Part shown: piece after piece, positions 1 to 57,306 of the stretch
How positions within the stretch are numbered: the stretch's first letter is position 1
Layout of the letters: every line of letters begins with the position of its first letter
Assembly: GCA_017454625.1 (NCBI GenBank)
Contig: JAFTCP010000162.1
Location: 1 to 57,306, forward strand
From: Synergistaceae bacterium
GTDB taxonomy: Bacteria > Synergistota > Synergistia > Synergistales > Aminobacteriaceae
Length of the DNA stretch: 57,306 bases
Direction: 5' to 3'
Notes under the pieces: model-generated
Database searches by the model: none
What the model saw: only the letters and a program-made list of their open reading frames with translations
Told to the model about the DNA's origin: nothing
Translations under genes and position numbers: made by a program

Positions 1-60
1 AAAATTAATCATGATAATCACAAGCATATTATCATTCCCGAAGAACTTTTACGAGCCTGA
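1..60 (+). CDS. C-terminal end of an upstream reading frame, cut by the window edge
   Basis: Frame 1 is open from the first base and stops with TGA at 58-60, giving 19 residues that end in HIIIPEELLRA. The IIIPEEL heptapeptide also occurs in the RyR-domain protein that follows, and the underlying 22 bases are identical (26-47 and 119-140). This could be the tail of a real upstream gene or the remnant of a duplicated RyR-domain copy. The rest lies outside the window, so no function can be given. Confidence 0.4.
   Translation, partial: KINHDNHKHIIIPEELLRA
26..47 (+). repeat. 22-bp direct repeat, second copy at 119-140
   Basis: Bases 26-47 are identical to bases 119-140, 93 bp apart. The second copy encodes IIIPEEL inside the RyR-domain gene; the first encodes the same residues at the end of the preceding frame. 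This looks like a small tandem duplication across the junction of two adjacent genes and resembles other junction duplications in this window. Confidence 0.75.
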
Positions 61-87
61 TATTAAGCCACTAAAGGAGAATTAGTT

Positions 88-369
88 ATGTATGAACCTA
101 AACCAATTGATACGAGCGATATTATCATTCCCGAAGAACTCGCGGCATTAACCGAAGAATTAGCGGCCAATACTCACGATGTATGGGCCGTTCAGAGAAT
201 TAACGAGGGCTGGACTTACGGCCAATCCCGCGACGACATTAACAAGAAAACTCCCTGCTTAGTGCCTTATGAGGAATTGCCGGAAAGTGAGAAAGATTAT
301 GACCGCAACACAGCAATGCAGACAATAAAGCTGCTTTTGAAACTCGGCTATAAAATTGTGAAGGATTAG
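88..369 (+). CDS. Small RyR-domain protein
   Basis: The 93-residue product is essentially one RyR domain, the module first defined in animal ryanodine receptors and also found in bacteria, where its role is not settled. Recognisable blocks are YEPKPIDTS at 2-10, IIIPEEL at 12-18, the NTHDVWAVQR block at 28-37 with Trp33, GWTYGQSRDD at 41-50, then LVPYEEL and a YDRNTA-type motif before a C-terminal LGYKI. The ATG at 88 follows an AAAGGAGA ribosome binding site at 73-80. There is no signal peptide or membrane segment, so it should be cytosolic and probably binds a nucleotide-like ligand or partner (inference). The family call is firm; the function is unknown. Confidence 0.85.
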   Translation: MYEPKPIDTSDIIIPEELAALTEELAANTHDVWAVQRINEGWTYGQSRDDINKKTPCLVPYEELPESEKDYDRNTAMQTIKLLLKLGYKIVKD

Positions 370-425
370 ATTATGAAAGATTAGATTGATACATAATTAC
401 ACTTAGAAATTTATTGATATTTGCG

Positions 426-434
426 TGATATAAT
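426..434 (+). promoter_or_regulatory. Extended -10 promoter for the hydratase gene
   Basis: TGATATAAT at 426-434 fits an extended -10 element (TG, one base, TATAAT). No good -35 hexamer is visible. It lies about 140 bp before the hydratase ATG, and the transcript would carry a long leader ending in a GAGGGGG Shine-Dalgarno at 555-561. Confidence 0.5.
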
Positions 435-572
435 TTCTGTACAAAAATTTATTATTCATTCACAAATTCACAAATAAAATATTTTTCACGTAAGCGGAAG
501 GATTGATTATCGTATGATGTTCTTTCGCTGTCAGGGAAAAAAATATTTATCTTCGAGGGGGTATATTCGTAA

Positions 573-2840
573 ATGATTAAGCTCTATGATGAAGGCGTTT
601 ATCTCATCAACGGAACGAAGATAGTACCTGAAAGCCAGGCCGGCAATCAGTACAACAAGGCTGACGCAAAGAAGGGAACAATTGCATACGGTATTCTGAA
701 GTCCCATAACACAGCGGACAACATGGATCACCTCCGCATTAAGTTTGACGCGATGGCCTCGCATGATATTACGTTCGTCGGAATTATTCAGACAGCAAGA
801 GCTTCCGGAATGAAGAAATTCCCGCTTCCTTATGTAATGACCAACTGTCATAACTCACTTTGTGCGGTCGGCGGAACGATTAACGATGACGATCACTATT
901 TCGGACTTTCAGCGGCTAAGAAGTACGGCGGAATTTATGTTCCTCCGCATATTGCAGTTATCCACCAGTTTATGCGTGAAATGTTCGCGGGCTGCGGCAA
1001 AATGATTTTGGGCTCAGACTCTCACACAAGATACGGTGCACTCGGAACAATGGCAATCGGTGAAGGCGGCGGCGAACTCGTCAAACAGCTTCTTGAAGAC
1101 ACATACGATGTCGCTTATCCCGGCGTTGTCGCGATTTATCTCACTGGCAAGCCTGCTCCTTATGTCGGGCCTCATGATATAGCAATTGCAATCGTCAAGG
1201 CCGTATTCGAGAAAGGCTATGTGAAAAATAAAGTTATGGAGTTCGTAGGTCCCGGCGTATCAACGATGACTACGGATTACAGAAACGGCGTAGACGTAAT
1301 GACGACGGAGACAACATGCTTATCTTCAGTGTGGAGAACTGACGCTGATACACGCTCATTCTTAGCCGAACACGGACGCGCTGACGCTTACAAAGAGCTT
1401 AACCCGGCAGATGTCGCTTACTATGACGGATGCGTCGAGATTGACTTATCCAAGATTAAGCCGATGATCGCTATGCCTTTCCACCCGTCAAACGCATACA
1501 CGATTGATGAACTTTACGCAAACTTGAAGGACATTCTTGCAGACACCGAGAAGAGAGCCGCGAAAGTTGCAGGAGGACGCGCCACATTCACGATGATGGA
1601 CAAGATTACTCCGGACGGCAAATTAATGGTTCAGCAGGGAGTAATCGGAGGCTGTGCGGGCGGAAATTACACGAACGTAGTCGAAGCGGCCAATGCACTC
1701 AAGGGCAAGACATGCGGATTTGATGAGTTCTATCTGAGCGTTTACCCGTCATCTCAGCCGGTATTCGTTGACCTTGACCGTAAAGGCTACCTTGCTGACT
1801 TAATGGATGCAGGTGCAATAATTCGTACAGCATTCTGCGGCCCATGCTTCGGAGCAGGAGACACACCAGCTAACAACGCATTCTCGATTAGACATACGAC
1901 CCGTAACTTCCCGAACCGCGAAGGCTCAAAGCCCGGCAATGGTCAGATGTCAGCTGTCGCGCTCATGGATGCACGTTCAATCGCGGCAACAGCGGCTAAC
2001 GGCGGAAAACTTACATCGGCTGAAGAGTTCGACTGCTGGGGCAATGTTCCTGCGTACAACTATGACGATAAGGCTTACAAGTCAAGAGTTTACTGGGGCT
2101 TCGGCAAAGGCAACCCTGAGAGCGAAATTCGCTTTGGACCGAACATTAAGGATTGGCCGGAGCAGGAAGCACTTGCTGAGAATATCCTTCTTCGTGTCGT
2201 GTCAAAGATACTTGACGAGGTTACAACGACCGATGAGCTTATCCCGTCAGGCGAAACGTCTTCATTCAGATCTAACCCGCTTGGACTTGCTGAGTTCACG
2301 CTTTCACGCAGAGATCCTCAGTATGTCGGCAAAGCAAAGGAAGTCCAGAAGATTGAGCGCGCGAGACTTAACGGCGAAGCAACACCGGAGCTTGATGAAG
2401 TTTACGCGGCAATCAAGAAAATTCCTGGACAAGAGGGCGTTGATGTCAAGGCTATCGAGTTCGGCTCAACGATTTACGCTAACAAGCCCGGCGACGGTTC
2501 AGCACGTGAACAGGCGGCTTCATGCCAGAGAGTTTTGGGAGCACTCGCGAACATCACTCAGGAATACGCAACGAAGCGTTATCGTTCAAACTGCATGAAC
2601 TGGGGAATGATACCGTTCCATCTTAAGGGTGAGCCTAACTTTGAAGTTGGCGATTACGTTTATGTTCCTGGCATTCGTTCAGCACTCGACAAAAACGAAC
2701 TCGGAAGCATTAAGGCTTATATAATCAAGGGCGGAAAAGTCGAAGAGGCCGAGCTTTACATTCAGGACATGACCGAGAACGAGAGAACAATCGTTAAGGC
2801 CGGATGCTTGATTAACTTCAACCGTAACGGCAAAAAGTAA
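573..2840 (+). CDS. Aconitase-family hydratase (YbhJ-like)
   Basis: The 755-residue product has the length and arrangement of the YbhJ-type hydratases of the aconitase superfamily, [4Fe-4S] enzymes that dehydrate and rehydrate tricarboxylic acids. Three putative cluster ligands are visible: Cys361 in IGGCAGG, and Cys422 and Cys425 in CGPC, a spacing very close to Cys358/421/424 of mitochondrial aconitase. [13 protein letters not shown] is the conserved substrate-site motif in the N-terminal part. The ATG at 573 follows GAGGGGG by about 11 bases. The next gene is NADP isocitrate dehydrogenase, so the likely job is citrate to isocitrate in the oxidative branch leading to 2-oxoglutarate and glutamate. 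Citrate specificity is inferred from context; many YbhJ homologues have no proven substrate. Confidence 0.85.
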
Positions 2841-2854
2841 TAGAGATTTACATT

Positions 2855-2883
2855 CCCCCTGAGTTGCTGAAAAATTCGGGGGG
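2855..2883 (+). other. Intergenic hairpin between hydratase and icd
   Basis: CCCCC at 2855-2859 can pair with a G run at 2878-2883 around a loop of about 18 bases. No T run follows, so this is not a standard terminator. It may be a processing or stability element setting the relative expression of the two genes. Confidence 0.35.
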
Positions 2884-2922
2884 AGCTTCACAAAAAATAA
2901 AATCTGAAGGGAGTTTTACGCT

Positions 2923-4122
2923 ATGGGCAAGATTAAAATGGTAAACCCCATCGTTGAGATGGACGGCGACGAAATGACGCGTGTATTGTGGCAGATTATC
3001 AAGGATGACCTGCTTACGCCGTTTGTTGATTTGAACATGGAATATTACGATTTGGGTTTGCCGAAGAGAGACGAGACCCGCGATAAAATTACGTGGGAAG
3101 CTGCCGAAGCAATCAAGAAGCATCATGTTGGTGTAAAATGCGCGACGATTACGCCGAACAAGCAGAGAGTTGAAGAATACAATCTTCATGAGATGTGGAA
3201 GTCCCCGAACGGAACGATTAGGGCAGTCCTTGACGGAACAGTTTTCCGCGCTCCTATTCTCACGAACTGCATTAAGCCGGTTGTAAAGAACTGGAAGAAG
3301 CCGATCACGATTGCAAGACACGCATACGGTGATGTTTATCGCGGCACTGAGTACAGAGTTCCGGAACCCGGCAAAGCTGAGTTAGTCTTCACCGGCAAAA
3401 ACGGCGCAACATTCCGCGAGACAGTTTATGATTACGAGTGCCCTGGCGTTCTTCAGTCAATGTACAACAAGGACACATCGATTAAGTCATTCGCACGTTC
3501 ATGCTTCGAGTACGCTCTCTCAACGAAACAGGACATCTGGTTTGCAACGAAAGATACGATTTCCAAGCAGTATGACCAGACATTTAAATTACTCTTCCAG
3601 GAAATTTTTGAGACTGAGTACAAAGCGAAGTTCGAGGCCGCAGGAATTACATATTTCTACACGCTGATTGACGACGCAGTAGCCCGTGTTATGAGAAGTG
3701 AAGGCGGATTTATCTGGGCATGCAAGAACTACGACGGCGACGTTATGAGCGACATGGTCAGCACAGCATTCGGCTCACTCGCGATGATGACATCAGTTCT
3801 TGTTTCACCGGATGGCAATTTTGAGTACGAAGCCGCACACGGAACAGTAACGAAGCATTATTACCGTTATCGCGACGAGGGCAAAATGACCTCAACGAAC
3901 CCCGTAGCTACGATCTTTGCATGGAGCGGAGCAATGAGGAAGCGCGGAGAACTTGACGGAACACCTGATCTTGTAGATTTCGCGAACAGACTTGAGAAGG
4001 CGACAATCGCAACGATCGAGGGCGGAGTTATGACGAAGGACTTAACCGGACTTTGCGAAGGCGTAGTTCCTCAGGTTGTTGACAGCAAACAGTTCATCCA
4101 GGCTATTGCCGCGAAACTGTAA
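2923..4122 (+). CDS. icd: Isocitrate dehydrogenase, NADP-dependent (eukaryote-type)
   Basis: The 399-residue protein oxidatively decarboxylates isocitrate to 2-oxoglutarate. It belongs to the homodimeric class shared with eukaryotic cytosolic and mitochondrial enzymes rather than the E. coli class: it starts with the VNPIVEMDGDEMTR block and contains ATITPN, WKSPNGTIR (phosphate and isocitrate binding), YTLIDDAVA, NYDGDVMSDMV (metal-binding aspartates) and the EAAHGTVTKHYY nucleotide-binding segment. The ATG at 2923 follows GAAGGGAG. It is downstream of the aconitase-family gene and ends at a clear terminator, so the two probably form one transcription unit feeding 2-oxoglutarate and NADPH to glutamate synthesis. 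Confidence 0.95.
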   Translation: MGKIKMVNPIVEMDGDEMTRVLWQIIKDDLLTPFVDLNMEYYDLGLPKRDETRDKITWEAAEAIKKHHVGVKCATITPNKQRVEEYNLHEMWKSPNGTIRAVLDGTVFRAPILTNCIKPVVKNWKKPITIARHAYGDVYRGTEYRVPEPGKAELVFTGKNGATFRETVYDYECPGVLQSMYNKDTSIKSFARSCFEYALSTKQDIWFATKDTISKQYDQTFKLLFQEIFETEYKAKFEAAGITYFYTLIDDAVARVMRSEGGFIWACKNYDGDVMSDMVSTAFGSLAMMTSVLVSPDGNFEYEAAHGTVTKHYYRYRDEGKMTSTNPVATIFAWSGAMRKRGELDGTPDLVDFANRLEKATIATIEGGVMTKDLTGLCEGVVPQVVDSKQFIQAIAAKL

Positions 4123-4143
4123 AATTTGCATTAAGCGTTTATT

Positions 4144-4182
4144 CCCGCATGGCTTTCATAGGCTGTGCGGGTTTTGTTTTGT
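4144..4182 (+). terminator. Rho-independent terminator after icd
   Basis: CCCGCA at 4144-4149 pairs with TGCGGG at 4166-4171, followed directly by TTTTGTTTTG. It closes the hydratase-icd unit. Confidence 0.85.
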
Positions 4183-4197
4183 TTCGAGATTATCATG

Positions 4198-4219
4198 AAA
4201 ATATAACATGTTCTATTTT
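4198..4219. promoter_or_regulatory. 22-bp palindromic motif, copy 1
   Basis: AAAATATAAC (4198-4207) and GTTCTATTTT (4210-4219) flank a 2-bp centre. This is the reverse-oriented version of the motif also found twice before cheY and once between sdaAB and sdaAA. It lies 25 bp before the -35 of the Cys-tailed small protein gene, a typical operator position. The cognate regulator is not identified. Confidence 0.5.
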
Positions 4220-4243
4220 TGCGTCGTGATTTTACGGAGAAAC

Positions 4244-4269
4244 TTGACACTTTACAGATAATGTATAAT
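4244..4269 (+). promoter_or_regulatory. Sigma-70-type promoter of the Cys-tailed protein gene
   Basis: A perfect TTGACA at 4244-4249 and a perfect TATAAT at 4264-4269, separated by 14 bp. The spacing is shorter than the usual 17, which may make the promoter dependent on an activator or on DNA topology. The start codon follows at 4299 after an AGGAGG site. Confidence 0.6.
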
Positions 4270-4298
4270 TTGCATGTAAATTCATAGGAGGTTTCATT

Positions 4299-4583
4299 AT
4301 GGCAGAATTAGTTGCGGAAAAAATTGATTGGGCACGTGCGCCGGCGAATACTCCGGTTTGTGAGGACAAGGGAATTTATTTAAGCGACATAGTGCAGGCA
4401 ATTCTTGACGGTTACGAGACGAAAGAAGAGGTCATGAACTCGCTTTCACTTGTTGACGATGACGAAGGAACTGGAGAAATTCCGGCAATCCTTGAGATTT
4501 TCGTTCCTGTTATTACGGCTTGGAAGTCCGGAGCCGGGTGCGGAATGGGTTGTGAAGGATGTTCCGGCGGCTGTGCTGGCTAA
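4299..4583 (+). CDS. Small acidic protein with a Cys-rich C-terminal tail
   Basis: I do not recognise the family. The 94-residue protein is acidic, has one Cys near the N-terminus (Cys21) and ends in a Gly/Cys tail with Cys81, Cys85, Cys88 and Cys92 (spacing CxxxCxxCxxxC), which could bind a metal or an Fe-S cluster. The middle, with a LSDIVQAILDGYETKEEV-like helical stretch, faintly recalls the (2Fe-2S) BFD-like fold, but the usual BFD cysteines are absent. It has its own promoter, a strong AGGAGG site at 4287-4292, and a terminator, so it is monocistronic and probably well expressed. No signal peptide is visible; it should be cytosolic. Confidence 0.7.
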   Translation: MAELVAEKIDWARAPANTPVCEDKGIYLSDIVQAILDGYETKEEVMNSLSLVDDDEGTGEIPAILEIFVPVITAWKSGAGCGMGCEGCSGGCAG

Positions 4584-4602
4584 GGAGTAAAAAAATTTTC
4601 AG

Positions 4603-4636
4603 ACTGTCAGGGAAAAATAAATCTCTGGCAGTTTTT
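4603..4636 (+). terminator. Terminator after the Cys-tailed protein gene
   Basis: ACTGTCAG at 4603-4610 pairs with CTGGCAGT at 4625-4632 (one G-U pair), followed by a run of five T. Confidence 0.85.
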
Positions 4637-4661
4637 CTTTATTTTTGCGAAAGATGAGGGA

Positions 4662-4689
4662 TTGACAAAAGCCATGAATACTGTAAAAT
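4662..4689 (+). promoter_or_regulatory. Promoter-like site overlapping the missing start of the sulfotransferase frame
   Basis: TTGACA at 4662-4667 and TAAAAT at 4684-4689 are separated by 16 bp. Transcription would begin near 4696, at the very beginning of the open frame and after the only nearby ATG codons (4674 and 4688). A normal leader and start codon are therefore not available from this promoter. Confidence 0.45.
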
Positions 4690-4693
4690 GTAG

Positions 4694-5713
4694 TTACCAG
4701 TTACCAATCATTATGACTATATTTGTGTTTCTGGTTATGGTTGGTCTGGTTCGAGCGCGATAATAGATATTCTGCATGAATTTAATGAATGTTATGTTCC
4801 TGATTATGAGCTTCATATCATAAAAAATCCTTATGGTCTAGATAATTTATTTAACGCTGTAGTCAATGAAGGCTCAAGAATTCGTTGCGATGATAATGCT
4901 ATTAAAGACTTCATTAAGTGGGCAAAATTTTTAGATCGAGTTCCTGATAGATTACATACCGGCTTAGGGTACAGGAAAATCTTGGGCCCAAAATTCATGG
5001 AAGCAACTCAAAAGTTTATAAATTCTCTTATCAGTTTTGAACATTCTACTCATGCTTGGGATATAGATTTCAGAAACGAAAACTCCGTATTTATTCTCTT
5101 CAGGCGTGTAATCAACAAAATATGCAAAATTTTTCATGTTAATTTTAGCGTACGACCGACAGGCAAGCTATATGTTACGGACATTAACGACATGGAATTT
5201 CTCAGCTCGGCACAAAAATATATGGATGACCTCTTTACTCCATTAGCGCAAGAAAACAAAGCTAAACATGTAGTTCTCGATCAAGCTGTTTCGCAATTGA
5301 ATTACAAGAGAGAAATGAGCTTTATTCGAGATTCAAAATTGATAGTTGTTGACAGGGATCCTAGAGATATTTTTGCTGATTGGATAAAGTGTAACTCTTG
5401 GTCATTTGCAGAAAAACGTGATGTAAGCAAGTATATTAAACTATTCAGGTCTTTTCGCCGCAATTATCGGGAACTTGAAGACGACGCGAGTGTTTTGACT
5501 ATGAGATTTGAGGATATAATTTTTCATTATGATGAAACTTTGAAGCTGATTGCTGATTTTGTAGGGCTTGACATGAGCGAGCATATTCATAAAAGGGAAT
5601 TTTTCAATCCTGATATTTCGATTAAGAACGTCGGAATGTGGAAAAATATTTTGTCTCAATCTGAGGTTGACGCGATCACTTCGGAGCTTTCAGATTTCCT
5701 TTATGTTCGATAA
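4694..5713 (+). pseudogene. Sulfotransferase-like gene lacking a usable start codon
   Basis: The frame is open from 4694 to the TAA at 5711-5713 (339 codons). Near its beginning it encodes CVSGYGWSGSSAI, a P-loop-like segment matching the 5'-phosphosulfate loop of PAPS-dependent sulfotransferases. Later VVDRDPRDIF fits the 3'-phosphate-binding motif, and a NVGMWKNIL block near the end fits the family's C-terminal loop. Such enzymes sulfate surface glycans or small molecules. No ATG, GTG or TTG occurs in frame before the P-loop; an ATG at 4688 is followed immediately by an in-frame TAG. The first usable starts (TTG 4982, ATG 4997) would give a 243-residue product without the P-loop. It is probably a recently inactivated or 5'-truncated gene, or it uses an unusual start. 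Its last 38 bases overlap the convergent LysR gene. Confidence 0.65.
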
Positions 5714-6587
5714 ACTCAGCAAATGCCTTAGTCAATGGGTAATCCAGCAGTTCTTTTAACGTTACGTAATAGATTACCCGTTGAATTTTCTCGCTCTCAC
5801 AAAACGGGATAACTCGGCAATTCTCAGGACAAATCTTTTTCGCCACCGTCGACGAAGCAAAGCCTAAAGCAAGCTCCTCACTTGTTAATTGGCCGACAAT
5901 ATCAGGTTGACTTGTTGAGCATAAAACTTTCGGCGAAATCCCCAGTTCATCGAACATCAGCGACAATTGACGATGTAAAAGAGTTTTAGCCGACGGCATT
6001 ATTATAGTTTCGTGTGATAAATCTTTCATGCTGAGGCTTTTATTTTTTGCGAGGGCGTTATTTTTCGGAACTATCAACATGTATTCTTCCGTGCTGATTT
6101 TGACGCTGTGAAGTTCGCTTTGCTGTTCCAAAACCGTCGGAGAACTTATCATGAAAACTCCGTGTAAACGCCGGCTCAATAATTTATGAATTAACACGTC
6201 GCTTCCATCAAAAGCAAGTTCATACGAGACAGCCGGATATTTCGCGCGAAAATCATTCAGCAAAGCCAGCAAATTCATATAGCCTCCAATCCAAAGCATA
6301 CCGAGCCGCAAGTTTCCTGATAATAGCTTCGCATGAGCCTGCATAATCTCGGCTAAACTTTCAACCGAAGCAATAATTTCCTCAGCGTAACTCGCAAATT
6401 TTTCGCCCGCGTCCGTCAACGAGACAGAATGAGCATGACGAGTTAAAAGTGTAATCCCTAATTCGTCCTCAAGAGTTTTTACGGCGAACGACAATGAAGG
6501 CTGTGAAAGATGAAGATTTTTAGCGGCGAGTGTGATATTCTTAGTTCGGGAGATTTCGAGGAAATATCGGAGGCTTGACAGTTGCAT
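5676..6587 (-). CDS. LysR-family transcriptional regulator
   Basis: A 303-residue LysR-type regulator. Residues 1-60 form the winged helix-turn-helix, with LRYFLEISRTKNITLAAKNL and LSQPSLSFAVKTLE showing the classical recognition-helix pattern; the rest is the periplasmic-binding-protein-like effector domain. A start 23 codons further upstream is possible, but the ATG at 6587 has a GGAGAG site (6597-6602 on the opposite strand) and gives the usual family start. It is divergent from the DASS transporter gene with 124 bp between, the standard arrangement for LysR control of the neighbour. The effector is probably the transported carboxylate (inference). The 3' end overlaps the convergent sulfotransferase frame by 38 bp. 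Confidence 0.9.
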   Translation of the reverse strand: MQLSSLRYFLEISRTKNITLAAKNLHLSQPSLSFAVKTLEDELGITLLTRHAHSVSLTDAGEKFASYAEEIIASVESLAEIMQAHAKLLSGNLRLGMLWIGGYMNLLALLNDFRAKYPAVSYELAFDGSDVLIHKLLSRRLHGVFMISSPTVLEQQSELHSVKISTEEYMLIVPKNNALAKNKSLSMKDLSHETIIMPSAKTLLHRQLSLMFDELGISPKVLCSTSQPDIVGQLTSEELALGFASSTVAKKICPENCRVIPFCESEKIQRVIYYVTLKELLDYPLTKAFAEFIEHKGNLKAPK

Positions 6588-6711
6588 GAATAAATCTCTC
6601 CTGACATAAAAAATTTTTAGTCTTCGATAGGAAACGGGTATTTTTATTTTGCTCACGTTAATTATAGAATAAATCTACCCAAATTATAATTTCAGAAGGA
6701 GCAAAATTTTC
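6588..6711. promoter_or_regulatory. Divergent control region, LysR gene / transporter gene
   Basis: A 124-bp AT-rich region with TATAGAAT near 6664 and TATAAT at 6685-6690 on the plus strand and an AGAAGGAG site before the transporter ATG. LysR proteins usually bind T-N11-A dyads in such regions, but I could not single out one convincing site. Confidence 0.35.
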
Positions 6712-8160
6712 ATGAAGAAAGATAATATTTTCCTCGTATTGTCCCTCACTTTAATCATCGGCTCACGTTTCATGCCTCCTGCTTATGGTCTTTCGTCTCA
6801 GGCTTGGGGAGTTTTAGGCGTATTCTTCGGTTCGCTTTTGATGTGGATTACGATTTCTATTGATTGGCCGAGTATGATTACGTTGTTAGCGTTGGGATTT
6901 CTGCCTGTGTTCGGGTTCGGAAAAACTTTCGCCGGAGCCTTCGGAAATTCAACGGTCGCATTCTTACTCTTCACGTTTGCGCTCGTTTACCCATTATCGA
7001 AGACTAATTTTGTTCGTCGTTGTACGGTAGCTTTCATCACAAACGCAATAGCTCGGCGCGGAGCCTGGCATTTCGTCTGTTTCCTGTTCGCTTCGGTTAC
7101 GTTCATGGGATTATTTATCTCGCCTTCAGTCTTGTTCGTGGCGTTTATGCCGTTCTTGGAGGATATTTTCTCGGTTCTGGAAGTTCGCAAGGGCGGAAAA
7201 ACCGGCAACATGATTATGATGGGAACAGCAATATGCATAAGTCTTTCATCAGGAATGACGGCTATCGGGCATGTCTGGCCTACAATGGCTATTGGATATT
7301 ATGCGGCGGCAACAGGACGGGACATTAACCAGTTCCAATTTATGGCCTTCGGAATACCGACGGGAATTTTATTAATCGTGCTGTTAATCCTCGTGTTCAA
7401 GTTGTTTTACCGTCCTGACGACATTAACGATATTGACCCGGCAAAAGCTATGGCTCTTCGTGGAACAGTTCCTCCTGCTGACAGACGCGAGAAAATTATT
7501 CTCGGAACAATGCTTCTTGTCGTGTTGTTATGGGTTGGACCGAGTTTGTTTAGGAGTGCCGCGCCGGATTTGTACAAGACTATCAACAGCTACACTACAG
7601 CAATGCCGCCCCTTCTTGGATGCATAATCCTCTTCATTCTCAAGGACAAAGGCGAACGCATCATGAATTTCCGTGAAGTAACTTCAAAGGGAATTTTATG
7701 GGGCTCAATCCTTATGACAGGAGCGGCAACTTGGCTTGGAGCATGCTTAACGAATAAGGACGTAGGAATTTCGGAGTGGCTAACGTCAACGCTTCAACCT
7801 CTCACAGCTAACATGCCTTTAACGTCAATGATATTATTCTTCATGACTTGGGCAGTCCTTGAGACGAACTTTTCATCCAATATCGTAACTACAACCGTCG
7901 TAAGCGCTGTAGCCCTCTCCGTTTTAACATCAATGCCAGCAGGAACTGTAAGCGTCGGAGCTGTTCTCGCGATGGTCGGATTTTCAGCGGCAGTCTGCAA
8001 CATGACACCAGCAGGACAATCAACAATTAACACGGTCGCGATAGGCTCAGGCTGGACGAGCGCAAAGGATATGTTCATTTGGGGCGGAATTTTCGCTGTC
8101 ATGGCAATTCTCGTATTAACTTACATTGGCTATCCTCTGGGAGCAATGATTATTGGATAG
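6712..8160 (+). CDS. DASS-family (SLC13-type) anion/dicarboxylate transporter
   Basis: The 482-residue protein is almost entirely hydrophobic, with about a dozen predicted membrane segments in two related halves, as in sodium-coupled divalent anion symporters. The C-terminal half has ETNFSSNIVTTTVV and NMTPAGQSTINTVA, the second resembling the SNT-type substrate and sodium loops; the first half has the related NSTVAFLLF segment. The likely substrate is a di- or tricarboxylate or related organic anion. It is divergent from a LysR gene and followed by a flavoprotein oxidoreductase, suggesting uptake and reduction or oxidation of one carboxylate. A degenerate copy of its last 32 codons lies just downstream. 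The ATG at 6712 has an AGAAGGAG site. Confidence 0.85.
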   Translation: MKKDNIFLVLSLTLIIGSRFMPPAYGLSSQAWGVLGVFFGSLLMWITISIDWPSMITLLALGFLPVFGFGKTFAGAFGNSTVAFLLFTFALVYPLSKTNFVRRCTVAFITNAIARRGAWHFVCFLFASVTFMGLFISPSVLFVAFMPFLEDIFSVLEVRKGGKTGNMIMMGTAICISLSSGMTAIGHVWPTMAIGYYAAATGRDINQFQFMAFGIPTGILLIVLLILVFKLFYRPDDINDIDPAKAMALRGTVPPADRREKIILGTMLLVVLLWVGPSLFRSAAPDLYKTINSYTTAMPPLLGCIILFILKDKGERIMNFREVTSKGILWGSILMTGAATWLGACLTNKDVGISEWLTSTLQPLTANMPLTSMILFFMTWAVLETNFSSNIVTTTVVSAVALSVLTSMPAGTVSVGAVLAMVGFSAAVCNMTPAGQSTINTVAIGSGWTSAKDMFIWGGIFAVMAILVLTYIGYPLGAMIIG

Positions 8161-8171
8161 AGAAATTTTTT

Positions 8172-8240
8172 CAGGATATATTAATTTGCGGCGGAATTTT
8201 AGTATTGACTTACATAGCTTATCCAATAATTATTGGCTAG
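8172..8240 (+). repeat. Degenerate in-frame copy of the transporter gene's 3' end
   Basis: Codons 8172-8240 read QDILICGGI, LVLTYIAYP and IIIG followed by TAG. They match the true transporter tail at 8065-8160 (KDMFIWGGI, LVLTYIGYP, MIIG, TAG). The copy is 27 bp shorter, and the deletions keep the reading frame. It has no start or ribosome binding site of its own, so it is a remnant of a partial tandem duplication rather than a gene. Confidence 0.75.
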
Positions 8241-8353
8241 AAAAAGTTTGTGAATTTCATGATGAGAAGTCATGAGAAATTTTACAGCAAGATTTATTTA
8301 TGAAGTTTGCGAGTGAAATTTCGAGGATAACAGCAAATGAATGGAGAAAAATA

Positions 8354-9616
8354 ATGCAGAATGAGTATTTTGTTGACGTATTAATTGCTGGCGGAGGAAC
8401 TTCCGGAGTTTCGGCGGCAATCGGAGCTTCTCAGGCTGGAGCAAACGTAATGTTAATCGAGCGCAATGCTTATCTTGGCGGTGAAGGTGCTCATGCTGGG
8501 ATTGGTGCGTTGTGTGCGGTTTACACGTGCGGTGAAAATCCTGTGAAGTGTGTCGCTGGAGTGTGTGATTTAGTTCTTGATGAGCTTCATAAACTTTCGC
8601 CGACTTCAACGGAGACTATAATATCAGCGGCAGGGAATAAAAATATCCAGTTCAAGCCTGAATACATGAAAGTTGCTCTTGATAACTTGCTCGACAAGAA
8701 CAACGTGAAATACTTTCTTCACACCAGCATAATTGACGTTTCACGTGAGGGAAGCGAGATAAAATCCGTAACATGTCAGGACGACGAGGGGAGATTTACG
8801 GTTCACGCGAAAGTTTTCGTTGACGCAACGGGTGATGCAAATCTCTCACACTTAGCCGGAGCAAAAACTCTCTGGGGCGACTCAAACGGTCAAGTCATGG
8901 CCGCAACTCTCCCGTTCAGACTTTGCGGAGTTGATATTTCGCAGGACATGAGCCCTTCAGCCGTTGAACGAGCTGTTAAGAAGGGAAAAGAAGCGGGCAT
9001 TCCCAATTTGACACGTGAACGCGGCTTTATTCTCAAGATGTCAGGTTCGCAGGAAGTCATAGTTTTATTGCCGAGTGTAATTCCGACCGGTCTTAGCGCC
9101 GAAGAACTTACCCAGATGGAAAAATTCACGCGCGGTCAGGCTCTGTCTTATCTTGAAGCGTTCAAGCGTTTTATGCCCGGAATGGAGAACGCTGAATTAA
9201 CGATGATTGGCCCGTCAATCGGTTTTCGCGAGACACGACGACTTGCAGGAAGATACATGCTCACAGCTGATGACGTGTTAAATCGCAAAAAGTCGAAAGA
9301 AGGAGTTGCACGCGGAGGATGGAAGCCCGAAATTCATTCGAGCCTCAACGAAGCGGCCGTTTATCTTGATGTTCCAGGTGCGAGCTATTATGATATTCCG
9401 TTGGACTGCTTAAGAAGCGTCGATGTCGATAATCTTTACGGTTCAGGAAGATTAATCTGCGCTGACTCCCAAGCTATGGCGGCTTCTCGCGTAATGGGAA
9501 CATGTTTAGCTACAGGACATGCGGCAGGAGTTTCGGCGGCTTTACAGGGCGAGAATGGGAAAGTTGACATTGAGGCCGTAAGAAGGGAGCTTGTCAGACA
9601 GCACGCTTTGATTTAA
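8354..9616 (+). CDS. FAD-dependent oxidoreductase (FAD_oxidored family)
   Basis: A 420-residue flavoprotein. The dinucleotide-binding motif VLIAGGGTSGVSAA begins about residue 9 and is followed by IERNAYLGGEG, the usual FAD-binding context; FVDATGDANLSHLAG and a C-terminal ASRVMGTCLATGHAAG complete the FAD contacts. The family includes poorly characterised relatives of fumarate reductase and succinate dehydrogenase flavoproteins. An ATG at 8300 is possible, but the one at 8354 has a GGAG site seven bases upstream and places the FAD motif at the normal distance. It follows the DASS transporter, so it probably acts on the imported organic acid. No signal peptide; cytosolic. Confidence 0.8.
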   Translation: MQNEYFVDVLIAGGGTSGVSAAIGASQAGANVMLIERNAYLGGEGAHAGIGALCAVYTCGENPVKCVAGVCDLVLDELHKLSPTSTETIISAAGNKNIQFKPEYMKVALDNLLDKNNVKYFLHTSIIDVSREGSEIKSVTCQDDEGRFTVHAKVFVDATGDANLSHLAGAKTLWGDSNGQVMAATLPFRLCGVDISQDMSPSAVERAVKKGKEAGIPNLTRERGFILKMSGSQEVIVLLPSVIPTGLSAEELTQMEKFTRGQALSYLEAFKRFMPGMENAELTMIGPSIGFRETRRLAGRYMLTADDVLNRKKSKEGVARGGWKPEIHSSLNEAAVYLDVPGASYYDIPLDCLRSVDVDNLYGSGRLICADSQAMAASRVMGTCLATGHAAGVSAALQGENGKVDIEAVRRELVRQHALI

Positions 9617-9625
9617 TATAGCTCC

Positions 9626-12529
9626 ATGACAAAAATTTATTCATATAGCAAAGTATCAGAATTAGCGCATATAATCTCAGGTTTCGACGAAGAAAATATG
9701 CGCTTCGTTGTTCCTTCGAGAAATGACAAAGTTTTATTTCCCGTTCAGAGCGATAATATTTTATGGACTTGGCAGGATATTTACGAGGATGTATGCGCTT
9801 CATCACGAAAACGCGTTTTGTCTCCTCCGGATCACCTGTTAATTCTCAAGGCAATATTGAATAACGTAATCGCCGAATTTCCCGATAAGACACCGAGTTT
9901 TCCCGGAATTTCGCGCTCCGGTTTCTTATCGATAATTTCTGACGATATACGGGAATTGCTGAATGAGGCTGTCAACCCCGAACAGCTTAATCATAATCCC
10001 GACAGTGATAATCCTTCGGAGTTTTTATTGCCTGAAGTTTATTCACGCTATTTTGACTATCTCGAAAACTATAACTTGCTCGACAGCGCTCAGGTTTATA
10101 GTGAAGCGTTAAGGGAAATCGTGAAAAATCAGGATTGGGGAAAAGATTATGCAATAGTTTTTACGGGGTTCATGTCGTTTAATCATGCCCAGTTGGAGTT
10201 GTTGCGAGCACTTGAGGACAGATGCCGAAAGATTATCATTCTTAAGCCGGAAGTCAACATGCAAAACTTTCATGATGCCGATGTTCAGTTCAGCTTCAAG
10301 CCTTCGGATAAGAAATCAACCGGAAAAATTTACGAGATACCATCTGCTGAACACGGACTTGAACCGGAGATTATCGCACGAACTTTAGCTTTATGGTCGC
10401 AGAATAAATTTTCACTCAGCGCAAGGCAAGATAAAATTTCATCAAAAGTTGACCATTCGCAGGAAGAAAATTTACATGACGTGAAGTTTCCTGGTTTTGA
10501 TGAGATTGGTCTTATGATTTCGTCCGGACGTGAAGAGGAATTTGCGGAGGCTTTCGAGCGTTACGGAATAAAATTTGATTTCATGAGCGGGATTGCGATA
10601 AATCGGACGTTGCCGGGAAAAATTTTAGCGTCAATCCGAAATTTGCAATTACGTGATTTTCCGACTTACGAGACTGCAATGTTATTAACTCAGCCGTGTT
10701 TTGCGGGGATAAAATTCCCTGTTATGAGGGCTTACCGTGCAGGAAGTTCCGGGCTTGACAGCTGGGAAAATTATTTGTCGGCGGCTCAAGAAAACGAAGA
10801 CAACGACGAGACTTTTACGGCGGCTTTACGTGCAATCCGAGAAATTCGCAAATTCTGTGATGCTCTAAGCGGGAAAAAATCACCGTTAAGGATTATGCGT
10901 GCGTTTCATGAGTTCTTGACGGCTAAAGGTTTATGGCTTGACAATGAAGATAAAATTGCTGACTTCCCGGAACTCGACGAGAGTAAAAGATTAACAGCCG
11001 ACGCAATAAGGTTAATCGGAGAAAAAGTTCTTGCCCTCAACGAGTTAATGCCCGATTTAGGCCCGGTTCAGGACGCTAGAATTAACGGCGATGAAGCCTA
11101 TGAATATCTCGAAGACTGGTGCAGAAACACGAACATTCGCGCGCCTATTCAAGTCTCAAATGCAATACGGATTTTCACGAAACAGCCTCCAGTTCTCGCG
11201 TCATTCCCAGTTTGGATAATCTCAGGCGTTACACAAAAAACTTGGTCAGAGAGCATAACGAGTTCGCCATTACTCAGCAACTCAGAACGTGAGGACTTGC
11301 ACATGCCGACGATTTCCGACAAAGCCGCTCAACATGAAGCGTTATTCAGGCGATTAATCCAGACCGGCGAAACTTTGACGATAATCTCACGCCCGGAACT
11401 CGACGATGAAGGCCGCCCCGTTTTGGAGTCTCCGTTTGTGAAGAGATTTCTTGATGATTTGCCTGACTGGGAACGGGAAAAATTTAACTCAGAAGGCATA
11501 AAAATTTTGATGGGAAGCGACGGCTTTATATTTGATAACATTGACGCTGAAGAGAAAATCCCGCGTTTTGTGCCGAAAGTTTCAAAGTCAGCTAATGCTG
11601 TCGGAGCGAGCGACATTCACGAACTCTTAAGCTGTCCATTCTTATGGTATCAAAAACGTCAGGCCAATTTATACGAGGAAAGTTCGGATATTACTTCGCC
11701 TGTTGAATGGGGAACAATGTTACATAAATTCTGGGAATGTGTCTGGCGGCGCTACCGCGAGGATATGAACGCTCCGGGCGGAAAGTTCGTAAAGATTGCC
11801 AATGAGGAATGGGAAAAATTAACGAGCGGCGAAGATGAGAATTACGAAAAGTTTCATAAACTCGTTAAGGATTTCAGGCTCACACGAAGGCTTAAGGGAA
11901 TAAAATTCCGCGTTGACAGGTTGAGCATGATGCAAGCTGTTATCCTTGACAATCTTCACTCTGAAGGTTACACTCACGAGAAAATTTTGCTTGAAGACGA
12001 AGCCCACTTGAAGACGACAATTGACGGCGTAACTTTTCTCGGACAATGTGATAGAATAGAATACCTGAGAGACGCTTACGGCCAGGAATTTGCATTTATC
12101 GTTGATTACAAAGAGGGAATTGGCGAAAACTCAGAACAAAGCATGAGGATAGCAAATTATTTCTGGAACATCGACGGCCGCGAAAAATTTAATCACGGCT
12201 TGCAATTATCCGTTTATGCGGCATTATTCGGAGCTGAAAGTTTATCGGGCGTTTACATTCTTGGACTTGAGGACGGGAAAATCTCAGGAAGTTTTTCATC
12301 AACCATAAAAGAAATTTTCAGCGAGTATAAATCCGGAAAGTTCAACGAGAAACTCTCAGACAGAATTGACGAGGGAGAATACGCGATGAAATGTGCCGTC
12401 GAAGTCCTGAAACGTAAAGAGTTCGCCCCCGAATACCGAGCCGACACATGCAAATACTGCCACATTAAGAGCTTGTGCCGAAAAGGTGAGTTCAGAGGAG
12501 AAATTCTTCAAGACAGCGACGACGAATAA
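9626..12529 (+). CDS. AddB/RecB-like PD-(D/E)XK nuclease with an Fe-S cluster motif
   Basis: A 967-residue protein whose C-terminal third is a RecB-type nuclease domain. VDYK at 826-829 is the catalytic motif, and Cys670 (in SCPF) with Cys942, Cys945 and Cys951 gives the CxxC-x5-C arrangement that holds the [4Fe-4S] cluster in AddB proteins. The N-terminal two thirds resemble a degenerate UvrD-like helicase scaffold; no Walker A motif is visible at the start. Such proteins process double-strand DNA ends together with an AddA helicase-nuclease, but no addA lies in this window. It starts 9 bp after the flavoprotein gene with little Shine-Dalgarno signal, so translation may be coupled. Family call good, partner unknown. 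Confidence 0.8.
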   Translation: MTKIYSYSKVSELAHIISGFDEENMRFVVPSRNDKVLFPVQSDNILWTWQDIYEDVCASSRKRVLSPPDHLLILKAILNNVIAEFPDKTPSFPGISRSGFLSIISDDIRELLNEAVNPEQLNHNPDSDNPSEFLLPEVYSRYFDYLENYNLLDSAQVYSEALREIVKNQDWGKDYAIVFTGFMSFNHAQLELLRALEDRCRKIIILKPEVNMQNFHDADVQFSFKPSDKKSTGKIYEIPSAEHGLEPEIIARTLALWSQNKFSLSARQDKISSKVDHSQEENLHDVKFPGFDEIGLMISSGREEEFAEAFERYGIKFDFMSGIAINRTLPGKILASIRNLQLRDFPTYETAMLLTQPCFAGIKFPVMRAYRAGSSGLDSWENYLSAAQENEDNDETFTAALRAIREIRKFCDALSGKKSPLRIMRAFHEFLTAKGLWLDNEDKIADFPELDESKRLTADAIRLIGEKVLALNELMPDLGPVQDARINGDEAYEYLEDWCRNTNIRAPIQVSNAIRIFTKQPPVLASFPVWIISGVTQKTWSESITSSPLLSNSEREDLHMPTISDKAAQHEALFRRLIQTGETLTIISRPELDDEGRPVLESPFVKRFLDDLPDWEREKFNSEGIKILMGSDGFIFDNIDAEEKIPRFVPKVSKSANAVGASDIHELLSCPFLWYQKRQANLYEESSDITSPVEWGTMLHKFWECVWRRYREDMNAPGGKFVKIANEEWEKLTSGEDENYEKFHKLVKDFRLTRRLKGIKFRVDRLSMMQAVILDNLHSEGYTHEKILLEDEAHLKTTIDGVTFLGQCDRIEYLRDAYGQEFAFIVDYKEGIGENSEQSMRIANYFWNIDGREKFNHGLQLSVYAALFGAESLSGVYILGLEDGKISGSFSSTIKEIFSEYKSGKFNEKLSDRIDEGEYAMKCAVEVLKRKEFAPEYRADTCKYCHIKSLCRKGEFRGEILQDSDDE

Positions 12530-12537
12530 ATAAACAA

Positions 12538-12563
12538 TCCCCCTGCCGACAACAACAGGGGGA
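12538..12563. terminator. Bidirectional terminator between convergent genes
   Basis: TCCCCCTG (12538-12545) and CAGGGGGA (12556-12563) form a perfect 8-bp stem in the gap between the nuclease gene and the convergent gmd. T-rich sequence follows on both strands. Confidence 0.8.
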
Positions 12564-12571
12564 CAAATTTT

Positions 12572-13663
12572 CTATAACTCTTCGAGCGCGCTTTGAACCT
12601 TATAGCCAGCGTCGCGGATTAATATATCCTTCTTGAAGAGTTCAAGGTCGTATTTCACCATTCGTTTAATTAGCTTCGTGAACGTAACTTTTCGTTTCCA
12701 GCCTAATTTTTTCTCGGCTTTCGTCGGATCCCCTAATAGCAAATCTACTTCGGTCGGCCTGAAATATCGCGGATCAACTTCAACGACAACTTTACCCGTC
12801 TTCGTGTCAATTCCCTTCTCGTCGAGACCTTCACCCTGCCACTCTAAATTTATTCCGGCTTCCTTGAAAGCGAGCGTTGCAAATTCCCGGACCGTGTGAG
12901 TTTCTCCCGTAGCGATAACAAAATCTTCGGGCTCGTCCTGCTGTAAAATCATCCACATTGCCCGCACGTAATCTTCAGAATGTCCCCAGTCTCGCTTTGA
13001 GTTGAGATTGCCTAAGTACGTTTTCTCCTGAAGTCCTAATGCAATTCTCGCGGCGGCACGTGTAATTTTTCTCGTTACGAAAGTTTCGCCCCTGAGTTCG
13101 GATTCATGGTTGAACAAAATTCCGTTGCATGCAAAAATTTTATACGCCTCACGGTAATTTACGGTTATCCAGTAAGCATAAAGTTTCGCGGCGGCATACG
13201 GGCTTCTCGGATAAAACGGAGTTGTCTCGTTCTGCGGGACTGCCTGAACTTTTCCGTATAATTCGCTCGTCGATGCCTGATAAAATTTCGTCTTACTCTC
13301 AAGCCCCAAAATCCTTATAGCTTCAAGCAAACGCAACGTTCCTAATCCGTCAGAGTCAGCCGTGTATTCGGGAGTTTCAAATGAGACGCTTACATGACTT
13401 TGTGCCGCCAAGTTATAAATCTCGTCGGGCTGTATCATCTGCACCATGTGAATTAAATTCGAAGAGTCCGTCAAATCCCCATAATGCAGAAAAAATTTAT
13501 GTCCTTCCTCGTGCAAATCTTTATAAAACTCGTCAATTCTTGAAGTGTTGAAAATTGAGCTTCGACGTTTCAGCCCATGAACTTCATAGCCCTTCTTCAG
13601 CAAAAACGAAGTCAGATATGCTCCGTCCTGGCCTGTTACTCCGGTGATTAATGCCTTCTTCAT
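12572..13663 (-). CDS. gmd: GDP-mannose 4,6-dehydratase
   Basis: A 363-residue short-chain dehydrogenase/reductase that converts GDP-mannose to GDP-4-keto-6-deoxymannose, the precursor of GDP-fucose, GDP-rhamnose or GDP-perosamine. The cofactor motif [10 protein letters not shown] is at 8-17, the catalytic SELYG and YAAAK motifs follow, and the [10 protein letters not shown] block is typical. One oddity: the usual NHESPRRGETF loop reads [11 protein letters not shown], losing one Pro and one Arg near the nucleotide-sugar site. It is the last gene of the minus-strand unit, directly after wzt, so the deoxysugar probably goes into the polysaccharide exported by Wzm/Wzt. The ATG at 13663 has a GGAG site. 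Confidence 0.93.
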
Positions 13664-13709
13664 GATTTATTTCTCCTGTTAATAATTCTCTATAATGATA
13701 ACGTAATAA

Positions 13710-13771
13710 CTAATCTTTCAGCTTGAATTTATTGCGACTTAGCTTTCAGTATGTGATTTATCGCCATCATT
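13710..13771 (-). repeat. Decayed copies of the wzt 3' end
   Basis: Between wzt and gmd, 13710-13738 repeats most of the last twelve wzt codons with a TGG-to-TGA change, and 13755-13771 repeats the segment around the MAIN codons. The genuine tail lies at 13772-13811. No function is evident; it looks like debris from a partial tandem duplication at this junction. Confidence 0.6.
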
Positions 13772-15058
13772 CTAATCTTTAATTTTCCAGCTTGAATTTA
13801 TCGCCATCGTTCCCGTTCTTTGAAGCACGCAATACGGCGACGGCGTTAATGGTCCCTCAATCCTGAACGACACCGAAGGCGGCTTTGACATTCCCGGCTG
13901 AGTTATCCATTGTCCATTGTAAAGCCTTATTGCAAGCTCTAATCTCTTGTCGCCCAAGTTCAAATAATCAACAGGAACTTTCGCACGCAAGCAAACATGT
14001 CCGTCAAGCGTCGGGATTTCCTCGCTCGTGTTAATCTGGTCGCTGTGATACGTCCAGTATAATAACGTCCCGACTTGGTCATAAATCGCGTAGCCTACAC
14101 ATAAATTTTTATCTGGTTTTCTCACGATGCCTTCGATTTCAACGTAAAGTTCATCGTCATGTTTGAGTGAAGCAAGATTGACTTCACCTTTGGGAGTATA
14201 TAACCCGAAACGTAACGGCTTGAAGTAATCGTTTTCGTACGCGTCGCCTGGATTGTTCCATTCTGCATCGGTCGCTCCAAGCTGGGAAATGCTAATATAT
14301 TTCTGAACGCCGGCGGCAACGTCAGGAGTGTCAAAAACTTTCTGGCCCTTATCGAGACAGATTACACGGTTGCAGAGCTGAAGGACTGCTCCCATGTTGT
14401 GGCTGACGAATAAAATTGTTCGGCCCTGTTTGTGGCTGATTTCGTCCATTTTTCCCATACATTTTTTCTGGAACTCCATATCACCGACGGCTAAAACTTC
14501 ATCGACGATTAATATCTCAGAGTTCAAGTGAGCGGCGATCGCGAAGGCCAATCTTACATACATTCCGCTTGAATAACGCTTAACGGGAGTATCAAGGAAC
14601 TTTTCAACTCCTGCAAACTCTACGATGTCATCAAAATTTTTGCGAATTTCCCAAGTTTTCATGCCCAAGATTGCGGCGTTCAAATAAATATTCTCGCGTC
14701 CTGATAAGTCCGGGTGAAATCCTGTGCCGACCTCCAGCAAGCTCGAAACTCGGCCTTTAATCGAAATTTTTCCCGTCGTCGGTGCCGTAATCCTGCTCAA
14801 AACTTTTAAGAGTGTAGATTTTCCCGCGCCGTTATGCCCGACGAATGCAACTCTTTCTCCCTCTTCAACATTGAATGTGAGATGCTGTAACGCCCAGAAA
14901 TCTTCGGAGCCTGCAGGCTTTGAACGTTCGGCGAAAGGATTACGAAGTCTGCGCTTGAGACGTGCTACATAATCCCCTAAAACGTCATAAATTCTTCTAT
15001 TTACATTGTGAGCAATCAAATATCTTTTGCCTAAATCTTCAACTTTTAACGCTAACAT
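13772..15058 (-). CDS. Polysaccharide ABC exporter, ATP-binding subunit (Wzt-like)
   Basis: A 428-residue ATPase. Residues to about 250 are the nucleotide-binding domain: Walker A GHNGAGKST at 74-82, signature YSSGM, Walker B ILIVDEVLAVGD and the switch VSHN. The remaining roughly 165 residues match the extra C-terminal domain of Wzt proteins that binds the capped, completed O-antigen before export. Proteins with this extension act with a Wzm permease, encoded directly upstream (23 bp gap), to move an undecaprenyl-linked glycan across the inner membrane. Gmd follows in the same unit. The carbohydrate recognised cannot be read from the sequence. Confidence 0.9.
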   Translation of the reverse strand: MLALKVEDLGKRYLIAHNVNRRIYDVLGDYVARLKRRLRNPFAERSKPAGSEDFWALQHLTFNVEEGERVAFVGHNGAGKSTLLKVLSRITAPTTGKISIKGRVSSLLEVGTGFHPDLSGRENIYLNAAILGMKTWEIRKNFDDIVEFAGVEKFLDTPVKRYSSGMYVRLAFAIAAHLNSEILIVDEVLAVGDMEFQKKCMGKMDEISHKQGRTILFVSHNMGAVLQLCNRVICLDKGQKVFDTPDVAAGVQKYISISQLGATDAEWNNPGDAYENDYFKPLRFGLYTPKGEVNLASLKHDDELYVEIEGIVRKPDKNLCVGYAIYDQVGTLLYWTYHSDQINTSEEIPTLDGHVCLRAKVPVDYLNLGDKRLELAIRLYNGQWITQPGMSKPPSVSFRIEGPLTPSPYCVLQRTGTMAINSSWKIKD

Positions 15059-15081
15059 GGTTATTCTTCCTCCATCGCCGA

Positions 15082-15951
15082 TTAAATAAAGTCAGCAAAA
15101 AATCTCTCGGTCTTCTGGAAATATTTCATGCCGAAGTAAAATACAAATACCGAAGTTATCATAGAGATTATGAATCCGGGAAGATAAAGTGAGTCCGCAG
15201 TTCCTTGAATGCACCATCTGAAGCCGTCGATTACTCCGACCATAGGATTTAAGCTGTAAATTAAACGCCATCTTTCAGGAATAACTGAGCTTGAGAAACC
15301 TACAGGCGAGACATAAAGCCCGAATTGCACGATGAACGGCATTAAAAGTCTGAAGTCGCGGTATTTTATCCCAATCGCGGAGAACCAATAGCCTATGCCC
15401 AGAGCCGTAAAAGTTGCGATGAGAAAGAAAATCGGAAGTAATATTATCATCGGCGACGGTACAAATCGATAAATTATCATCAGGACGCAAAGCATTCCAA
15501 ACGAGATAAAGAAATCCACAGCGCTGACAAGAACGGCTGAAGTCGGCAGGATTAAACGAGGAAAATAAATCTTGCTTATCATGTTTGCGCCTCTTATCAT
15601 TGATTCAGAGCTGCTTGACATGGAATTAGCAAAATACTGCCAGGGTAATAACGCCGAAAATACCATAATCGGATAAGGCACGCTCCCTTCTGTCGGCATC
15701 TTCGCAACTCGTCCGAAAATTACCGTGAAGATTACCATGCTCAACATTGGCCGGATTAAACTCCAGGCAACTCCGATTACTGTCTGTTTATAGCGAACGA
15801 GAATATCCCGCAAAGCCATAAAGAAAAATAATTCGCGAAACTTCACAAGCTCATAAATAAAATCAGAAGTTGTTTTGTCAGGCTCAATGATTAAGTCAAA
15901 TTCACCGAGATTTGCAGGTTTTATCCATCGTTTTAATAACTCGATAAACAT
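15082..15951 (-). CDS. Polysaccharide ABC exporter, permease subunit (Wzm-like)
   Basis: A 289-residue ABC-2-type permease with six membrane segments after a cytoplasmic N-terminal stretch. The YKQTVIGVAWSLIRPMLSM segment is the amphipathic coupling region typical of Wzm, KpsM and TagG exporters, and LNPMVGVIDGFRW near the end is also a family mark. It pairs with the Wzt-like ATPase gene just downstream. An AAGGAGGAAAA site precedes the ATG at 15951. It follows the ankyrin gene by 17 bp in the same direction. Confidence 0.9.
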   Translation of the reverse strand: MFIELLKRWIKPANLGEFDLIIEPDKTTSDFIYELVKFRELFFFMALRDILVRYKQTVIGVAWSLIRPMLSMVIFTVIFGRVAKMPTEGSVPYPIMVFSALLPWQYFANSMSSSSESMIRGANMISKIYFPRLILPTSAVLVSAVDFFISFGMLCVLMIIYRFVPSPMIILLPIFFLIATFTALGIGYWFSAIGIKYRDFRLLMPFIVQFGLYVSPVGFSSSVIPERWRLIYSLNPMVGVIDGFRWCIQGTADSLYLPGFIISMITSVFVFYFGMKYFQKTERFFADFI

Positions 15952-15968
15952 GTAAAAATTTTTCCTCC

Positions 15969-17024
15969 TTAAGATTTATTATTTTTTCCGGCACCCTTAA
16001 GAATGCTCATAATCTCATCATCGAAATTCATAGCCGCACAACTCAAAGCGTTCATTCCATTTTTGGCACGAAGTTTAATATCAGCTCCGCGTTCAACAAG
16101 CAAATTCACAACTTCAAGCTGATTTTCCCGCTTCAACGCCGATAAAGCATAACAGAAACCCGCAAATTTCTCGCCGTTTTCCGTCTGAATTCCTCCAGTT
16201 CGGATTAACGCCGATATCAGGAAATCTGCGCTCTTGTCGCGTTCAATAATTGCCCACATTAAAGCGGTCATGCCCTTATCATCGCGAGCGTTCACATCAG
16301 CCCCAGCATCAAGCAGACAAGAAATATCTTCAGAGTCAATATCTCCAAGCAAAACAGCAAGAAGCAGAGGAACTCGCCCCCTATTATCCTTTATGTTCGG
16401 GTCAGCGCCGTGTTCAAGCAAAATTCTCATCAGGTCAATACGTCCCATTGTTATGCAGATATTCAGGGCCGTAGTGATTACGTTGTCGCCTAAATCAAAA
16501 ATTTCGTTGAGATTTGCTCCGTGTTCAACAAGATATTTTATTACATCGGGCTTGACTTCGCTCTTCATGCCAAGAATTGCGATTGCAAAAGGTGTTTGTT
16601 CTTCGGCAAATTTTCCGTTAATATCCGCTCCATTTTGAAATAACAAGTCAACGAACTCGAGACTTCCGGCTCTTATGCCTATTAACATTGCGTCGCTCAT
16701 GTCGGCTCCGGCTTGAATTAAGATTGAAACTATTTCGTGATTTACATCATTAACTCGTTTATTAACTTGTTCGTTCACGGCAAACAACAGCGCAACATAG
16801 CCCAGAACGTTGAATTTTACTCCGAGCTTGATATTTACGTCGGCTCCGAGTTCAAGAATTTTCTTGACGTTCTCCGGATTATTCGACATTACAGCATATG
16901 ATAACAACGAATAGCCATCATCATCGAGAGCGTTAATGTCTGTTTCGTCGTTAATTTGGGCTTCGATTTTCTCCCATTCATCGGCTTCAAATAATCCCTT
17001 GAGTAAACTTACAGCTTCACTCAA
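15969..17024 (-). CDS. Ankyrin-repeat protein
   Basis: A 351-residue protein made almost wholly of about eight to nine ankyrin repeats. Clear repeat cores include DGYSLLSYAVMSNNPENV, LLEHGADPNIKDNRGRVP and LLDAGADVNARDDKGMTAL, ending with a short KGAGKNNKS tail. There is no signal peptide or membrane anchor. Ankyrin repeats mediate protein-protein contacts; the partner is not indicated. It lies between tlyA (7 bp away) and wzm (17 bp) on the same strand and is probably co-transcribed, although no functional link to isoprenoid or polysaccharide genes is known to me. Bacterial ankyrin proteins vary widely between genomes, so its presence may be lineage-specific. Confidence 0.85.
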   Translation of the reverse strand: MSEAVSLLKGLFEADEWEKIEAQINDETDINALDDDGYSLLSYAVMSNNPENVKKILELGADVNIKLGVKFNVLGYVALLFAVNEQVNKRVNDVNHEIVSILIQAGADMSDAMLIGIRAGSLEFVDLLFQNGADINGKFAEEQTPFAIAILGMKSEVKPDVIKYLVEHGANLNEIFDLGDNVITTALNICITMGRIDLMRILLEHGADPNIKDNRGRVPLLLAVLLGDIDSEDISCLLDAGADVNARDDKGMTALMWAIIERDKSADFLISALIRTGGIQTENGEKFAGFCYALSALKRENQLEVVNLLVERGADIKLRAKNGMNALSCAAMNFDDEIMSILKGAGKNNKS

Positions 17025-17031
17025 AAATTAA

Positions 17032-17823
17032 TCACCTCTCTAAATTTTCATGAGCTAGATTTACTATATCATTAACATTGTAATCATAAACATTTTCGGC
17101 ATGAGAAATTCTGCATAAAAACTCAATATTTCCTTCCGGGCCTTTTATCGGCGAGTAAGTCAGGCCAATCACAAAAAATTTTGTCTGCTCCCGTATAAAT
17201 TGCAAAATATTCTCGATGACTTCAACGTGAATTTTCTTATCCTTGACGATTCCGCGTGAGATTTTTTCGCGTCCTGCCTCAAACTGGGGCTTTATTAATA
17301 CGACGGCTTCATCATGAACAATTTCATCAAGAACGGGTAAAATTAACTTTAGCGAGATAAACGAGACATCACACGAAGCAAAATCAATCTCATCTGCAAA
17401 ATCTTCGCGCGTCAAATATCTTGCGTTAGTCCTGTCCATGATGATAACTCGTTCGTCATTGGCCAGTCTCCAAATTAATTGGCCGTAACCTACATCAACG
17501 GCGTAAACTTTTTCGGCTCCGTTCGCTAATAAAACGTCGGTGAAGCCTCCTGTTGAAGCTCCGAAATCAGCGCATATTTTACCGTGAACGTCAAGCCCGA
17601 ATACTTCAAACGCCCGCAGTAACTTTTTCGCCCCTCTGCTTGCCCATTGTGAAACTTCATCAAGTGTGATATTTGCGTCGTGCTCGAACATTGCTCCGGC
17701 TTTCGTGATGACTTGAGAATTAACCCGAACTTTTCCGGCCATGATGAGAGCTTGAGCTTTGTTGCGAGTGTCGACAAGTCCGAGTTCAAGCAGGAGTTTA
17801 TCAAGACGTTCTTTATTCTTCAT
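17032..17823 (-). CDS. tlyA: TlyA-family rRNA 2'-O-methyltransferase
   Basis: A 263-residue protein with an N-terminal S4 RNA-binding domain (about residues 1-65, ERLDKLLLELGLVDTRNKAQ) and an FtsJ/RrmJ-type methyltransferase domain with the S-adenosylmethionine loop DFGASTGGFTDVLL and an EIDFASCDVSFISL strand. TlyA methylates ribose positions in 16S and 23S rRNA; some homologues were called hemolysins. The ATG at 17823 lacks a good Shine-Dalgarno, but a duplicated dxs-tail frame runs across it and stops 11 bases inside, which could couple its translation to ribosomes arriving from upstream (inference). It lies between dxs and the ankyrin gene. Confidence 0.9.
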   Translation of the reverse strand: MKNKERLDKLLLELGLVDTRNKAQALIMAGKVRVNSQVITKAGAMFEHDANITLDEVSQWASRGAKKLLRAFEVFGLDVHGKICADFGASTGGFTDVLLANGAEKVYAVDVGYGQLIWRLANDERVIIMDRTNARYLTREDFADEIDFASCDVSFISLKLILPVLDEIVHDEAVVLIKPQFEAGREKISRGIVKDKKIHVEVIENILQFIREQTKFFVIGLTYSPIKGPEGNIEFLCRISHAENVYDYNVNDIVNLAHENLER

Positions 17824-17930
17824 GAGCGATAATATTTTCAGCCGTTAAGCCGTAAAGCTCCTGTTGTCTTGAGTGAGGGCAGACATCAGGAACTCCGAAC
17901 GATAATAATTTAACACGATAATTTATTCTC
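17813..17930 (-). repeat. Frame-preserving partial copy of the dxs 3' end
   Basis: On the minus strand this stretch reads LLSFGVPDVC, ELYGLTAENIIAHEE and stop, matching the authentic Dxs tail LLSFGVPDVC, ELYGLTPENVIAQ. The genuine copy lies immediately upstream in transcription (17950-18087). The frame stays open through the copy and ends with TAA at 17813-17815, overlapping the tlyA start. It has no start codon context of its own. It looks like a duplication of the dxs-tlyA junction that kept the overlapping stop/start arrangement. Confidence 0.8.
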
Positions 17931-19917
17931 ATCCCTGAGCCTCTGACTTAACAAGAAACTTTTTGCATTGAGCGATTACGTTTTCAGGTGTCAAGCCGTA
18001 AAGTTCCCTTTGTTCGGTTTGAGTAGCGTGTTTGACGCAGACATCAGGAACTCCGAACGATAATAATCTCACGGGATAATTTTTCTCAGCAATTCTCGAA
18101 GCTACGGCCTCGCCTAATCCTCCGGGCATGTAATTTTCCTCGAGAACGGCGACAAGCTCATAACTCCGCAAAATTTCATCAATAATATCAAGATTAAGCG
18201 GCTTAATTTTCCGGACATCATAGACAGCTGGCGAGTAAAATTTTTCATGTTCAGTTGTTGTGTCGTTATGAATTTTCTCACGTTCAGCGTCAATCCCCGC
18301 TATTTTTCTAGGAGTTATTGCGTCATCGTTATCGGCAAAATTTTTCTCAGGCATTGTGTCATCATGAGCAGTGGTTTTTTCTTCGCATTCAGTATCAAGC
18401 GTGATATTCTCAGCAAGATTTTTCACATCAAGCATAGTACTCACGCTCGCGCCATTTCCCAGCAATGCCCATTTTTCGCCGTCAGCCAGCTTCACAATAT
18501 CATCACTGACAGCCGCAAAATTATTTTCCGGGATTTTTCCTCGTGGATAACGTATCAAAGTCGGGCCGTCTCTCGTTGAGGCTTTCAACATCGCATCTTT
18601 CAGGGAAAATTCATCGCATGGCGTGTAAATTTCGAGATTAGGAATTGCGCGCCCCCATGAAATGTCGAGTAAGCCTTGATGAGTGTCGCCGTCGGATCCG
18701 GCCAATCCTGCACGGTCAACCATTATCACGACGGGTAAATTTTGTAGCGCTATATCATGAACGAGCTGATCCATTGCACGTTGTAAGAATGTAGAGTAAA
18801 TGAACACCCAAGGACGCATACCTCCAGCCGCCAGACCTGCCGCCATCGTGAGCATATGACTTTCAGCAATTCCAACGTCGAAAAATCTTGCAGGGAAAGC
18901 CCGCGCGAATTTCTCAAGTTTTACCCCCGTAACCATTGCCGCCGTGAAACACACAATTCTTTCATCCTTCATGGCGAGTTCTTCAGCAATCTTTGATGCC
19001 GCTTCGCTCCAAGTTCGTGATTTTACTTCATTGGCCGGTGAAACTTGATGATATTTCGTCGGGTCAGCCTCAGCTTCAGCTAATCCCTTGCCTTTAATCG
19101 TGTTGAAGTGTAACAGAACAGGACGGTAATAATTCTTCGCGAGTTCAAGCATTTTCTCGGCGTTCTTAATATCATGTCCGTCGAACGGCCCCCAATAATT
19201 TATTCCGAGTTCGTCAAAAATATTGTTGGGCTTGACGAGAAATTTTATGAAATCCCGAACTTTTTCGAGATATTTACTTCCTTCAACGCCTAAAATTCTT
19301 CGCAGTTTGTTCTTCACTCGCCTGTAAAACGTGTTCGCTGAAAGTCTCGCAAGCATCGTTGAGAAGCCGCCGACCCTGTTTGAAATTGAATGTCTGTTGT
19401 CGTTGAGAATTATGATAAAGTTTGTGTGTGTCTCCTGAACGTAATTCAACGCCTCGAATGCCAGCCCGTTAATCAATGAAGCATCGCCGATGAAAGCTAT
19501 AACGTTTCGTTTCTCGTGCAATAAATCCCTCGCTTTAGCCATTCCCAACGCCGCAGATATTGACGTGCTAGAATGTCCCGTGTTGAAATGATCGCAAGGG
19601 CTTTCACTTCGTCGGGGAAAACCTGAAATCCCGTCTTTTAGCCTTAACGTGTGGAACTGGTCAAATCTGTCCGTCAAAATTTTATATGGATAAGATTGAT
19701 GGCCAACGTCAAAAATTATTCGGTCATTAAACGGGTCAAACGTTCTGAGCATCGCGATCGTCAACTCAACAACTCCAAGCGAAGAGCCTAAATGTCCGCC
19801 GTTCTGTTTCACGGTGTCTATAATAACTGCCCTTACCTCGTCAGCAAGCAAGGGCAGAAATTTTTCATCAATACGCAATAAATCTTCTCGTGTAAATCCT
19901 GGCTTCAGAAATTCCAT
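17929..19917 (-). CDS. dxs: 1-deoxy-D-xylulose-5-phosphate synthase with an inserted segment
   Basis: A 662-residue thiamine-diphosphate enzyme that condenses pyruvate and glyceraldehyde 3-phosphate, the first step of the MEP isoprenoid pathway. Visible marks are HLGSSLGVVELT, the split thiamine motif GDASL...NDN (the family norm is GDG), the transketolase pyrimidine domain with DRAGLAGSDGDTHQGLLD, and the C-terminal domain ending in ELYGL. Between LGNGASVSTML and YDVRKIKPLNLD there is an extra stretch of roughly 60 mostly acidic and polar residues (from about 490 to 550) not found in typical Dxs, which is about 620 residues long. It lies between the GAF-like gene and tlyA on the same strand. 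Function is probably kept, since the catalytic motifs are intact. Confidence 0.9.
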   Translation of the reverse strand: MEFLKPGFTREDLLRIDEKFLPLLADEVRAVIIDTVKQNGGHLGSSLGVVELTIAMLRTFDPFNDRIIFDVGHQSYPYKILTDRFDQFHTLRLKDGISGFPRRSESPCDHFNTGHSSTSISAALGMAKARDLLHEKRNVIAFIGDASLINGLAFEALNYVQETHTNFIIILNDNRHSISNRVGGFSTMLARLSANTFYRRVKNKLRRILGVEGSKYLEKVRDFIKFLVKPNNIFDELGINYWGPFDGHDIKNAEKMLELAKNYYRPVLLHFNTIKGKGLAEAEADPTKYHQVSPANEVKSRTWSEAASKIAEELAMKDERIVCFTAAMVTGVKLEKFARAFPARFFDVGIAESHMLTMAAGLAAGGMRPWVFIYSTFLQRAMDQLVHDIALQNLPVVIMVDRAGLAGSDGDTHQGLLDISWGRAIPNLEIYTPCDEFSLKDAMLKASTRDGPTLIRYPRGKIPENNFAAVSDDIVKLADGEKWALLGNGASVSTMLDVKNLAENITLDTECEEKTTAHDDTMPEKNFADNDDAITPRKIAGIDAEREKIHNDTTTEHEKFYSPAVYDVRKIKPLNLDIIDEILRSYELVAVLEENYMPGGLGEAVASRIAEKNYPVRLLSFGVPDVCVKHATQTEQRELYGLTPENVIAQCKKFLVKSEAQG

Positions 19918-19929
19918 ATCACATTAATT

Positions 19930-21315
19930 TTACTCAAAACGTCTGAACTCATACGCCGCAAACTGAGCTATTAACTGCAACGAAGCAAGCTGTGAACGGT
20001 CAAGTGCGTTTGTTCCCTTTTGACCTGCTCCGAGCGCGAGAATGCCGACCAAAGAATTATCATCACAGACCGGGAAAATATATTTTGCATCAGAACTCTT
20101 CAGCGCATCTTTCCAAGGACATCCGGCCAATCCCCAAGATTTAAATATTGCGTCAGGAGATTTTTCCGTGAGGTCATAATAGGAGTTGTTGATATTTGCA
20201 ACTGAAGCTGGGCTTGATGACGGCAGAAGTGTCGGATCCATATCGGCTTTGATGCTTCCCGTGCGGTATTCGGTGATTGCGTAACCTTTGCGGGCTTTGT
20301 TCCATGTCGCTAATAAACAATTCTGCATACGGCATTGTTCCATGAAAATATCAACGAGCAATGATAAAAATCTTGATTTGTCTTCGGCACCGCGTAAAAT
20401 TTTCAGGACGTTCGAGAGCGACAAAACCGTAAATTCTCCGGTAGAGATATTTGCTTGAGCCTGTTGTGATTGAATGCGTAAATTGTTAATCGCGATTGCC
20501 CGGACGGCTAAATTTCCGAGTAACTCTAAGAAGTTCATAGTCTGGTCATCAGGCAGTTCATCCCACTGGATTAAACAGAACAATCTGCAATCACCTTCAG
20601 CGACGGGCAAAACGACTTCAGCAATCTCCTCATTATTCTTAACGACAACGGGAGCGGGCGGCAAAATCTGGGAGGCGTAAATTCCTTTTCGTTCGGGGAT
20701 ATTTTCGGCTTTGCCGTTGAAGACGGATAAATAATTCCCCTCATCTTTAAGAATTGCTACGGACTTCGGGAATAAGCTCTCACGCAATACGTCGGTCAAG
20801 AACGAAGCAAAATATTGAAGAGGCATCGGCTCAAAGATTGAAGCTAACGTGCTCTTAGTCGCTAAAATCATGTAGGACAGGCGCGATAATTTCTTCTCCG
20901 TATCAGAAATTTTCTTATAAGTCTGCCATAATCCTATTAATCCAGCGTAAGGCTTTAACTCTTCGATTAGTGCGTCAGGTTTAGCCGGTTTATTCTGGAG
21001 CAGAATATAAATTTTCCATTGGCCGCCCCGAACTCTGACAACTCCCGGCCAATCTTTAATGCCATCGGAATAATCAAGCTCGTAATTCTCTTTTGCAACG
21101 CCTGACGTGAATAATTTCGTGATATTATCTTCAAGCGTCAATGATTGAGGAATGACTCCGGCAGCATCCATAACGTTGAGTTTGCCTGAGTCTTCGGGTT
21201 CGACGACGAGAGCTTTAATATTTTTCTCGGTGAGATAATCCGTTAAACTTTTGAGTGCTCCGCCATTTACGAGAAAATCTATTTTACTGTAAAGATTACT
21301 AATATTTTCGGACAT
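19930..21315 (-). CDS. GAF-domain-like protein of unknown role
   Basis: A 461-residue protein that I do not recognise by name. The middle and C-terminal parts have the alternating strand-helix pattern of GAF domains; the last one ends with YIFPVCDDNSLVGILALG and LQLIAQFAAYEF, as GAF domains usually do. A short helix at about 285-315 may dimerise the protein. No enzymatic output domain, membrane segment or signal peptide is visible. It is the first gene of the minus-strand unit with dxs 13 bp downstream, and divergent from the flagellar operon, so it could sense a small molecule for either neighbour. This is inference only. Confidence 0.6.
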   Translation of the reverse strand: MSENISNLYSKIDFLVNGGALKSLTDYLTEKNIKALVVEPEDSGKLNVMDAAGVIPQSLTLEDNITKLFTSGVAKENYELDYSDGIKDWPGVVRVRGGQWKIYILLQNKPAKPDALIEELKPYAGLIGLWQTYKKISDTEKKLSRLSYMILATKSTLASIFEPMPLQYFASFLTDVLRESLFPKSVAILKDEGNYLSVFNGKAENIPERKGIYASQILPPAPVVVKNNEEIAEVVLPVAEGDCRLFCLIQWDELPDDQTMNFLELLGNLAVRAIAINNLRIQSQQAQANISTGEFTVLSLSNVLKILRGAEDKSRFLSLLVDIFMEQCRMQNCLLATWNKARKGYAITEYRTGSIKADMDPTLLPSSSPASVANINNSYYDLTEKSPDAIFKSWGLAGCPWKDALKSSDAKYIFPVCDDNSLVGILALGAGQKGTNALDRSQLASLQLIAQFAAYEFRRFE

Positions 21316-21383
21316 GAGAGATTTAGTTACACCTCCGGCGAAATTTTTATTGCTTTATTTTATCGCTTTTTGCGTTCAAATCG

Positions 21384-21389
21384 TATAAT
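21384..21389 (+). promoter_or_regulatory. -10-like element before the flagellar operon
   Basis: TATAAT at 21384-21389 lies about 105 bp before flbD in the 179-bp divergent region (21316-21494). No matching -35 and no clear sigma-28 motif was found. The rest of the region is AT-rich without other recognisable features. Confidence 0.3.
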
Positions 21390-21494
21390 ATTACAATTAA
21401 TCCTGAAAAATTTTTAAGGATACGTATAAATTCATGCATAAAAATTCATCTAAGCATAAACATAATAAATATAAAGGGGCTGGCGTTCTGAATT

Positions 21495-21713
21495 ATGATT
21501 GAAGTACATCGCTTGAACGGTGAAGCATTTCTGTTGAACTCCGACATGATTGAGACGATTGACGTAACGCCGGATACTGTTTTGCGTCTTCTGAATGGTC
21601 ATCGCTATATTGTGCGCGAAAAAGTCAAGGACGTATACAGAAAGATTATAGCCTTCAGGAAAGCGGCGGGCTATACGTGCATAATTGCGAACACGGCGGA
21701 TGAATCAGAATAA
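21495..21713 (+). CDS. flbD: FlbD-family flagellar protein
   Basis: A 72-residue protein with the complete FlbD (SwrD-like) pattern: it begins IEVHRLNG, continues LNSDMIETID and DTVLRLLNG, and ends with a VREKVKDVYRKI helix. In Gram-positive bacteria the homologue is needed for full motor power and swarming. It opens the flagellar operon, with motA starting 21 bp downstream. Short soluble protein without signals. Confidence 0.85.
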   Translation: MIEVHRLNGEAFLLNSDMIETIDVTPDTVLRLLNGHRYIVREKVKDVYRKIIAFRKAAGYTCIIANTADESE

Positions 21714-21734
21714 AAATATTAGAGGTGGCTTAAT

Positions 21735-22508
21735 TTGGATTTAACAAGTCTTATAGGATTTCTTGCGACATGGATTTTAGTCATCGCATCAATGGCTTCG
21801 GGCGGAAATATCGGAGCGTATTTTGATGTTCCCTCACTCATGATTACAATCGGCGGAGCAATCGGAGCAACAATCATCTCAAATCCCGGCGACAGGCTCA
21901 AAGCATTCGGAGGCTGTATGAAGAACGTATTTACTTTCAAGGAGCCGGATCTTGTTGCGATGATACAAATGATTGTGAGTTTCGCGGAAAAAGCACGCCG
22001 TGAAGGTTTGCTTTCTCTTGAAGCTGATGTTGCGGAAGTCGACAGTGATTTTATGCGCAAAGCAATTCAGCTTGTTGTTGACGGAACAGACCCGGAACTT
22101 GTGCGGGCAATTCTTGATACTGAAATCGGAAATTTTGAGGATAGGCACAGCGCGAATAAAGCCGTGTTCGACAACTTAACGGAGTTTGCGCCGTCATTCG
22201 GAATGATCGGAACGTTAATCGGATTAATTGCAATGTTAGGAAACTTATCCGACGTTAACGCGCTTGGTCCCGGTATGGCCGTTGCATTAATCACGACGAT
22301 GTACGGTTCAATGATGGCTAACATGTTCGGCTCTCCAGTGAGTAAGAAATTGGCCGCACGTTCAGCTCAGGAAGTCAAATCAATGGAGTTAATGGTTGAG
22401 GGAATTTTAGCGATACAGGCCGGCGAGAACCCGAGAACTGTCGAAGAAAAGCTGAAAGTTTACTTGCCGCCGAAACTTCGTGAAGCGTTCAACCAGGAGG
22501 AAGGTTAA
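21735..22508 (+). CDS. motA: Flagellar motor stator protein MotA
   Basis: A 257-residue inner-membrane protein with four membrane segments, the proton- or sodium-channel partner of MotB. Typical features are the N-terminal LIGFLATWILVIASMASGG, the cytoplasmic loop that contacts FliG, and the GTLIGLIAML and MYGSMMANMFGSPV segments. The start is TTG at 21735, supported by AGAGGTGG about seven bases upstream and by the usual MotA start. motB follows after 3 bp. Confidence 0.93.
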   Translation: MDLTSLIGFLATWILVIASMASGGNIGAYFDVPSLMITIGGAIGATIISNPGDRLKAFGGCMKNVFTFKEPDLVAMIQMIVSFAEKARREGLLSLEADVAEVDSDFMRKAIQLVVDGTDPELVRAILDTEIGNFEDRHSANKAVFDNLTEFAPSFGMIGTLIGLIAMLGNLSDVNALGPGMAVALITTMYGSMMANMFGSPVSKKLAARSAQEVKSMELMVEGILAIQAGENPRTVEEKLKVYLPPKLREAFNQEEG

Positions 22509-22511
22509 ACT

Positions 22512-23240
22512 ATGGCACGACAAAAGAAACCAGAAGAGCCGGGATTATCCGCACCGTTTTACATGGGAACTTACGGCGACATGGTAACATTGATACTTTG
22601 CTTCTTCATATTGTTGTTCGCTATGTCGTCTATTGATAGTCAGAAATTCCAGAAGGCTTTGTTATCATTGCGAGGTTCACTCGGAGTTTTGAAAGGCGGA
22701 GTTACGACGGAAGAATCCCAAGATCCCAACAAGAGCGGAGAAATGGGAACAAGTCCCGGAGCAAGTGAACGCGTCGAGATTGACACGAGGCATGTAGCTT
22801 ACACGTTGAACTCGTTTTTGCGTTCTGAGAATTTGACGAGGGATATTCAAGTTTCGATTAATCAGCGCGGAGTTGCCGTATCAATCAGCGATCAATTTTT
22901 GTTCCTGCCCGGTCGTGCGGATTTGAGACCTGAAGGAAGACGAGCATTATACAAAATTTCGGAGCTTGTCAGGGATCATGTTCCTGCGGCGGCTGTCGAA
23001 GGTCATACGGATTCGGGCGTTCTCAACGGAGGAATTTACCGCGACAACTGGGGATTAAGCGCGATGAGAGCGGCAGCAGTAGCTTCATACATGGAGAGTG
23101 CAGGAGGTTTTGAGGCGAATAAACTTCAGGCGGTCGGTTACAGTTCAGCACAGCCGATTGTTCCGAATGATACGCCGGAGCATAGGGCCTTGAATAGAAG
23201 AGTAGAGATTGTATTTTTGTCGCAATATCCCAAACGTTAA
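22512..23240 (+). CDS. motB: Flagellar motor protein MotB
   Basis: A 242-residue stator protein with one membrane segment after a short basic N-terminus. Asp23 in MGTYGDMVTLILCFF is the ion-binding residue of the channel. The C-terminal OmpA-like domain, with VEGHTDSG and NRRVEIVFL, binds peptidoglycan and anchors the stator. It is translationally close to motA (3 bp gap) and followed by the hicBA insertion. Confidence 0.93.
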   Translation: MARQKKPEEPGLSAPFYMGTYGDMVTLILCFFILLFAMSSIDSQKFQKALLSLRGSLGVLKGGVTTEESQDPNKSGEMGTSPGASERVEIDTRHVAYTLNSFLRSENLTRDIQVSINQRGVAVSISDQFLFLPGRADLRPEGRRALYKISELVRDHVPAAAVEGHTDSGVLNGGIYRDNWGLSAMRAAAVASYMESAGGFEANKLQAVGYSSAQPIVPNDTPEHRALNRRVEIVFLSQYPKR

Positions 23241-23252
23241 GGAGGAAAAATT

Positions 23253-23495
23253 ATGCAATTTACAGCATGCTATACGAAACTTAAAGACGGCTATATGGGG
23301 CAGCTTTTAGACTGGCCGAATGTTATAACGGATGGTAAAACTATTGAGGAATGTGAAGAAATGCTGAAAGATGCCGCGCGTGAAATGGCACTTGCATATT
23401 ATGAAGACGATGACGAAATTCCTCATCTGCCCTTTGCTGTGAAGCCCATATCTGTAGAAATAGAGAAAGAGGCTTTACTCGCTAATGTCTGTTAA
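23253..23495 (+). CDS. hicB: HicB-type antitoxin
   Basis: An 80-residue HicB-fold protein. MQFTACYTKLKDGYMGQLLDWPNVITDG is the HicB pattern of a beta sheet ending in a loop, followed by a helix with KTIEECEEMLKDAA. The domain is a partly degraded RNase H-like fold that blocks HicA. No C-terminal DNA-binding helix is obvious. A strong AAGGAGGAAAA site precedes the ATG. Here hicB precedes hicA, and the pair sits between motB and fliL in the flagellar operon. Confidence 0.85.
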   Translation: MQFTACYTKLKDGYMGQLLDWPNVITDGKTIEECEEMLKDAAREMALAYYEDDDEIPHLPFAVKPISVEIEKEALLANVC

Positions 23496-23676
23496 GCGCA
23501 GAGATATTATTAGACACTTCAAGAAGCACGGCTTTTATCTTAAACGAGAGGGTGCTAACCACAGTATTTATGTCAATGATGAAGGTCGTCGTGTTCCAAT
23601 AGGACGGCATAAAGTTTTCGACAGGATAAAGGCTAATATTCTCTGCAAAGAAGCGGACATCCCGGAAATATTTTAA
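23485..23676 (+). CDS. hicA: HicA-type mRNA interferase toxin
   Basis: A 63-residue double-stranded-RNA-binding-like toxin. KKHGFYLKREGANHSIY carries the conserved catalytic His (usually GSH, here ANH), and VPIGRHKVFDRIKANILCKEADI is the usual second half. HicA cleaves mRNA and tmRNA until HicB neutralises it. Its start overlaps the end of hicB by 11 bp, so the two are translated together. The pair continues in the same direction as the flagellar genes with 14 bp to fliL, so it may be read from the flagellar transcript. Confidence 0.85.
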   Translation: MSVKRRDIIRHFKKHGFYLKREGANHSIYVNDEGRRVPIGRHKVFDRIKANILCKEADIPEIF

Positions 23677-23690
23677 TCATGGAGGAATAA

Positions 23691-24146
23691 ATGAAACGTA
23701 TATTAATTTTCGCAATCGTAGGTCTCGTAATGTTCGGAGCAGGTTTCGGAGGCGGGTTAATTCTCGGTCGTACGATGGCTCCCAAAGATGAAAACGAAAT
23801 CGGCACAGGAAAAGTCATCCAAAATCCCGGCCCAATCGTCTCAATCGGACAGTTCACAAGCAACTTAGCCGGAGCAGGAAGACACGTTTTAGATTGCTCG
23901 CTCGCTCTTGAACTCGTCGAAAAAGAAGGAGCTTCGGCATTAGTCCAAACTCCAGGCTGGATGAACAGGATACGCAGTGAGATATTTATGCTCATGAAAG
24001 ACCGAGTTTATGACGACTTGACCAGCGCAGAAGGAGCCTTGCAATTTGCCGGAGATATTAAGCGTTCGTTAAATCGTATGCTTCCTGATGTCGGCGGTGA
24101 AGCTCCGATTGTCAACGTCCTGTTTGAGAGCATGATTTTACAGTGA
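23691..24146 (+). CDS. fliL: Flagellar basal body-associated protein FliL
   Basis: A 151-residue single-pass membrane protein: IFAIVGLVMFGAGFGGGLIL is the membrane segment, and the remaining periplasmic part has the FliL pattern with YVLD-like RHVLDCSLALELVEK and a C-terminal VNVLFESMILQ. FliL surrounds the stator and supports its function. An AUGGAGGA-type site precedes the ATG. It lies between hicA and fliM. Confidence 0.85.
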   Translation: MKRILIFAIVGLVMFGAGFGGGLILGRTMAPKDENEIGTGKVIQNPGPIVSIGQFTSNLAGAGRHVLDCSLALELVEKEGASALVQTPGWMNRIRSEIFMLMKDRVYDDLTSAEGALQFAGDIKRSLNRMLPDVGGEAPIVNVLFESMILQ

Positions 24147-24161
24147 GGCCGTAAAGAAAAA

Positions 24162-25187
24162 ATGCCTGATGTTTTATCACAGAATGCTATTGATGATTTA
24201 TTAAAATCTATTTCGAGCGGGACAAGCATCGAGGAAATAGCATCAAAAGCTGACGAGTACGCAAAGTTAAAAGTTTACGACTTCAAGCGTCCGGATAAGT
24301 TCAGCAAGGACCAGTTACGCGCAATCCAGATGATTCATGAAAGTTTTGCGCGCCAGATGACGACGGTATTATCAACGCTAATTCGCTCAATCGTCTCGGC
24401 AGAAATCGCTTCAGTTGAACAGTTAGCCTATGAAGAGTTCGTGAATTATATGGTTCAGCCTACAGTTATCGGGTTAATTGAAATGCATCCGTTTGAAGGC
24501 AGCATGTTAATTGAGATTAATCCGGCTTTAGTCTTCACGATTATTGATAGAATGCTCGGAGGACGCGGAACTTTCACCGGACAAATCAGAGAACTCACGG
24601 ACATTGAGAAGACTGTAATTGAGCGCGTCATAATGAGAATATTAGAGCTTCTCGAGGACAGCTGGAGCACGGTTGTAGATGTTCGATTTAGATTTGAGAG
24701 CATGGAGAGTAACCCGTTTTTCGTGCAAATCTGCTCGCCAAGTGATATGGTCCTGGTCGTAATAATGAAGCTGAGAGTTTCCGACGTTGAAGGAATGGTT
24801 AGCTTATGCTTCCCGTATTTCCTGATTGAGCCGATTATGGATAGATTATCTTCACAGCAATGGTTTGCCTCGACAAGCCACAAGGCCGACGACGAAGTTA
24901 AAAACTGGCTGAACAATTCCATGATGCAGGTAAAAATGCCAATGGCTATGGAACTCGGTCATACTGTCTTATCGCTCGGCGACGTTTACGCTTTACAGCC
25001 CGGCGATGTAATCAAACTTGATGAGCTGAAAGATTCGCATATTGACGTTCGTGTTGGCAACCAGATTAGATTTAAGGCTCGGCCCGGAACTCTTAACGGA
25101 CATATGGCGGTTGAACTCACAAAAGTTTTGACGCAGGACATTCCGCAGTTGACCGCTGAAGATGACAAGAAAGGGGACAAAAAATAA
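24162..25187 (+). CDS. fliM: Flagellar motor switch protein FliM
   Basis: A 341-residue C-ring protein. The N-terminal LSQNAIDDLLKSI is the short motif that binds phosphorylated CheY; VYDFKRPDKFSKDQLRAI begins the CheC-like middle domain; LGGRGTFTG and the C-terminal SpoA-like (FliN-type) domain with LKPGD-like LQPGDVIKLDE complete the protein. It switches rotation direction in response to CheY-P. The stop codon abuts the ATG of the next gene, so the two are translationally coupled. Confidence 0.94.
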   Translation: MPDVLSQNAIDDLLKSISSGTSIEEIASKADEYAKLKVYDFKRPDKFSKDQLRAIQMIHESFARQMTTVLSTLIRSIVSAEIASVEQLAYEEFVNYMVQPTVIGLIEMHPFEGSMLIEINPALVFTIIDRMLGGRGTFTGQIRELTDIEKTVIERVIMRILELLEDSWSTVVDVRFRFESMESNPFFVQICSPSDMVLVVIMKLRVSDVEGMVSLCFPYFLIEPIMDRLSSQQWFASTSHKADDEVKNWLNNSMMQVKMPMAMELGHTVLSLGDVYALQPGDVIKLDELKDSHIDVRVGNQIRFKARPGTLNGHMAVELTKVLTQDIPQLTAEDDKKGDKK

Positions 25188-26246
25188 ATGCCTGATGACT
25201 TATTAAGCCCTGATGAAATTAACGCATTACTTTCGGGAGGAGGAGATTTCGGCGATGTTGATGAAATTTCATCGTCGGACGCTGAACAGTTAGCAAAAGT
25301 TGCTGACACCTTCGCTAATTCCGAAAACAGCGTAATAAACATGCTCGCGGGTAAAAATGTTACTACCAATGTCGGAAGTTCTGAAGTCATGACCCAGCAG
25401 GAATTTTCATCAAAATTTTCTGAGCTTCCGTTTTTGTTCTCGAGCACATTCGGCGGAATGGAGGATATTCCTTTAGCTCTCGTTGTTGACCAGAAGGGAG
25501 CATTAACTCTCGCTGACTTAATGATGGGCGGAGGAGGAACAGCATTACCAGAGCCAAGCGATTTATACTGGAACGCCGCACAGGAAGGTTTGAGCCAGGT
25601 AATTGGTTCAGCGTTTACGAGTTTGAGCGGATTACTCGGCAACAGAAAGTTAATGCCTAACAACACGACTTCAGCATTAGGCGAAGACGACTGGCGGGCA
25701 TTCTCGCTTGAACCTGCTGACAAAAAAATTTGGGCAAGTCCCGTAAGCGTGAATATCGAGGGATTAAGCCCGTTTAATATCTGGACATGCTTGACGCTCG
25801 ACAACGCTATAAATATTGCCGGATACATGCGCGATGCTATCGAGGGCAGACAGCCTAAGCCGGATTCATCAAGTAATAACCCTATGGGAGGAGGCGGACT
25901 AATGGGAGGAAGACAGAACGCAGGCCCAGCTGTTGACGTTAGACCTGCTGCGTTTCAGCCGTTGGGAGGCGGAAGCGGAGGAGGTGCGCCGAGTCCGATA
26001 GATTTAATTGCTGATATTCCCGTTCGTGTTACTGTTGAACTCGGAAAAGCGCGTAAAAGTGTCTCAGAAATTCTTGCGCTGACAGCCGGAGCAGTCGTTG
26101 AACTCGACAAAATGGCCGGTGAGCCTGTTGATATTCTCGTCAACGGAAAATTAATTGCTCATGGTGAAGTTGTCGTTATCGATGAAAATTTCGGCGTGAG
26201 AATTACGGACATAATTCCGGGCGGAGCGGCAAGAGCGGCATCATAA
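25188..26246 (+). CDS. fliY: Flagellar motor switch protein FliY/FliN
   Basis: A 352-residue switch protein with three parts: an N-terminal LLSPDEINALLSGGG motif like the CheY-binding end of FliM, a CheC-like middle domain, a flexible Gly-rich linker (about 225-265), and a C-terminal FliN/SpoA domain with DIPVRVTVELGKARKSV and VDILVNGKLIAHGEVV. The long form is normally called FliY and can have CheY-P phosphatase activity; I cannot verify the phosphatase residues, so FliN with an extension is the alternative. It starts with no gap after fliM and ends before the motif-rich region upstream of cheY. Confidence 0.88.
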   Translation: MPDDLLSPDEINALLSGGGDFGDVDEISSSDAEQLAKVADTFANSENSVINMLAGKNVTTNVGSSEVMTQQEFSSKFSELPFLFSSTFGGMEDIPLALVVDQKGALTLADLMMGGGGTALPEPSDLYWNAAQEGLSQVIGSAFTSLSGLLGNRKLMPNNTTSALGEDDWRAFSLEPADKKIWASPVSVNIEGLSPFNIWTCLTLDNAINIAGYMRDAIEGRQPKPDSSSNNPMGGGGLMGGRQNAGPAVDVRPAAFQPLGGGSGGGAPSPIDLIADIPVRVTVELGKARKSVSEILALTAGAVVELDKMAGEPVDILVNGKLIAHGEVVVIDENFGVRITDIIPGGAARAAS

Positions 26247-26259
26247 TTTTTTCAGCACA

Positions 26260-26311
26260 AAAATAGAACGTGTTATATTTTTATGCAGAATAATAGAACG
26301 TGTTATATTTT
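26260..26311. promoter_or_regulatory. Two tandem copies of the 22-bp palindromic motif upstream of cheY
   Basis: Copy 2 at 26260-26281 has half-sites AAAATAGAAC and GTTATATTTT around GT. Copy 3 at 26290-26311 has ATAATAGAAC and GTTATATTTT around GT. Their starts are exactly 30 bp apart, about three helical turns, which would place two bound dimers on the same face of the DNA. They lie between fliY and the cheY promoter. Confidence 0.6.
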
Positions 26312-26386
26312 GATGATAATTTTGTGATTGGGATTTATAAAATTTTCGGGACAAAGAGTTTCAAGCAAATAATTAATTTTATTTCG

Positions 26387-26395
26387 TGTTATAAT
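26387..26395 (+). promoter_or_regulatory. Extended -10 promoter for cheY and the export genes
   Basis: TGTTATAAT at 26387-26395 is a perfect extended -10; no -35 is evident. It lies 51 bp before the cheY ATG and probably drives cheY-fliO-fliP-fliQ-fliR-flhB separately from the motA-fliY part. The same element precedes the esterase gene at 43885. Confidence 0.55.
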
Positions 26396-26446
26396 GCAAT
26401 AAAATTTTCCATACTTATATAAATTTTAATCGGGGGAGTTTTCAGG

Positions 26447-26809
26447 ATGGGCAAAAAAGTTTTAATCGTCGACGATGCGGCATTCATGAGAATGATGCTG
26501 AAAGATATTCTCACAAAGAATGATTTCGAGGTCGTCGCAGAAGCAGAAAACGGTAAGGCAGGAGTAGCTGCTTTCCAGAAATATAAACCCGACATCATCA
26601 CAATGGATATAACTATGCCTGAGATGAACGGGATTGACGCGGTGAAAGCAATCAAAGCCCTTGACCCAAGCGTTAAAGTCGTCATGGTCTCAGCGATGGG
26701 CCAGCAGCCTATGGTCATAGAAGCAATCCAGGCCGGAGCAAATGACTTCATCGTAAAGCCGTTCCAGCCGGAGCGCGTAATCGAAGCTATCACAAAGGTG
26801 CTGTCGTAA
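26447..26809 (+). CDS. cheY: Chemotaxis response regulator CheY
   Basis: A 120-residue single-domain receiver. Asp9/Asp10 in LIVDDAAFMR bind magnesium, Asp54 in ITMDITMPEM is the phosphorylation site, and VMVSAMG and FIVKPF carry the conserved Ser/Thr and Lys. There is no output domain, so it should act by binding FliM/FliY, encoded just upstream. The ATG has a CGGGGGAG site. Its position inside the flagellar cluster is common in Gram-positive-like flagellar operons. Confidence 0.93.
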   Translation: MGKKVLIVDDAAFMRMMLKDILTKNDFEVVAEAENGKAGVAAFQKYKPDIITMDITMPEMNGIDAVKAIKALDPSVKVVMVSAMGQQPMVIEAIQAGANDFIVKPFQPERVIEAITKVLS

Positions 26810-26874
26810 AAATTCTTGAGAATAATATAACACTTACGGCCTATGTTATCAGGGCTGTAATCGCATTAATAATT

Positions 26875-27102
26875 ATGTCGGTGTGTGCAGTTGTTCTCGT
26901 GAAATATCTCAAAAAGCATAATTTGAGCGTTAAAGGCACATCGTCAGTTGAAATTTTAGCGTCCCTGCGCCTGAGTGCCAGGGATGTATTTTTTGTTGTT
27001 CACTGCGGGCCTGATGTGATAGCTTTCACGTTGAGTTCAAACGGAGCGTGTTTAATGGGACGATGGAATTATGAAGACTGGGAAAAGTCGCAAGTTGAGT
27101 AA
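26875..27102 (+). CDS. fliO: FliO-like flagellar export protein (short)
   Basis: A 75-residue protein with an N-terminal hydrophobic segment and a soluble part ILASLRLSARDVFFVVHCG resembling the FliO core (FliO helps assemble the FliP ring of the type III export gate). The assignment rests on this and on its place just before fliP. The same frame stays open and hydrophobic for more than ten codons before the ATG (AYVIRAVIALII), which would complete a membrane helix, but no standard start codon is seen there. Either the protein starts at ATG 26875 with a short helix or a non-standard start is used. It overlaps fliP by 32 bp if fliP starts at 27071. Confidence 0.55.
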   Translation: MSVCAVVLVKYLKKHNLSVKGTSSVEILASLRLSARDVFFVVHCGPDVIAFTLSSNGACLMGRWNYEDWEKSQVE

Positions 27103-27949
27103 ATTTTTGTCGTTCGCATCGTTCCTAGCTTTCACGTCGACACAGGGAATTATGAGGCTGAGTAAAATTTTCATATTTATGTTAATCCTCGTGTTAATAA
27201 TGCCTGAAGTCTCGTTCTCAGCACAGCTTAATCCTCCTCGTGCTCCTGAGCTTTCGACAACGATACCTTTACCGGCTTTGAGGCTTGGAGTTGGTCAGGC
27301 GGATTCTCCTCGTGATGTTGCGTTGACGCTTCAAATCCTCGCGTTAATGACGGTCTTAAGTCTCGTCCCTGCGATTTTGCTTATGGTTACGAGCTTCACG
27401 AGAATAATTATTGTCTTGGGCTTCGTTCAGCGAGCAATCGGACTTCAGCAGTCGCCGCCCCAACAGGTAATCGCCGGGCTTGCAATGTTCTTGACGATGT
27501 TCACGATGTATCCGACCTGGTCGCAGGTTTACAGCAATGGGATTGATCCGTATTTGTCTGGGAATATTGACGCATCACAAGCGTGGGAAAACTCGATTAA
27601 TCCAGTCCGGGAGTTTATGTTCAGGTATACGCGTCAGGAAGAATTATCGTTAATAATCTCAATGTCGAAGTCCGAGCGTCCGGCCAATCAAAGCGAAGTT
27701 CCGACCAGAGTATTAATCCCCGCGTTCATGCTGAGCGAGTTAAAGACGGCGTTTCAAATGGGAGTTGTGATTTACATTCCGTTTCTTGTCGTCGATATGG
27801 TCGTGTCTAGTGTGCTTCTGGCAATGGGAATGATGATGCTTCCGCCGATGATGATCTCGCTTCCGTTCAAGATTTTGCTGTTCGTGATGGCTGACGGCTG
27901 GAACTTGGTAGTTATGAGCGTGTTGAAGAGTTTTACGAATGTTCCGTGA
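27071..27949 (+). CDS. fliP: Flagellar export gate protein FliP
   Basis: A 292-residue polytopic membrane protein of the flagellar type III secretion gate. Diagnostic stretches are SFTRIIIVLGFVQRAIGLQ, PPQQVIAGLAMFLTMF, the long extracytoplasmic loop, VLIPAFMLSELKTAFQMG and LPPMMISLPFKI. FliP proteins carry an N-terminal signal peptide; here MRLSKIFIFMLILVLIMPE fits one, so the true start may be the ATG at 27152 (residue 28 of this frame), which has an AGGGAA site. It is followed by fliQ after 30 bp. Confidence 0.9.
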   Translation: MKTGKSRKLSKFLSFASFLAFTSTQGIMRLSKIFIFMLILVLIMPEVSFSAQLNPPRAPELSTTIPLPALRLGVGQADSPRDVALTLQILALMTVLSLVPAILLMVTSFTRIIIVLGFVQRAIGLQQSPPQQVIAGLAMFLTMFTMYPTWSQVYSNGIDPYLSGNIDASQAWENSINPVREFMFRYTRQEELSLIISMSKSERPANQSEVPTRVLIPAFMLSELKTAFQMGVVIYIPFLVVDMVVSSVLLAMGMMMLPPMMISLPFKILLFVMADGWNLVVMSVLKSFTNVP

Positions 27950-27979
27950 GGTAAAACGTGAGAAAGAGAGAGTGAGAGA

Positions 27980-28255
27980 ATGAACGCTACAGCATTGAGC
28001 CTGAATGACATATTGACCGGAGCAATCTGGACGATGATTAGCGTAACACTTCCGATTTTGTTGACGGCAATGATAATTGGATTATTCATAGGAATTTTGC
28101 AGACGGCTACGTCAATTCAGGAGCAGACGTTAATATTTATTCCCAAAATTTTGGCTGTGTTCTTATGCATAGTTTTATTGTCCCCGTGGATCAGTCAAAG
28201 AATGCTCGTAATGACACGTGAAATTCTCGGACAACTTGAACGGTTTATCCAGTGA
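27980..28255 (+). CDS. fliQ: Flagellar export gate protein FliQ
   Basis: A 91-residue protein with two membrane segments, typical of FliQ: PILLTAMIIGLFIGILQTAT, the QEQTLIFIPKI loop and a second hydrophobic helix. It forms the export gate with FliP and FliR. The TGA stop overlaps the GTG start of fliR. Confidence 0.9.
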   Translation: MNATALSLNDILTGAIWTMISVTLPILLTAMIIGLFIGILQTATSIQEQTLIFIPKILAVFLCIVLLSPWISQRMLVMTREILGQLERFIQ

Positions 28256-29043
28256 GGGGGCTTGAACTTCCTGCACAGCTCGTAATGATTTATGCGCTGC
28301 TGCACCTGAGATTTATAGGCTTAACATTCAGTTCGCCGATTTTCACGACACCATTAACGCCAACTCCATTTAGATATTTATTCGCTGTGATGCTCACGGT
28401 TTGTTCGGTGGGAATAATCGACACGGAGACAATCCCATTAATATATTTCGACGAAGTTTTATTTATTGCGGCGATTTGTCTTAGAGAATTATTAATCGGA
28501 GTTGCATTAGGTTTCATCTCAGCGCTTCCGCTTTTTGCTCTCAGGATTGCGGGTGAACAGGTCGGCTCAATTATGGGCTTCTCGATGGCTCAGGTTATGG
28601 ATCCTTCAACGCAGAGTGAGACTTCAATTTTGGGGCAATTATATTTTCTCGTGGCTATGTGGTTTTACTTTCGCTGGAACGGTCATTTGTTAATGGTTCA
28701 GGCTTTAATCGAGACGCTGAAACTTGTTCCTCCCGGCCAAATCTCACTTTTCCCCGCCGGAGATTTATCGCTCGGAACTTGGCTTCAAAATTTGTTCGTC
28801 ATAGGCATCAGAATGGTAATCCCGTTTTACTGCGCGTGCGTCTTGTCTGACGTTGGACTTGGCTTTTTGGCTCGTACAGTTCCCCAGATGAATATTTTTG
28901 TCGTCGGCTTGCCTGTGAAAGTCATGTTGGGCTTTATGGTGTTAGCGGCGGTATTCCCTTTAGCGATGGATTTAGTATATAATCAGTTCGAGAAATGGAT
29001 TGAGTTTGCGTTAAACGTGTTGAAGTTCTGGAGGCCGTTATGA
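28252..29043 (+). CDS. fliR: Flagellar export gate protein FliR
   Basis: A 263-residue membrane protein of the type III export gate with six hydrophobic segments. LRFIGLTFSSPIF, ELLIGVALGFISALPLFALRI and the C-terminal RTVPQMNIFVVGLPVKVMLG are strong FliR marks. It starts with GTG at 28252 in a four-base overlap with the fliQ stop, and its own stop overlaps the flhB ATG, so fliQ, fliR and flhB are translationally coupled. Confidence 0.92.
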   Translation: MRGLELPAQLVMIYALLHLRFIGLTFSSPIFTTPLTPTPFRYLFAVMLTVCSVGIIDTETIPLIYFDEVLFIAAICLRELLIGVALGFISALPLFALRIAGEQVGSIMGFSMAQVMDPSTQSETSILGQLYFLVAMWFYFRWNGHLLMVQALIETLKLVPPGQISLFPAGDLSLGTWLQNLFVIGIRMVIPFYCACVLSDVGLGFLARTVPQMNIFVVGLPVKVMLGFMVLAAVFPLAMDLVYNQFEKWIEFALNVLKFWRPL

Positions 29044-30113
29044 GATTTAACCTTCAATTTTTCGCCGAAGAACGCACCGAAGAAGCTACCCCTCATAAGC
29101 GCGAGAAAGTTCGTGAGGAAGGCCGAGTATGCATGAGCAAGGACTTAAACGCCGCAGTTGCGATAATCATTGCTCTTCTTGGTTTTGCGATGCTCGGAGC
29201 TGTAATCTGGCGGACTTTGACGGGATTAATCCGCTTCATGATTGGCTATATCGGCGACAAAAGTTTATTACAGGACGGCTGGTTTACTTTCGTATCATGG
29301 GAAGCTATAAAGAGATATTTTGCGTCGTGGCTTCCGCTTGGAGGAATTATTGTTCTGTTCTCGACGGCTACGGTGATTGCTCAGGTTGGCTTTGCTATGA
29401 CTGGTGAGCCGTTTGGGCCGAAATTCGACAGGCTCAATCCTTTTACGGGCATGAAGAAAATTATATCAATGCGTTCATGCGTTGAGCTTCTCAAGGGATT
29501 GTTGAAGGCGAGTATCTTTGCTGTGATGATTTATAACGCCATAAGGAATTATTTGCCCGTATCGTCGAAAACTATTCAGATGCCGTTGATAATTGGAGCC
29601 GGAGAGTTCTGGGACATGCTTTGGAGCTTGGCTATGCGTCTCGCGTTAATGCTGTTAGTAATGGCGTTTGCTGATTATGCCTATCAGAAATGGGACTTTG
29701 AGAACTCAATCAAGATGAGCAAGAAGGAAATCAAGGACGAATATAAACAAATGGAAGGAGACCCGCAAATCAAACAAAAAATCCGGCAGAAACAAAGGGA
29801 AATGGCTAAACAAAGAATGATGGCCGACGTTCCGAAAGCCGACGTTGTAATCACGAACCCGACGCATATAGCTGTTGCGCTTCAATATGAACGTGAAATC
29901 ATGCAGGCTCCTATTGTGATTGCGAAGGGAGGAGATTATCTCGCGAAGAGGATTAGGGAGATTGCCGAGAATAATTTAATCCCCGTGATTGAGAATAAGC
30001 CGTTAGCTTGGGCGTTGTATCAAAATGTCGAAATTGGCGAGGAAATTCCGGAAGATTTGTATAGAGGAGTTGCAGAAGTCCTCGCGCTGGTTTATAAGCT
30101 CAAAGCCTCGTAA
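29040..30113 (+). CDS. flhB: Flagellar export switch protein FlhB
   Basis: A 357-residue protein with four membrane segments and a cytoplasmic domain that switches export specificity after self-cleavage. The cleavage site NPTH is at 273-276, inside VVITNPTHIAVAL. The start LQFFAEERTEEATPHKREK is typical. It begins inside the last codon of fliR (ATGA overlap). The operon ends here in this window: flhA and flhF are not present, and the convergent glycosyltransferase gene starts two bases beyond the stop. Confidence 0.94.
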   Translation: MRFNLQFFAEERTEEATPHKREKVREEGRVCMSKDLNAAVAIIIALLGFAMLGAVIWRTLTGLIRFMIGYIGDKSLLQDGWFTFVSWEAIKRYFASWLPLGGIIVLFSTATVIAQVGFAMTGEPFGPKFDRLNPFTGMKKIISMRSCVELLKGLLKASIFAVMIYNAIRNYLPVSSKTIQMPLIIGAGEFWDMLWSLAMRLALMLLVMAFADYAYQKWDFENSIKMSKKEIKDEYKQMEGDPQIKQKIRQKQREMAKQRMMADVPKADVVITNPTHIAVALQYEREIMQAPIVIAKGGDYLAKRIREIAENNLIPVIENKPLAWALYQNVEIGEEIPEDLYRGVAEVLALVYKLKAS

Positions 30114-30115
30114 AA

Positions 30116-31552
30116 TTATTTGCGCCCGTACATGAAGATATTATTTTTCTCGTCATGATAAAGCAGCTCATAATTTTTACTGAGAACTTCATTAATCTTT
30201 TCTGTCTTGCCCGTTTCCTGAAAATAATTCTCTGGTGTTGTGATAATAATTACGTCATTAACGCCGCTTATTATTGACTCGGCTTGAGAGTTTCTAGGCT
30301 CTGGGAAAGTTTCGTAATTACTAGCAGGAACATAAAAATATTTATCATGCGGGATAACTCCCAAACGATTATAGAAACCTGCGGAATTTCCTGTAACTAA
30401 AACTTTCTCATGCTCAGAATAATATTTGTTGTTATGTTCGATAAAAGGTTCCATATACGCAGAATTTTGAGTTGAACCGAACATGATAGTATTGAAGACA
30501 ATCCTAACTTTCCAGCAGAATATTGATGAGACAGCTAAAACAATGATTACAGCATGTTTATATCTCAAATGCTGATTTATCCATAAAGCTGCTTTCAAAG
30601 CGACGGGCATCACGAACGGCACAAGATAAATATAATAATGTCCGTAACGTCTTCCTGAGAGTGAAACGCTAAGCACACTTAAAGCAAGAAGCAAAATATA
30701 ATATTTACGCCTGAAGCTCAAGATAAGCGAAAATATAATTGCCAGCATTAGGATAATTGTATTGTAGTTCAACTTGAAAATTGTCATGACTATTCTCATT
30801 AACAAACTCTGCCCATTGTTGATGTAGCTCATGTTGTATGTGAATATTGCGAAAATAGCATCACTCACTGAACCCGTCCTGACAACGTAAATAATCACAG
30901 GCAAAACTCCGGCCAATAATCCCAATAAGCCAGCCGCTAAATTTTTCCCAAAGCCAGCAAAATTTTTCTCCTTCAGGAGGTCATAGCCGACAAGTATCGC
31001 AATTCCCCCCCACATCATAATTAGATTTGCACGAAGAAATAAAACTATTCCCGCATTAATCCCATGAATGAACATGTATAACGGGCTTGCGTGTTTATCC
31101 TGAATATATCTCAGCAATAAATATATTGATATAACCTGAAACATGAGCGCATATTCTTCGGTCAAGTTTCCACCTTCAAGAATTCCCCTCATAAATGCGA
31201 AGAAGATAAAAATTTGCGTTCCCAGCCAAGAAACTCTTTCATCAGCATAAAGCGAGAATGAAGCGTGTACGAACTTTGCGCTAATGAACATGAATATGAA
31301 CTCGACAATAAATATTCCGATTGTGGAGCGATTATCAATCAAAGCAGCAACATAATTCAGGAAATAAGTATATAATCCCTTATGGTCGAATAACTCTTTA
31401 TACATTATTTTCCCGGCAGCAATTCCACGCCCCATAACGAAAAACACGGCAGAGTCCGTACCTGGTGAATTAACCAGCGGCGACGAAATTAACCCGAACA
31501 ACGCAAATATAAAGATATAAAGCGCAATGGAAATATTAGTTTTGAGTTTCAT
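30116..31552 (-). CDS. Multi-spanning GT-C-type glycosyltransferase
   Basis: A 478-residue membrane protein with about ten hydrophobic segments. Near the N-terminus, PGTDSAVFFVMGRGIAAG and YKELFDHKGLYTYFLNY give the acidic first-loop pattern (Asp, then Asp-His) of GT-C enzymes of the ArnT/PMT type that use lipid-linked sugars on the outer face of the membrane. The end, after the last helix, is a short soluble tail. It overlaps the GT2 gene upstream by 17 bp, so that enzyme probably makes the lipid-linked sugar donor that this one uses. Substrate unknown. Confidence 0.75.
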   Translation of the reverse strand: MKLKTNISIALYIFIFALFGLISSPLVNSPGTDSAVFFVMGRGIAAGKIMYKELFDHKGLYTYFLNYVAALIDNRSTIGIFIVEFIFMFISAKFVHASFSLYADERVSWLGTQIFIFFAFMRGILEGGNLTEEYALMFQVISIYLLLRYIQDKHASPLYMFIHGINAGIVLFLRANLIMMWGGIAILVGYDLLKEKNFAGFGKNLAAGLLGLLAGVLPVIIYVVRTGSVSDAIFAIFTYNMSYINNGQSLLMRIVMTIFKLNYNTIILMLAIIFSLILSFRRKYYILLLALSVLSVSLSGRRYGHYYIYLVPFVMPVALKAALWINQHLRYKHAVIIVLAVSSIFCWKVRIVFNTIMFGSTQNSAYMEPFIEHNNKYYSEHEKVLVTGNSAGFYNRLGVIPHDKYFYVPASNYETFPEPRNSQAESIISGVNDVIIITTPENYFQETGKTEKINEVLSKNYELLYHDEKNNIFMYGRK

Positions 31553-32261
31553 TCTTGAGGTCCCTCCTGAAATTATAGAAATCTTTTACGGCCTTAATAC
31601 CAATCTTGAAGATTTTTCGCAGGTTAATAAAATTTTTGCCGCCCTGTCTTGCCCTGAAAGTTATTGATTTAAACGTTATGTTTTCATGAAAATACGTAAA
31701 ATATGTTGTGAGCATTACGTTGGGAATGTTGAAATCGCGCGGAAGCCTGTAAAGATATTTCCTGAGCAAGTCAGCTTTCATTAACCTGAACGGACAATTA
31801 GCATCAGGAACTTTCACGCCGAAGATTAACCGAAGGATTAAGCGTAAGACGAGTTCAATAAATTTTCGTGAAGCTCCGTCCTGACGATCGGGGCGTTTCC
31901 CTAGAATTGCGTCATATTCATTGCGAAGCTCCCAGAAAGAAATAAATTCTTCCGGCAAAGTCTGACCGTCTGAATCCGTCTGAAAAATATAATCTGCTCC
32001 GTGTTTGAGCGCGTAATCGTAACCGTAAAGAAGTGTCGGGCCGTGTCCTGAATTTTTCTTAGTGAGAGGGATAATGTGAGAATTTTTTTCTGCGCAGTCT
32101 TGAATTATTTTGAACGTGTTATCCTTGCTGCCATCATCGATTACTAAAAGATTGTACCCCCCCCCCCCGTAAGTAATTTCAAGTATTTTTGACCATGCAT
32201 TAATTACAGCCTCGATATTCTCAGCCTCATTATATGCCGGTATCACGACGTATAAACTCAT
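31536..32261 (-). CDS. Family 2 glycosyltransferase with a 12-base poly-G tract
   Basis: A 241-residue GT-A enzyme of the dolichol-phosphate-mannose-synthase-like group. VVIPAYNEAENI opens the domain, LLVIDDGSKD is the nucleotide-sugar site, and QTDSDGQ carries the metal-binding DxD-type motif; GKRPDRQDGASR follows as usual. There are no obvious C-terminal membrane helices. Four glycines at 32-35 are encoded by twelve consecutive G, a tract prone to slippage. At 12 G the frame is open; a change of one or two G would truncate the protein before its catalytic motifs. The start of the GT-C gene overlaps its end. Probably phase-variable surface glycosylation (inference). Confidence 0.85.
   Translation of the reverse strand: MSLYVVIPAYNEAENIEAVINAWSKILEITYGGGGYNLLVIDDGSKDNTFKIIQDCAEKNSHIIPLTKKNSGHGPTLLYGYDYALKHGADYIFQTDSDGQTLPEEFISFWELRNEYDAILGKRPDRQDGASRKFIELVLRLILRLIFGVKVPDANCPFRLMKADLLRKYLYRLPRDFNIPNVMLTTYFTYFHENITFKSITFRARQGGKNFINLRKIFKIGIKAVKDFYNFRRDLKNETQN
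32157..32168 (-). repeat. Homopolymeric tract of 12 G (C on the plus strand)
   Basis: Twelve uninterrupted C on the plus strand, at codons 32-35 of the glycosyltransferase. Such long G tracts inside glycosyltransferase genes are classical sites of slipped-strand phase variation in Campylobacter, Helicobacter and Neisseria. No other tract of this length was noticed in the window. Confidence 0.9.
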
Positions 32262-32276
32262 TCTATGCCTCCTGAT

Positions 32277-32306
32277 AAAAAATTGCTCCCCATGTCTCAG
32301 AGGAGC
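32277..32306 (-). terminator. Terminator after glyS
   Basis: On the minus strand GCTCC (32306-32302) pairs with GGAGC (32289-32285), followed by AATTTTTT. It separates glyQS from the downstream glycosyltransferase pair. Confidence 0.75.
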
Positions 32307-32322
32307 CGTTTATTATTAAACC

Positions 32323-34401
32323 TTATGCCATCACGCTTAAGTCGCCGACCTCACGGAAGAGTTTATTGCATTCCGTCAACAAAGCCAAGCGATTATTGCG
32401 AACTTTCTCGTCCTTATCCATGACCATAACGTCATCGAAGAATTTTGCGACAACAGGCGACAACTCAGCGAGCATTTTTGTTAGGCCTTCCCAGTCGTAA
32501 ATTTCAAGAGCTTTCTTCACTGGCTCGTCAAGCCTCGTAACTTCATGATATAAATCTTTCTCGGCTTCAACGGTCATTAACGCTTCGTCAATATTCGCTT
32601 CAGCTTCTTTCGGAGCATTCTTCAGCAAAATATTCTTGACACGAACAGCCGAACTCACAAGGGCATTAAACCATTCGGAGCCTCTGACTTTATCGAGCGT
32701 CTCAATGAGTTTTAACGCCTGATAAGGAACATTGCCAACAACAGAAATTCCCAACATAGCGAGTTCGTGTTCAAAGCCTCGTTCTTTCAGCTGGACATGT
32801 AAACGCTGTTTGATGAACTCAAGAATTTTTTCACGCGTCGCCTCGTCAACCTCGTTAATCTCGCATGACTTGTTCACTGCTTCGTTGATGTCGAAATTGT
32901 ATTTTCGCGCAAAAAGTATCTCGTTAATGCATCGCGCCGCACGTCTCAGAGCGTAAGGATCCTGCGAACCCGTCGGCTCAAGTCCAACTTTGTGGCAGGC
33001 CGTAATAATATGAACTCTTTCGGCCAATCCCAAAATCGCGCCTACGTCGTCAGTCGGAGTTTTTCCGCCCGCAGCCTGAGGCAGATACTGTTCATGCAAC
33101 GCTAAAGCAACACGCTTATCTTCGCCGGAACATTTCGCGTATTCACGTCCCATTACTCCCTGTAAGTCCGGGAACTCGAAGACCATCGACGTAACTAAAT
33201 CAGCCTTCGACAAATAAGCCGCACGGTCAACAAGCGATTCAATATCGTTCATTCCGTATTTTTCGCAGAACCAGAGGGCCAATTTTCGCGTCAACATGAC
33301 TTTATCGAACACGGAGCCTAATTTTTCCTGATACGTTACACTCTTCAATCTGTCAACGTACGAAGCTAACGGGATTTTTCGGTCCTCGTTCCAGAAAAAC
33401 GCAGCATCTTCAAGTCTCGCACGCAAAACTCTCTCGTTGCCCTCACGAATTATGCTCATGTCAGCCACGCTGTTATTGCTCACGCCGATAAAGAAATTCG
33501 CAAGTTTCCCGCCCTTATCGCGATTTCTGACGGCTAAATATTTCTGGTTCTTCTTCATTGATGTCGTCAAAACTTCTTCGGGGATTTCAAGATATTTCTT
33601 GTCGAATGAGCCCGCAAAAGGTACAGGAAACTCAACGAGATACAAATTTTCCTCAAGGATTTTCGCGTCCATCTCAACTTCAAGTGAACCTTCAAGCTCG
33701 TTCTGAATGTTAGCTATTGAAGTCCTCATCTTCTGGAGGCGTTTTTCCTGGTCAAGAATTACGTTGTTGTCGTAAAGCTCATCAAGAAATTCTGACGCGC
33801 TCGCAACCTCGATCGTCTTATGTCCCATAAATCTATGTCCCGTCGTAACTCGTCCGGATGAAACTTTGCCGTAAGTGAACGGGATAACTTTATCTTCAGC
33901 AAGCGCAACAATCCAGCGAATTGGCCGGGCAAATCTCACTCCTGAGTTGTCCCAATACATACTTTTCGGGAAATTCAGACTTGCGATTAATCCCGTCATA
34001 ATTTCAGGCAGAACTTCAAGCGCAGGTTTACTCTCCTGTTTGACTTCTGCCGCCGCATATCTCACGCCATTAATCTCAATTTCCGTCAAGTCCTTAACTT
34101 CAAGCCCCTTACTCTTCGCAAAACCAATTGCCGCCCTCGTAGGCTCTCCGTTCTCGTCGTAAGCCGTCGTAATCGGAGGACCTTTGAACATTTCGGCTTG
34201 TTCGGTCTGAGCATCGCTGACTTGTGTAACGAGCAGTACAAGCCTTCGTGGTGTCGCGTAAGTCTTTGCATCGTGAAATTCCAGACGATTTGAGGCAAAT
34301 GATGCTTCCGCGTTCTTCTTAAGGGTTGCGAGGGCATCAGGAATAAATCTTGATGGTATTTCTTCGGTTCCTATTTCAAGCAAAACATTCTTAATCGCCA
34401 T
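32323..34401 (-). CDS. glyS: Glycine-tRNA ligase, beta subunit
   Basis: A 692-residue protein, the usual length of the bacterial GlyRS beta chain, which carries tRNA recognition. NVLLEIGTEEIPSRFI at the start, GHRFMGHKTIEV, and the HD-domain-like central part with DLQGVMGREYAK are characteristic. It forms the alpha2-beta2 enzyme with GlyQ, encoded 5 bp upstream in the same direction, and the pair is followed by a terminator. Confidence 0.95.
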   Translation of the reverse strand: MAIKNVLLEIGTEEIPSRFIPDALATLKKNAEASFASNRLEFHDAKTYATPRRLVLLVTQVSDAQTEQAEMFKGPPITTAYDENGEPTRAAIGFAKSKGLEVKDLTEIEINGVRYAAAEVKQESKPALEVLPEIMTGLIASLNFPKSMYWDNSGVRFARPIRWIVALAEDKVIPFTYGKVSSGRVTTGHRFMGHKTIEVASASEFLDELYDNNVILDQEKRLQKMRTSIANIQNELEGSLEVEMDAKILEENLYLVEFPVPFAGSFDKKYLEIPEEVLTTSMKKNQKYLAVRNRDKGGKLANFFIGVSNNSVADMSIIREGNERVLRARLEDAAFFWNEDRKIPLASYVDRLKSVTYQEKLGSVFDKVMLTRKLALWFCEKYGMNDIESLVDRAAYLSKADLVTSMVFEFPDLQGVMGREYAKCSGEDKRVALALHEQYLPQAAGGKTPTDDVGAILGLAERVHIITACHKVGLEPTGSQDPYALRRAARCINEILFARKYNFDINEAVNKSCEINEVDEATREKILEFIKQRLHVQLKERGFEHELAMLGISVVGNVPYQALKLIETLDKVRGSEWFNALVSSAVRVKNILLKNAPKEAEANIDEALMTVEAEKDLYHEVTRLDEPVKKALEIYDWEGLTKMLAELSPVVAKFFDDVMVMDKDEKVRNNRLALLTECNKLFREVGDLSVMA

Positions 34402-34406
34402 AAAAT

Positions 34407-35312
34407 TTATTCCTCCTCAAAAAAAGCTCCCGGCTCATTCACAAATTTATCCATCAACGGGAAGTGCATATCCTCACGCTGTTTGCGATAAGCGGCGGCA
34501 CATCTACAAGCTAATGCTCTAACTCGCGAGATATAGCCGGTTCGTTCGGTTACACTGATTGCATTTCTCGCGTCGAGCAGGTTAAACGTGTGTGAACTCT
34601 TCAGGACGTAATCATATGCAGGCAAAACAAATCCCTTGTCTAAAATTTTCCCGGCTTCAGCTTCATACATATTAAACAACTTGAATAACATATCGGTATC
34701 AGCGATCTCAAAATTGTAATGGGAATGCTCAATTTCTCCCTGCAAGTGAACATCACCGTACGTAACTTTTCCTGCCCATTCTAAATCGTAAACGTTATCG
34801 ACTTTCTGAACGTACATTGCTATTCTCTCAAGTCCGTATGTAATCTCTGCCGGAACATTTTCCATGTCGAGGCCGCCTAACTGCTGAAAATATGTGAACT
34901 GCGTAATTTCCATCCCATCAAGCCAAACTTCCCAGCCTAAGCCCCAAGCTCCTGTTGAAGGATTTTCCCAGTCGTCCTCAACAAATCTTATGTCGTGTTC
35001 GTTCGGGTCAATTCCTAAACTCGCTAAGCTCTCAATGTAAAGCTCCTGAATATTCGCCGGTGCGGGCTTGATGATAACTTGATACTGATAATAATGCTGT
35101 AACCTGTTCGGATTTTTCCCGTAACGTCCATCAGAAGGCCGTCTTGATGGCTCAACATATGCAACTCTATACGGCTCAGGTCCAAGAACACGAAGAGCTG
35201 TTGCCGGGTTCATCGTTCCTGCTCCGACTTCTATATCATAAGGCTGTTGAATTACGCAGTCTTGACGGCTCCAGAAGGATTGAAGCCTGAAATATACTTC
35301 CTGAAAGTTCAA
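34407..35312 (-). CDS. glyQ: Glycine-tRNA ligase, alpha subunit
   Basis: A 301-residue class II synthetase catalytic chain. It contains the [20 protein letters not shown] start, [30 protein letters not shown] and [20 protein letters not shown], all nearly invariant in GlyQ. The start is TTG at 35312 with an AAAGGAG site; no ATG is available at the right place. Directly upstream lie two tandem repeats of the peptidase/glyQ junction, each carrying the same TTG and ribosome binding site. It is co-directional with glyS and probably co-transcribed from the M23 peptidase gene or from within the repeats. Confidence 0.95.
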
Positions 35313-35332
35313 GATTTATATTACTCCTTTCG

Positions 35333-35410
35333 TTATTTGCTCATTAATAGAGTTCTTACCGCTAAACGTAGTCTTGACGATTTCAGAAAGATAAACCCGA
35401 AATAGTTCAA
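35333..35410 (-). CDS. Chimeric 25-codon mini-ORF upstream of glyQ (copy proximal to glyQ)
   Basis: From TTG at 35410 to TAA at 35333 this frame encodes 25 residues starting LNYFGFIFLK and ending LLMSK. It has an AAGGAG site before the TTG, like glyQ itself. It arose from the junction duplication: the beginning derives from glyQ and the end from the peptidase gene. Its stop lies about 20 bases before the glyQ start, so it could act as a leader that influences glyQ translation; it could equally be neutral debris. Confidence 0.35.
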   Translation of the reverse strand: MNYFGFIFLKSSRLRLAVRTLLMSK

Positions 35411-35431
35411 GATTTATATTACTCCTTTTCG

Positions 35432-35509
35432 TTACTTGCTCATTGATTGAGTTCTTATCACTAAACATAGTCTTGACAATTTCAGAAAGATAAACCCGAA
35501 ATAGTTCAA
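35432..35509 (-). CDS. Chimeric 25-codon mini-ORF upstream of glyQ (distal copy)
   Basis: From TTG at 35509 to TAA at 35432, again exactly 25 residues, starting LNYFGFIFLK and ending RTQSMSK. The ending is closest to the authentic peptidase end RTQVASK. It has its own AAAAGGAG-type site. Length and start are kept relative to the other copy although the two differ at several codons, which suggests either recent origin or some selection on the open frame. Confidence 0.35.
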   Translation of the reverse strand: MNYFGFIFLKLSRLCLVIRTQSMSK

Positions 35510-35530
35510 GATTTATGTTGCTCCTTTTCG

Positions 35531-36709
35531 TTATTTGCTGGCTACCTGAGTTCTTCCGCCGAGATACGGGATTGGATTAACTTTTACGTTGTTCACGCGG
35601 ACTTCAAAGTGTAAATGATTTCCCGTTGAGCGTCCTGTTGAGCCGACATATCCGACAACCTGACCTTGCATAACTCTCTGACCTGGAACTACAGCAACTT
35701 TCGAGCAATGAGCATAGAATGACTGAACGCCGTTGCCGTGATCCAGCAATACAAAATTTCCGTAGCCTCTGAAGCCGATTGTTGAGTTATTGCCGGTTCT
35801 TGCGACGACACCATTTTTAGCGGCTTTAATCGGAGTTCCTCCGGGCATGCAAATATCAATTCCCTCATGTTTGCGTTTTCCTCTTGGGCCGAAATATGAT
35901 GAAACTTTTCCGTCGATAGGCCATAACATTTTGCCGTTAAGGTCGGGGATGAACGCGCTGTTGTTGAGAGTATTATTGCGCGGTCTTAAAGGTATCATGT
36001 TGTAATAAGGCACATATCCCGGAACGTTTCCGAGTGAATTATTTAGGTCAGAGACTGAGGGCTTTTTAGGCGCGGCATTCTGAGGAAGCCTGACAACTTC
36101 AACTTTATTGCCGGTGATTACAAGCCTCATAGGCCCGCTTGAAGCATCTCCGTTCGGTGAAAGAATTATTACAGGGTCCATAAGTCCTGGAACTGTATTG
36201 TTTTTAGCTTCATCCTTCTTCTTGGCATCTGCTAAAATTTTGTCGGGCTTCTGGTTTTTTTTCGTCGTTGAAGCTACTGTTTTTGCCGGAGTATTCTGAG
36301 TTTTCGCGGCAGGTTTCGTCGCTATAATCTTATCAGGAGCTTTTGCTTTCGTTTTTGATGGTTCAATTTTTGCCGGAGCATCTGTTTGTGCCTGAGCCGC
36401 CGCAGAATTGATGACCTGTGAAGGTGTCGTTTTGGCAGAATTAATTTTCCCCCTGTCCTGCCAGACGAAAAGCATATCAGCCTTCTTAGTCGGAAGATAA
36501 ACAAATTGCCCTGCTTTAATATCTTTCGATTCCATTCTGTTAGCCCAAAGTACATCGTCTACTGTCATATCATGAAGCAGGCAGTATTGCTTGAGTTCTG
36601 CGATCGATGTATTAAGCTCTTCTCCAAAATTAAGAATTTTCCAGTTTTCAGCATAAGCCCCTGACGTTAAAGTGAATAAGATGATTGCACCTGTTAAAAA
36701 TTTTTTCAT
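35531..36709 (-). CDS. Secreted LysM-like / M23 peptidase (peptidoglycan hydrolase)
   Basis: A 392-residue exported protein. Residues 1-20 are a signal peptide (cleavage likely after AYA). Residues of about 22-75 resemble a LysM peptidoglycan-binding module, with LLHDMTVDDVLWANRM and IKAGQFVYLPT. A Lys/Ala/Pro-rich linker of about 130 residues follows. The C-terminal 120 residues are an M23 (LytM/lysostaphin-type) zinc peptidase: GPRGKRKHEGIDI carries the HxxxD metal ligands and STGNHLHFEVR the HxH ligand and catalytic His. It probably cleaves peptide crosslinks during growth or division. Its last codons are duplicated towards glyQ. Confidence 0.88.
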   Translation of the reverse strand: MKKFLTGAIILFTLTSGAYAENWKILNFGEELNTSIAELKQYCLLHDMTVDDVLWANRMESKDIKAGQFVYLPTKKADMLFVWQDRGKINSAKTTPSQVINSAAAQAQTDAPAKIEPSKTKAKAPDKIIATKPAAKTQNTPAKTVASTTKKNQKPDKILADAKKKDEAKNNTVPGLMDPVIILSPNGDASSGPMRLVITGNKVEVVRLPQNAAPKKPSVSDLNNSLGNVPGYVPYYNMIPLRPRNNTLNNSAFIPDLNGKMLWPIDGKVSSYFGPRGKRKHEGIDICMPGGTPIKAAKNGVVARTGNNSTIGFRGYGNFVLLDHGNGVQSFYAHCSKVAVVPGQRVMQGQVVGYVGSTGRSTGNHLHFEVRVNNVKVNPIPYLGGRTQVASK

Positions 36710-36739
36710 GATTGAACGATTACCACCTTTCTGAAATTT

Positions 36740-37945
36740 TTACACTCTCTCTGTTACTATTCTGAATCCGGCTTTCCCCAATTCCTGCCTAATATCGTCA
36801 ATCTGTCCTGCGTCTCGTGTTTCAAGCGCAAGTTTCAGGAAGCAGGAATTTATAGCCATATTCGTATCGCCGTGATCGTAATAAACCGACACGACATTTG
36901 CTCCGCATCCCGCAATAATCTCGCTGACCTGCTGTAATTGGCCGGGTTTGTCAACAAGCTCAATCGTGAGATTTACATTGCGTCCGGTCATCATTAAGCC
37001 GCGAGTTATGACACGGGACAAAATATTAACGTCGATATTTCCGCCGGAGACTACACAGACAGTTTTTTTGCCTTCAATCGGAAGTTTATGGAACATAGCC
37101 GCCGCAACCGGAACAGCTCCTGCGCCTTCAGCGATTAATTTCTGTTTCTCAATTAACGCCAGAATAGCCGCCGCAATCTCATCTTCAGAGACGCACACAA
37201 TATCATCAACAAATTTTGAGATTATCTCGTAAGTATTCTCGCCAGGATTTTTTACAGCGATTCCGTCAGCGAAAGTTGAGACAGTTTCGAGGCTTTCACG
37301 TTTTCCGTCATGGAAGGATTTGTACATTGATGGAGCTCCTGCGGCTTGAACTCCGTAGATTTTCACGTCAGGTTTCAAGCTCTTCACGGCAAAAGCAACT
37401 CCGGAAATTAATCCGCCTCCTCCAATCGGAACGATAACGGCTTCGACATCTTCGAGCTGGTCAAGAATTTCAAGCCCAATCGTGGCCTGTCCAGCAATAA
37501 CATAATCGTCATCATAAGGGTGAATGAAAGTTGCTCCGGTTTCCTCGACGAGTTGCACAGCTCGGTCGTGAGCGTCATCATAAGCACCTTTGACGAGTTC
37601 GATATTTGCGCCGAGTCTGCGTGTGCTTTCAACTTTCATTACTGGTGCGCTGTCCGGCATACAGATTGTTGATGTAATTCCCTTGCGAGTGGCCGACATT
37701 GCTACACCTTGTGCGTGATTTCCGGCTGAACATGCGACGATGCCCTTAGCTTTTTCCTCGTCAGATAACTGGGAAATTTTGTAATAAGCTCCTCTGAGTT
37801 TGAAACTTCCTGTTACCTGCAAATTTTCAGTTTTCAGATATAAATTATGAGATTCACTGAGTAAGGGCGCGGCGATTAAATCGGTCTTACGTGCGCATTC
37901 TCTCAGGATATAAGCAGCATGATAAACTTTATCGAGTGTCAGCAT
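36740..37945 (-). CDS. ilvA: Threonine dehydratase (threonine ammonia-lyase) with ACT domain
   Basis: A 401-residue pyridoxal-phosphate enzyme that deaminates threonine (and serine) to 2-oxobutyrate. The cofactor lysine is in VTGSFKLRGA; CSAGNHAQGVA and the Gly loop VPIGGGGLISG bind phosphate; GGNID is near the end of the catalytic domain. The last 80 residues form an ACT-type regulatory domain (IELVDKPGQLQQVSEIIAG). The frame begins 10 codons earlier, but the ATG at 37945 has an AGGGAG site and is preferred. One ACT domain suggests the short TdcB/IlvA class; whether it serves isoleucine synthesis or threonine fermentation is open, though serine dehydratase genes in the window favour catabolism. 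Confidence 0.88.
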   Translation of the reverse strand: MLTLDKVYHAAYILRECARKTDLIAAPLLSESHNLYLKTENLQVTGSFKLRGAYYKISQLSDEEKAKGIVACSAGNHAQGVAMSATRKGITSTICMPDSAPVMKVESTRRLGANIELVKGAYDDAHDRAVQLVEETGATFIHPYDDDYVIAGQATIGLEILDQLEDVEAVIVPIGGGGLISGVAFAVKSLKPDVKIYGVQAAGAPSMYKSFHDGKRESLETVSTFADGIAVKNPGENTYEIISKFVDDIVCVSEDEIAAAILALIEKQKLIAEGAGAVPVAAAMFHKLPIEGKKTVCVVSGGNIDVNILSRVITRGLMMTGRNVNLTIELVDKPGQLQQVSEIIAGCGANVVSVYYDHGDTNMAINSCFLKLALETRDAGQIDDIRQELGKAGFRIVTERV

Positions 37946-38178
37946 TTCTTTCTCCCTGTGTTCAATTTTAATCACACTCCGCTAAAAATATGTGATAGTA
38001 TACCGCAAAATCGCTTAATTTTAGAATGGAAAAGTGAAAATTTTTTGCTGGCCGGCTTAACAATAACTAAAATTTTCAGACGAGAATATTTTTGCTTCGT
38101 TATGATATTTAGCATCTCACTTCAAGTTTTACGGTAAAATATTAGCATTAAAAATTATTACGGGGGTAAAAACTATTC

Positions 38179-38814
38179 ATGAAAGTATTATTGATTAATG
38201 GCAGTCCGAACAAAGAAGGCTGTACGTTTACGGCATTAAGCGAAGTCGCTAACACTCTCAATCAAGAGGGAATTGACACAGAAATTTTCTGGATCGGCAA
38301 GAAAGCTGTTCAGGGTTGTATTGCGTGCTTTAAGTGTACCGAACTGGGACATTGTATATTCAATGATGATGTAACGAAGTTAGCCGCACGAATTGACGAG
38401 TTTGACGGATTTATTATCGGCTCTCCTGTTTATTACGCCGGACCTGCAGGAAGTCTTTGCGCATTCCTTGACCGTTTCTTTTTCTCAGGCGACAGCTCGG
38501 CAAATAAATCAACATTCGCGAACAAACCGGCAGCCTGTGTTGTATCGTGCAGACGCGGAGGAGCTACGGCGGCTTTTGACAGGCTCAACAAATACTTCAC
38601 CATTAAGAATATGCCCGTAGTCTCGTCGCAATATTGGAACCAGGTTCACGGATTTACTCCTGACGACGTGCGCAAAGATTTGGAAGGCATGCAGACGATG
38701 AGAACTCTGGGGAAAAATATGGCGTGGCTGTTGAAGTCCATTGAGGCTGGGAAGAAAGCAGGAGTGAAACTTCCGGAACTTGAGGAGATAACTTTTACTA
38801 ATTTCATCAGGTAA
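38179..38814 (+). CDS. Flavodoxin-fold NAD(P)H-dependent oxidoreductase
   Basis: A 211-residue protein of the NADPH-dependent FMN reductase / iron-sulfur flavoprotein group. LLINGSPNKEGCTFTAL is the FMN phosphate loop, GCIACFKC carries a Cys cluster as in the Fe-S flavoproteins, IIGSPVYYAGPAGSL is the second FMN loop. Substrates of such enzymes range from quinones to disulfides and cannot be read here. It is monocistronic with a CGGGGGT site upstream and a terminator downstream. Cytosolic. Confidence 0.85.
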   Translation: MKVLLINGSPNKEGCTFTALSEVANTLNQEGIDTEIFWIGKKAVQGCIACFKCTELGHCIFNDDVTKLAARIDEFDGFIIGSPVYYAGPAGSLCAFLDRFFFSGDSSANKSTFANKPAACVVSCRRGGATAAFDRLNKYFTIKNMPVVSSQYWNQVHGFTPDDVRKDLEGMQTMRTLGKNMAWLLKSIEAGKKAGVKLPELEEITFTNFIR

Positions 38815-38830
38815 AACGTCAAGGGAAAAA

Positions 38831-38863
38831 ACAAGCTCTCAATGTCAAAATTGGGAGCCTGTT
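38831..38863. terminator. Terminator between convergent flavodoxin and Ro60-like genes
   Basis: GCTCTCAAT (38835-38843) pairs with ATTGGGAGC (38850-38858) with one G-U pair, and flanking AACA/TGTT extends the stem. It lies in the short gap between the two convergent genes. Confidence 0.7.
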
Positions 38864-38877
38864 ATGTAAAAATTTCA

Positions 38878-40386
38878 TTATGCGTGCACCTCCTTATATC
38901 TATCACTCATTAACACTTTAAGCATATGGCTCATCGGTGTCATGTTGCCGTCGAATTTTTCCTTGAACGTTGTTATTCCCATGCCGCTCGCCAGTGCTGC
39001 ACCCTTTTGATGTGCTGTAACTGGGGCCTGCATCTGCCAGCTGTTTACGTTGATGAAGACTACAGCCGGAAGCTGATAACCTGCAAGCTCGAATTTTGCC
39101 CGTGCGTTCTCGTATACAGTCTTGCTAGGGTCCGCAATCGCGCAGTTAAACTCCATGTCCGAGATTATGTATAAAACTGAAGGCATCTCGTCCTGCTTTG
39201 AATTTGCCTCAATCGCTGTGTAAAGTATCAAGTCAAACACAGCTTCAAGATTTGTAGACATTCCCCAATTCGCCGACTGAATATATCTCAGCTTATCCCT
39301 CAAAGTTTCGCCGTGTATCTCGATTAATTCAGGAATTTCCGAAAAACTTATGAAGTGATTATGAAATCTCCCCTTGCAGCGTTCAGCATGATACAAGCCT
39401 AATGACTGCGAGATTAAAGCCGGTGTAACTGCGTCCCTTCTTTGACAACAATACATTGAACCCGACGTGTCAATTACGCTGATTGCGTTTTCGTTGCCCA
39501 AATTCGCCGGTAAATTTCTCCAGAGAGCTTCGAGAACGTCTTCACCTTTAGCATTCCTAATGCTGTTCCAAAAACTTGTGCCGAAAAACGGACGTACAAG
39601 CTCATACGGGAATAAATTAGCGCAATGAATTTTCTTTTTCCCCGTCGAAACTTCAGCGAGATAATCATAAAAACGTTCGCCGTCGTTCCGCTCAAAAGCT
39701 CCGCGATACTTCAGCATTGCTCCAGCAGGTACAGCCTGATACTTTACTTTTTCGGGCTTCTTTTCGGTCAAATAACGTTCGGTTAAGCCGATGTTAGCCC
39801 GCAATTTCGTGAGCGTTTTTCTGTAGCTGTATTTTGTCATTCCCAGCGCAGGGATTAACTTTTCAGCTATGCCGCGAGTTCTTGCGCTTGAAGTGTTGAT
39901 TGACGGCATCCATTTCGCTAATAACGAAACAGGAGCATCAATTTCACCGTTTTTTCTGGCTTCAAGTGAGGCTAAATCCTTGTCAAGCTGTTCTTTGATG
40001 ACACGGATAACTTCACGCTCTGACTTTGTGCCAATCAAGCATAACATATCATCGAAACGTCCGAACTCGGAGATTAAATGTACGTTCTTCTTTGCTGACT
40101 TCGGCCAAGTTTTAGCAACATGGCGGATTAACGTCCTGAATAGCTGGCGTTCTCCCATTCCTTCGCGAATATCCCGGATGTAAAACAATAACTTCATCGC
40201 AAGTTCCGGATTCTCGATATAAGCCTTGTCGAATAATCTTATCTGGTCATAATCCGAACGATAGCGCATTCCTCCGGCGACTGAGAACAAATCCAAGCAT
40301 GCATCACTTGTTGTTGAATAAGTTACTGCGCCGTTGAGAGTTCTGGTCTTGCTGGCGTTTTTCTTTAAGTGTGTCAGGAAACTCAA
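38878..40386 (-). CDS. Ro60-like TROVE/DUF2828 protein with a vWA domain
   Basis: About 502 residues. The first 300 or so form the helical-repeat TROVE-like region (YSTTSDACLDLFSVAGG, NPELAMKLLFYIRDIREGMG, VSLLAKWMPSINTSS, AMLKYRGAFERNDGERF). The C-terminal part is a von Willebrand A domain with an intact metal site: DTSGSM, a Thr in MSTNLEAVF and Asp in ISDMEF. Ro60 proteins use the same two-part ring to bind Y RNAs and misfolded RNAs. An ATG at 40422 exists, but the TTG at 40386 has a very strong GGAGGAGG site (40397-40405) at good spacing and gives the family's usual start. Upstream lie about 0.9 kb of hairpin-rich non-coding DNA and two WYL genes, all co-directional. The RNA-binding role is inferred from the family. 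Confidence 0.85.
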   Translation of the reverse strand: MSFLTHLKKNASKTRTLNGAVTYSTTSDACLDLFSVAGGMRYRSDYDQIRLFDKAYIENPELAMKLLFYIRDIREGMGERQLFRTLIRHVAKTWPKSAKKNVHLISEFGRFDDMLCLIGTKSEREVIRVIKEQLDKDLASLEARKNGEIDAPVSLLAKWMPSINTSSARTRGIAEKLIPALGMTKYSYRKTLTKLRANIGLTERYLTEKKPEKVKYQAVPAGAMLKYRGAFERNDGERFYDYLAEVSTGKKKIHCANLFPYELVRPFFGTSFWNSIRNAKGEDVLEALWRNLPANLGNENAISVIDTSGSMYCCQRRDAVTPALISQSLGLYHAERCKGRFHNHFISFSEIPELIEIHGETLRDKLRYIQSANWGMSTNLEAVFDLILYTAIEANSKQDEMPSVLYIISDMEFNCAIADPSKTVYENARAKFELAGYQLPAVVFINVNSWQMQAPVTAHQKGAALASGMGITTFKEKFDGNMTPMSHMLKVLMSDRYKEVHA

Positions 40387-40860
40387 TTTTCTTTCACCTC
40401 CTCCGTGAGCGCGTGAAAGCATCTCAGCTCCCCAAGAAAACAGTCTCCTCCCGAAATTCCCGCCGTAAATTCTGAGACTTCTTCAGAATAACGTCAAATC
40501 GCATAAATCAAAGTCAGCGGCAGCAGCATGCGTGAAAATTTTTGCCGGAAACTCTCACGGGCTCTCTGCATGAAACCGTCATCGCTTCATATTCTGCGTT
40601 CCTTCCGGGACTCTTCTGCTTCTACCCTTTTCGGGATTTGCAATAATAATATCTCGACAGGAGTTTTCATAATCGCTCAAAATTCATTGCTCTCATTCAT
40701 TTAACAGTTTAATTCGGTGTAAATCCCCGCACCAGTTCAGCCCCATCTCTTAGCCTTACTCGGTGCCCTCACAAAATCGCGCTGTTACCCGAAATCCTGC
40801 GAATAAATTTCTCCCGTTAATCCTGGCTCACTCGAATTAGTGATACCCTGCAGCAGAAAC
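40387..40860 (-). other. Non-coding, hairpin-rich leader between the candidate RNA and the Ro60-like gene
   Basis: No convincing gene is seen. Inverted repeats are dense: 40469-40489 (7-bp perfect stem ATTCTGA/TCAGAAT), 40518-40547 (CGGCA/TGCCG), a 6-bp closing pair AAACTC/GAGTTT at 40549-40554 and 40661-40666, 40729-40766 (8 bp with one bulge) and 40828-40843 (TCACT/AGTGA). The stem at 40729-40766 competes with GGTG (40716-40719) pairing to CACC (40730-40733). On the minus strand this precedes the Ro60-like start, so it could be a second RNA, a long regulatory leader or part of one RNA of about 700 nt. Confidence 0.4.
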
Positions 40861-41160
40861 AAAAAATGTGTGATATGCCAATCGACGCTAAGTATTAAAT
40901 TAGTCATAGTATGCGATTTAGATTATCTGTCAGGTCATTATTGCTGTTGCTCCTCCCTGAGAAATGGTTATTGTTCTTTCGGCCAATTTACGCTTTTTGA
41001 CGAAAGCAACCGCCTAACCTTCTTTAAGGGATCTCTTCGCTGCAACTTCTGAGTGATAATCTCTGCTGTTTGCGCCGCTATCACTGAAGAGAGGATCTGC
41101 TGCCGAAACCTGCCTCCTGTCTTGGTTTCTGGTAGGTTCGGGATTGTTTCCCCTTCGACG
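40861..41160 (-). ncRNA. Candidate structured RNA upstream of the Ro60-like gene
   Basis: A minus-strand transcript starting near 41160, just after the TATAAT at 41167-41172, would fold into several hairpins: 41103-41141 (CCGAACCT with AGGTTTCGG, one bulge), 41046-41089 (CTTC-AGTGATA with TATCACT-CA-GAAG, 11 bp), 40966-41019 (nested GGTTA, TTG and CTTTCG pairs), 40930-40960 (TCAGG/CCTGA) and 40880-40918 (AATCG/CGATT), ending in six U at 40866-40861. The 5' end reads CGTCGAAGG, which loosely recalls the Ro-binding strand of Y RNAs. Genes for Y RNAs usually sit beside bacterial Ro60 genes. The final stem is weak and no standard Y RNA fold could be drawn by eye, so the identity is uncertain. Confidence 0.4.
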
Positions 41161-41166
41161 CTGAAA

Positions 41167-41172
41167 ATTATA
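41167..41172 (-). promoter_or_regulatory. -10 element for the candidate RNA and Ro60-like gene
   Basis: TATAAT read on the minus strand (41172 to 41167). It lies about 120 bp after the end of the WYL gene and just before the first hairpin. No good -35 is visible, so it may need an activator such as one of the WYL proteins. Confidence 0.4.
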
Positions 41173-41289
41173 CGCTATATCTTTTTATTATCCTGGAAAA
41201 AAAGTTGCGAACTCTAATTGCTTGTCAATTCTGGCTTGAAGTCTTGTGCTAAAGCTCTTATGTCTCGTTATCATGGTATCTCGTCGTAT

Positions 41290-42195
41290 TTATGCTTTCG
41301 TCAGCTCTCTTTGCCGGTCAATTCTCTCTTTAAGACGCGTAATAAAACTCTCAGGCTCCATTACTCTTATTGTCGAACCAAACGAAAGTATCCGGATTAA
41401 AACTTCGGTCTCGTCGTAATGGTCATAATAAATAGTTACGCGGTATTTATTCTCGTCAAGGCGTTTTGTCTCGCGTTGAAGATGTGAGAAGTGAAGCAAA
41501 ACTCGTTCCATAGCGTTCCAACGGTCAATAAGCTCAAAAGTTACGCTGTCGATTATTCCTTCAGGGAGTTCATAAAATTGGCCGGAGTTAATAATCTCAC
41601 AATTTATTATTCGCGACAAATTCACAATCCAGCGGAATTTTTCATCTGCGCCGACAAGTCTAAATCGGTCGTCCTTCTCCGAATATTCAAGGTAATGCGG
41701 CGTAATATTAATCTCCCTTGCCTCGTGTAATCTAGTCTCGAAAATGATTCGCAAATTCTTTCTCTCACGAAGCGCGCGCAATATTATTCTGAAAACAGCA
41801 ATATAATTCTCGTCGTCGTAATCATCGCCGTCGGTGTAACGGTCATAATACACAATCATATCTTTATCGAATAACGGTTCAACGTCATCAAGCCCGGAAA
41901 TATCAGGCTCGAATAATTTTATTCTTGGGTCAGAGATTAAAGACTTAAGCCAGCGTTTTTGCAAAATCGAAAGCGGCATAACAGGGATATTCTCAATCTT
42001 GGGCGTAAAATCGTCGTCGAGAAGATGCCATTTCCCCCCTTGAAGTCCGGCCAATATCGTAACGAAACTTTCACCGAAAGCATATTTATTCACAATGTCA
42101 GCGAATTTTTTCTTCGTCAAAGTTCCCTTGAGAGCTTCACGCAAAATCGATGAAGTCGCAAGGTAATAGCCGCTGTAAATTTCGTTAAATAACAT
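41290..42195 (-). CDS. WYL-domain protein (proximal to the Ro60-like gene)
   Basis: A 301-residue protein. The N-terminal third contains MPLSILQKRWLKSLISDPRI, a helical segment typical of a subgroup of WYL regulators; the middle is the WYL domain (RIIFETRLHEAREINITPHYLEY, ending with FRWIVNLSRI), and the end is a WCX-type extension with ILSFGSTIRVMEPESF. A standard winged helix-turn-helix is not obvious, so DNA binding may depend on the partner WYL protein upstream. WYL domains bind ligands, sometimes nucleic acid, and control DNA-damage, defence and CRISPR genes. It lies 73 bp after the second WYL gene and directly before the non-coding region. Confidence 0.82.
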   Translation of the reverse strand: MLFNEIYSGYYLATSSILREALKGTLTKKKFADIVNKYAFGESFVTILAGLQGGKWHLLDDDFTPKIENIPVMPLSILQKRWLKSLISDPRIKLFEPDISGLDDVEPLFDKDMIVYYDRYTDGDDYDDENYIAVFRIILRALRERKNLRIIFETRLHEAREINITPHYLEYSEKDDRFRLVGADEKFRWIVNLSRIINCEIINSGQFYELPEGIIDSVTFELIDRWNAMERVLLHFSHLQRETKRLDENKYRVTIYYDHYDETEVLIRILSFGSTIRVMEPESFITRLKERIDRQRELTKA

Positions 42196-42268
42196 AACTA
42201 TTTATGATGAAGCTGTACCCTTTCACTATTACACAACTTCCTTCTTTGTCAGATTGTCGCAAATCCCA

Positions 42269-43675
42269 TTAAATTTTGTACATCTCACTTAGAGCTTGAA
42301 CATCCTGATTAAATCGTTCAATAACTCTTTCGTCCGAACATTGCAAGTCCGTAATCCTCCCGATGAAAGTCCTCAAAAACGGGAGCATCTCTAAGGCATC
42401 AAAGACTTCCGCCGAAAATTCCCAGTGATTAGCGTCAACTTTCTCAATTTTTCCACAGCGTTTTTCTCGTTCAAGTCTCTGGATAATATGTTCCTCGCCG
42501 TCGTCAATATAAAGCGTGAAATTTATTCTGGTTATGTCAATTTTCCCATAAACTTTTTTGTGTTCCGAGTTTTCATCAACAAAAGTCCTGTCAATTTTTC
42601 CGCATATTTTTTCGTGTTCTGATTTATCATCAACAAAAGTCGTGTCAACTTTCCTGCATTCCTTTTCACGTTCCGAGTTATCATCAACAACTTTTATTTT
42701 CGTCGTGTCAACTCCTCCGCTTACTCCCCAAACACGAGAGGTAAACTCAGAAACTTTTTGCGTGAGAATTTCCGTAAAAGCCTCTTGATTTTCGGTGTCG
42801 TTAATCAGCATAAACCTTTGGAGCTCCGGAACTTCATAAAACTTTTCGTTAATCTCTACGTCTTCGATTAAGTCAAGCCGGTAAAAATAAAACCTCTCAA
42901 TCTCCATTGACCAAGCTAACAAATACTGCCGGCCTGTCTGAGTTCCGACGTAAATTTTCAGGGGAAACACTTTCACATTCAGTTTCTTAGTGATGAGCTT
43001 AACGCTCCTTTTCTCGTTTACGGCCATGAATAAATCGCATAAAATTTCGCTGTCAAGTGCGTTCAAGATATAGTGATGCTTGAAATAAAATATTCCCGGA
43101 CGTTCTGAGTTGATGAATGAGCCGATAACTCCAAGCGGCGCAATCTCCGAGAAAAATGCTAATGCCGAAGTCCAGCTTTCAAGTTTGATATTATCTCTGC
43201 TGAGCCTGTAAATATTTTCTTTGCCCTGTTTTTCCCGTTCAATCAGGCCAATTTTCACGTATTCAGAAAGTTTCTTTCGTATCGTCGACTCTTCGGGCAA
43301 ATTCTCATCAAGACGTTCATATAACTCATCAAGAATGTCATTAACAGAATATTCATGATTAGGCGCGAGAATATCGAGAATATGAAAGTGAAGCATTATA
43401 TCCTTGTCCGTGAAGCTCTTAGTCCTGAATGCACGGTAAAGCGGATTTTCCGGGATTGCCCGGCTATCAACGGAGATGTAAAATCTTCTTCCTTCGTTAT
43501 CCTGCCCAAAAGTCATGTAATCACCGAGCCAGCTTTCAACTCGTCGGCGTTCGTTGTCGTAACTCCGCGTGCTCTTTTGTGTGTAATCGTTCCTGTGGTT
43601 GAAGCCGTATACGTAGAATGAGCGGATGTAATCCCTAATGCCGTTGAAATTCTTAATTAACTCACTGTAAGCCAT
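42269..43675 (-). CDS. WYL-domain regulator with winged helix-turn-helix and internal repeats
   Basis: A 468-residue regulator. After a family-specific N-terminus (RSYDNERRRVESWLGDYM), residues of about 95-165 look like a winged helix-turn-helix (YSVNDILDELYERLDENL, STIRKKLSEYVKIGLIERE). The WYL domain follows (VKLITKKLNVKVFPLKIYVG, QYLLAWSMEIERFYFYRLD), then a WCX-like C-terminal domain. Between the last two, residues of about 323-380 consist of three tandem 18-residue repeats of the type VDTTFVDDKSEHEKICGK, absent from ordinary family members. It is the first gene of the WYL-WYL-RNA-Ro60 array and the likely DNA-binding controller of it (inference). It is divergent from the esterase gene. 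Confidence 0.82.
   Translation of the reverse strand: MAYSELIKNFNGIRDYIRSFYVYGFNHRNDYTQKSTRSYDNERRRVESWLGDYMTFGQDNEGRRFYISVDSRAIPENPLYRAFRTKSFTDKDIMLHFHILDILAPNHEYSVNDILDELYERLDENLPEESTIRKKLSEYVKIGLIEREKQGKENIYRLSRDNIKLESWTSALAFFSEIAPLGVIGSFINSERPGIFYFKHHYILNALDSEILCDLFMAVNEKRSVKLITKKLNVKVFPLKIYVGTQTGRQYLLAWSMEIERFYFYRLDLIEDVEINEKFYEVPELQRFMLINDTENQEAFTEILTQKVSEFTSRVWGVSGGVDTTKIKVVDDNSEREKECRKVDTTFVDDKSEHEKICGKIDRTFVDENSEHKKVYGKIDITRINFTLYIDDGEEHIIQRLEREKRCGKIEKVDANHWEFSAEVFDALEMLPFLRTFIGRITDLQCSDERVIERFNQDVQALSEMYKI
42536..42706 (-). repeat. Intragenic 54-bp tandem repeats in the WYL regulator
   Basis: Units begin at 42536, 42590, 42644 and the block ends before 42707 on the plus strand; spacings are 54, 54 and 63 bp (the last carries a 9-bp insertion). 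All differences keep the frame. The encoded repeats are highly charged with one Cys or Tyr each, and should form a flexible linker. Confidence 0.85.
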
Positions 43676-43884
43676 AATCGATTAAAGCCATATACATGAA
43701 ACTATTAATTTATTATAAGTCATAATTTTCCAGCCTTGTAATCTTTGTCATGAAAAGCCAATCTCGAAATTTCCATTCCTAATAACCCATAAGCCTTGAT
43801 GATAGATATTAGCATAAAAGTTTTTCGCGTTTATCTTAGAGCCCCCAAATTTTTATGTCAAATCACAATAAAGCCTGCATCAAG

Positions 43885-43893
43885 TGTTATAAT
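43885..43893 (+). promoter_or_regulatory. Extended -10 promoter of the esterase gene
   Basis: TGTTATAAT at 43885-43893, the same nine bases as in the cheY promoter, 35 bp before the TTG start. No clear -35. The remaining part of the 252-bp divergent region (43676-43927) shows nothing else recognisable. Confidence 0.5.
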
Positions 43894-43927
43894 CTAACAA
43901 AATTTTTTCAAGCAAGGTGAAGTTTTT

Positions 43928-45709
43928 TTGACACGTAAAATTTTCATAGCGTTATTATTATGCCTTGTTGTTCCGTTCACGGCTTCAGCTGACAGTTTGA
44001 GGGCCTCGTGTTCAAACGGAATATTCGAGGGAGTTTTGTCGGATGATGTAATTTCATGGAAGGGAATTCCTTACGCGAAAGCTCCTGTCGGTTCGTTACG
44101 ATGGAAGGCTCCTCAGGCTCCGGACGCTTCGACAGAGTTAATCAAGGCCGACAAGTTTGCAGAAATTCCGCTTCAGGCGGTCCCGTCAACAAGCCCTGAA
44201 TATTACATGGCTCAAGGTGAAGACTGTCTGCATCTCAACATCTGGAAAGTCAGCAGTGATAGCCAAGCATTAAAGCCCGTAATGGTCTGGATACACGGAG
44301 GAGCATTCAGGGACGGAGCAGCACCAAGCCCGTATTATGACGGTCAAAGTTTTGTGAAAAACAATCAGGATGTAATTTACGTGAACGTTGATTTTCGTCT
44401 GGGATTAATGGGATTTATCGACTTCGCTAATTCTGGTTTAGCCGGAGCTGAGGAGTTCACACAAAGCGGGAACGTTGGACTTCTTGATATTCTTCAAGCC
44501 GCAAAATGGATTAATGAAAACATTGCTTCGTTCGGAGGAGATCCGGACAATATTACACTTTTCGGCCAATCCTCAGGTTCAGCGAGCATTTCATTAATTA
44601 TGAGCATGGAAGAGTCAGCCGGCTTGTTCAAGCGTGCAATCACCGAGAGCGGAGCAATTTCGATGACTTCCAGCAAGGAAGACTGCGCGGAACTCACTCA
44701 AAAGTTAATCGAACTTACCGGTGCGACTTCGATGAATGATTTGATAAATTTAAGCTCACAGGATTTATTAGCGGCCACAGCGGAATTACTTCCATACCTG
44801 AATTTTCCTGAGAGAGACGGCGTAGTTCTTTCGGAAAATCCGGCTGTCTCATTCGGCACAAACTCAGGAAATTTTGACCTGCTTTTAGGCACAAACGCTA
44901 ACGAAGTAAATTACTGGATTACAGCGGTCGGAGGTCTTGAGAATTTCTCGAATTTCGTTAATATTGCTTATTCTCAGATTATCGGCGGGATTTCGGCCTA
45001 TAGTGAATCGGACGCTGAGAATGCAGAAAGTTTTGTTGAGCTTCGTAGCGGAGATTTAGGCGAGATGTGGGCAAGAGTTGAGTTCTTCAATGATTTACTC
45101 TTCAGAGGCCCGGCAATTACTCAGGCTGATTTGCATTATGCCTCTTCATTAGCAGGAGTACGCGCGAAAACTTACATGTATTACTGGGAATATCCTTCAA
45201 CTGTCGCCGGACTTGGAGCATGTCATGCTGCCGAACTTCCTTATGTCTTGAACTCTCACGTTTACCCGCTGGCTCAGCCTCTTAACCAGGAATTAGCCGA
45301 TAAAATTCAATCTTTATGGGTAAATTTTGCGAAGACCGGAGACCCTGCGACTGATTCAATCTCGTGGCCGTCGTATAATTCAGTTGAACGCAGAACGTTA
45401 ATTATCGGCGAGAATATCGAGATTGAGAATGCTCCGTTGAACGAACAAAGAGAGCTTATAGAGCCGTTGTTGAAATACGGAATTTCAGGCCGTGAGTTGA
45501 TTAATTCGGCATATTCTCAACAACAGGAAGAACCGAACGAACCTGGAGAACAAGAAGATCCCGGCGAGCAAGAAAATCCCGGTGAACAGCAAGAACCTGA
45601 AGAGCAGGAAACTCAAAACTCGCTCGGTTCATCAGGAGGCGGCTGTAACACTGGAGCTTTATTCATTCCGGCAGTAATTTACTTCTTCATTAAGAAACGC
45701 AGAGTGTAA
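43928..45709 (+). CDS. Secreted type B carboxylesterase with a Synerg-CTERM-like tail
   Basis: A 593-residue exported alpha/beta hydrolase. Residues 1-20 are a signal peptide (cleavage after ASA). The esterase body has GIPYAKAPVGSLRW, the oxyanion loop WIHGGAF, the nucleophile Ser in FGQSSGSASI, and the catalytic His in GACHAAELPYVL. From about 540 there is a Pro/Glu/Gln-rich linker with PGEQE-type repeats, then GSSGGGCNTG, a hydrophobic stretch and KKRR, the layout of the Synerg-CTERM sorting signal known from Synergistota. The protein is thus probably processed and held at the cell surface. The TTG start at 43928 follows AAGGTGA. Natural substrates are probably esters of plant or host origin (inference). 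Confidence 0.88.
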   Translation: MTRKIFIALLLCLVVPFTASADSLRASCSNGIFEGVLSDDVISWKGIPYAKAPVGSLRWKAPQAPDASTELIKADKFAEIPLQAVPSTSPEYYMAQGEDCLHLNIWKVSSDSQALKPVMVWIHGGAFRDGAAPSPYYDGQSFVKNNQDVIYVNVDFRLGLMGFIDFANSGLAGAEEFTQSGNVGLLDILQAAKWINENIASFGGDPDNITLFGQSSGSASISLIMSMEESAGLFKRAITESGAISMTSSKEDCAELTQKLIELTGATSMNDLINLSSQDLLAATAELLPYLNFPERDGVVLSENPAVSFGTNSGNFDLLLGTNANEVNYWITAVGGLENFSNFVNIAYSQIIGGISAYSESDAENAESFVELRSGDLGEMWARVEFFNDLLFRGPAITQADLHYASSLAGVRAKTYMYYWEYPSTVAGLGACHAAELPYVLNSHVYPLAQPLNQELADKIQSLWVNFAKTGDPATDSISWPSYNSVERRTLIIGENIEIENAPLNEQRELIEPLLKYGISGRELINSAYSQQQEEPNEPGEQEDPGEQENPGEQQEPEEQETQNSLGSSGGGCNTGALFIPAVIYFFIKKRRV

Positions 45710-45720
45710 AAACTTTTTAC

Positions 45721-45755
45721 TCCCCTTATCGTTCATGCGAGAGGGGATTTTTTTT
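45721..45755 (+). terminator. Terminator after the esterase gene
   Basis: TCCCCT (45721-45726) pairs with AGGGGA (45742-45747), followed by eight T. Confidence 0.88.
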
Positions 45756-45791
45756 GCATAAAATCTCGTCGTCTCAAAGCATAAATATCAT

Positions 45792-46430
45792 TTACGTCAA
45801 CGGAAAAATTTTTGCCGCAAACTTGTAAAATCTTCCGTCCCTCTCAAACGGAACTTTAGGCATGCTCACGACTAAATAAGCCTCGTCAAGTTTCACAGGT
45901 TCTTTTCGTGATGTGTAAATCGGATCCGTAATTCTTATGCCCGAATATTTATGATTGTTGTATATGAATGATGCGCGGCAGCTTATTCTGTCGATTTTCT
46001 GCTGATAAGTTATCATGAAATCTTTCACGTTCACGAACACAAGAGAGTAATCAAACTTAAACGTATTCATTTCCTGTTCGGTGAGACTGTCTAAAGTGTT
46101 GCCGAAAATGTATTGATGCTCTTCTGCCGGATGAAACCTTGTTACAGCCTCAAGCCTTGAACTCCCGCGTTTGCTGAGAGTTTCATAGTTTATCATTACG
46201 TCCTCAGTGTGATTATTGGCCGGAACTTCTCGTATCGTGTTCACTCGCACAATATCAAGAGGCTCAAGGTATCCCGGAACGTTTAAAAATTTCGTTTGCG
46301 GCCCCATTAAGGGAGTTCCTGTTGCGTCGCTTACAAACCTAATCCATTTCCGCAAACTCAGCTCAAAGCCGGTTATGCAGAAGCCGCCTTTCATCGTCGA
46401 TTTCGTCATAATTACAACAGTCGCAATCAT
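45792..46430 (-). CDS. Dual OB-fold domain protein
   Basis: A 212-residue protein resembling the dual-OB-domain family: VVIMTKSTMKGGFCITGFEL with a Cys, LRKWIRFVSDATGTPL and YLEPLDIVRV in the first half, and a C-terminal VKLDEAYLVVSMP block. The role of this family is not established; OB folds usually bind nucleic acid or small ligands. Its ATG overlaps the stop of the DUF488 gene upstream (ATGA), so it belongs to a three-gene operon DUF488-DUF488-dual OB. No signal peptide or membrane segment. Confidence 0.65.
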   Translation of the reverse strand: MIATVVIMTKSTMKGGFCITGFELSLRKWIRFVSDATGTPLMGPQTKFLNVPGYLEPLDIVRVNTIREVPANNHTEDVMINYETLSKRGSSRLEAVTRFHPAEEHQYIFGNTLDSLTEQEMNTFKFDYSLVFVNVKDFMITYQQKIDRISCRASFIYNNHKYSGIRITDPIYTSRKEPVKLDEAYLVVSMPKVPFERDGRFYKFAAKIFPLT

Positions 46431-46876
46431 AAGTGAATAATCTCTGTTCCCTGATATTCCCGCGCTATAATCTCAGCTAATAATCTCCTGTGGCATTTCT
46501 CCGGTGTTGGTTCAGCACAGAGAAGGCACACGGAATTTCTCAGCTTGAAGCGTTCATGAAAAAATTTCGCGGCGTTTCGTGTTTCCATGAGAGTAATATA
46601 TTTCTGCGAGTATTCTTCCCATGTGATTAATTTCTTCTTGTACGGCTTCAGAATTTCACTTGACGGCGCTAATTCCGGACAATTCGAGTATTCACAGTTG
46701 CATATTTTCTCCAGGAAATAGGGTAAATCCCGCTTCCTCGTAAAACCCGCGAGCTGAGAGTTATTGTTAAAGCGAACGTCAGCTACAATTTCTATATCGT
46801 GAGACTTTATCAGCTCGAAAAATTCCTCAGCTGTCTTTTGGGTAAAGCCTATCGTGAATAAACTCTTTCTCGTCAT
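46427..46876 (-). CDS. DUF488 family protein (second of two)
   Basis: About 149 residues from the ATG at 46876, which gives the family start LFTIGFTQKTAEEFFELI; the frame itself runs back to 46969. EIVADVRFNNNSQLAGF and LLCAEPTPEKCHRRLLAEII carry the conserved Arg and the Cys-x-Glu...Cys-His-Arg block of DUF488. The molecular function is unknown. The start lies about 50 bases inside the end of the preceding DUF488 gene, and its stop overlaps the start of the dual-OB gene, so the three are coupled. The two DUF488 proteins are clearly different, not a recent duplication. Confidence 0.75.
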   Translation of the reverse strand: MTRKSLFTIGFTQKTAEEFFELIKSHDIEIVADVRFNNNSQLAGFTRKRDLPYFLEKICNCEYSNCPELAPSSEILKPYKKKLITWEEYSQKYITLMETRNAAKFFHERFKLRNSVCLLCAEPTPEKCHRRLLAEIIAREYQGTEIIHL

Positions 46877-47462
46877 ATCGCCAGCCAATTTTTTCGTTCC
46901 GCTTCCTGTATGCCCTGTTGATAATATCGCGCTCAGTCGGGTATCCGCTGAATAAATCGCCATATACACAATCAGGAAAATATAAATTCATCAGCTCATG
47001 TTCCAAATCGTCCTGAGTAAAATTATTCCCGTCAGGCATCAGGTGAATTACATCGCGGCCAATCTCATTGAAAACTCTCGCAACCATAATTGCCCGATGA
47101 CAGTCAATTGGGTTCTCCTCCTTGCACATCAAAGCAAAAGTGTAATCACTGTCAAGCATTCTCACTACGCCGTCATAAAATCGTCTCGACCGCATTAATT
47201 TCTCGTAGTCAAGCCAGCCATTAGGTGTGTAAAATTTTCTGTCCTCCTGTCTTGCTCCGAACTCACGCGCGAAATTCTCATACTTTATGCCTTGAGCTTG
47301 AAGCGTACGGGCGATTACGGGTTTGTCATATTCGATGTGATGACGTGAAAATGGCTTACTCCGAACATCGACGACAAAATTAACTCCGTGTGCTTTGAGA
47401 GCGTCAACAAATTCTTCAACTGTAAAACCTGAATAGCCTATTGTGTAAATTGTATCGGTCAT
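46827..47462 (-). CDS. DUF488 family protein (first of two)
   Basis: A 211-residue DUF488 member with the full pattern: TIYTIGYSGFTVEEFVDAL, VVDVRSKPFSRHH, FAREFGARQEDRKFYTPNG and LMCKEENPIDCHRAIMVAR. The conserved Cys, His and Arg residues suggest ligand binding or catalysis, but no function is proven. It is the first gene of the minus-strand operon with a second DUF488 gene and a dual-OB gene. The family often occurs in variable islands near defence or DNA-modification genes, which fits its position next to the WYL/Ro60 region. Confidence 0.8.
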   Translation of the reverse strand: MTDTIYTIGYSGFTVEEFVDALKAHGVNFVVDVRSKPFSRHHIEYDKPVIARTLQAQGIKYENFAREFGARQEDRKFYTPNGWLDYEKLMRSRRFYDGVVRMLDSDYTFALMCKEENPIDCHRAIMVARVFNEIGRDVIHLMPDGNNFTQDDLEHELMNLYFPDCVYGDLFSGYPTERDIINRAYRKRNEKIGWRYDEKEFIHDRLYPKDS

Positions 47463-47531
47463 ATTTTCACCAGTCTAATTTAGAGTTGCGAAAAATTTTA
47501 CGCCTGATTTCGTGAGTTTCAACCCGTCAGC

Positions 47532-47566
47532 AAAAAAATTTCCCCCTCAGTCCAAACCGAAGGGGA
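47532..47566 (-). terminator. Terminator after the DapA-family gene
   Basis: On the minus strand CCCCT (47565-47561) pairs with AGGGG (47547-47543), followed by AAATTTTTTT (T run at 47538-47532). Confidence 0.8.
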
Positions 47567-47577
47567 TAAACTCTCTC

Positions 47578-48468
47578 TTACTTAAGGAGGCCGATATTCT
47601 TCATGACAACTTCAAGTTTAGCGTGCTGTTCGGGCGTTAAAGGCTGAATAGGTTCCGCGCATTTTCCGACGTTGTAGCCTATCATGTTAAGGGCCTCTTT
47701 GATTACGACAGGGAAACTCCCCATGTTCGTGGCAATTCGTAACTCGCTGAGCTTGAACTGAGCTTCGAGAGCCGCGTCATAATTTTTGTTGATGAAGTTC
47801 TCGTAAATATCAACAGCAATTCTCGGCGCAATATTCCCGCATGATGTGATTGCTCCAGCCGCACCGTACCAGAGAGCCGCGTAAATCAGCGTATCACGTC
47901 CCATTAAGACGCAGAACTCCGGATTGTCTCGTGTCAACCTGATATATTCCTCGCTGTTTGTCATGTCTCCGGTTGAGTCCTTGACGGCGATAATATTTTT
48001 CACCTTCGCTAATTTTTGAATTGTCTCAGGAGCAACTGTTACGTTAGTCTTGGGCTTGTTGTTGTAAATTACGATCGGAAGGCTCGTAGCGTCGGCAATC
48101 TTGCGATAGTAAGTCTCGACTTCCGCCTGTGTCTGACTAACGAACATCGGAGTTAATACGCTCAATGCATCAACTTTCACGTCTTCGGCAATCTTCGCGA
48201 GTTCAATTGCTCCCTTAGGCGTGATGTGATTGGCTCCAGCGTAAATATCCATTTTCCCGCGCGCGTACTCAACCGTAACTTCCAGAACATGACGATAAAA
48301 TCCGTTATCGAACGCGTAAAACTCTCCAGATGTCCCGAAAGGAAATACTCCGTGAATGCCGTTGTCGATGAAATATTGCAGGAGCTTCTTGTACTCTTCC
48401 TCCTTAAAATTTCCGTTGTCATCAAAAGGAGTTACGACGGGAATAACTATGCCATGAGGCTTGAACAT
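47578..48468 (-). CDS. DapA-family (class I aldolase) lyase
   Basis: A 296-residue TIM-barrel lyase of the dihydrodipicolinate synthase / N-acetylneuraminate lyase superfamily. GVFPFGTSGEFYAF is the pyruvate-binding loop, the tyrosine lies in IVIYNNKPKTN, and the Schiff-base lysine is in IAVKDSTGD. In true DapA the tyrosine is followed by NVPxRT, whose Arg binds the aspartate semialdehyde carboxylate; here the segment reads NNKPKT, so the second substrate may be different. The frame starts 20 codons earlier, but the ATG at 48468 has a GAGAGGGG site and is the family start. It is monocistronic with a terminator. Candidates are DapA, a sialic-acid lyase-like or another keto-acid aldolase. Confidence 0.8.
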   Translation of the reverse strand: MFKPHGIVIPVVTPFDDNGNFKEEEYKKLLQYFIDNGIHGVFPFGTSGEFYAFDNGFYRHVLEVTVEYARGKMDIYAGANHITPKGAIELAKIAEDVKVDALSVLTPMFVSQTQAEVETYYRKIADATSLPIVIYNNKPKTNVTVAPETIQKLAKVKNIIAVKDSTGDMTNSEEYIRLTRDNPEFCVLMGRDTLIYAALWYGAAGAITSCGNIAPRIAVDIYENFINKNYDAALEAQFKLSELRIATNMGSFPVVIKEALNMIGYNVGKCAEPIQPLTPEQHAKLEVVMKNIGLLK

Positions 48469-48616
48469 GATTAAACAATTTCCCCTCTCTATAATGAAAA
48501 TTTTTCTTGCGGTGAGAATATTATACACGGAAATATTCAGGCTGTTTGTGAAAAATTTACGGTTATTATAGAATTACAGGCATAAAAATTTTATTCACAA
48601 TAGGGAGGATATTATT

Positions 48617-49936
48617 ATGTTCAGAAAAATAGCTTTGCTCATGCTGTTAGCGTTATGCTTTGTTCCGGCTGTGTGGGCAGATGATGAACCTGAAGCAGTA
48701 CCCGCCGAAAACTCAGAGGCCGTTGCAGAAGAAAACGTTGAAGCTCCTGAAGCCGAAGAGCAGGACCCCGCAGTAATTCGAGAAAACGCACTTAACCAGA
48801 AGGAAGCAGAACTTGATGAACTTTCAGCGTCATTAACCGAGCGTGAAGCAAGTTTAGTTCAGCGCGAGAAGGAATTTGCATCACGTGCCGCAGTCTTAGC
48901 CGCTGAAGGGCGAAAAATTTCCGGGACTAACGCGGTCTTGCTTGGACGTGAAACTCAGGTTAACGAGCGCGAAAAGGAAATTATGGCGCGTGAGGCTGGG
49001 CTCGCGAGGCGAGAGATGGCATTTGCTCAAGAAAGCCAGAAATTTACGGAAGCATCATCAGCATTAGCCGGACGCGAAGCCGATTTAGCAAAACGAGAAG
49101 CCGAGCTTGCAACGAGAGAAGCTGAACTCAACGCGAAAATTTCAGCGAAGGAAGAAGCCGATAAACTCACAGCACGAGAAGCGGACTTAGTGAAACGTGA
49201 GGCGGCATTAACTGAACGTGAGGACACGACAAACAGATTAAACGCCCTCGAAACGGAATTAAACGAGAAAGATACAGCCCTGAAAGCCCGTGAAGAAGCC
49301 GTTGCATCACGTGAAAGCGCCGTAACCGAACAGGAGCAGAAACTTTCAGAGGCGACGACGAAAGTTAATGACCATGAGGCCGAACTCGCCAAGAAAGAAA
49401 CGGAATTAACAGCGCGAGAAAATGACTTGAACGCGAAAAATGAGAAGCTCGACACCGACACTTCAGCTTTGACAGCAAGAGAAGCCGCGTTAATCAACCG
49501 TGAAGCCGAAGCCAGCAGAAAAGCCGCTGAAGTTGCAGAGATGGAGACGCTCATTAAGGAACTTCCTGCGTTCGATCCGAATAACTCAACCGAAGCCGCG
49601 ATGATTTTAACGTATCCCCTTCCTGCCGCAAGAAGACGTGAATTAATCGCAATGCAGAGAGAAGCATATACCCGTTACAGCTCAAACAGAATTACTCAGG
49701 CATTAGAGGCTTACGGTGAAGCTGCCGACGCTGAACCTCAGGTGAATTACCTTGCGGCTTATTGGGCGGCATTATCAGCTAGCAGACTTAACAACCGAAG
49801 GACTGACGCTTTGAATTGGGTAAATCGTGCGCTTGAGATTAATCCGGATTACAAACCAGCTCAGGATTTGAAACGAAGACTTGAGACTCCGGCACGTTCA
49901 ACATCAACTCAGCAGAGAAGACGTACAACACGCTAG
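48617..49936 (+). CDS. Secreted long coiled-coil protein with a TPR-like C-terminus
   Basis: A 439-residue exported protein. Residues 1-21 form a signal peptide (AVWA, cleavage site). Residues of about 55-315 are a long coiled coil built of degenerate REAEL-type repeats (for example LAKREAELATREAEL), strongly charged. The last 120 residues contain helical TPR-like repeats (ITQALEAYGEAADAEPQ, ALNWVNRALEINPDYKPA) and a basic Thr/Arg tail. It should be periplasmic or surface-exposed and structural. A GGGAGGA site precedes the ATG, and a terminator follows, so it is monocistronic. No known family name is assigned. Confidence 0.75.
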   Translation: MFRKIALLMLLALCFVPAVWADDEPEAVPAENSEAVAEENVEAPEAEEQDPAVIRENALNQKEAELDELSASLTEREASLVQREKEFASRAAVLAAEGRKISGTNAVLLGRETQVNEREKEIMAREAGLARREMAFAQESQKFTEASSALAGREADLAKREAELATREAELNAKISAKEEADKLTAREADLVKREAALTEREDTTNRLNALETELNEKDTALKAREEAVASRESAVTEQEQKLSEATTKVNDHEAELAKKETELTARENDLNAKNEKLDTDTSALTAREAALINREAEASRKAAEVAEMETLIKELPAFDPNNSTEAAMILTYPLPAARRRELIAMQREAYTRYSSNRITQALEAYGEAADAEPQVNYLAAYWAALSASRLNNRRTDALNWVNRALEINPDYKPAQDLKRRLETPARSTSTQQRRRTTR

Positions 49937-49965
49937 TTTTTAGCAGAGACGATTATATCTTTATG

Positions 49966-49990
49966 CCCCTCTGCGGAGGGGTAATTTTTT
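49966..49990 (+). terminator. Terminator after the coiled-coil gene
   Basis: CCCCTC (49966-49971) and GAGGGG (49976-49981) with a TGCG loop, followed by TAATTTTTT. Confidence 0.88.
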
Positions 49991-50011
49991 AGAAGGAGGA
50001 AATTTTATCGT

Positions 50012-51148
50012 TTGGAAGATTTATACGAAATTTTAGGAGTTCCACGCGACGCATCACAGGACGACATAAAGAAGGCTTATAGAAAGTTAGCGAAACAATA
50101 TCACCCTGATATTAACAAGGAGCCCGGAGCTGAGGAGAAATACAAGAAGATTAACGCGGCTTATACAGTTTTGAATGACCCGGAGAAGCGAGCTCGTTAT
50201 GACCAATTCGGAACGACAGGGCCTAACTCTAACCCGTTCGGCGGCGGAATGGGCGGCATGGAATTTACGGATTTATTCGGGGATATTGGGGATATTTTCT
50301 CTCAGGCTTTCGGCGGCGGATTTTCTCGTCGTTCGTCTAATCCGAATGCTCCTCGTCAGGGCGATGATATCGAAATGGTGATTAATATCTCATTGCTCGA
50401 CGCTTTCAAGGGAATAACCCGTGATATTGACGTTCAGAAATGGGAGAACTGCCAGCACTGCAACGGAACAGGAGCGAAACCGGGAACTAAAGCCGAAACT
50501 TGTCCGCGTTGTCATGGTCAAGGTCAGGTTAGGCAGTCTCAGCAAAGTTTATTCGGCCAATTCGTGAGTATTACGACGTGTCCGGAATGTCATGGCAAGG
50601 GAAAAATCATCAAGGACAAATGCGACGAATGCAAGGGAAAAGGCCAGATACGCAAAAAACATAAACTTGAAGTGAAAATTCCTGCTGGTGTCGGACGCGG
50701 AACGAGAATGAGGATTGCCGGAGCCGGAGAAGAAGGAATTAACGGAGGCCCTGCCGGAGATTTATACTTGATTATCGACGTTGAAGTTGACCCGAATTTT
50801 TCGCGCGACGGAGCTGACTTACACACGGGCTTAACTCTCACATATCCTCAGGCCGTCTTAGGAACTGAAGCGAAAATTAAAACGTTGGACGGAAATATTG
50901 AGACTGTAAATGTTCCTGCCGGGACAATTCACGGTCAAGTCTTGAAGCTCAAAGGTAAGGGAATGCCGAAGCTAAACACTTTCCCGAGCTCATCAGGAGA
51001 TTTATACGCTCATGTTTATATCGAAATTCCTACGAAGTTGACCGACAAACAACGAGAGCTAATAAAATCATTGGCTGACGAGATGCAAGCTCCGGTTAGC
51101 GAAAATCAAGAGGGATTTTTCGACAAGTTCAAGAATTTGTTCAAATGA
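50012..51148 (+). CDS. dnaJ: Chaperone DnaJ
   Basis: A 378-residue full-length type I J-protein. The J domain begins at residue 1 ([20 protein letters not shown]) with the YHPD-type QYHPDINK motif. A Gly/Phe-rich region follows, then four CxxCxGxG zinc-binding repeats ([32 protein letters not shown]), then the substrate-binding domain. It stimulates DnaK. The start is TTG at 50012 with an AAGGAGG site; no ATG fits. Its stop overlaps the acpS start. dnaK and grpE are not in the window, which is unusual. Confidence 0.95.
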
Positions 51149-51534
51149 TTGCGGGAATAGGCGTAGACATCTGCGAAATCTCCAGAATAAAGCGCGCGTT
51201 AAAATCCGAACACTTCAGGACGAAAATTTACACTCCTGACGAAATCGCTTACTGTGAGGCTAAGGGAGCAAAAAAGTTTGAGAGTTATTCGGCTGGATTT
51301 GCGGCTCGTGAAGCATTCTGTAAAGCGTCAGGAATTCCCTTAATGTTCGTGATGGACGCAAATAATTTCTCGTTAATCCGTGAAAATGGCAAACCTTCAA
51401 TAAAACTCTCAAGGAAACTTGAGGGCTTTAACGACAGCTTGAACGGGAAAATTTTTCTCTCAGTCTCTCACGACGGGGATTATGTCTGCGCAATGGTTGT
51501 AATAGAAAGTGAGGAAAAACATTATGGTAATTGA
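51145..51534 (+). CDS. acpS: Holo-(acyl-carrier-protein) synthase
   Basis: A 129-residue phosphopantetheinyl transferase that attaches the prosthetic group to acyl carrier protein. [16 protein letters not shown] with the magnesium-binding Asp, [12 protein letters not shown] with the second acidic residue, and [17 protein letters not shown] are all typical. It starts in the last codon of dnaJ (ATGA overlap) and its end overlaps the slipin start, so dnaJ-acpS-slipin-alaS form a tight operon. Confidence 0.93.
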
Positions 51535-52324
51535 TATTAGCGGTGCAAGTTCGATTATGTCAAGCATTGGAAGTATTTTTGTTGCCGGCTTCGTTTTATT
51601 GATAATTCTGTCGTCGGCAATTAAAGTTGTCCCGGAATACCGCAGAATAGTTCTGTTCAGGTTAGGCCGTCTCGTTGGAAGCAGGGGGCCCGGAATTGTC
51701 TTTATCGTTCCGTTCATTGACAGGTCAGTAACGGTTGACTTAAGAATTTTGACGCTCGACGTTCCAGTTCAGGAGGTCATCACGAAAGATAACGTTGCTA
51801 TAAAAGTTAATGCCGTCGTCTATTTCAGAGTGTTAGACCCGGCACGTTCAGTTGTTGAAGTCGAGAATTATATCGTCGCAACAAGCCAGCTCGCACAGAC
51901 AACTTTACGCTCGGTTGTAGGTTCGGTTGAACTCGACGAAGTTTTGTCATCACGCGAGAAAATCAATCAGGAACTCCAGAAAATTATTGACGAACGTACG
52001 GACCCTTGGGGAATTAAAGTTAGCGCGGTTGAAGTCAAGGAGTTAGAGCTTCCGGAGGGAATGAAGCGCGCAATGGCAAGACAGGCTGAGGCTGAACGTG
52101 AACGCAGAGCGAAAATTATAGCGGCAGAAGGAGAATTACAGGCGGCTGAAAAACTCTCAGAAGCGGCGAAGAAAATGGAGGCTTCACCTGTAACGTTACA
52201 GCTTCGATATTTACAGACAATCCGGGAAATTTCAGGAGAGAGAAACACGACGACTTTCTTCCCAATTCCTATGGATTTAATTCAACCGTTCATAGAGAAA
52301 TTAACAAGTAAGGAGATTAAATAA
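51524..52324 (+). CDS. Slipin-family (SPFH/band 7) membrane protein
   Basis: A 266-residue stomatin-like protein: one N-terminal membrane segment ([19 protein letters not shown]), the SPFH domain starting [39 protein letters not shown] and a helical region rich in Ala/Glu ([20 protein letters not shown]). Slipins form membrane microdomain scaffolds and often accompany a NfeD protease partner, which is not seen here. GTG at 51509 is possible, but ATG at 51524 with a GAGG site is better. The TAA overlaps the alaS ATG by one base. Confidence 0.9.
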
Positions 52325-54966
52325 TGCAATATCGTAAAGCCCGTGAATTACGGGAAATGTTTATAAAATTCTGGGAGGAGAAGGGTGCGAAGCATCTTGA
52401 AAGTTTCTCGCTCGTGCCCGAAGACCCCTCACTCTTATTCACGATTGCCGGAATGGTTCCGTTGAAGCCGTATTATCTCGGAATTAAGGAGCCGGAATAT
52501 CCGCGCGTCGTAACGTGTCAAAAATGCGTCAGGACAAATGACATTGAGAACGTCGGCCGAACTGCGAGACATCATACGTTCTTCGAGATGCTCGGCAATT
52601 TCTCATGGGGAAGCTATTTTAAGCATGAGGCTATAACTTGGGCTTGGGAGTTCTTGACTGAGCGAATTGGCCTTGATCCTGAGAGATTATACGCAACAAT
52701 TTATTTGGACGATGACGAGGCTTTTAACGTCTGGAATAAAGAAGTCGGACTTCCTGAGAGTAAAATTTACCGTTTCGGCCAGGATGATAATTATTGGTTC
52801 ATGGGTGAAACTGGACCTTGCGGGCCGTGTTCGGAGATTTATTACGACAGGGGAGAAAAATATTCTTGCGGCAAGCCGACGTGCGGAGTTGGATGCGACT
52901 GCGACAGATACATGGAAATCTGGAACCTCGTATTTACCCAGTTTGACAGACAAAAAGACGGAAGTTTACCCCTTCTCCCTCATAAAAATATCGATACTGG
53001 GATGGGATTAGAACGTCTTGCGTCGGTAATTCAGGAAGTCGACACGGATTATGAGACCGATTTATTCACACCGATGATTGATTACACGTGCAAACGAGCG
53101 GGAATAACTTACGGTGCTGACGCGAAAAATGATATGGCCGTCCGTGTTATCGCTGACCACGTCAGAAGCGTCGCTTTCATGCTGGCTGACGGAGTTTTAC
53201 CCTCAAATGACGGGCCCGGTTACGTTCTGAGAAGATTACTGCGCCGCGCTGTGAGATTTGGTAAACTATTAAATTTCGATGGATTATTCCTGAATGAATA
53301 CATGCCAATCTTAATTGACATCATGGGTAATCCCTATCGCGAGTTAATCACTCAAAGGCCGGTAATCGAGCAGATTATCAATCTTGAAGAGGAAAAATTC
53401 AACAAGACTCTCAAACAGGGAACGGAATTATTCGACGAGGAAATCTCTCATCTCAAGGCTCAAGGAGTTAATCAAATTCCCGGCGATGTAATTTTCACTC
53501 TCTATGACACTTACGGTTTTCCTCCTGAATTGACGCGTGAAATGGCATCAGAACAGAATTTTACGCTCGACGAAGACGGCTTCAAATCAGCCATGAACGA
53601 ACAAAGAGAACGCGCAAGAGCCTCAAGCAAACAGAAACGCAGCGCTTTAGCCGGAGATATTTACACTGAGCTTGAAAACGAATTCGGAGCTACGAAATTT
53701 ACAGGCTATGAAAAGTCAGCTGACAGCGGAAAAATTTTAGCGTTGATTAATTCCGACGGAAGAGTTGAAAGTGTTACGGGCCCGGCTGAATTTGAACTCG
53801 TTCTTGACACGACACCTTTTTATGCTGAAAGAGGCGGCGAAATTGGCGATACTGGCGAAATCAAGATTAACAATCTCAGCTTAAAAGTCCTGAACACGAT
53901 ACCTCACGGGAAAATCATAGTTCACACGGTCAATCTCGAAACTGAGGGAAAAATCAGCGTCAACGATGAAGCAATCTGTTTTGTCGACAACGAACGAAGG
54001 CAAGCAATTAGACGCAATCACACAGCGACGCATTTACTTCATGAGGCATTAGGACGAGTTTTAGGCCGGCACGTCAGACAAGCGGGCTCACTTGTTACGA
54101 GCGAGTTTTTGCGGTTTGACTTTACCCATCATTCGGCTGTTACTGATGAGGAAATTTCGGAAGCTGAGAAAATCATAAACGCTGAAATTCTCGCCAACGT
54201 CGAAGTCGATATTTCCGAACACTCAAAGCAGGAAGCTCAAGAACTCGGAGCTAAAGCGTTGTTCGATGAGAAATACGGTGATGTTGTGAGAGTTGTTGAC
54301 GTTCCGGGCTTCTCGATGGAACTTTGCGGGGGATTACACGTTAAACGGACTGGCGACATTGGGAGTTTCAAGATTTTGCGTGAAGAAAGCATAGGTTCAG
54401 GAACTCGAAGAATTTTAGCGACGACGGGAATGAACGTTTTAGTCCTTATGCAGAAGTTATTCGCGCTCAGAAACTCGATGACAGCTTTGCTCGCCACCGA
54501 CGAAGACAACCTGAACGACAAAGCCAAAGCCCTAATCGACGACTTGAAGACGCTTAAATCCCAAATTCAAGCCGTAAAACTCCGTGAACTCCTGAATAAC
54601 TCTGAAAACTTCTTAGAGCGTGAGGAGATTAACGGCGTGTTATTGCAAGTCGGGAGATTCCCGGACATTCAGGCCAATATGTTACGAGACATCGGCGATA
54701 AAGCCCGCGCTAGACCAGAAGCAAACGTTGTAGTTCTCGCGTCGATTAACACTGAGGATAATTCATGCCAGCTCGTTGTAATGGCCGACGATAAAGCCGT
54801 GAATATGGGCGTTAATGCCGGTTCGCTCGTGAAAGAAGCCTGCGCGTTATTAGGCGGAAAAGGCGGAGGACGTAAAAATCTTGCTCAGGGCGGAGGTCGT
54901 GAAGGCGATAAACTTGAACAAGCCTTAACGGGAATTCGCGAGCAGATTAAATCTCAGGTGAAGTAA
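52324..54966 (+). CDS. alaS: Alanine-tRNA ligase
   Basis: An 880-residue class II synthetase with all expected parts: the catalytic core (FTIAGMVPLKPYYLG, RHHTFFEMLGNFSWG, FMGETGPCGPCSEI), the tRNA-binding domain, the editing domain with HTATHLLH and CGGLHVKRTGDIG (zinc site HxxxH and C/H), and the C-terminal oligomerisation domain with GGKGGGRKNLAQGGG. The start overlaps the slipin stop by one base. A strong terminator follows. Complete. Confidence 0.96.
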   Translation: MQYRKARELREMFIKFWEEKGAKHLESFSLVPEDPSLLFTIAGMVPLKPYYLGIKEPEYPRVVTCQKCVRTNDIENVGRTARHHTFFEMLGNFSWGSYFKHEAITWAWEFLTERIGLDPERLYATIYLDDDEAFNVWNKEVGLPESKIYRFGQDDNYWFMGETGPCGPCSEIYYDRGEKYSCGKPTCGVGCDCDRYMEIWNLVFTQFDRQKDGSLPLLPHKNIDTGMGLERLASVIQEVDTDYETDLFTPMIDYTCKRAGITYGADAKNDMAVRVIADHVRSVAFMLADGVLPSNDGPGYVLRRLLRRAVRFGKLLNFDGLFLNEYMPILIDIMGNPYRELITQRPVIEQIINLEEEKFNKTLKQGTELFDEEISHLKAQGVNQIPGDVIFTLYDTYGFPPELTREMASEQNFTLDEDGFKSAMNEQRERARASSKQKRSALAGDIYTELENEFGATKFTGYEKSADSGKILALINSDGRVESVTGPAEFELVLDTTPFYAERGGEIGDTGEIKINNLSLKVLNTIPHGKIIVHTVNLETEGKISVNDEAICFVDNERRQAIRRNHTATHLLHEALGRVLGRHVRQAGSLVTSEFLRFDFTHHSAVTDEEISEAEKIINAEILANVEVDISEHSKQEAQELGAKALFDEKYGDVVRVVDVPGFSMELCGGLHVKRTGDIGSFKILREESIGSGTRRILATTGMNVLVLMQKLFALRNSMTALLATDEDNLNDKAKALIDDLKTLKSQIQAVKLRELLNNSENFLEREEINGVLLQVGRFPDIQANMLRDIGDKARARPEANVVVLASINTEDNSCQLVVMADDKAVNMGVNAGSLVKEACALLGGKGGGRKNLAQGGGREGDKLEQALTGIREQIKSQVK

Positions 54967-54976
54967 AAATTTTCAG

Positions 54977-55013
54977 ACCGTCGGAGCATAAAACACTTCG
55001 GCGGTTATTTTTT
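54977..55013 (+). terminator. Terminator after alaS
   Basis: ACCGTCGGAG near 54977 pairs with CTTCGGCGGT ending at 55005 (with G-U pairs), followed by TTATTTTTTT. Confidence 0.85.
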
Positions 55014-55065
55014 TGCGCGTTGAAATATTAACAATCCTGCAAATATTAAGACTTATTCAAGCCCG

Positions 55066-55093
55066 TTCAAAACTGGATTTATTCATGTATACT
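55066..55093 (+). promoter_or_regulatory. Sigma-70-type promoter of the symporter-serine dehydratase cluster
   Basis: TTCAAA at 55066-55071 and TATACT at 55088-55093, 16 bp apart. The symporter ATG follows at 55136 with an AGGGGGT site. Confidence 0.5.
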
Positions 55094-55135
55094 TTCATCA
55101 ATTTCATAAACTTTTCTTAGGGGGTAAAATCTATC

Positions 55136-56326
55136 ATGAAAATGGGACTTGTTCCAAAATTAATTATCGCTATCATCGTCGGCATCCTAATCGGAATGTA
55201 TTTACCGTTATGGGTTTGCCGCACGGTCGTTACGGCTTCGGGAATTTTCAGCACGTTCCTCAAGTTCGTAATTCCGTTGATGATTTTGGCTTATGTTACT
55301 ATGGGAATTGCTGATTTGTCGCAGGGAGCCGGAAAATTATTAATCATCACGGTAATTCTGGCTTACGGTTCAACTTTGATTGCGGGGAGCGCGTCATTCT
55401 TAATCTCGGATACTCTCTTTCCAAGTTTCATGAGCCCGGACGCTCTCGCGAAAATTCAGGCTACAGCCGATAAGTCCGTCGCAAGTTATTTCTCGCTCGC
55501 AATTCCGCCGTTACTCGATACGCTCTCGGCTGTCGTGATGGCTTTCATGCTTGGGCTTTGTCTCTCAGCGATGAAGGGTAAAGAAATCGGAATGTCGCTT
55601 TACAACGGCATGAAGGATTTTTCGGGGATTATCGATAAAGTCTTAAATCACGTAATCGTGCCGTTTTTGCCTCTTTACATCTGCGGAACTTTCGTTGATA
55701 TGACTTATTCGGGAAAAACTTTTACGATTTTGGGCATCTTATGGAAAGTTTTCTTGGTCGTAATCGCTATGCATTTATGCTACATCGTAATTCAGTTCTT
55801 CGTCGCCGGAGCTGTCAGCGGGAAAAATCCCATCAAATTAATCATTAATCAAATTCCCGGTTACGCAACAGCTTTAGGCACTCAGTCTTCAGCCGCAACA
55901 ATCCCCGTAAACCTCAAATGCGCCGAACACGACGGAATAAGCCCGGAAATTCGCAACTTTGTAGTCCCACTTTGCGCGAATATTCACATGTGCGGTTCAA
56001 TGATTACGATTACGGCGTGTGCTACGGCCGTCTGCATGATGAATAATCTTCCGATTAGTCTCGCTACCGTTGTTCCGTTCATAATGACGCTCGGCGTTGC
56101 AATGGTCGCTTCTCCTGGTGCTCCAGGCGGTTCAATCATGACGGCGCTACCGTTCTTATACATGATATTCGGAACCGAAGCCGGAGATCCGAACGGGCCA
56201 ATCTGCGCAATCATGGTAGCATTGTACATCACTCAGGACAGCTTCGGTACAGCTTGTAACGTCTCAGGTGATAACGCAATCGGAACTATCGTAGACGCAA
56301 TTTATACACGGTGGATTAAGGCGTAA
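55136..56326 (+). CDS. Dicarboxylate/amino acid:cation symporter (DAACS family)
   Basis: A 396-residue sodium- or proton-coupled symporter with the family's two helical hairpins: ALGTQSSAATIPVNLKCAE is the serine-rich first hairpin, and ITQDSFGTACNVSGDNA in the last part is the substrate-binding helix. The family imports glutamate, aspartate, serine/threonine (SstT) or C4-dicarboxylates. The two genes downstream make serine dehydratase, so serine (or threonine) is the likely cargo (inference). A hairpin with a short T run lies between it and sdaAB. Confidence 0.88.
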   Translation: MKMGLVPKLIIAIIVGILIGMYLPLWVCRTVVTASGIFSTFLKFVIPLMILAYVTMGIADLSQGAGKLLIITVILAYGSTLIAGSASFLISDTLFPSFMSPDALAKIQATADKSVASYFSLAIPPLLDTLSAVVMAFMLGLCLSAMKGKEIGMSLYNGMKDFSGIIDKVLNHVIVPFLPLYICGTFVDMTYSGKTFTILGILWKVFLVVIAMHLCYIVIQFFVAGAVSGKNPIKLIINQIPGYATALGTQSSAATIPVNLKCAEHDGISPEIRNFVVPLCANIHMCGSMITITACATAVCMMNNLPISLATVVPFIMTLGVAMVASPGAPGGSIMTALPFLYMIFGTEAGDPNGPICAIMVALYITQDSFGTACNVSGDNAIGTIVDAIYTRWIKA

Positions 56327-56335
56327 ATGTTAGCA

Positions 56336-56369
56336 GAGACCTGAAGAGTGAAATTTTCGGGTCTCGTTT
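56336..56369 (+). terminator. Terminator or attenuator between the symporter and sdaAB
   Basis: GAGACC (56336-56341) pairs with GGTCTC (56360-56365), followed by GTTTTA. The T run is short, so read-through into sdaAB is likely. Confidence 0.6.
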
Positions 56370-56388
56370 TATTCAGAAGGGAGAAATT

Positions 56389-57057
56389 ATGAACGTATTT
56401 GATATAATCGGGCCTATCATGATTGGGCCGTCAAGTTCGCATACAGCCGGAGCGGTTCGACTTGGGCGGGTTGCAAATAAAGTTATGGATGGCAAGAAGC
56501 CCGCTAAGCTCGAAATAGTTTTATCGGGTTCATTCGCGAGGACTTACAGAGGACACGGAACGGATCGCGCTTTATTGGCCGGAGTTATGGGCTATCACAG
56601 CTACAGCGAGGAAATTCGCGACGCTCTCGAAATTGCGAAGAATGAGGGGATTGACTATAAATTTATTGAGCAGGACATTCCCGGAGCTCATCCGAACACA
56701 GCAAGAATTTGCTTCACTCTCGACGACGGCACAGAAGGAACCGTTGAGGGCGCGAGCATAGGCGGGGGGAATATACGCGTTGACTTGGTGAATGGAATGC
56801 GCGTTGACTTCACCGGAGAAAATAATACAATCCTAGTTCTTCACTGGGACAAACCCGGAGTTATCGCGGACGTTACGGCGTTGATGAGGCTGAAATATTC
56901 TCACGTCAATATCTCGAATTTCCATCTTTCACGTAAAGAACGCGGCGGCGAAGCCTTAATGACGATTGAAATTGACGGCCAGCCTGAACCCGGAATGACC
57001 GAAGACATCAGGGGCTTAACGAACGTCATCAACGCGCTGTTAATCCGTGCAATATAA
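56389..57057 (+). CDS. sdaAB: L-serine dehydratase, beta subunit
   Basis: A 222-residue protein: the beta chain of the two-subunit [4Fe-4S] L-serine dehydratase that converts serine to pyruvate and ammonia. IIGPIMIGPSSSHTAGAVRLG at the start is diagnostic, GGGNIRVDLVNG follows, and the last 75 residues form an ACT domain (VLHWDKPGVIADVTALM) that may sense serine. The Fe-S cysteines are in the alpha chain, encoded downstream. An AGAAGGGAG site precedes the ATG. Together with the upstream symporter this makes a serine-fermentation unit. Confidence 0.93.
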   Translation: MNVFDIIGPIMIGPSSSHTAGAVRLGRVANKVMDGKKPAKLEIVLSGSFARTYRGHGTDRALLAGVMGYHSYSEEIRDALEIAKNEGIDYKFIEQDIPGAHPNTARICFTLDDGTEGTVEGASIGGGNIRVDLVNGMRVDFTGENNTILVLHWDKPGVIADVTALMRLKYSHVNISNFHLSRKERGGEALMTIEIDGQPEPGMTEDIRGLTNVINALLIRAI

Positions 57058-57067
57058 AATTGGCAGA

Positions 57068-57089
57068 AAAATAGAACACGTTATATTTT
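57068..57089. promoter_or_regulatory. 22-bp palindromic motif, copy 4, between sdaAB and sdaAA
   Basis: Half-sites AAAATAGAAC (57068-57077) and GTTATATTTT (57080-57089) around AC. It starts 11 bp after the sdaAB stop. The position inside an operon suggests either an internal operator or a sequence with a role in RNA. Confidence 0.6.
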
Positions 57090-57101
57090 TGAGGTGAAAA
57101 A

Positions 57102-57164
57102 ATGCATCAAGAATTTTTTGCACACAAATTAACAGTCGACTTCGCCGCGTCAGCATGTGCTTAA
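57102..57164 (+). CDS. 20-residue leader-type ORF before sdaAA
   Basis: ATG at 57102, TAA at 57162-57164, 20 residues starting MHQEFFAHKL and ending FAASACA. It has a GAGGTG site at 57091-57096 and ends 17 bases before the sdaAA start. It could be a leader peptide linked to serine or cysteine supply, but nothing in its short sequence proves it. Weak call. Confidence 0.25.
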   Translation: MHQEFFAHKLTVDFAASACA

Positions 57165-57181
57165 CCGCAAGCTAGGAGGTT

Positions 57182-57306
57182 ATGAAGAAAATGCTTCAAT
57201 ATGATTCGATAGATGAAATTGTGAAGGCTTCAGGCGAAAATAAAATCAGCGAGATAGTTTTAGCTGACCAGGCAAAAGCTATGGACGTTCCGGCTGAAGA
57301 AATCTT
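57182..57306 (+). CDS. sdaAA: L-serine dehydratase, alpha subunit (partial, cut by the window edge)
   Basis: The first 41 codons from ATG 57182 (AGGAGG site at 57174-57179) read LQYDSIDEIVKASGENKISE and IVLADQAKAMDVPAEEI, which fits the N-terminal part of the SdaAA alpha chain. The catalytic Fe-S cysteines lie beyond the window. It follows sdaAB and the palindromic motif. The gene order beta-then-alpha is the usual one for two-subunit serine dehydratases. Confidence 0.8.
   Translation, partial: MKKMLQYDSIDEIVKASGENKISEIVLADQAKAMDVPAEEI

Follow-up and report, generated by a model that had tools for sequence, protein, structure and literature searches.

A WYL-associated Ro60-like locus of a Synergistaceae bacterium and its likely relation to RNA-repair operons

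Two WYL-domain proteins, a long stretch of non-coding DNA and a protein resembling Ro60 lie side by side in a Synergistaceae bacterium, which raises the question of whether they form one functional unit and, if so, of what kind. The window analysed is the whole stretch of 57,306 nucleotides from contig JAFTCP010000162.1 (assembly GCA_017454625.1). A first-pass annotation had described the four parts as a candidate RNA surveillance or stress cassette, and its layout was recovered, with three open reading frames on the minus strand and about 0.9 kb of non-coding DNA between the second WYL gene and the Ro60-like gene (Table 1). We consider it likely that a Ro60/Y-RNA operon under WYL control, akin to the rtc RNA-repair operons, has spread horizontally and that the locus is one of its copies.

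Table 1. Coordinates of the features of the locus within the window
Feature	Position	Strand	Description and source
WYL1	42269..43675	minus	Predicted DNA-binding regulator; winged-HTH-like stretch (residues ~98-160), WYL (~206-288), then C-terminal domain; ORF list, Pfam, PADLOC
WYL2	41290..42195	minus	WYL + WCX, no recognisable HTH; ORF list, PADLOC, PDB profile
Promoter/operator element GTTCGCAACTTTTTTTCCAGGATAA	41188..41212	minus	Directly behind WYL2, ~25 bp
-10 box TATAAT	41167..41172	minus	TTCG of the element lies 39 nt away
Non-coding gap	40387..41166	minus	Presumed transcribed; site of 1-7 tandem Y-RNA-like units in relatives
ACAGCA core 1	41064..41069	minus	GCGGCGC-AA-ACAGCAGAG; tentative
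ACAGCAA core 2	40941..40947	minus	GGAGGAG-CA-ACAGCAATA
DUF2828/DUF7788 protein	38878..40386	minus	Predicted Ro60-fold (TROVE-like) ring and vWA with MIDAS

Proteins encoded at the locus

Both WYL assignments of the first-pass annotation held. In WYL1, a winged HTH is suggested by weak matches to Penicillinase_R (E 2e-3), PaaX and the CARF3 wHTH (Pfam, PADLOC), and the WYL domain is detected by Pfam (E 5e-3) and by PADLOC (E 8.7e-5). Pfam WYL is matched by 10 of the 11 members of the WYL1 family, the Pfam score of both WYL proteins of the window being below the Pfam cut-off. WYL1 shares 34-51% identity with 10 aligned homologues; a 54-bp tandem repeat, in frame, occurs inside its gene. WYL2 is recognised by the PADLOC WYL model (E 8.8e-11) and, in the PDB profile search, by BrxR (E 1.3e-3), and no HTH model matched it in the profile search. 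Its predicted structure was poor (pLDDT 51) and was left unused, so that the WYL assignment rests on profiles. The two proteins are fused into one in two genomes (G048 and G168), and WYL2 is probably the partner of WYL1. The PafB-PafC pair is likewise fused in some bacteria. The PafBC and BrxR regulators have the WYL and WCX architecture in common with the locus, but WYL2 is without a recognisable HTH and the sequence similarity is weak.

The Ro60-like protein consists, in terms of Pfam, of DUF2828 and DUF7788, both of which are present in all 20 homologues, and neither the window protein nor any of these 20 is matched by the Pfam TROVE family. Its AlphaFold model (pLDDT 90, pTM 0.89) gave six Foldseek matches in the PDB at E<1e-3, all of them Ro60/TROVE chains (E 1.1e-8 to 3.6e-5, TM 0.43-0.55), with 2nvo, the Deinococcus Rsr, among the best. 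The MIDAS residues D318, S320, S322, T390 and D422 (DxSxS..T..D) are invariant among the 20 homologues, in agreement with the intact metal site previously described, and the PHROG 850 profile of an RNA-binding protein matches at E 2.1e-123. The protein thus represents a sequence-distant branch that is Ro60-like by its predicted fold and lies outside Pfam TROVE. We moved the start of the gene, probably correctly, to the TTG at 40386, since a Shine-Dalgarno sequence, GGAGGAGGTG at 40395-40404, precedes this codon and the 12 residues upstream of it are without homologues and have low pLDDT.

Conservation of the cassette and its promoter element

WYL1, WYL2 and TROVE also stand next to one another in 14 other genomes or replicons of several lineages, including several groups of gut bacteria, always in the same order and, with one exception, in the same direction. 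In all 14 of these copies, tandem YrlA-like Y-RNA units lie in the gap. This comparison of sequences shows the WYL1-WYL2-TROVE cassette to be real, and the expected co-occurrence in conserved order was found. The four-element version proposed earlier is borne out in the other loci by their order, their shared promoter element and their RNA units, whereas no units can be recognised in the gap of the window, the sole copy among 15 cassettes of which this is true. A strict cassette, which the first-pass annotation would have abandoned if related genomes carried TROVE without the WYL genes, does not hold, as roughly two thirds of the genus genomes have TROVE but no WYL genes with it. WYL2 was found in 1 of 43 genus genomes. 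As TROVE is so often without WYL in the genus and yet has Y-RNA-like units directly upstream, the TROVE-RNA pair is the core and the WYL pair a predicted regulatory add-on.

RtcB is missing from the window (BLAST), as had been noted, and a homologue is encoded on contig C4 of the host genome. The contrast drawn earlier with RtcB-linked Ro60/Y RNA loci applies to this copy but not to the cassette at large, since RtcB adjoins TROVE in 11 of the 15 cassettes; the cassette is therefore to be counted as a variant of this RNA-repair operon, with no claim to be a separate system. The other four are without RtcB within the stretch read, and L132, L258 and L263 are intact cassettes of this kind. Four TROVE-only loci (L050, L051, L264 and L265) also adjoin RtcB, and the genus TROVE loci are without adjacent RtcB. 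Of the loci whose TROVE is closest to that of the window, L033/L266 and L251 end at contig boundaries, and L252 has a broken gene and one unit identified by eye; in G556, the related TROVE of the window type is broken. The host genome carries a second Ro60 locus, on contig C108, with two canonical units.

The promoter element or a close variant of it is present in all 15 cassettes. It has a single match at up to 3 mismatches in the 2.47-Mb genome, and at this threshold the genomes scanned have one match each, confined to the cassettes. The spacing from TTCG to the -10 box is 38-40 nt in most relatives, GTGATA-like bases then occupying the -35 slot, and both the element and the -10 box of the window agree with the consensus. 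As a feature of viral contigs the element was rejected, since the collection of viral sequences held 8 exact matches that are chance-like, with neither TROVE nor units nearby.

RNA units in bacteria, in phages and in the window

The unit consists of a 7-bp stem, two free positions (NN) and ACAGCA, with an interior that is often tRNA-like, and 69 such units were found at TROVE loci of related bacteria. For the tRNA-like units, the best Rfam family is YrlA (RF02553; E 9e-5 and 1.2e-6, 30.8 and 36.4 bits); these scores lie below the gathering score of 69 bits and the units are hence named YrlA-like. A permuted tRNA-like head, with the T arm before the D arm and closed by the end stem, is seen in L048, L035, L044, L107 and others; such heads are limited to a subset and many units have none. 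The Ro-binding core is AUGCuu in YrlA as against ACAGCAA in the units.

The Ro60-like protein was found in 679 phage records. When viral sequences were searched with just the protein of the window, there were no matches, whereas the alignment gave 559. Eighty viral DUF2828 loci, kept out of the motif definition, confirmed the RNA motif as an independent set and contained 166 sense and 5 antisense matches of the motif, compared with an average of 5.3 for 40 permuted cores. These viral units have 69 different stems, and two features not selected by the motif search recur in them, a C as seventh stem base (143/166) and a G after the stem (149/166). The phage loci (mycobacteriophage Tyson, Listeria phages, PHROG 850), annotated as 'Ro-like RNA binding protein', resemble the cassette in protein family and adjacent RNA motif; they differ in that no WYL pair was seen, the promoter element occurs only in the fecal phage contig L103, and the copies often lie in clusters of tRNA genes and, in Listeria phages, near RtcB. 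In Listeria phage CKA15, the top non-coding transcript region is published as 26,236-26,727 (PMC12282133), along with two other active regions; the units lie at 25,289-25,553 and the top region contains none, so the idea that they are the strongest non-coding transcripts was dropped.

It is conceivable, although we would rather bet against it, that bacterial and phage Ro60 proteins of the DUF2828 type all read one stem-NN-ACAGCAA code and load tandem tRNA mimics of two opposite topologies. In one, which YrlA exemplifies, the mimic is permuted and its junction is the anticodon stem; in the other, the parts follow the order of a tRNA, the junction is a shortened acceptor stem and an anticodon arm is retained. 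The RNAs would then be decoys or sensors of anticodon nucleases, and the bacterial WYL pair would switch on RNAs and RtcB in an RtcR-independent response to tRNA damage.

The special features of the gap in the window are the promoter element and two ACAGCA cores. The best partner of core 1, GCGTCGA at 40882-40888, forms 6 of 7 pairs, and the GGCGC/GCGUC stem of the window-type locus L252 resembles its stem when judged by eye; for core 2, no convincing closing stem was found within 240 nt. The second-best core score of the gap was equalled in 3 of 300 shuffles, and its total core and stem score, reached in 13 of 300, is weak. No canonical unit was detected by regular expression, duplex folding or the core and stem score, the cores being without stems, and no tRNA-like head was seen; of the marks of a bacterial Y RNA (end stem, Ro-binding motif and tRNA-like head), the gap does not present the set. 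Rfam had no match in the whole window, nor in the gap, where YrlA gives no match either. The description of the region as hairpin-rich with inverted repeats could not be upheld: whole-gap folding gave a z of 0.08 against shuffles, sixteen 100-nt windows gave values near -2 in two and mostly near 0 elsewhere, and the inverted repeats are short, distant and chance-like. Compared with 120 related genomes, the gap DNA had one 27-nt match, located elsewhere.

Proposed operation and competing explanations

The cassette probably represents a new type of RNA-repair operon in bacteria, sensed by WYL proteins and composed of Ro60, tRNA-mimic RNAs and RtcB, replacing the RtcR-controlled type. The Salmonella rsr-yrlBA-rtcBA operon, controlled by RtcR and sigma54 (PMC7790460), likewise unites RtcB with a protein of the Ro60 fold and with YrlA-like RNAs that carry tRNA-like heads. 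In the cassette, however, two WYL proteins and the ~25-bp element take the position of RtcR/sigma54, Ro60 is of the DUF2828 type and the RNAs are tandem with an ACAGCAA core; RtcB within the operon, a mark of rtc operons, is lacking in the window copy. Fragments of tRNA act as inducers of the rtc operon to which Rsr and YrlA belong (PMC7790460), and WYL proteins have been proposed to sense RNA with cyclic ends (PMC9503650). WYL1 and WYL2 would act as one heteromeric regulator, as PafBC does and as the two fusions suggest, which would sense a product of RNA damage, e.g. cyclic-phosphate RNA ends, and act at the element reaching into the -35 region. Each RNA would be bound by the Ro60 ring via the 7-bp stem and ACAGCAA. 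Its tRNA-like head would stay unbound and could guide the ring to a broken tRNA, which RtcB would reseal, or serve as a decoy for anticodon nucleases. Points that weigh against this reading are the missing RtcB and canonical unit of the window, the four cassettes of 15 without RtcB in the stretch read, the poor structure prediction of WYL2, the YrlA scores under the gathering threshold and the deviating Ro-binding core. Such a scheme would give a large 'domain of unknown function' family, with its phage records and many bacteria, a concrete and searchable RNA partner and link DUF2828 to RNA repair. It proposes a new mode of control for Ro60/Y-RNA/RtcB operons, in which two WYL proteins act at a defined element of 25 bp, and the compact cassette, with its promoter, RNA code and ligase, makes the role of bacterial Ro60/Y RNA and the WYL damage signal testable.

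Since RtcB is not in the operon of the window and its RNAs are diverged or lost, this copy must either work with a diverged RNA, use RNAs from the second Ro60 locus on contig C108, or be decaying. That it is a horizontally acquired remnant, which lost RtcB and the RNA units and retained the protein genes and promoter, is quite possible, if on balance doubtful. The missing units and RtcB, the total score reached by 13 of 300 shuffles, the rarity of WYL2 in the genus, the broken TROVE in G556 and the repeat in WYL1 would fit decay; three intact proteins with conserved residues, an element and -10 box that fit the consensus, the three cassettes intact though without RtcB in the stretch read, and canonical units at the other TROVE locus of the genome speak against it. 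Rather unlikely is a general role in RNA quality control, in partnership with an exonuclease, in place of tRNA repair or decoys, on the model of the Deinococcus Rsr/Y RNA/PNPase complex (RYPER), which shares a Ro60 fold with partner RNA. Rsr and Y RNA tether PNPase in D. radiodurans (PMC7790460, PMC8394870), and both the many headless units and the genus TROVE loci without adjacent RtcB would suit this model. It is opposed by RtcB next to 11 of 15 WYL cassettes and four TROVE-only loci, by the tRNA-like heads of a subset and by the phage copies, often among tRNA genes and, in Listeria phages, near RtcB. Compared with RYPER, no PNPase link was seen for the cassette, control would be by WYL proteins and the core of the unit RNAs is unlike that of YrlA.

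We find antiphage defence, in which the WYL pair would sense infection and the Ro60/RNA module protect host tRNA or attack phage RNA, unlikely. WYL regulators govern defence loci (PMC4012209), and the neighbouring DUF488/DUF488/DuOB genes (45792-47462) match the PADLOC defence candidate PDC-M45, a point that bears on the stress or defence island suggested before; the wider context, however, is mostly housekeeping-like (glyQS, alaS, flagellar genes), no PADLOC model matches the Ro60-like protein, and its presence in 679 phage records makes it at least equally a phage tool. It is most improbable that the four parts are chance neighbours around an ordinary long intergenic region. The unremarkable folding of the gap and the frequency of TROVE without WYL would agree with this, but it is contradicted by the order conserved in 14 other loci, and the promoter element recurs in 15 of 15 cassettes.

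The cassette and its protein genes

Three open reading frames lie on the minus strand where the first-pass annotation had placed them, and ORF and Pfam searches identify them as WYL1, WYL2 and a DUF2828/DUF7788 protein, here called TROVE. The start of TROVE is more probably TTG 40386 than ATG 40422, since a strong Shine-Dalgarno sequence precedes the TTG, aligned homologues begin at this position and the first 12 residues from the ATG are poorly modelled by AlphaFold. No convincing gene was found in the gap of about 0.9 kb between WYL2 and the TROVE start. Pfam matches the WYL domain weakly in both WYL proteins, and the PADLOC WYL model recognises WYL2 (8.8e-11) and WYL1 (8.7e-5). At the winged HTH ascribed earlier to WYL1 the searches gave weak wHTH-like matches, and its WYL identity is backed by PADLOC and weakly by Pfam; WYL2, described as lacking an obvious HTH, indeed gives no wHTH-like match, and its family matches BrxR in the PDB search. 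The linker preceding the C-terminal domain of WYL1 also contains a tandem repeat of 54 bp that keeps the reading frame (2.9 copies, 80% match).

Features of the window copy, and loci (L) of compared genomes (G) with adjacent WYL1-WYL2-TROVE
Feature or source	Position or locus	Strand	Basis or remark
WYL1	43675-42269	minus	ORF
Tandem repeat in WYL1	42535-42690
WYL2	42195-41290	minus	ORF
Promoter element	41188-41212		sole genome match at <=3 mismatches
-10 box TATAAT	41172-41167	minus	downstream of element
Shine-Dalgarno GGAGGAGGTG	40395-40404
TROVE	start TTG 40386 (more probable) or ATG 40422	minus	ORF + Pfam
PDC-M45 A, B, C	45792-47462	minus	PADLOC
G046, G099, one Christensenellaceae MAG	L036, L037, L032		adjacent
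G193, G405, G308	L131-L133		adjacent
G903, G647, G845, G701, G670, G628, G514	L255-L258, L261-L263		adjacent
Subdoligranulum plasmid	L100		adjacent

Searches of relatives found WYL1, WYL2 and TROVE adjacent and in this order at 14 loci besides the window. Judged from these comparisons, the WYL1-WYL2-gap-TROVE cassette is real. A gene for the RNA ligase RtcB adjoins 11 of the 15 cassettes, the exceptions being the window, L132, L258 and L263; on the Subdoligranulum plasmid it precedes TROVE. The WYL pair is divergent in G845; in G058 it is accompanied by RtcB, but another gene takes the place of TROVE. Fusion of WYL1 and WYL2 into one gene in G048 and G168 supports a heteromeric regulator.

A broken cassette remnant occurs in G060 (L077 8890-11069), with WYL1 and TROVE fragmented and containing stop codons, and WYL2 not found. 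Divergent WYL pairs stand beside slipin-like genes at L135, L136 and L075; at the former two a distant RtcB-like gene (29% identity) also adjoins the pair, a second WYL-linked RtcB context. In the window, one esterase gene separates the cassette from the candidate defence genes PDC-M45 A, B and C (DuOB, DUF488 and DUF488; 1.8e-18, 1.7e-48 and 1.4e-50).

The Pfam TROVE model does not match the DUF2828/DUF7788 protein, and its relation to Ro60 is invisible from sequence alone. Its AlphaFold model, built from 32 sequences (pLDDT 90.2, pTM 0.89), matches six PDB chains at E<1e-3, all of them Ro60/TROVE, including the Ro autoantigen 1yvr (1.1e-8), Deinococcus Rsr 2nvo and Thermus phage Ro60 9l5y. 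The predicted structure thus shows that the protein has the Ro60 fold. The MIDAS metal site, reported earlier as intact, has residues invariant in the aligned homologues.

RNA units and promoter element

The gap of every other cassette (14/14, window excepted) holds at least one tandem unit. Each opens with one strand of a 7-bp stem, followed by two bases and ACAGCA(A); a variable interior then leads to the complementary strand of the stem and a final G. TROVE genes of the genus that stand without a WYL pair nearly always have units upstream, usually two, and units also flank the DUF2828 genes in Listeria, Bacillus, Staphylococcus, Enterococcus, Felixounavirus, Campylobacter and mycobacterial phages. 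The motif was defined on cassette, genus and phage loci and tested on 80 viral loci, a few of them near-duplicates, fetched afterwards with the TROVE alignment. These gave 166 sense matches (in 59 loci) against 5 antisense, and 40 permuted cores gave a mean of 5.3, one reaching 46. A matching stem accompanied 166/292 sense ACAGCAA words (57%), 5/31 antisense words and about 9% of permuted cores. The 69 different stem sequences among the viral matches amount to covariation; stem position 7 was C in 143/166 and the base after the stem G in 149/166, neither being required by the search. At the level of sequence, these observations establish the RNA motif.

Some interiors form circularly permuted tRNA-like heads, with the T arm before the D arm. 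Of the Rfam families YrlA fits these best, at a score under its gathering score; the units and YrlA differ in their Ro-binding core. Other units keep tRNA order with an anticodon-like arm (L255, L257, L036 and L100, with others at viral loci). Heads were detected in a minority of units by a strict T-arm detector, so that their true frequency is uncertain.

A complete tRNA-Asn(GTT) gene lies within the RNA region of one WYL cassette (L133 6250-6322). L252 has a broken TROVE gene of the window type, and some 1.2 kb upstream of it (2398-2570) lie five copies of a ~32-bp tandem repeat containing TGACAGCTATAAATAGAG. In Listeria phage CKA15, positions 26236-26727 (L106 2480-2971), the phage's strongest non-coding transcript region and among those its authors proposed as Y RNA, contain no ACAGCAA unit; three units lie ~0.7 kb beyond.

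Directly behind WYL2, GTTCGCAACTTTTTTTCCgTGAtaa or a close variant is present in 15/15 cassettes, with a differing placement in G845, where it has the divergent WYL1 on one side and the RNA region on the other. The -10 box lies 38-40 nt downstream of the element's TTCG in most cassettes, so that the end of the element falls in the -35 slot. The element also occurs at four TROVE loci with no WYL pair found nearby (L253, L260, L103 and L245), the last three being read as short stretches. The eight exact matches in the viral collection were rejected as unrelated.

Proposed function

The Salmonella rsr-yrlBA-rtcBA operon is induced by tRNA fragments via RtcR, and the authors of that study raise the possibility that the nuclease is inhibited by the tRNA-like head of YrlA (PMC7790460). 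WYL proteins have been proposed to sense RNA that carries cyclic ends (PMC9503650, PMC4012209). In the light of both, and of the anatomy of the cassette, which like its conservation is demonstrated, we read the cassette as a putative WYL-controlled RNA-repair operon. WYL1 and WYL2 would work as one regulator acting at the promoter element, the Ro60-like protein would bind the RNA units through ACAGCAA, and the purpose may be tRNA repair or a decoy.

The window copy as an exception

No canonical unit was found in the window gap, and no Rfam family matched the window or the gap. The first-pass annotation had called this region hairpin-rich, which it is not: the transcribed strand folds like its shuffles (z 0.08), with local windows near zero and two near -2. 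It contains two ACAGCA cores, above shuffles (3/300), without closing stems, and its best core and stem total was matched or exceeded in 13/300 shuffles. Among the relatives searched, none close was found with an intact region upstream of a window-type TROVE, and the available relatives are compatible with both a diverged and a decaying RNA.

The TROVE of the window groups in one branch with those of Lachnospiraceae-type MAGs (62-67% identity) and shares ~44% identity with TROVEs of the genus, and WYL2 occurs in 1/43 genus genomes; the simplest reading of both is that the cassette was gained laterally. RtcB is missing from the window, as noted earlier, and is encoded on another contig of the same genome. 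This genome also has a second TROVE gene (L034 3205-5050, contig C108) with two canonical units upstream; tRNA-Thr-Tyr-Thr genes come after it.
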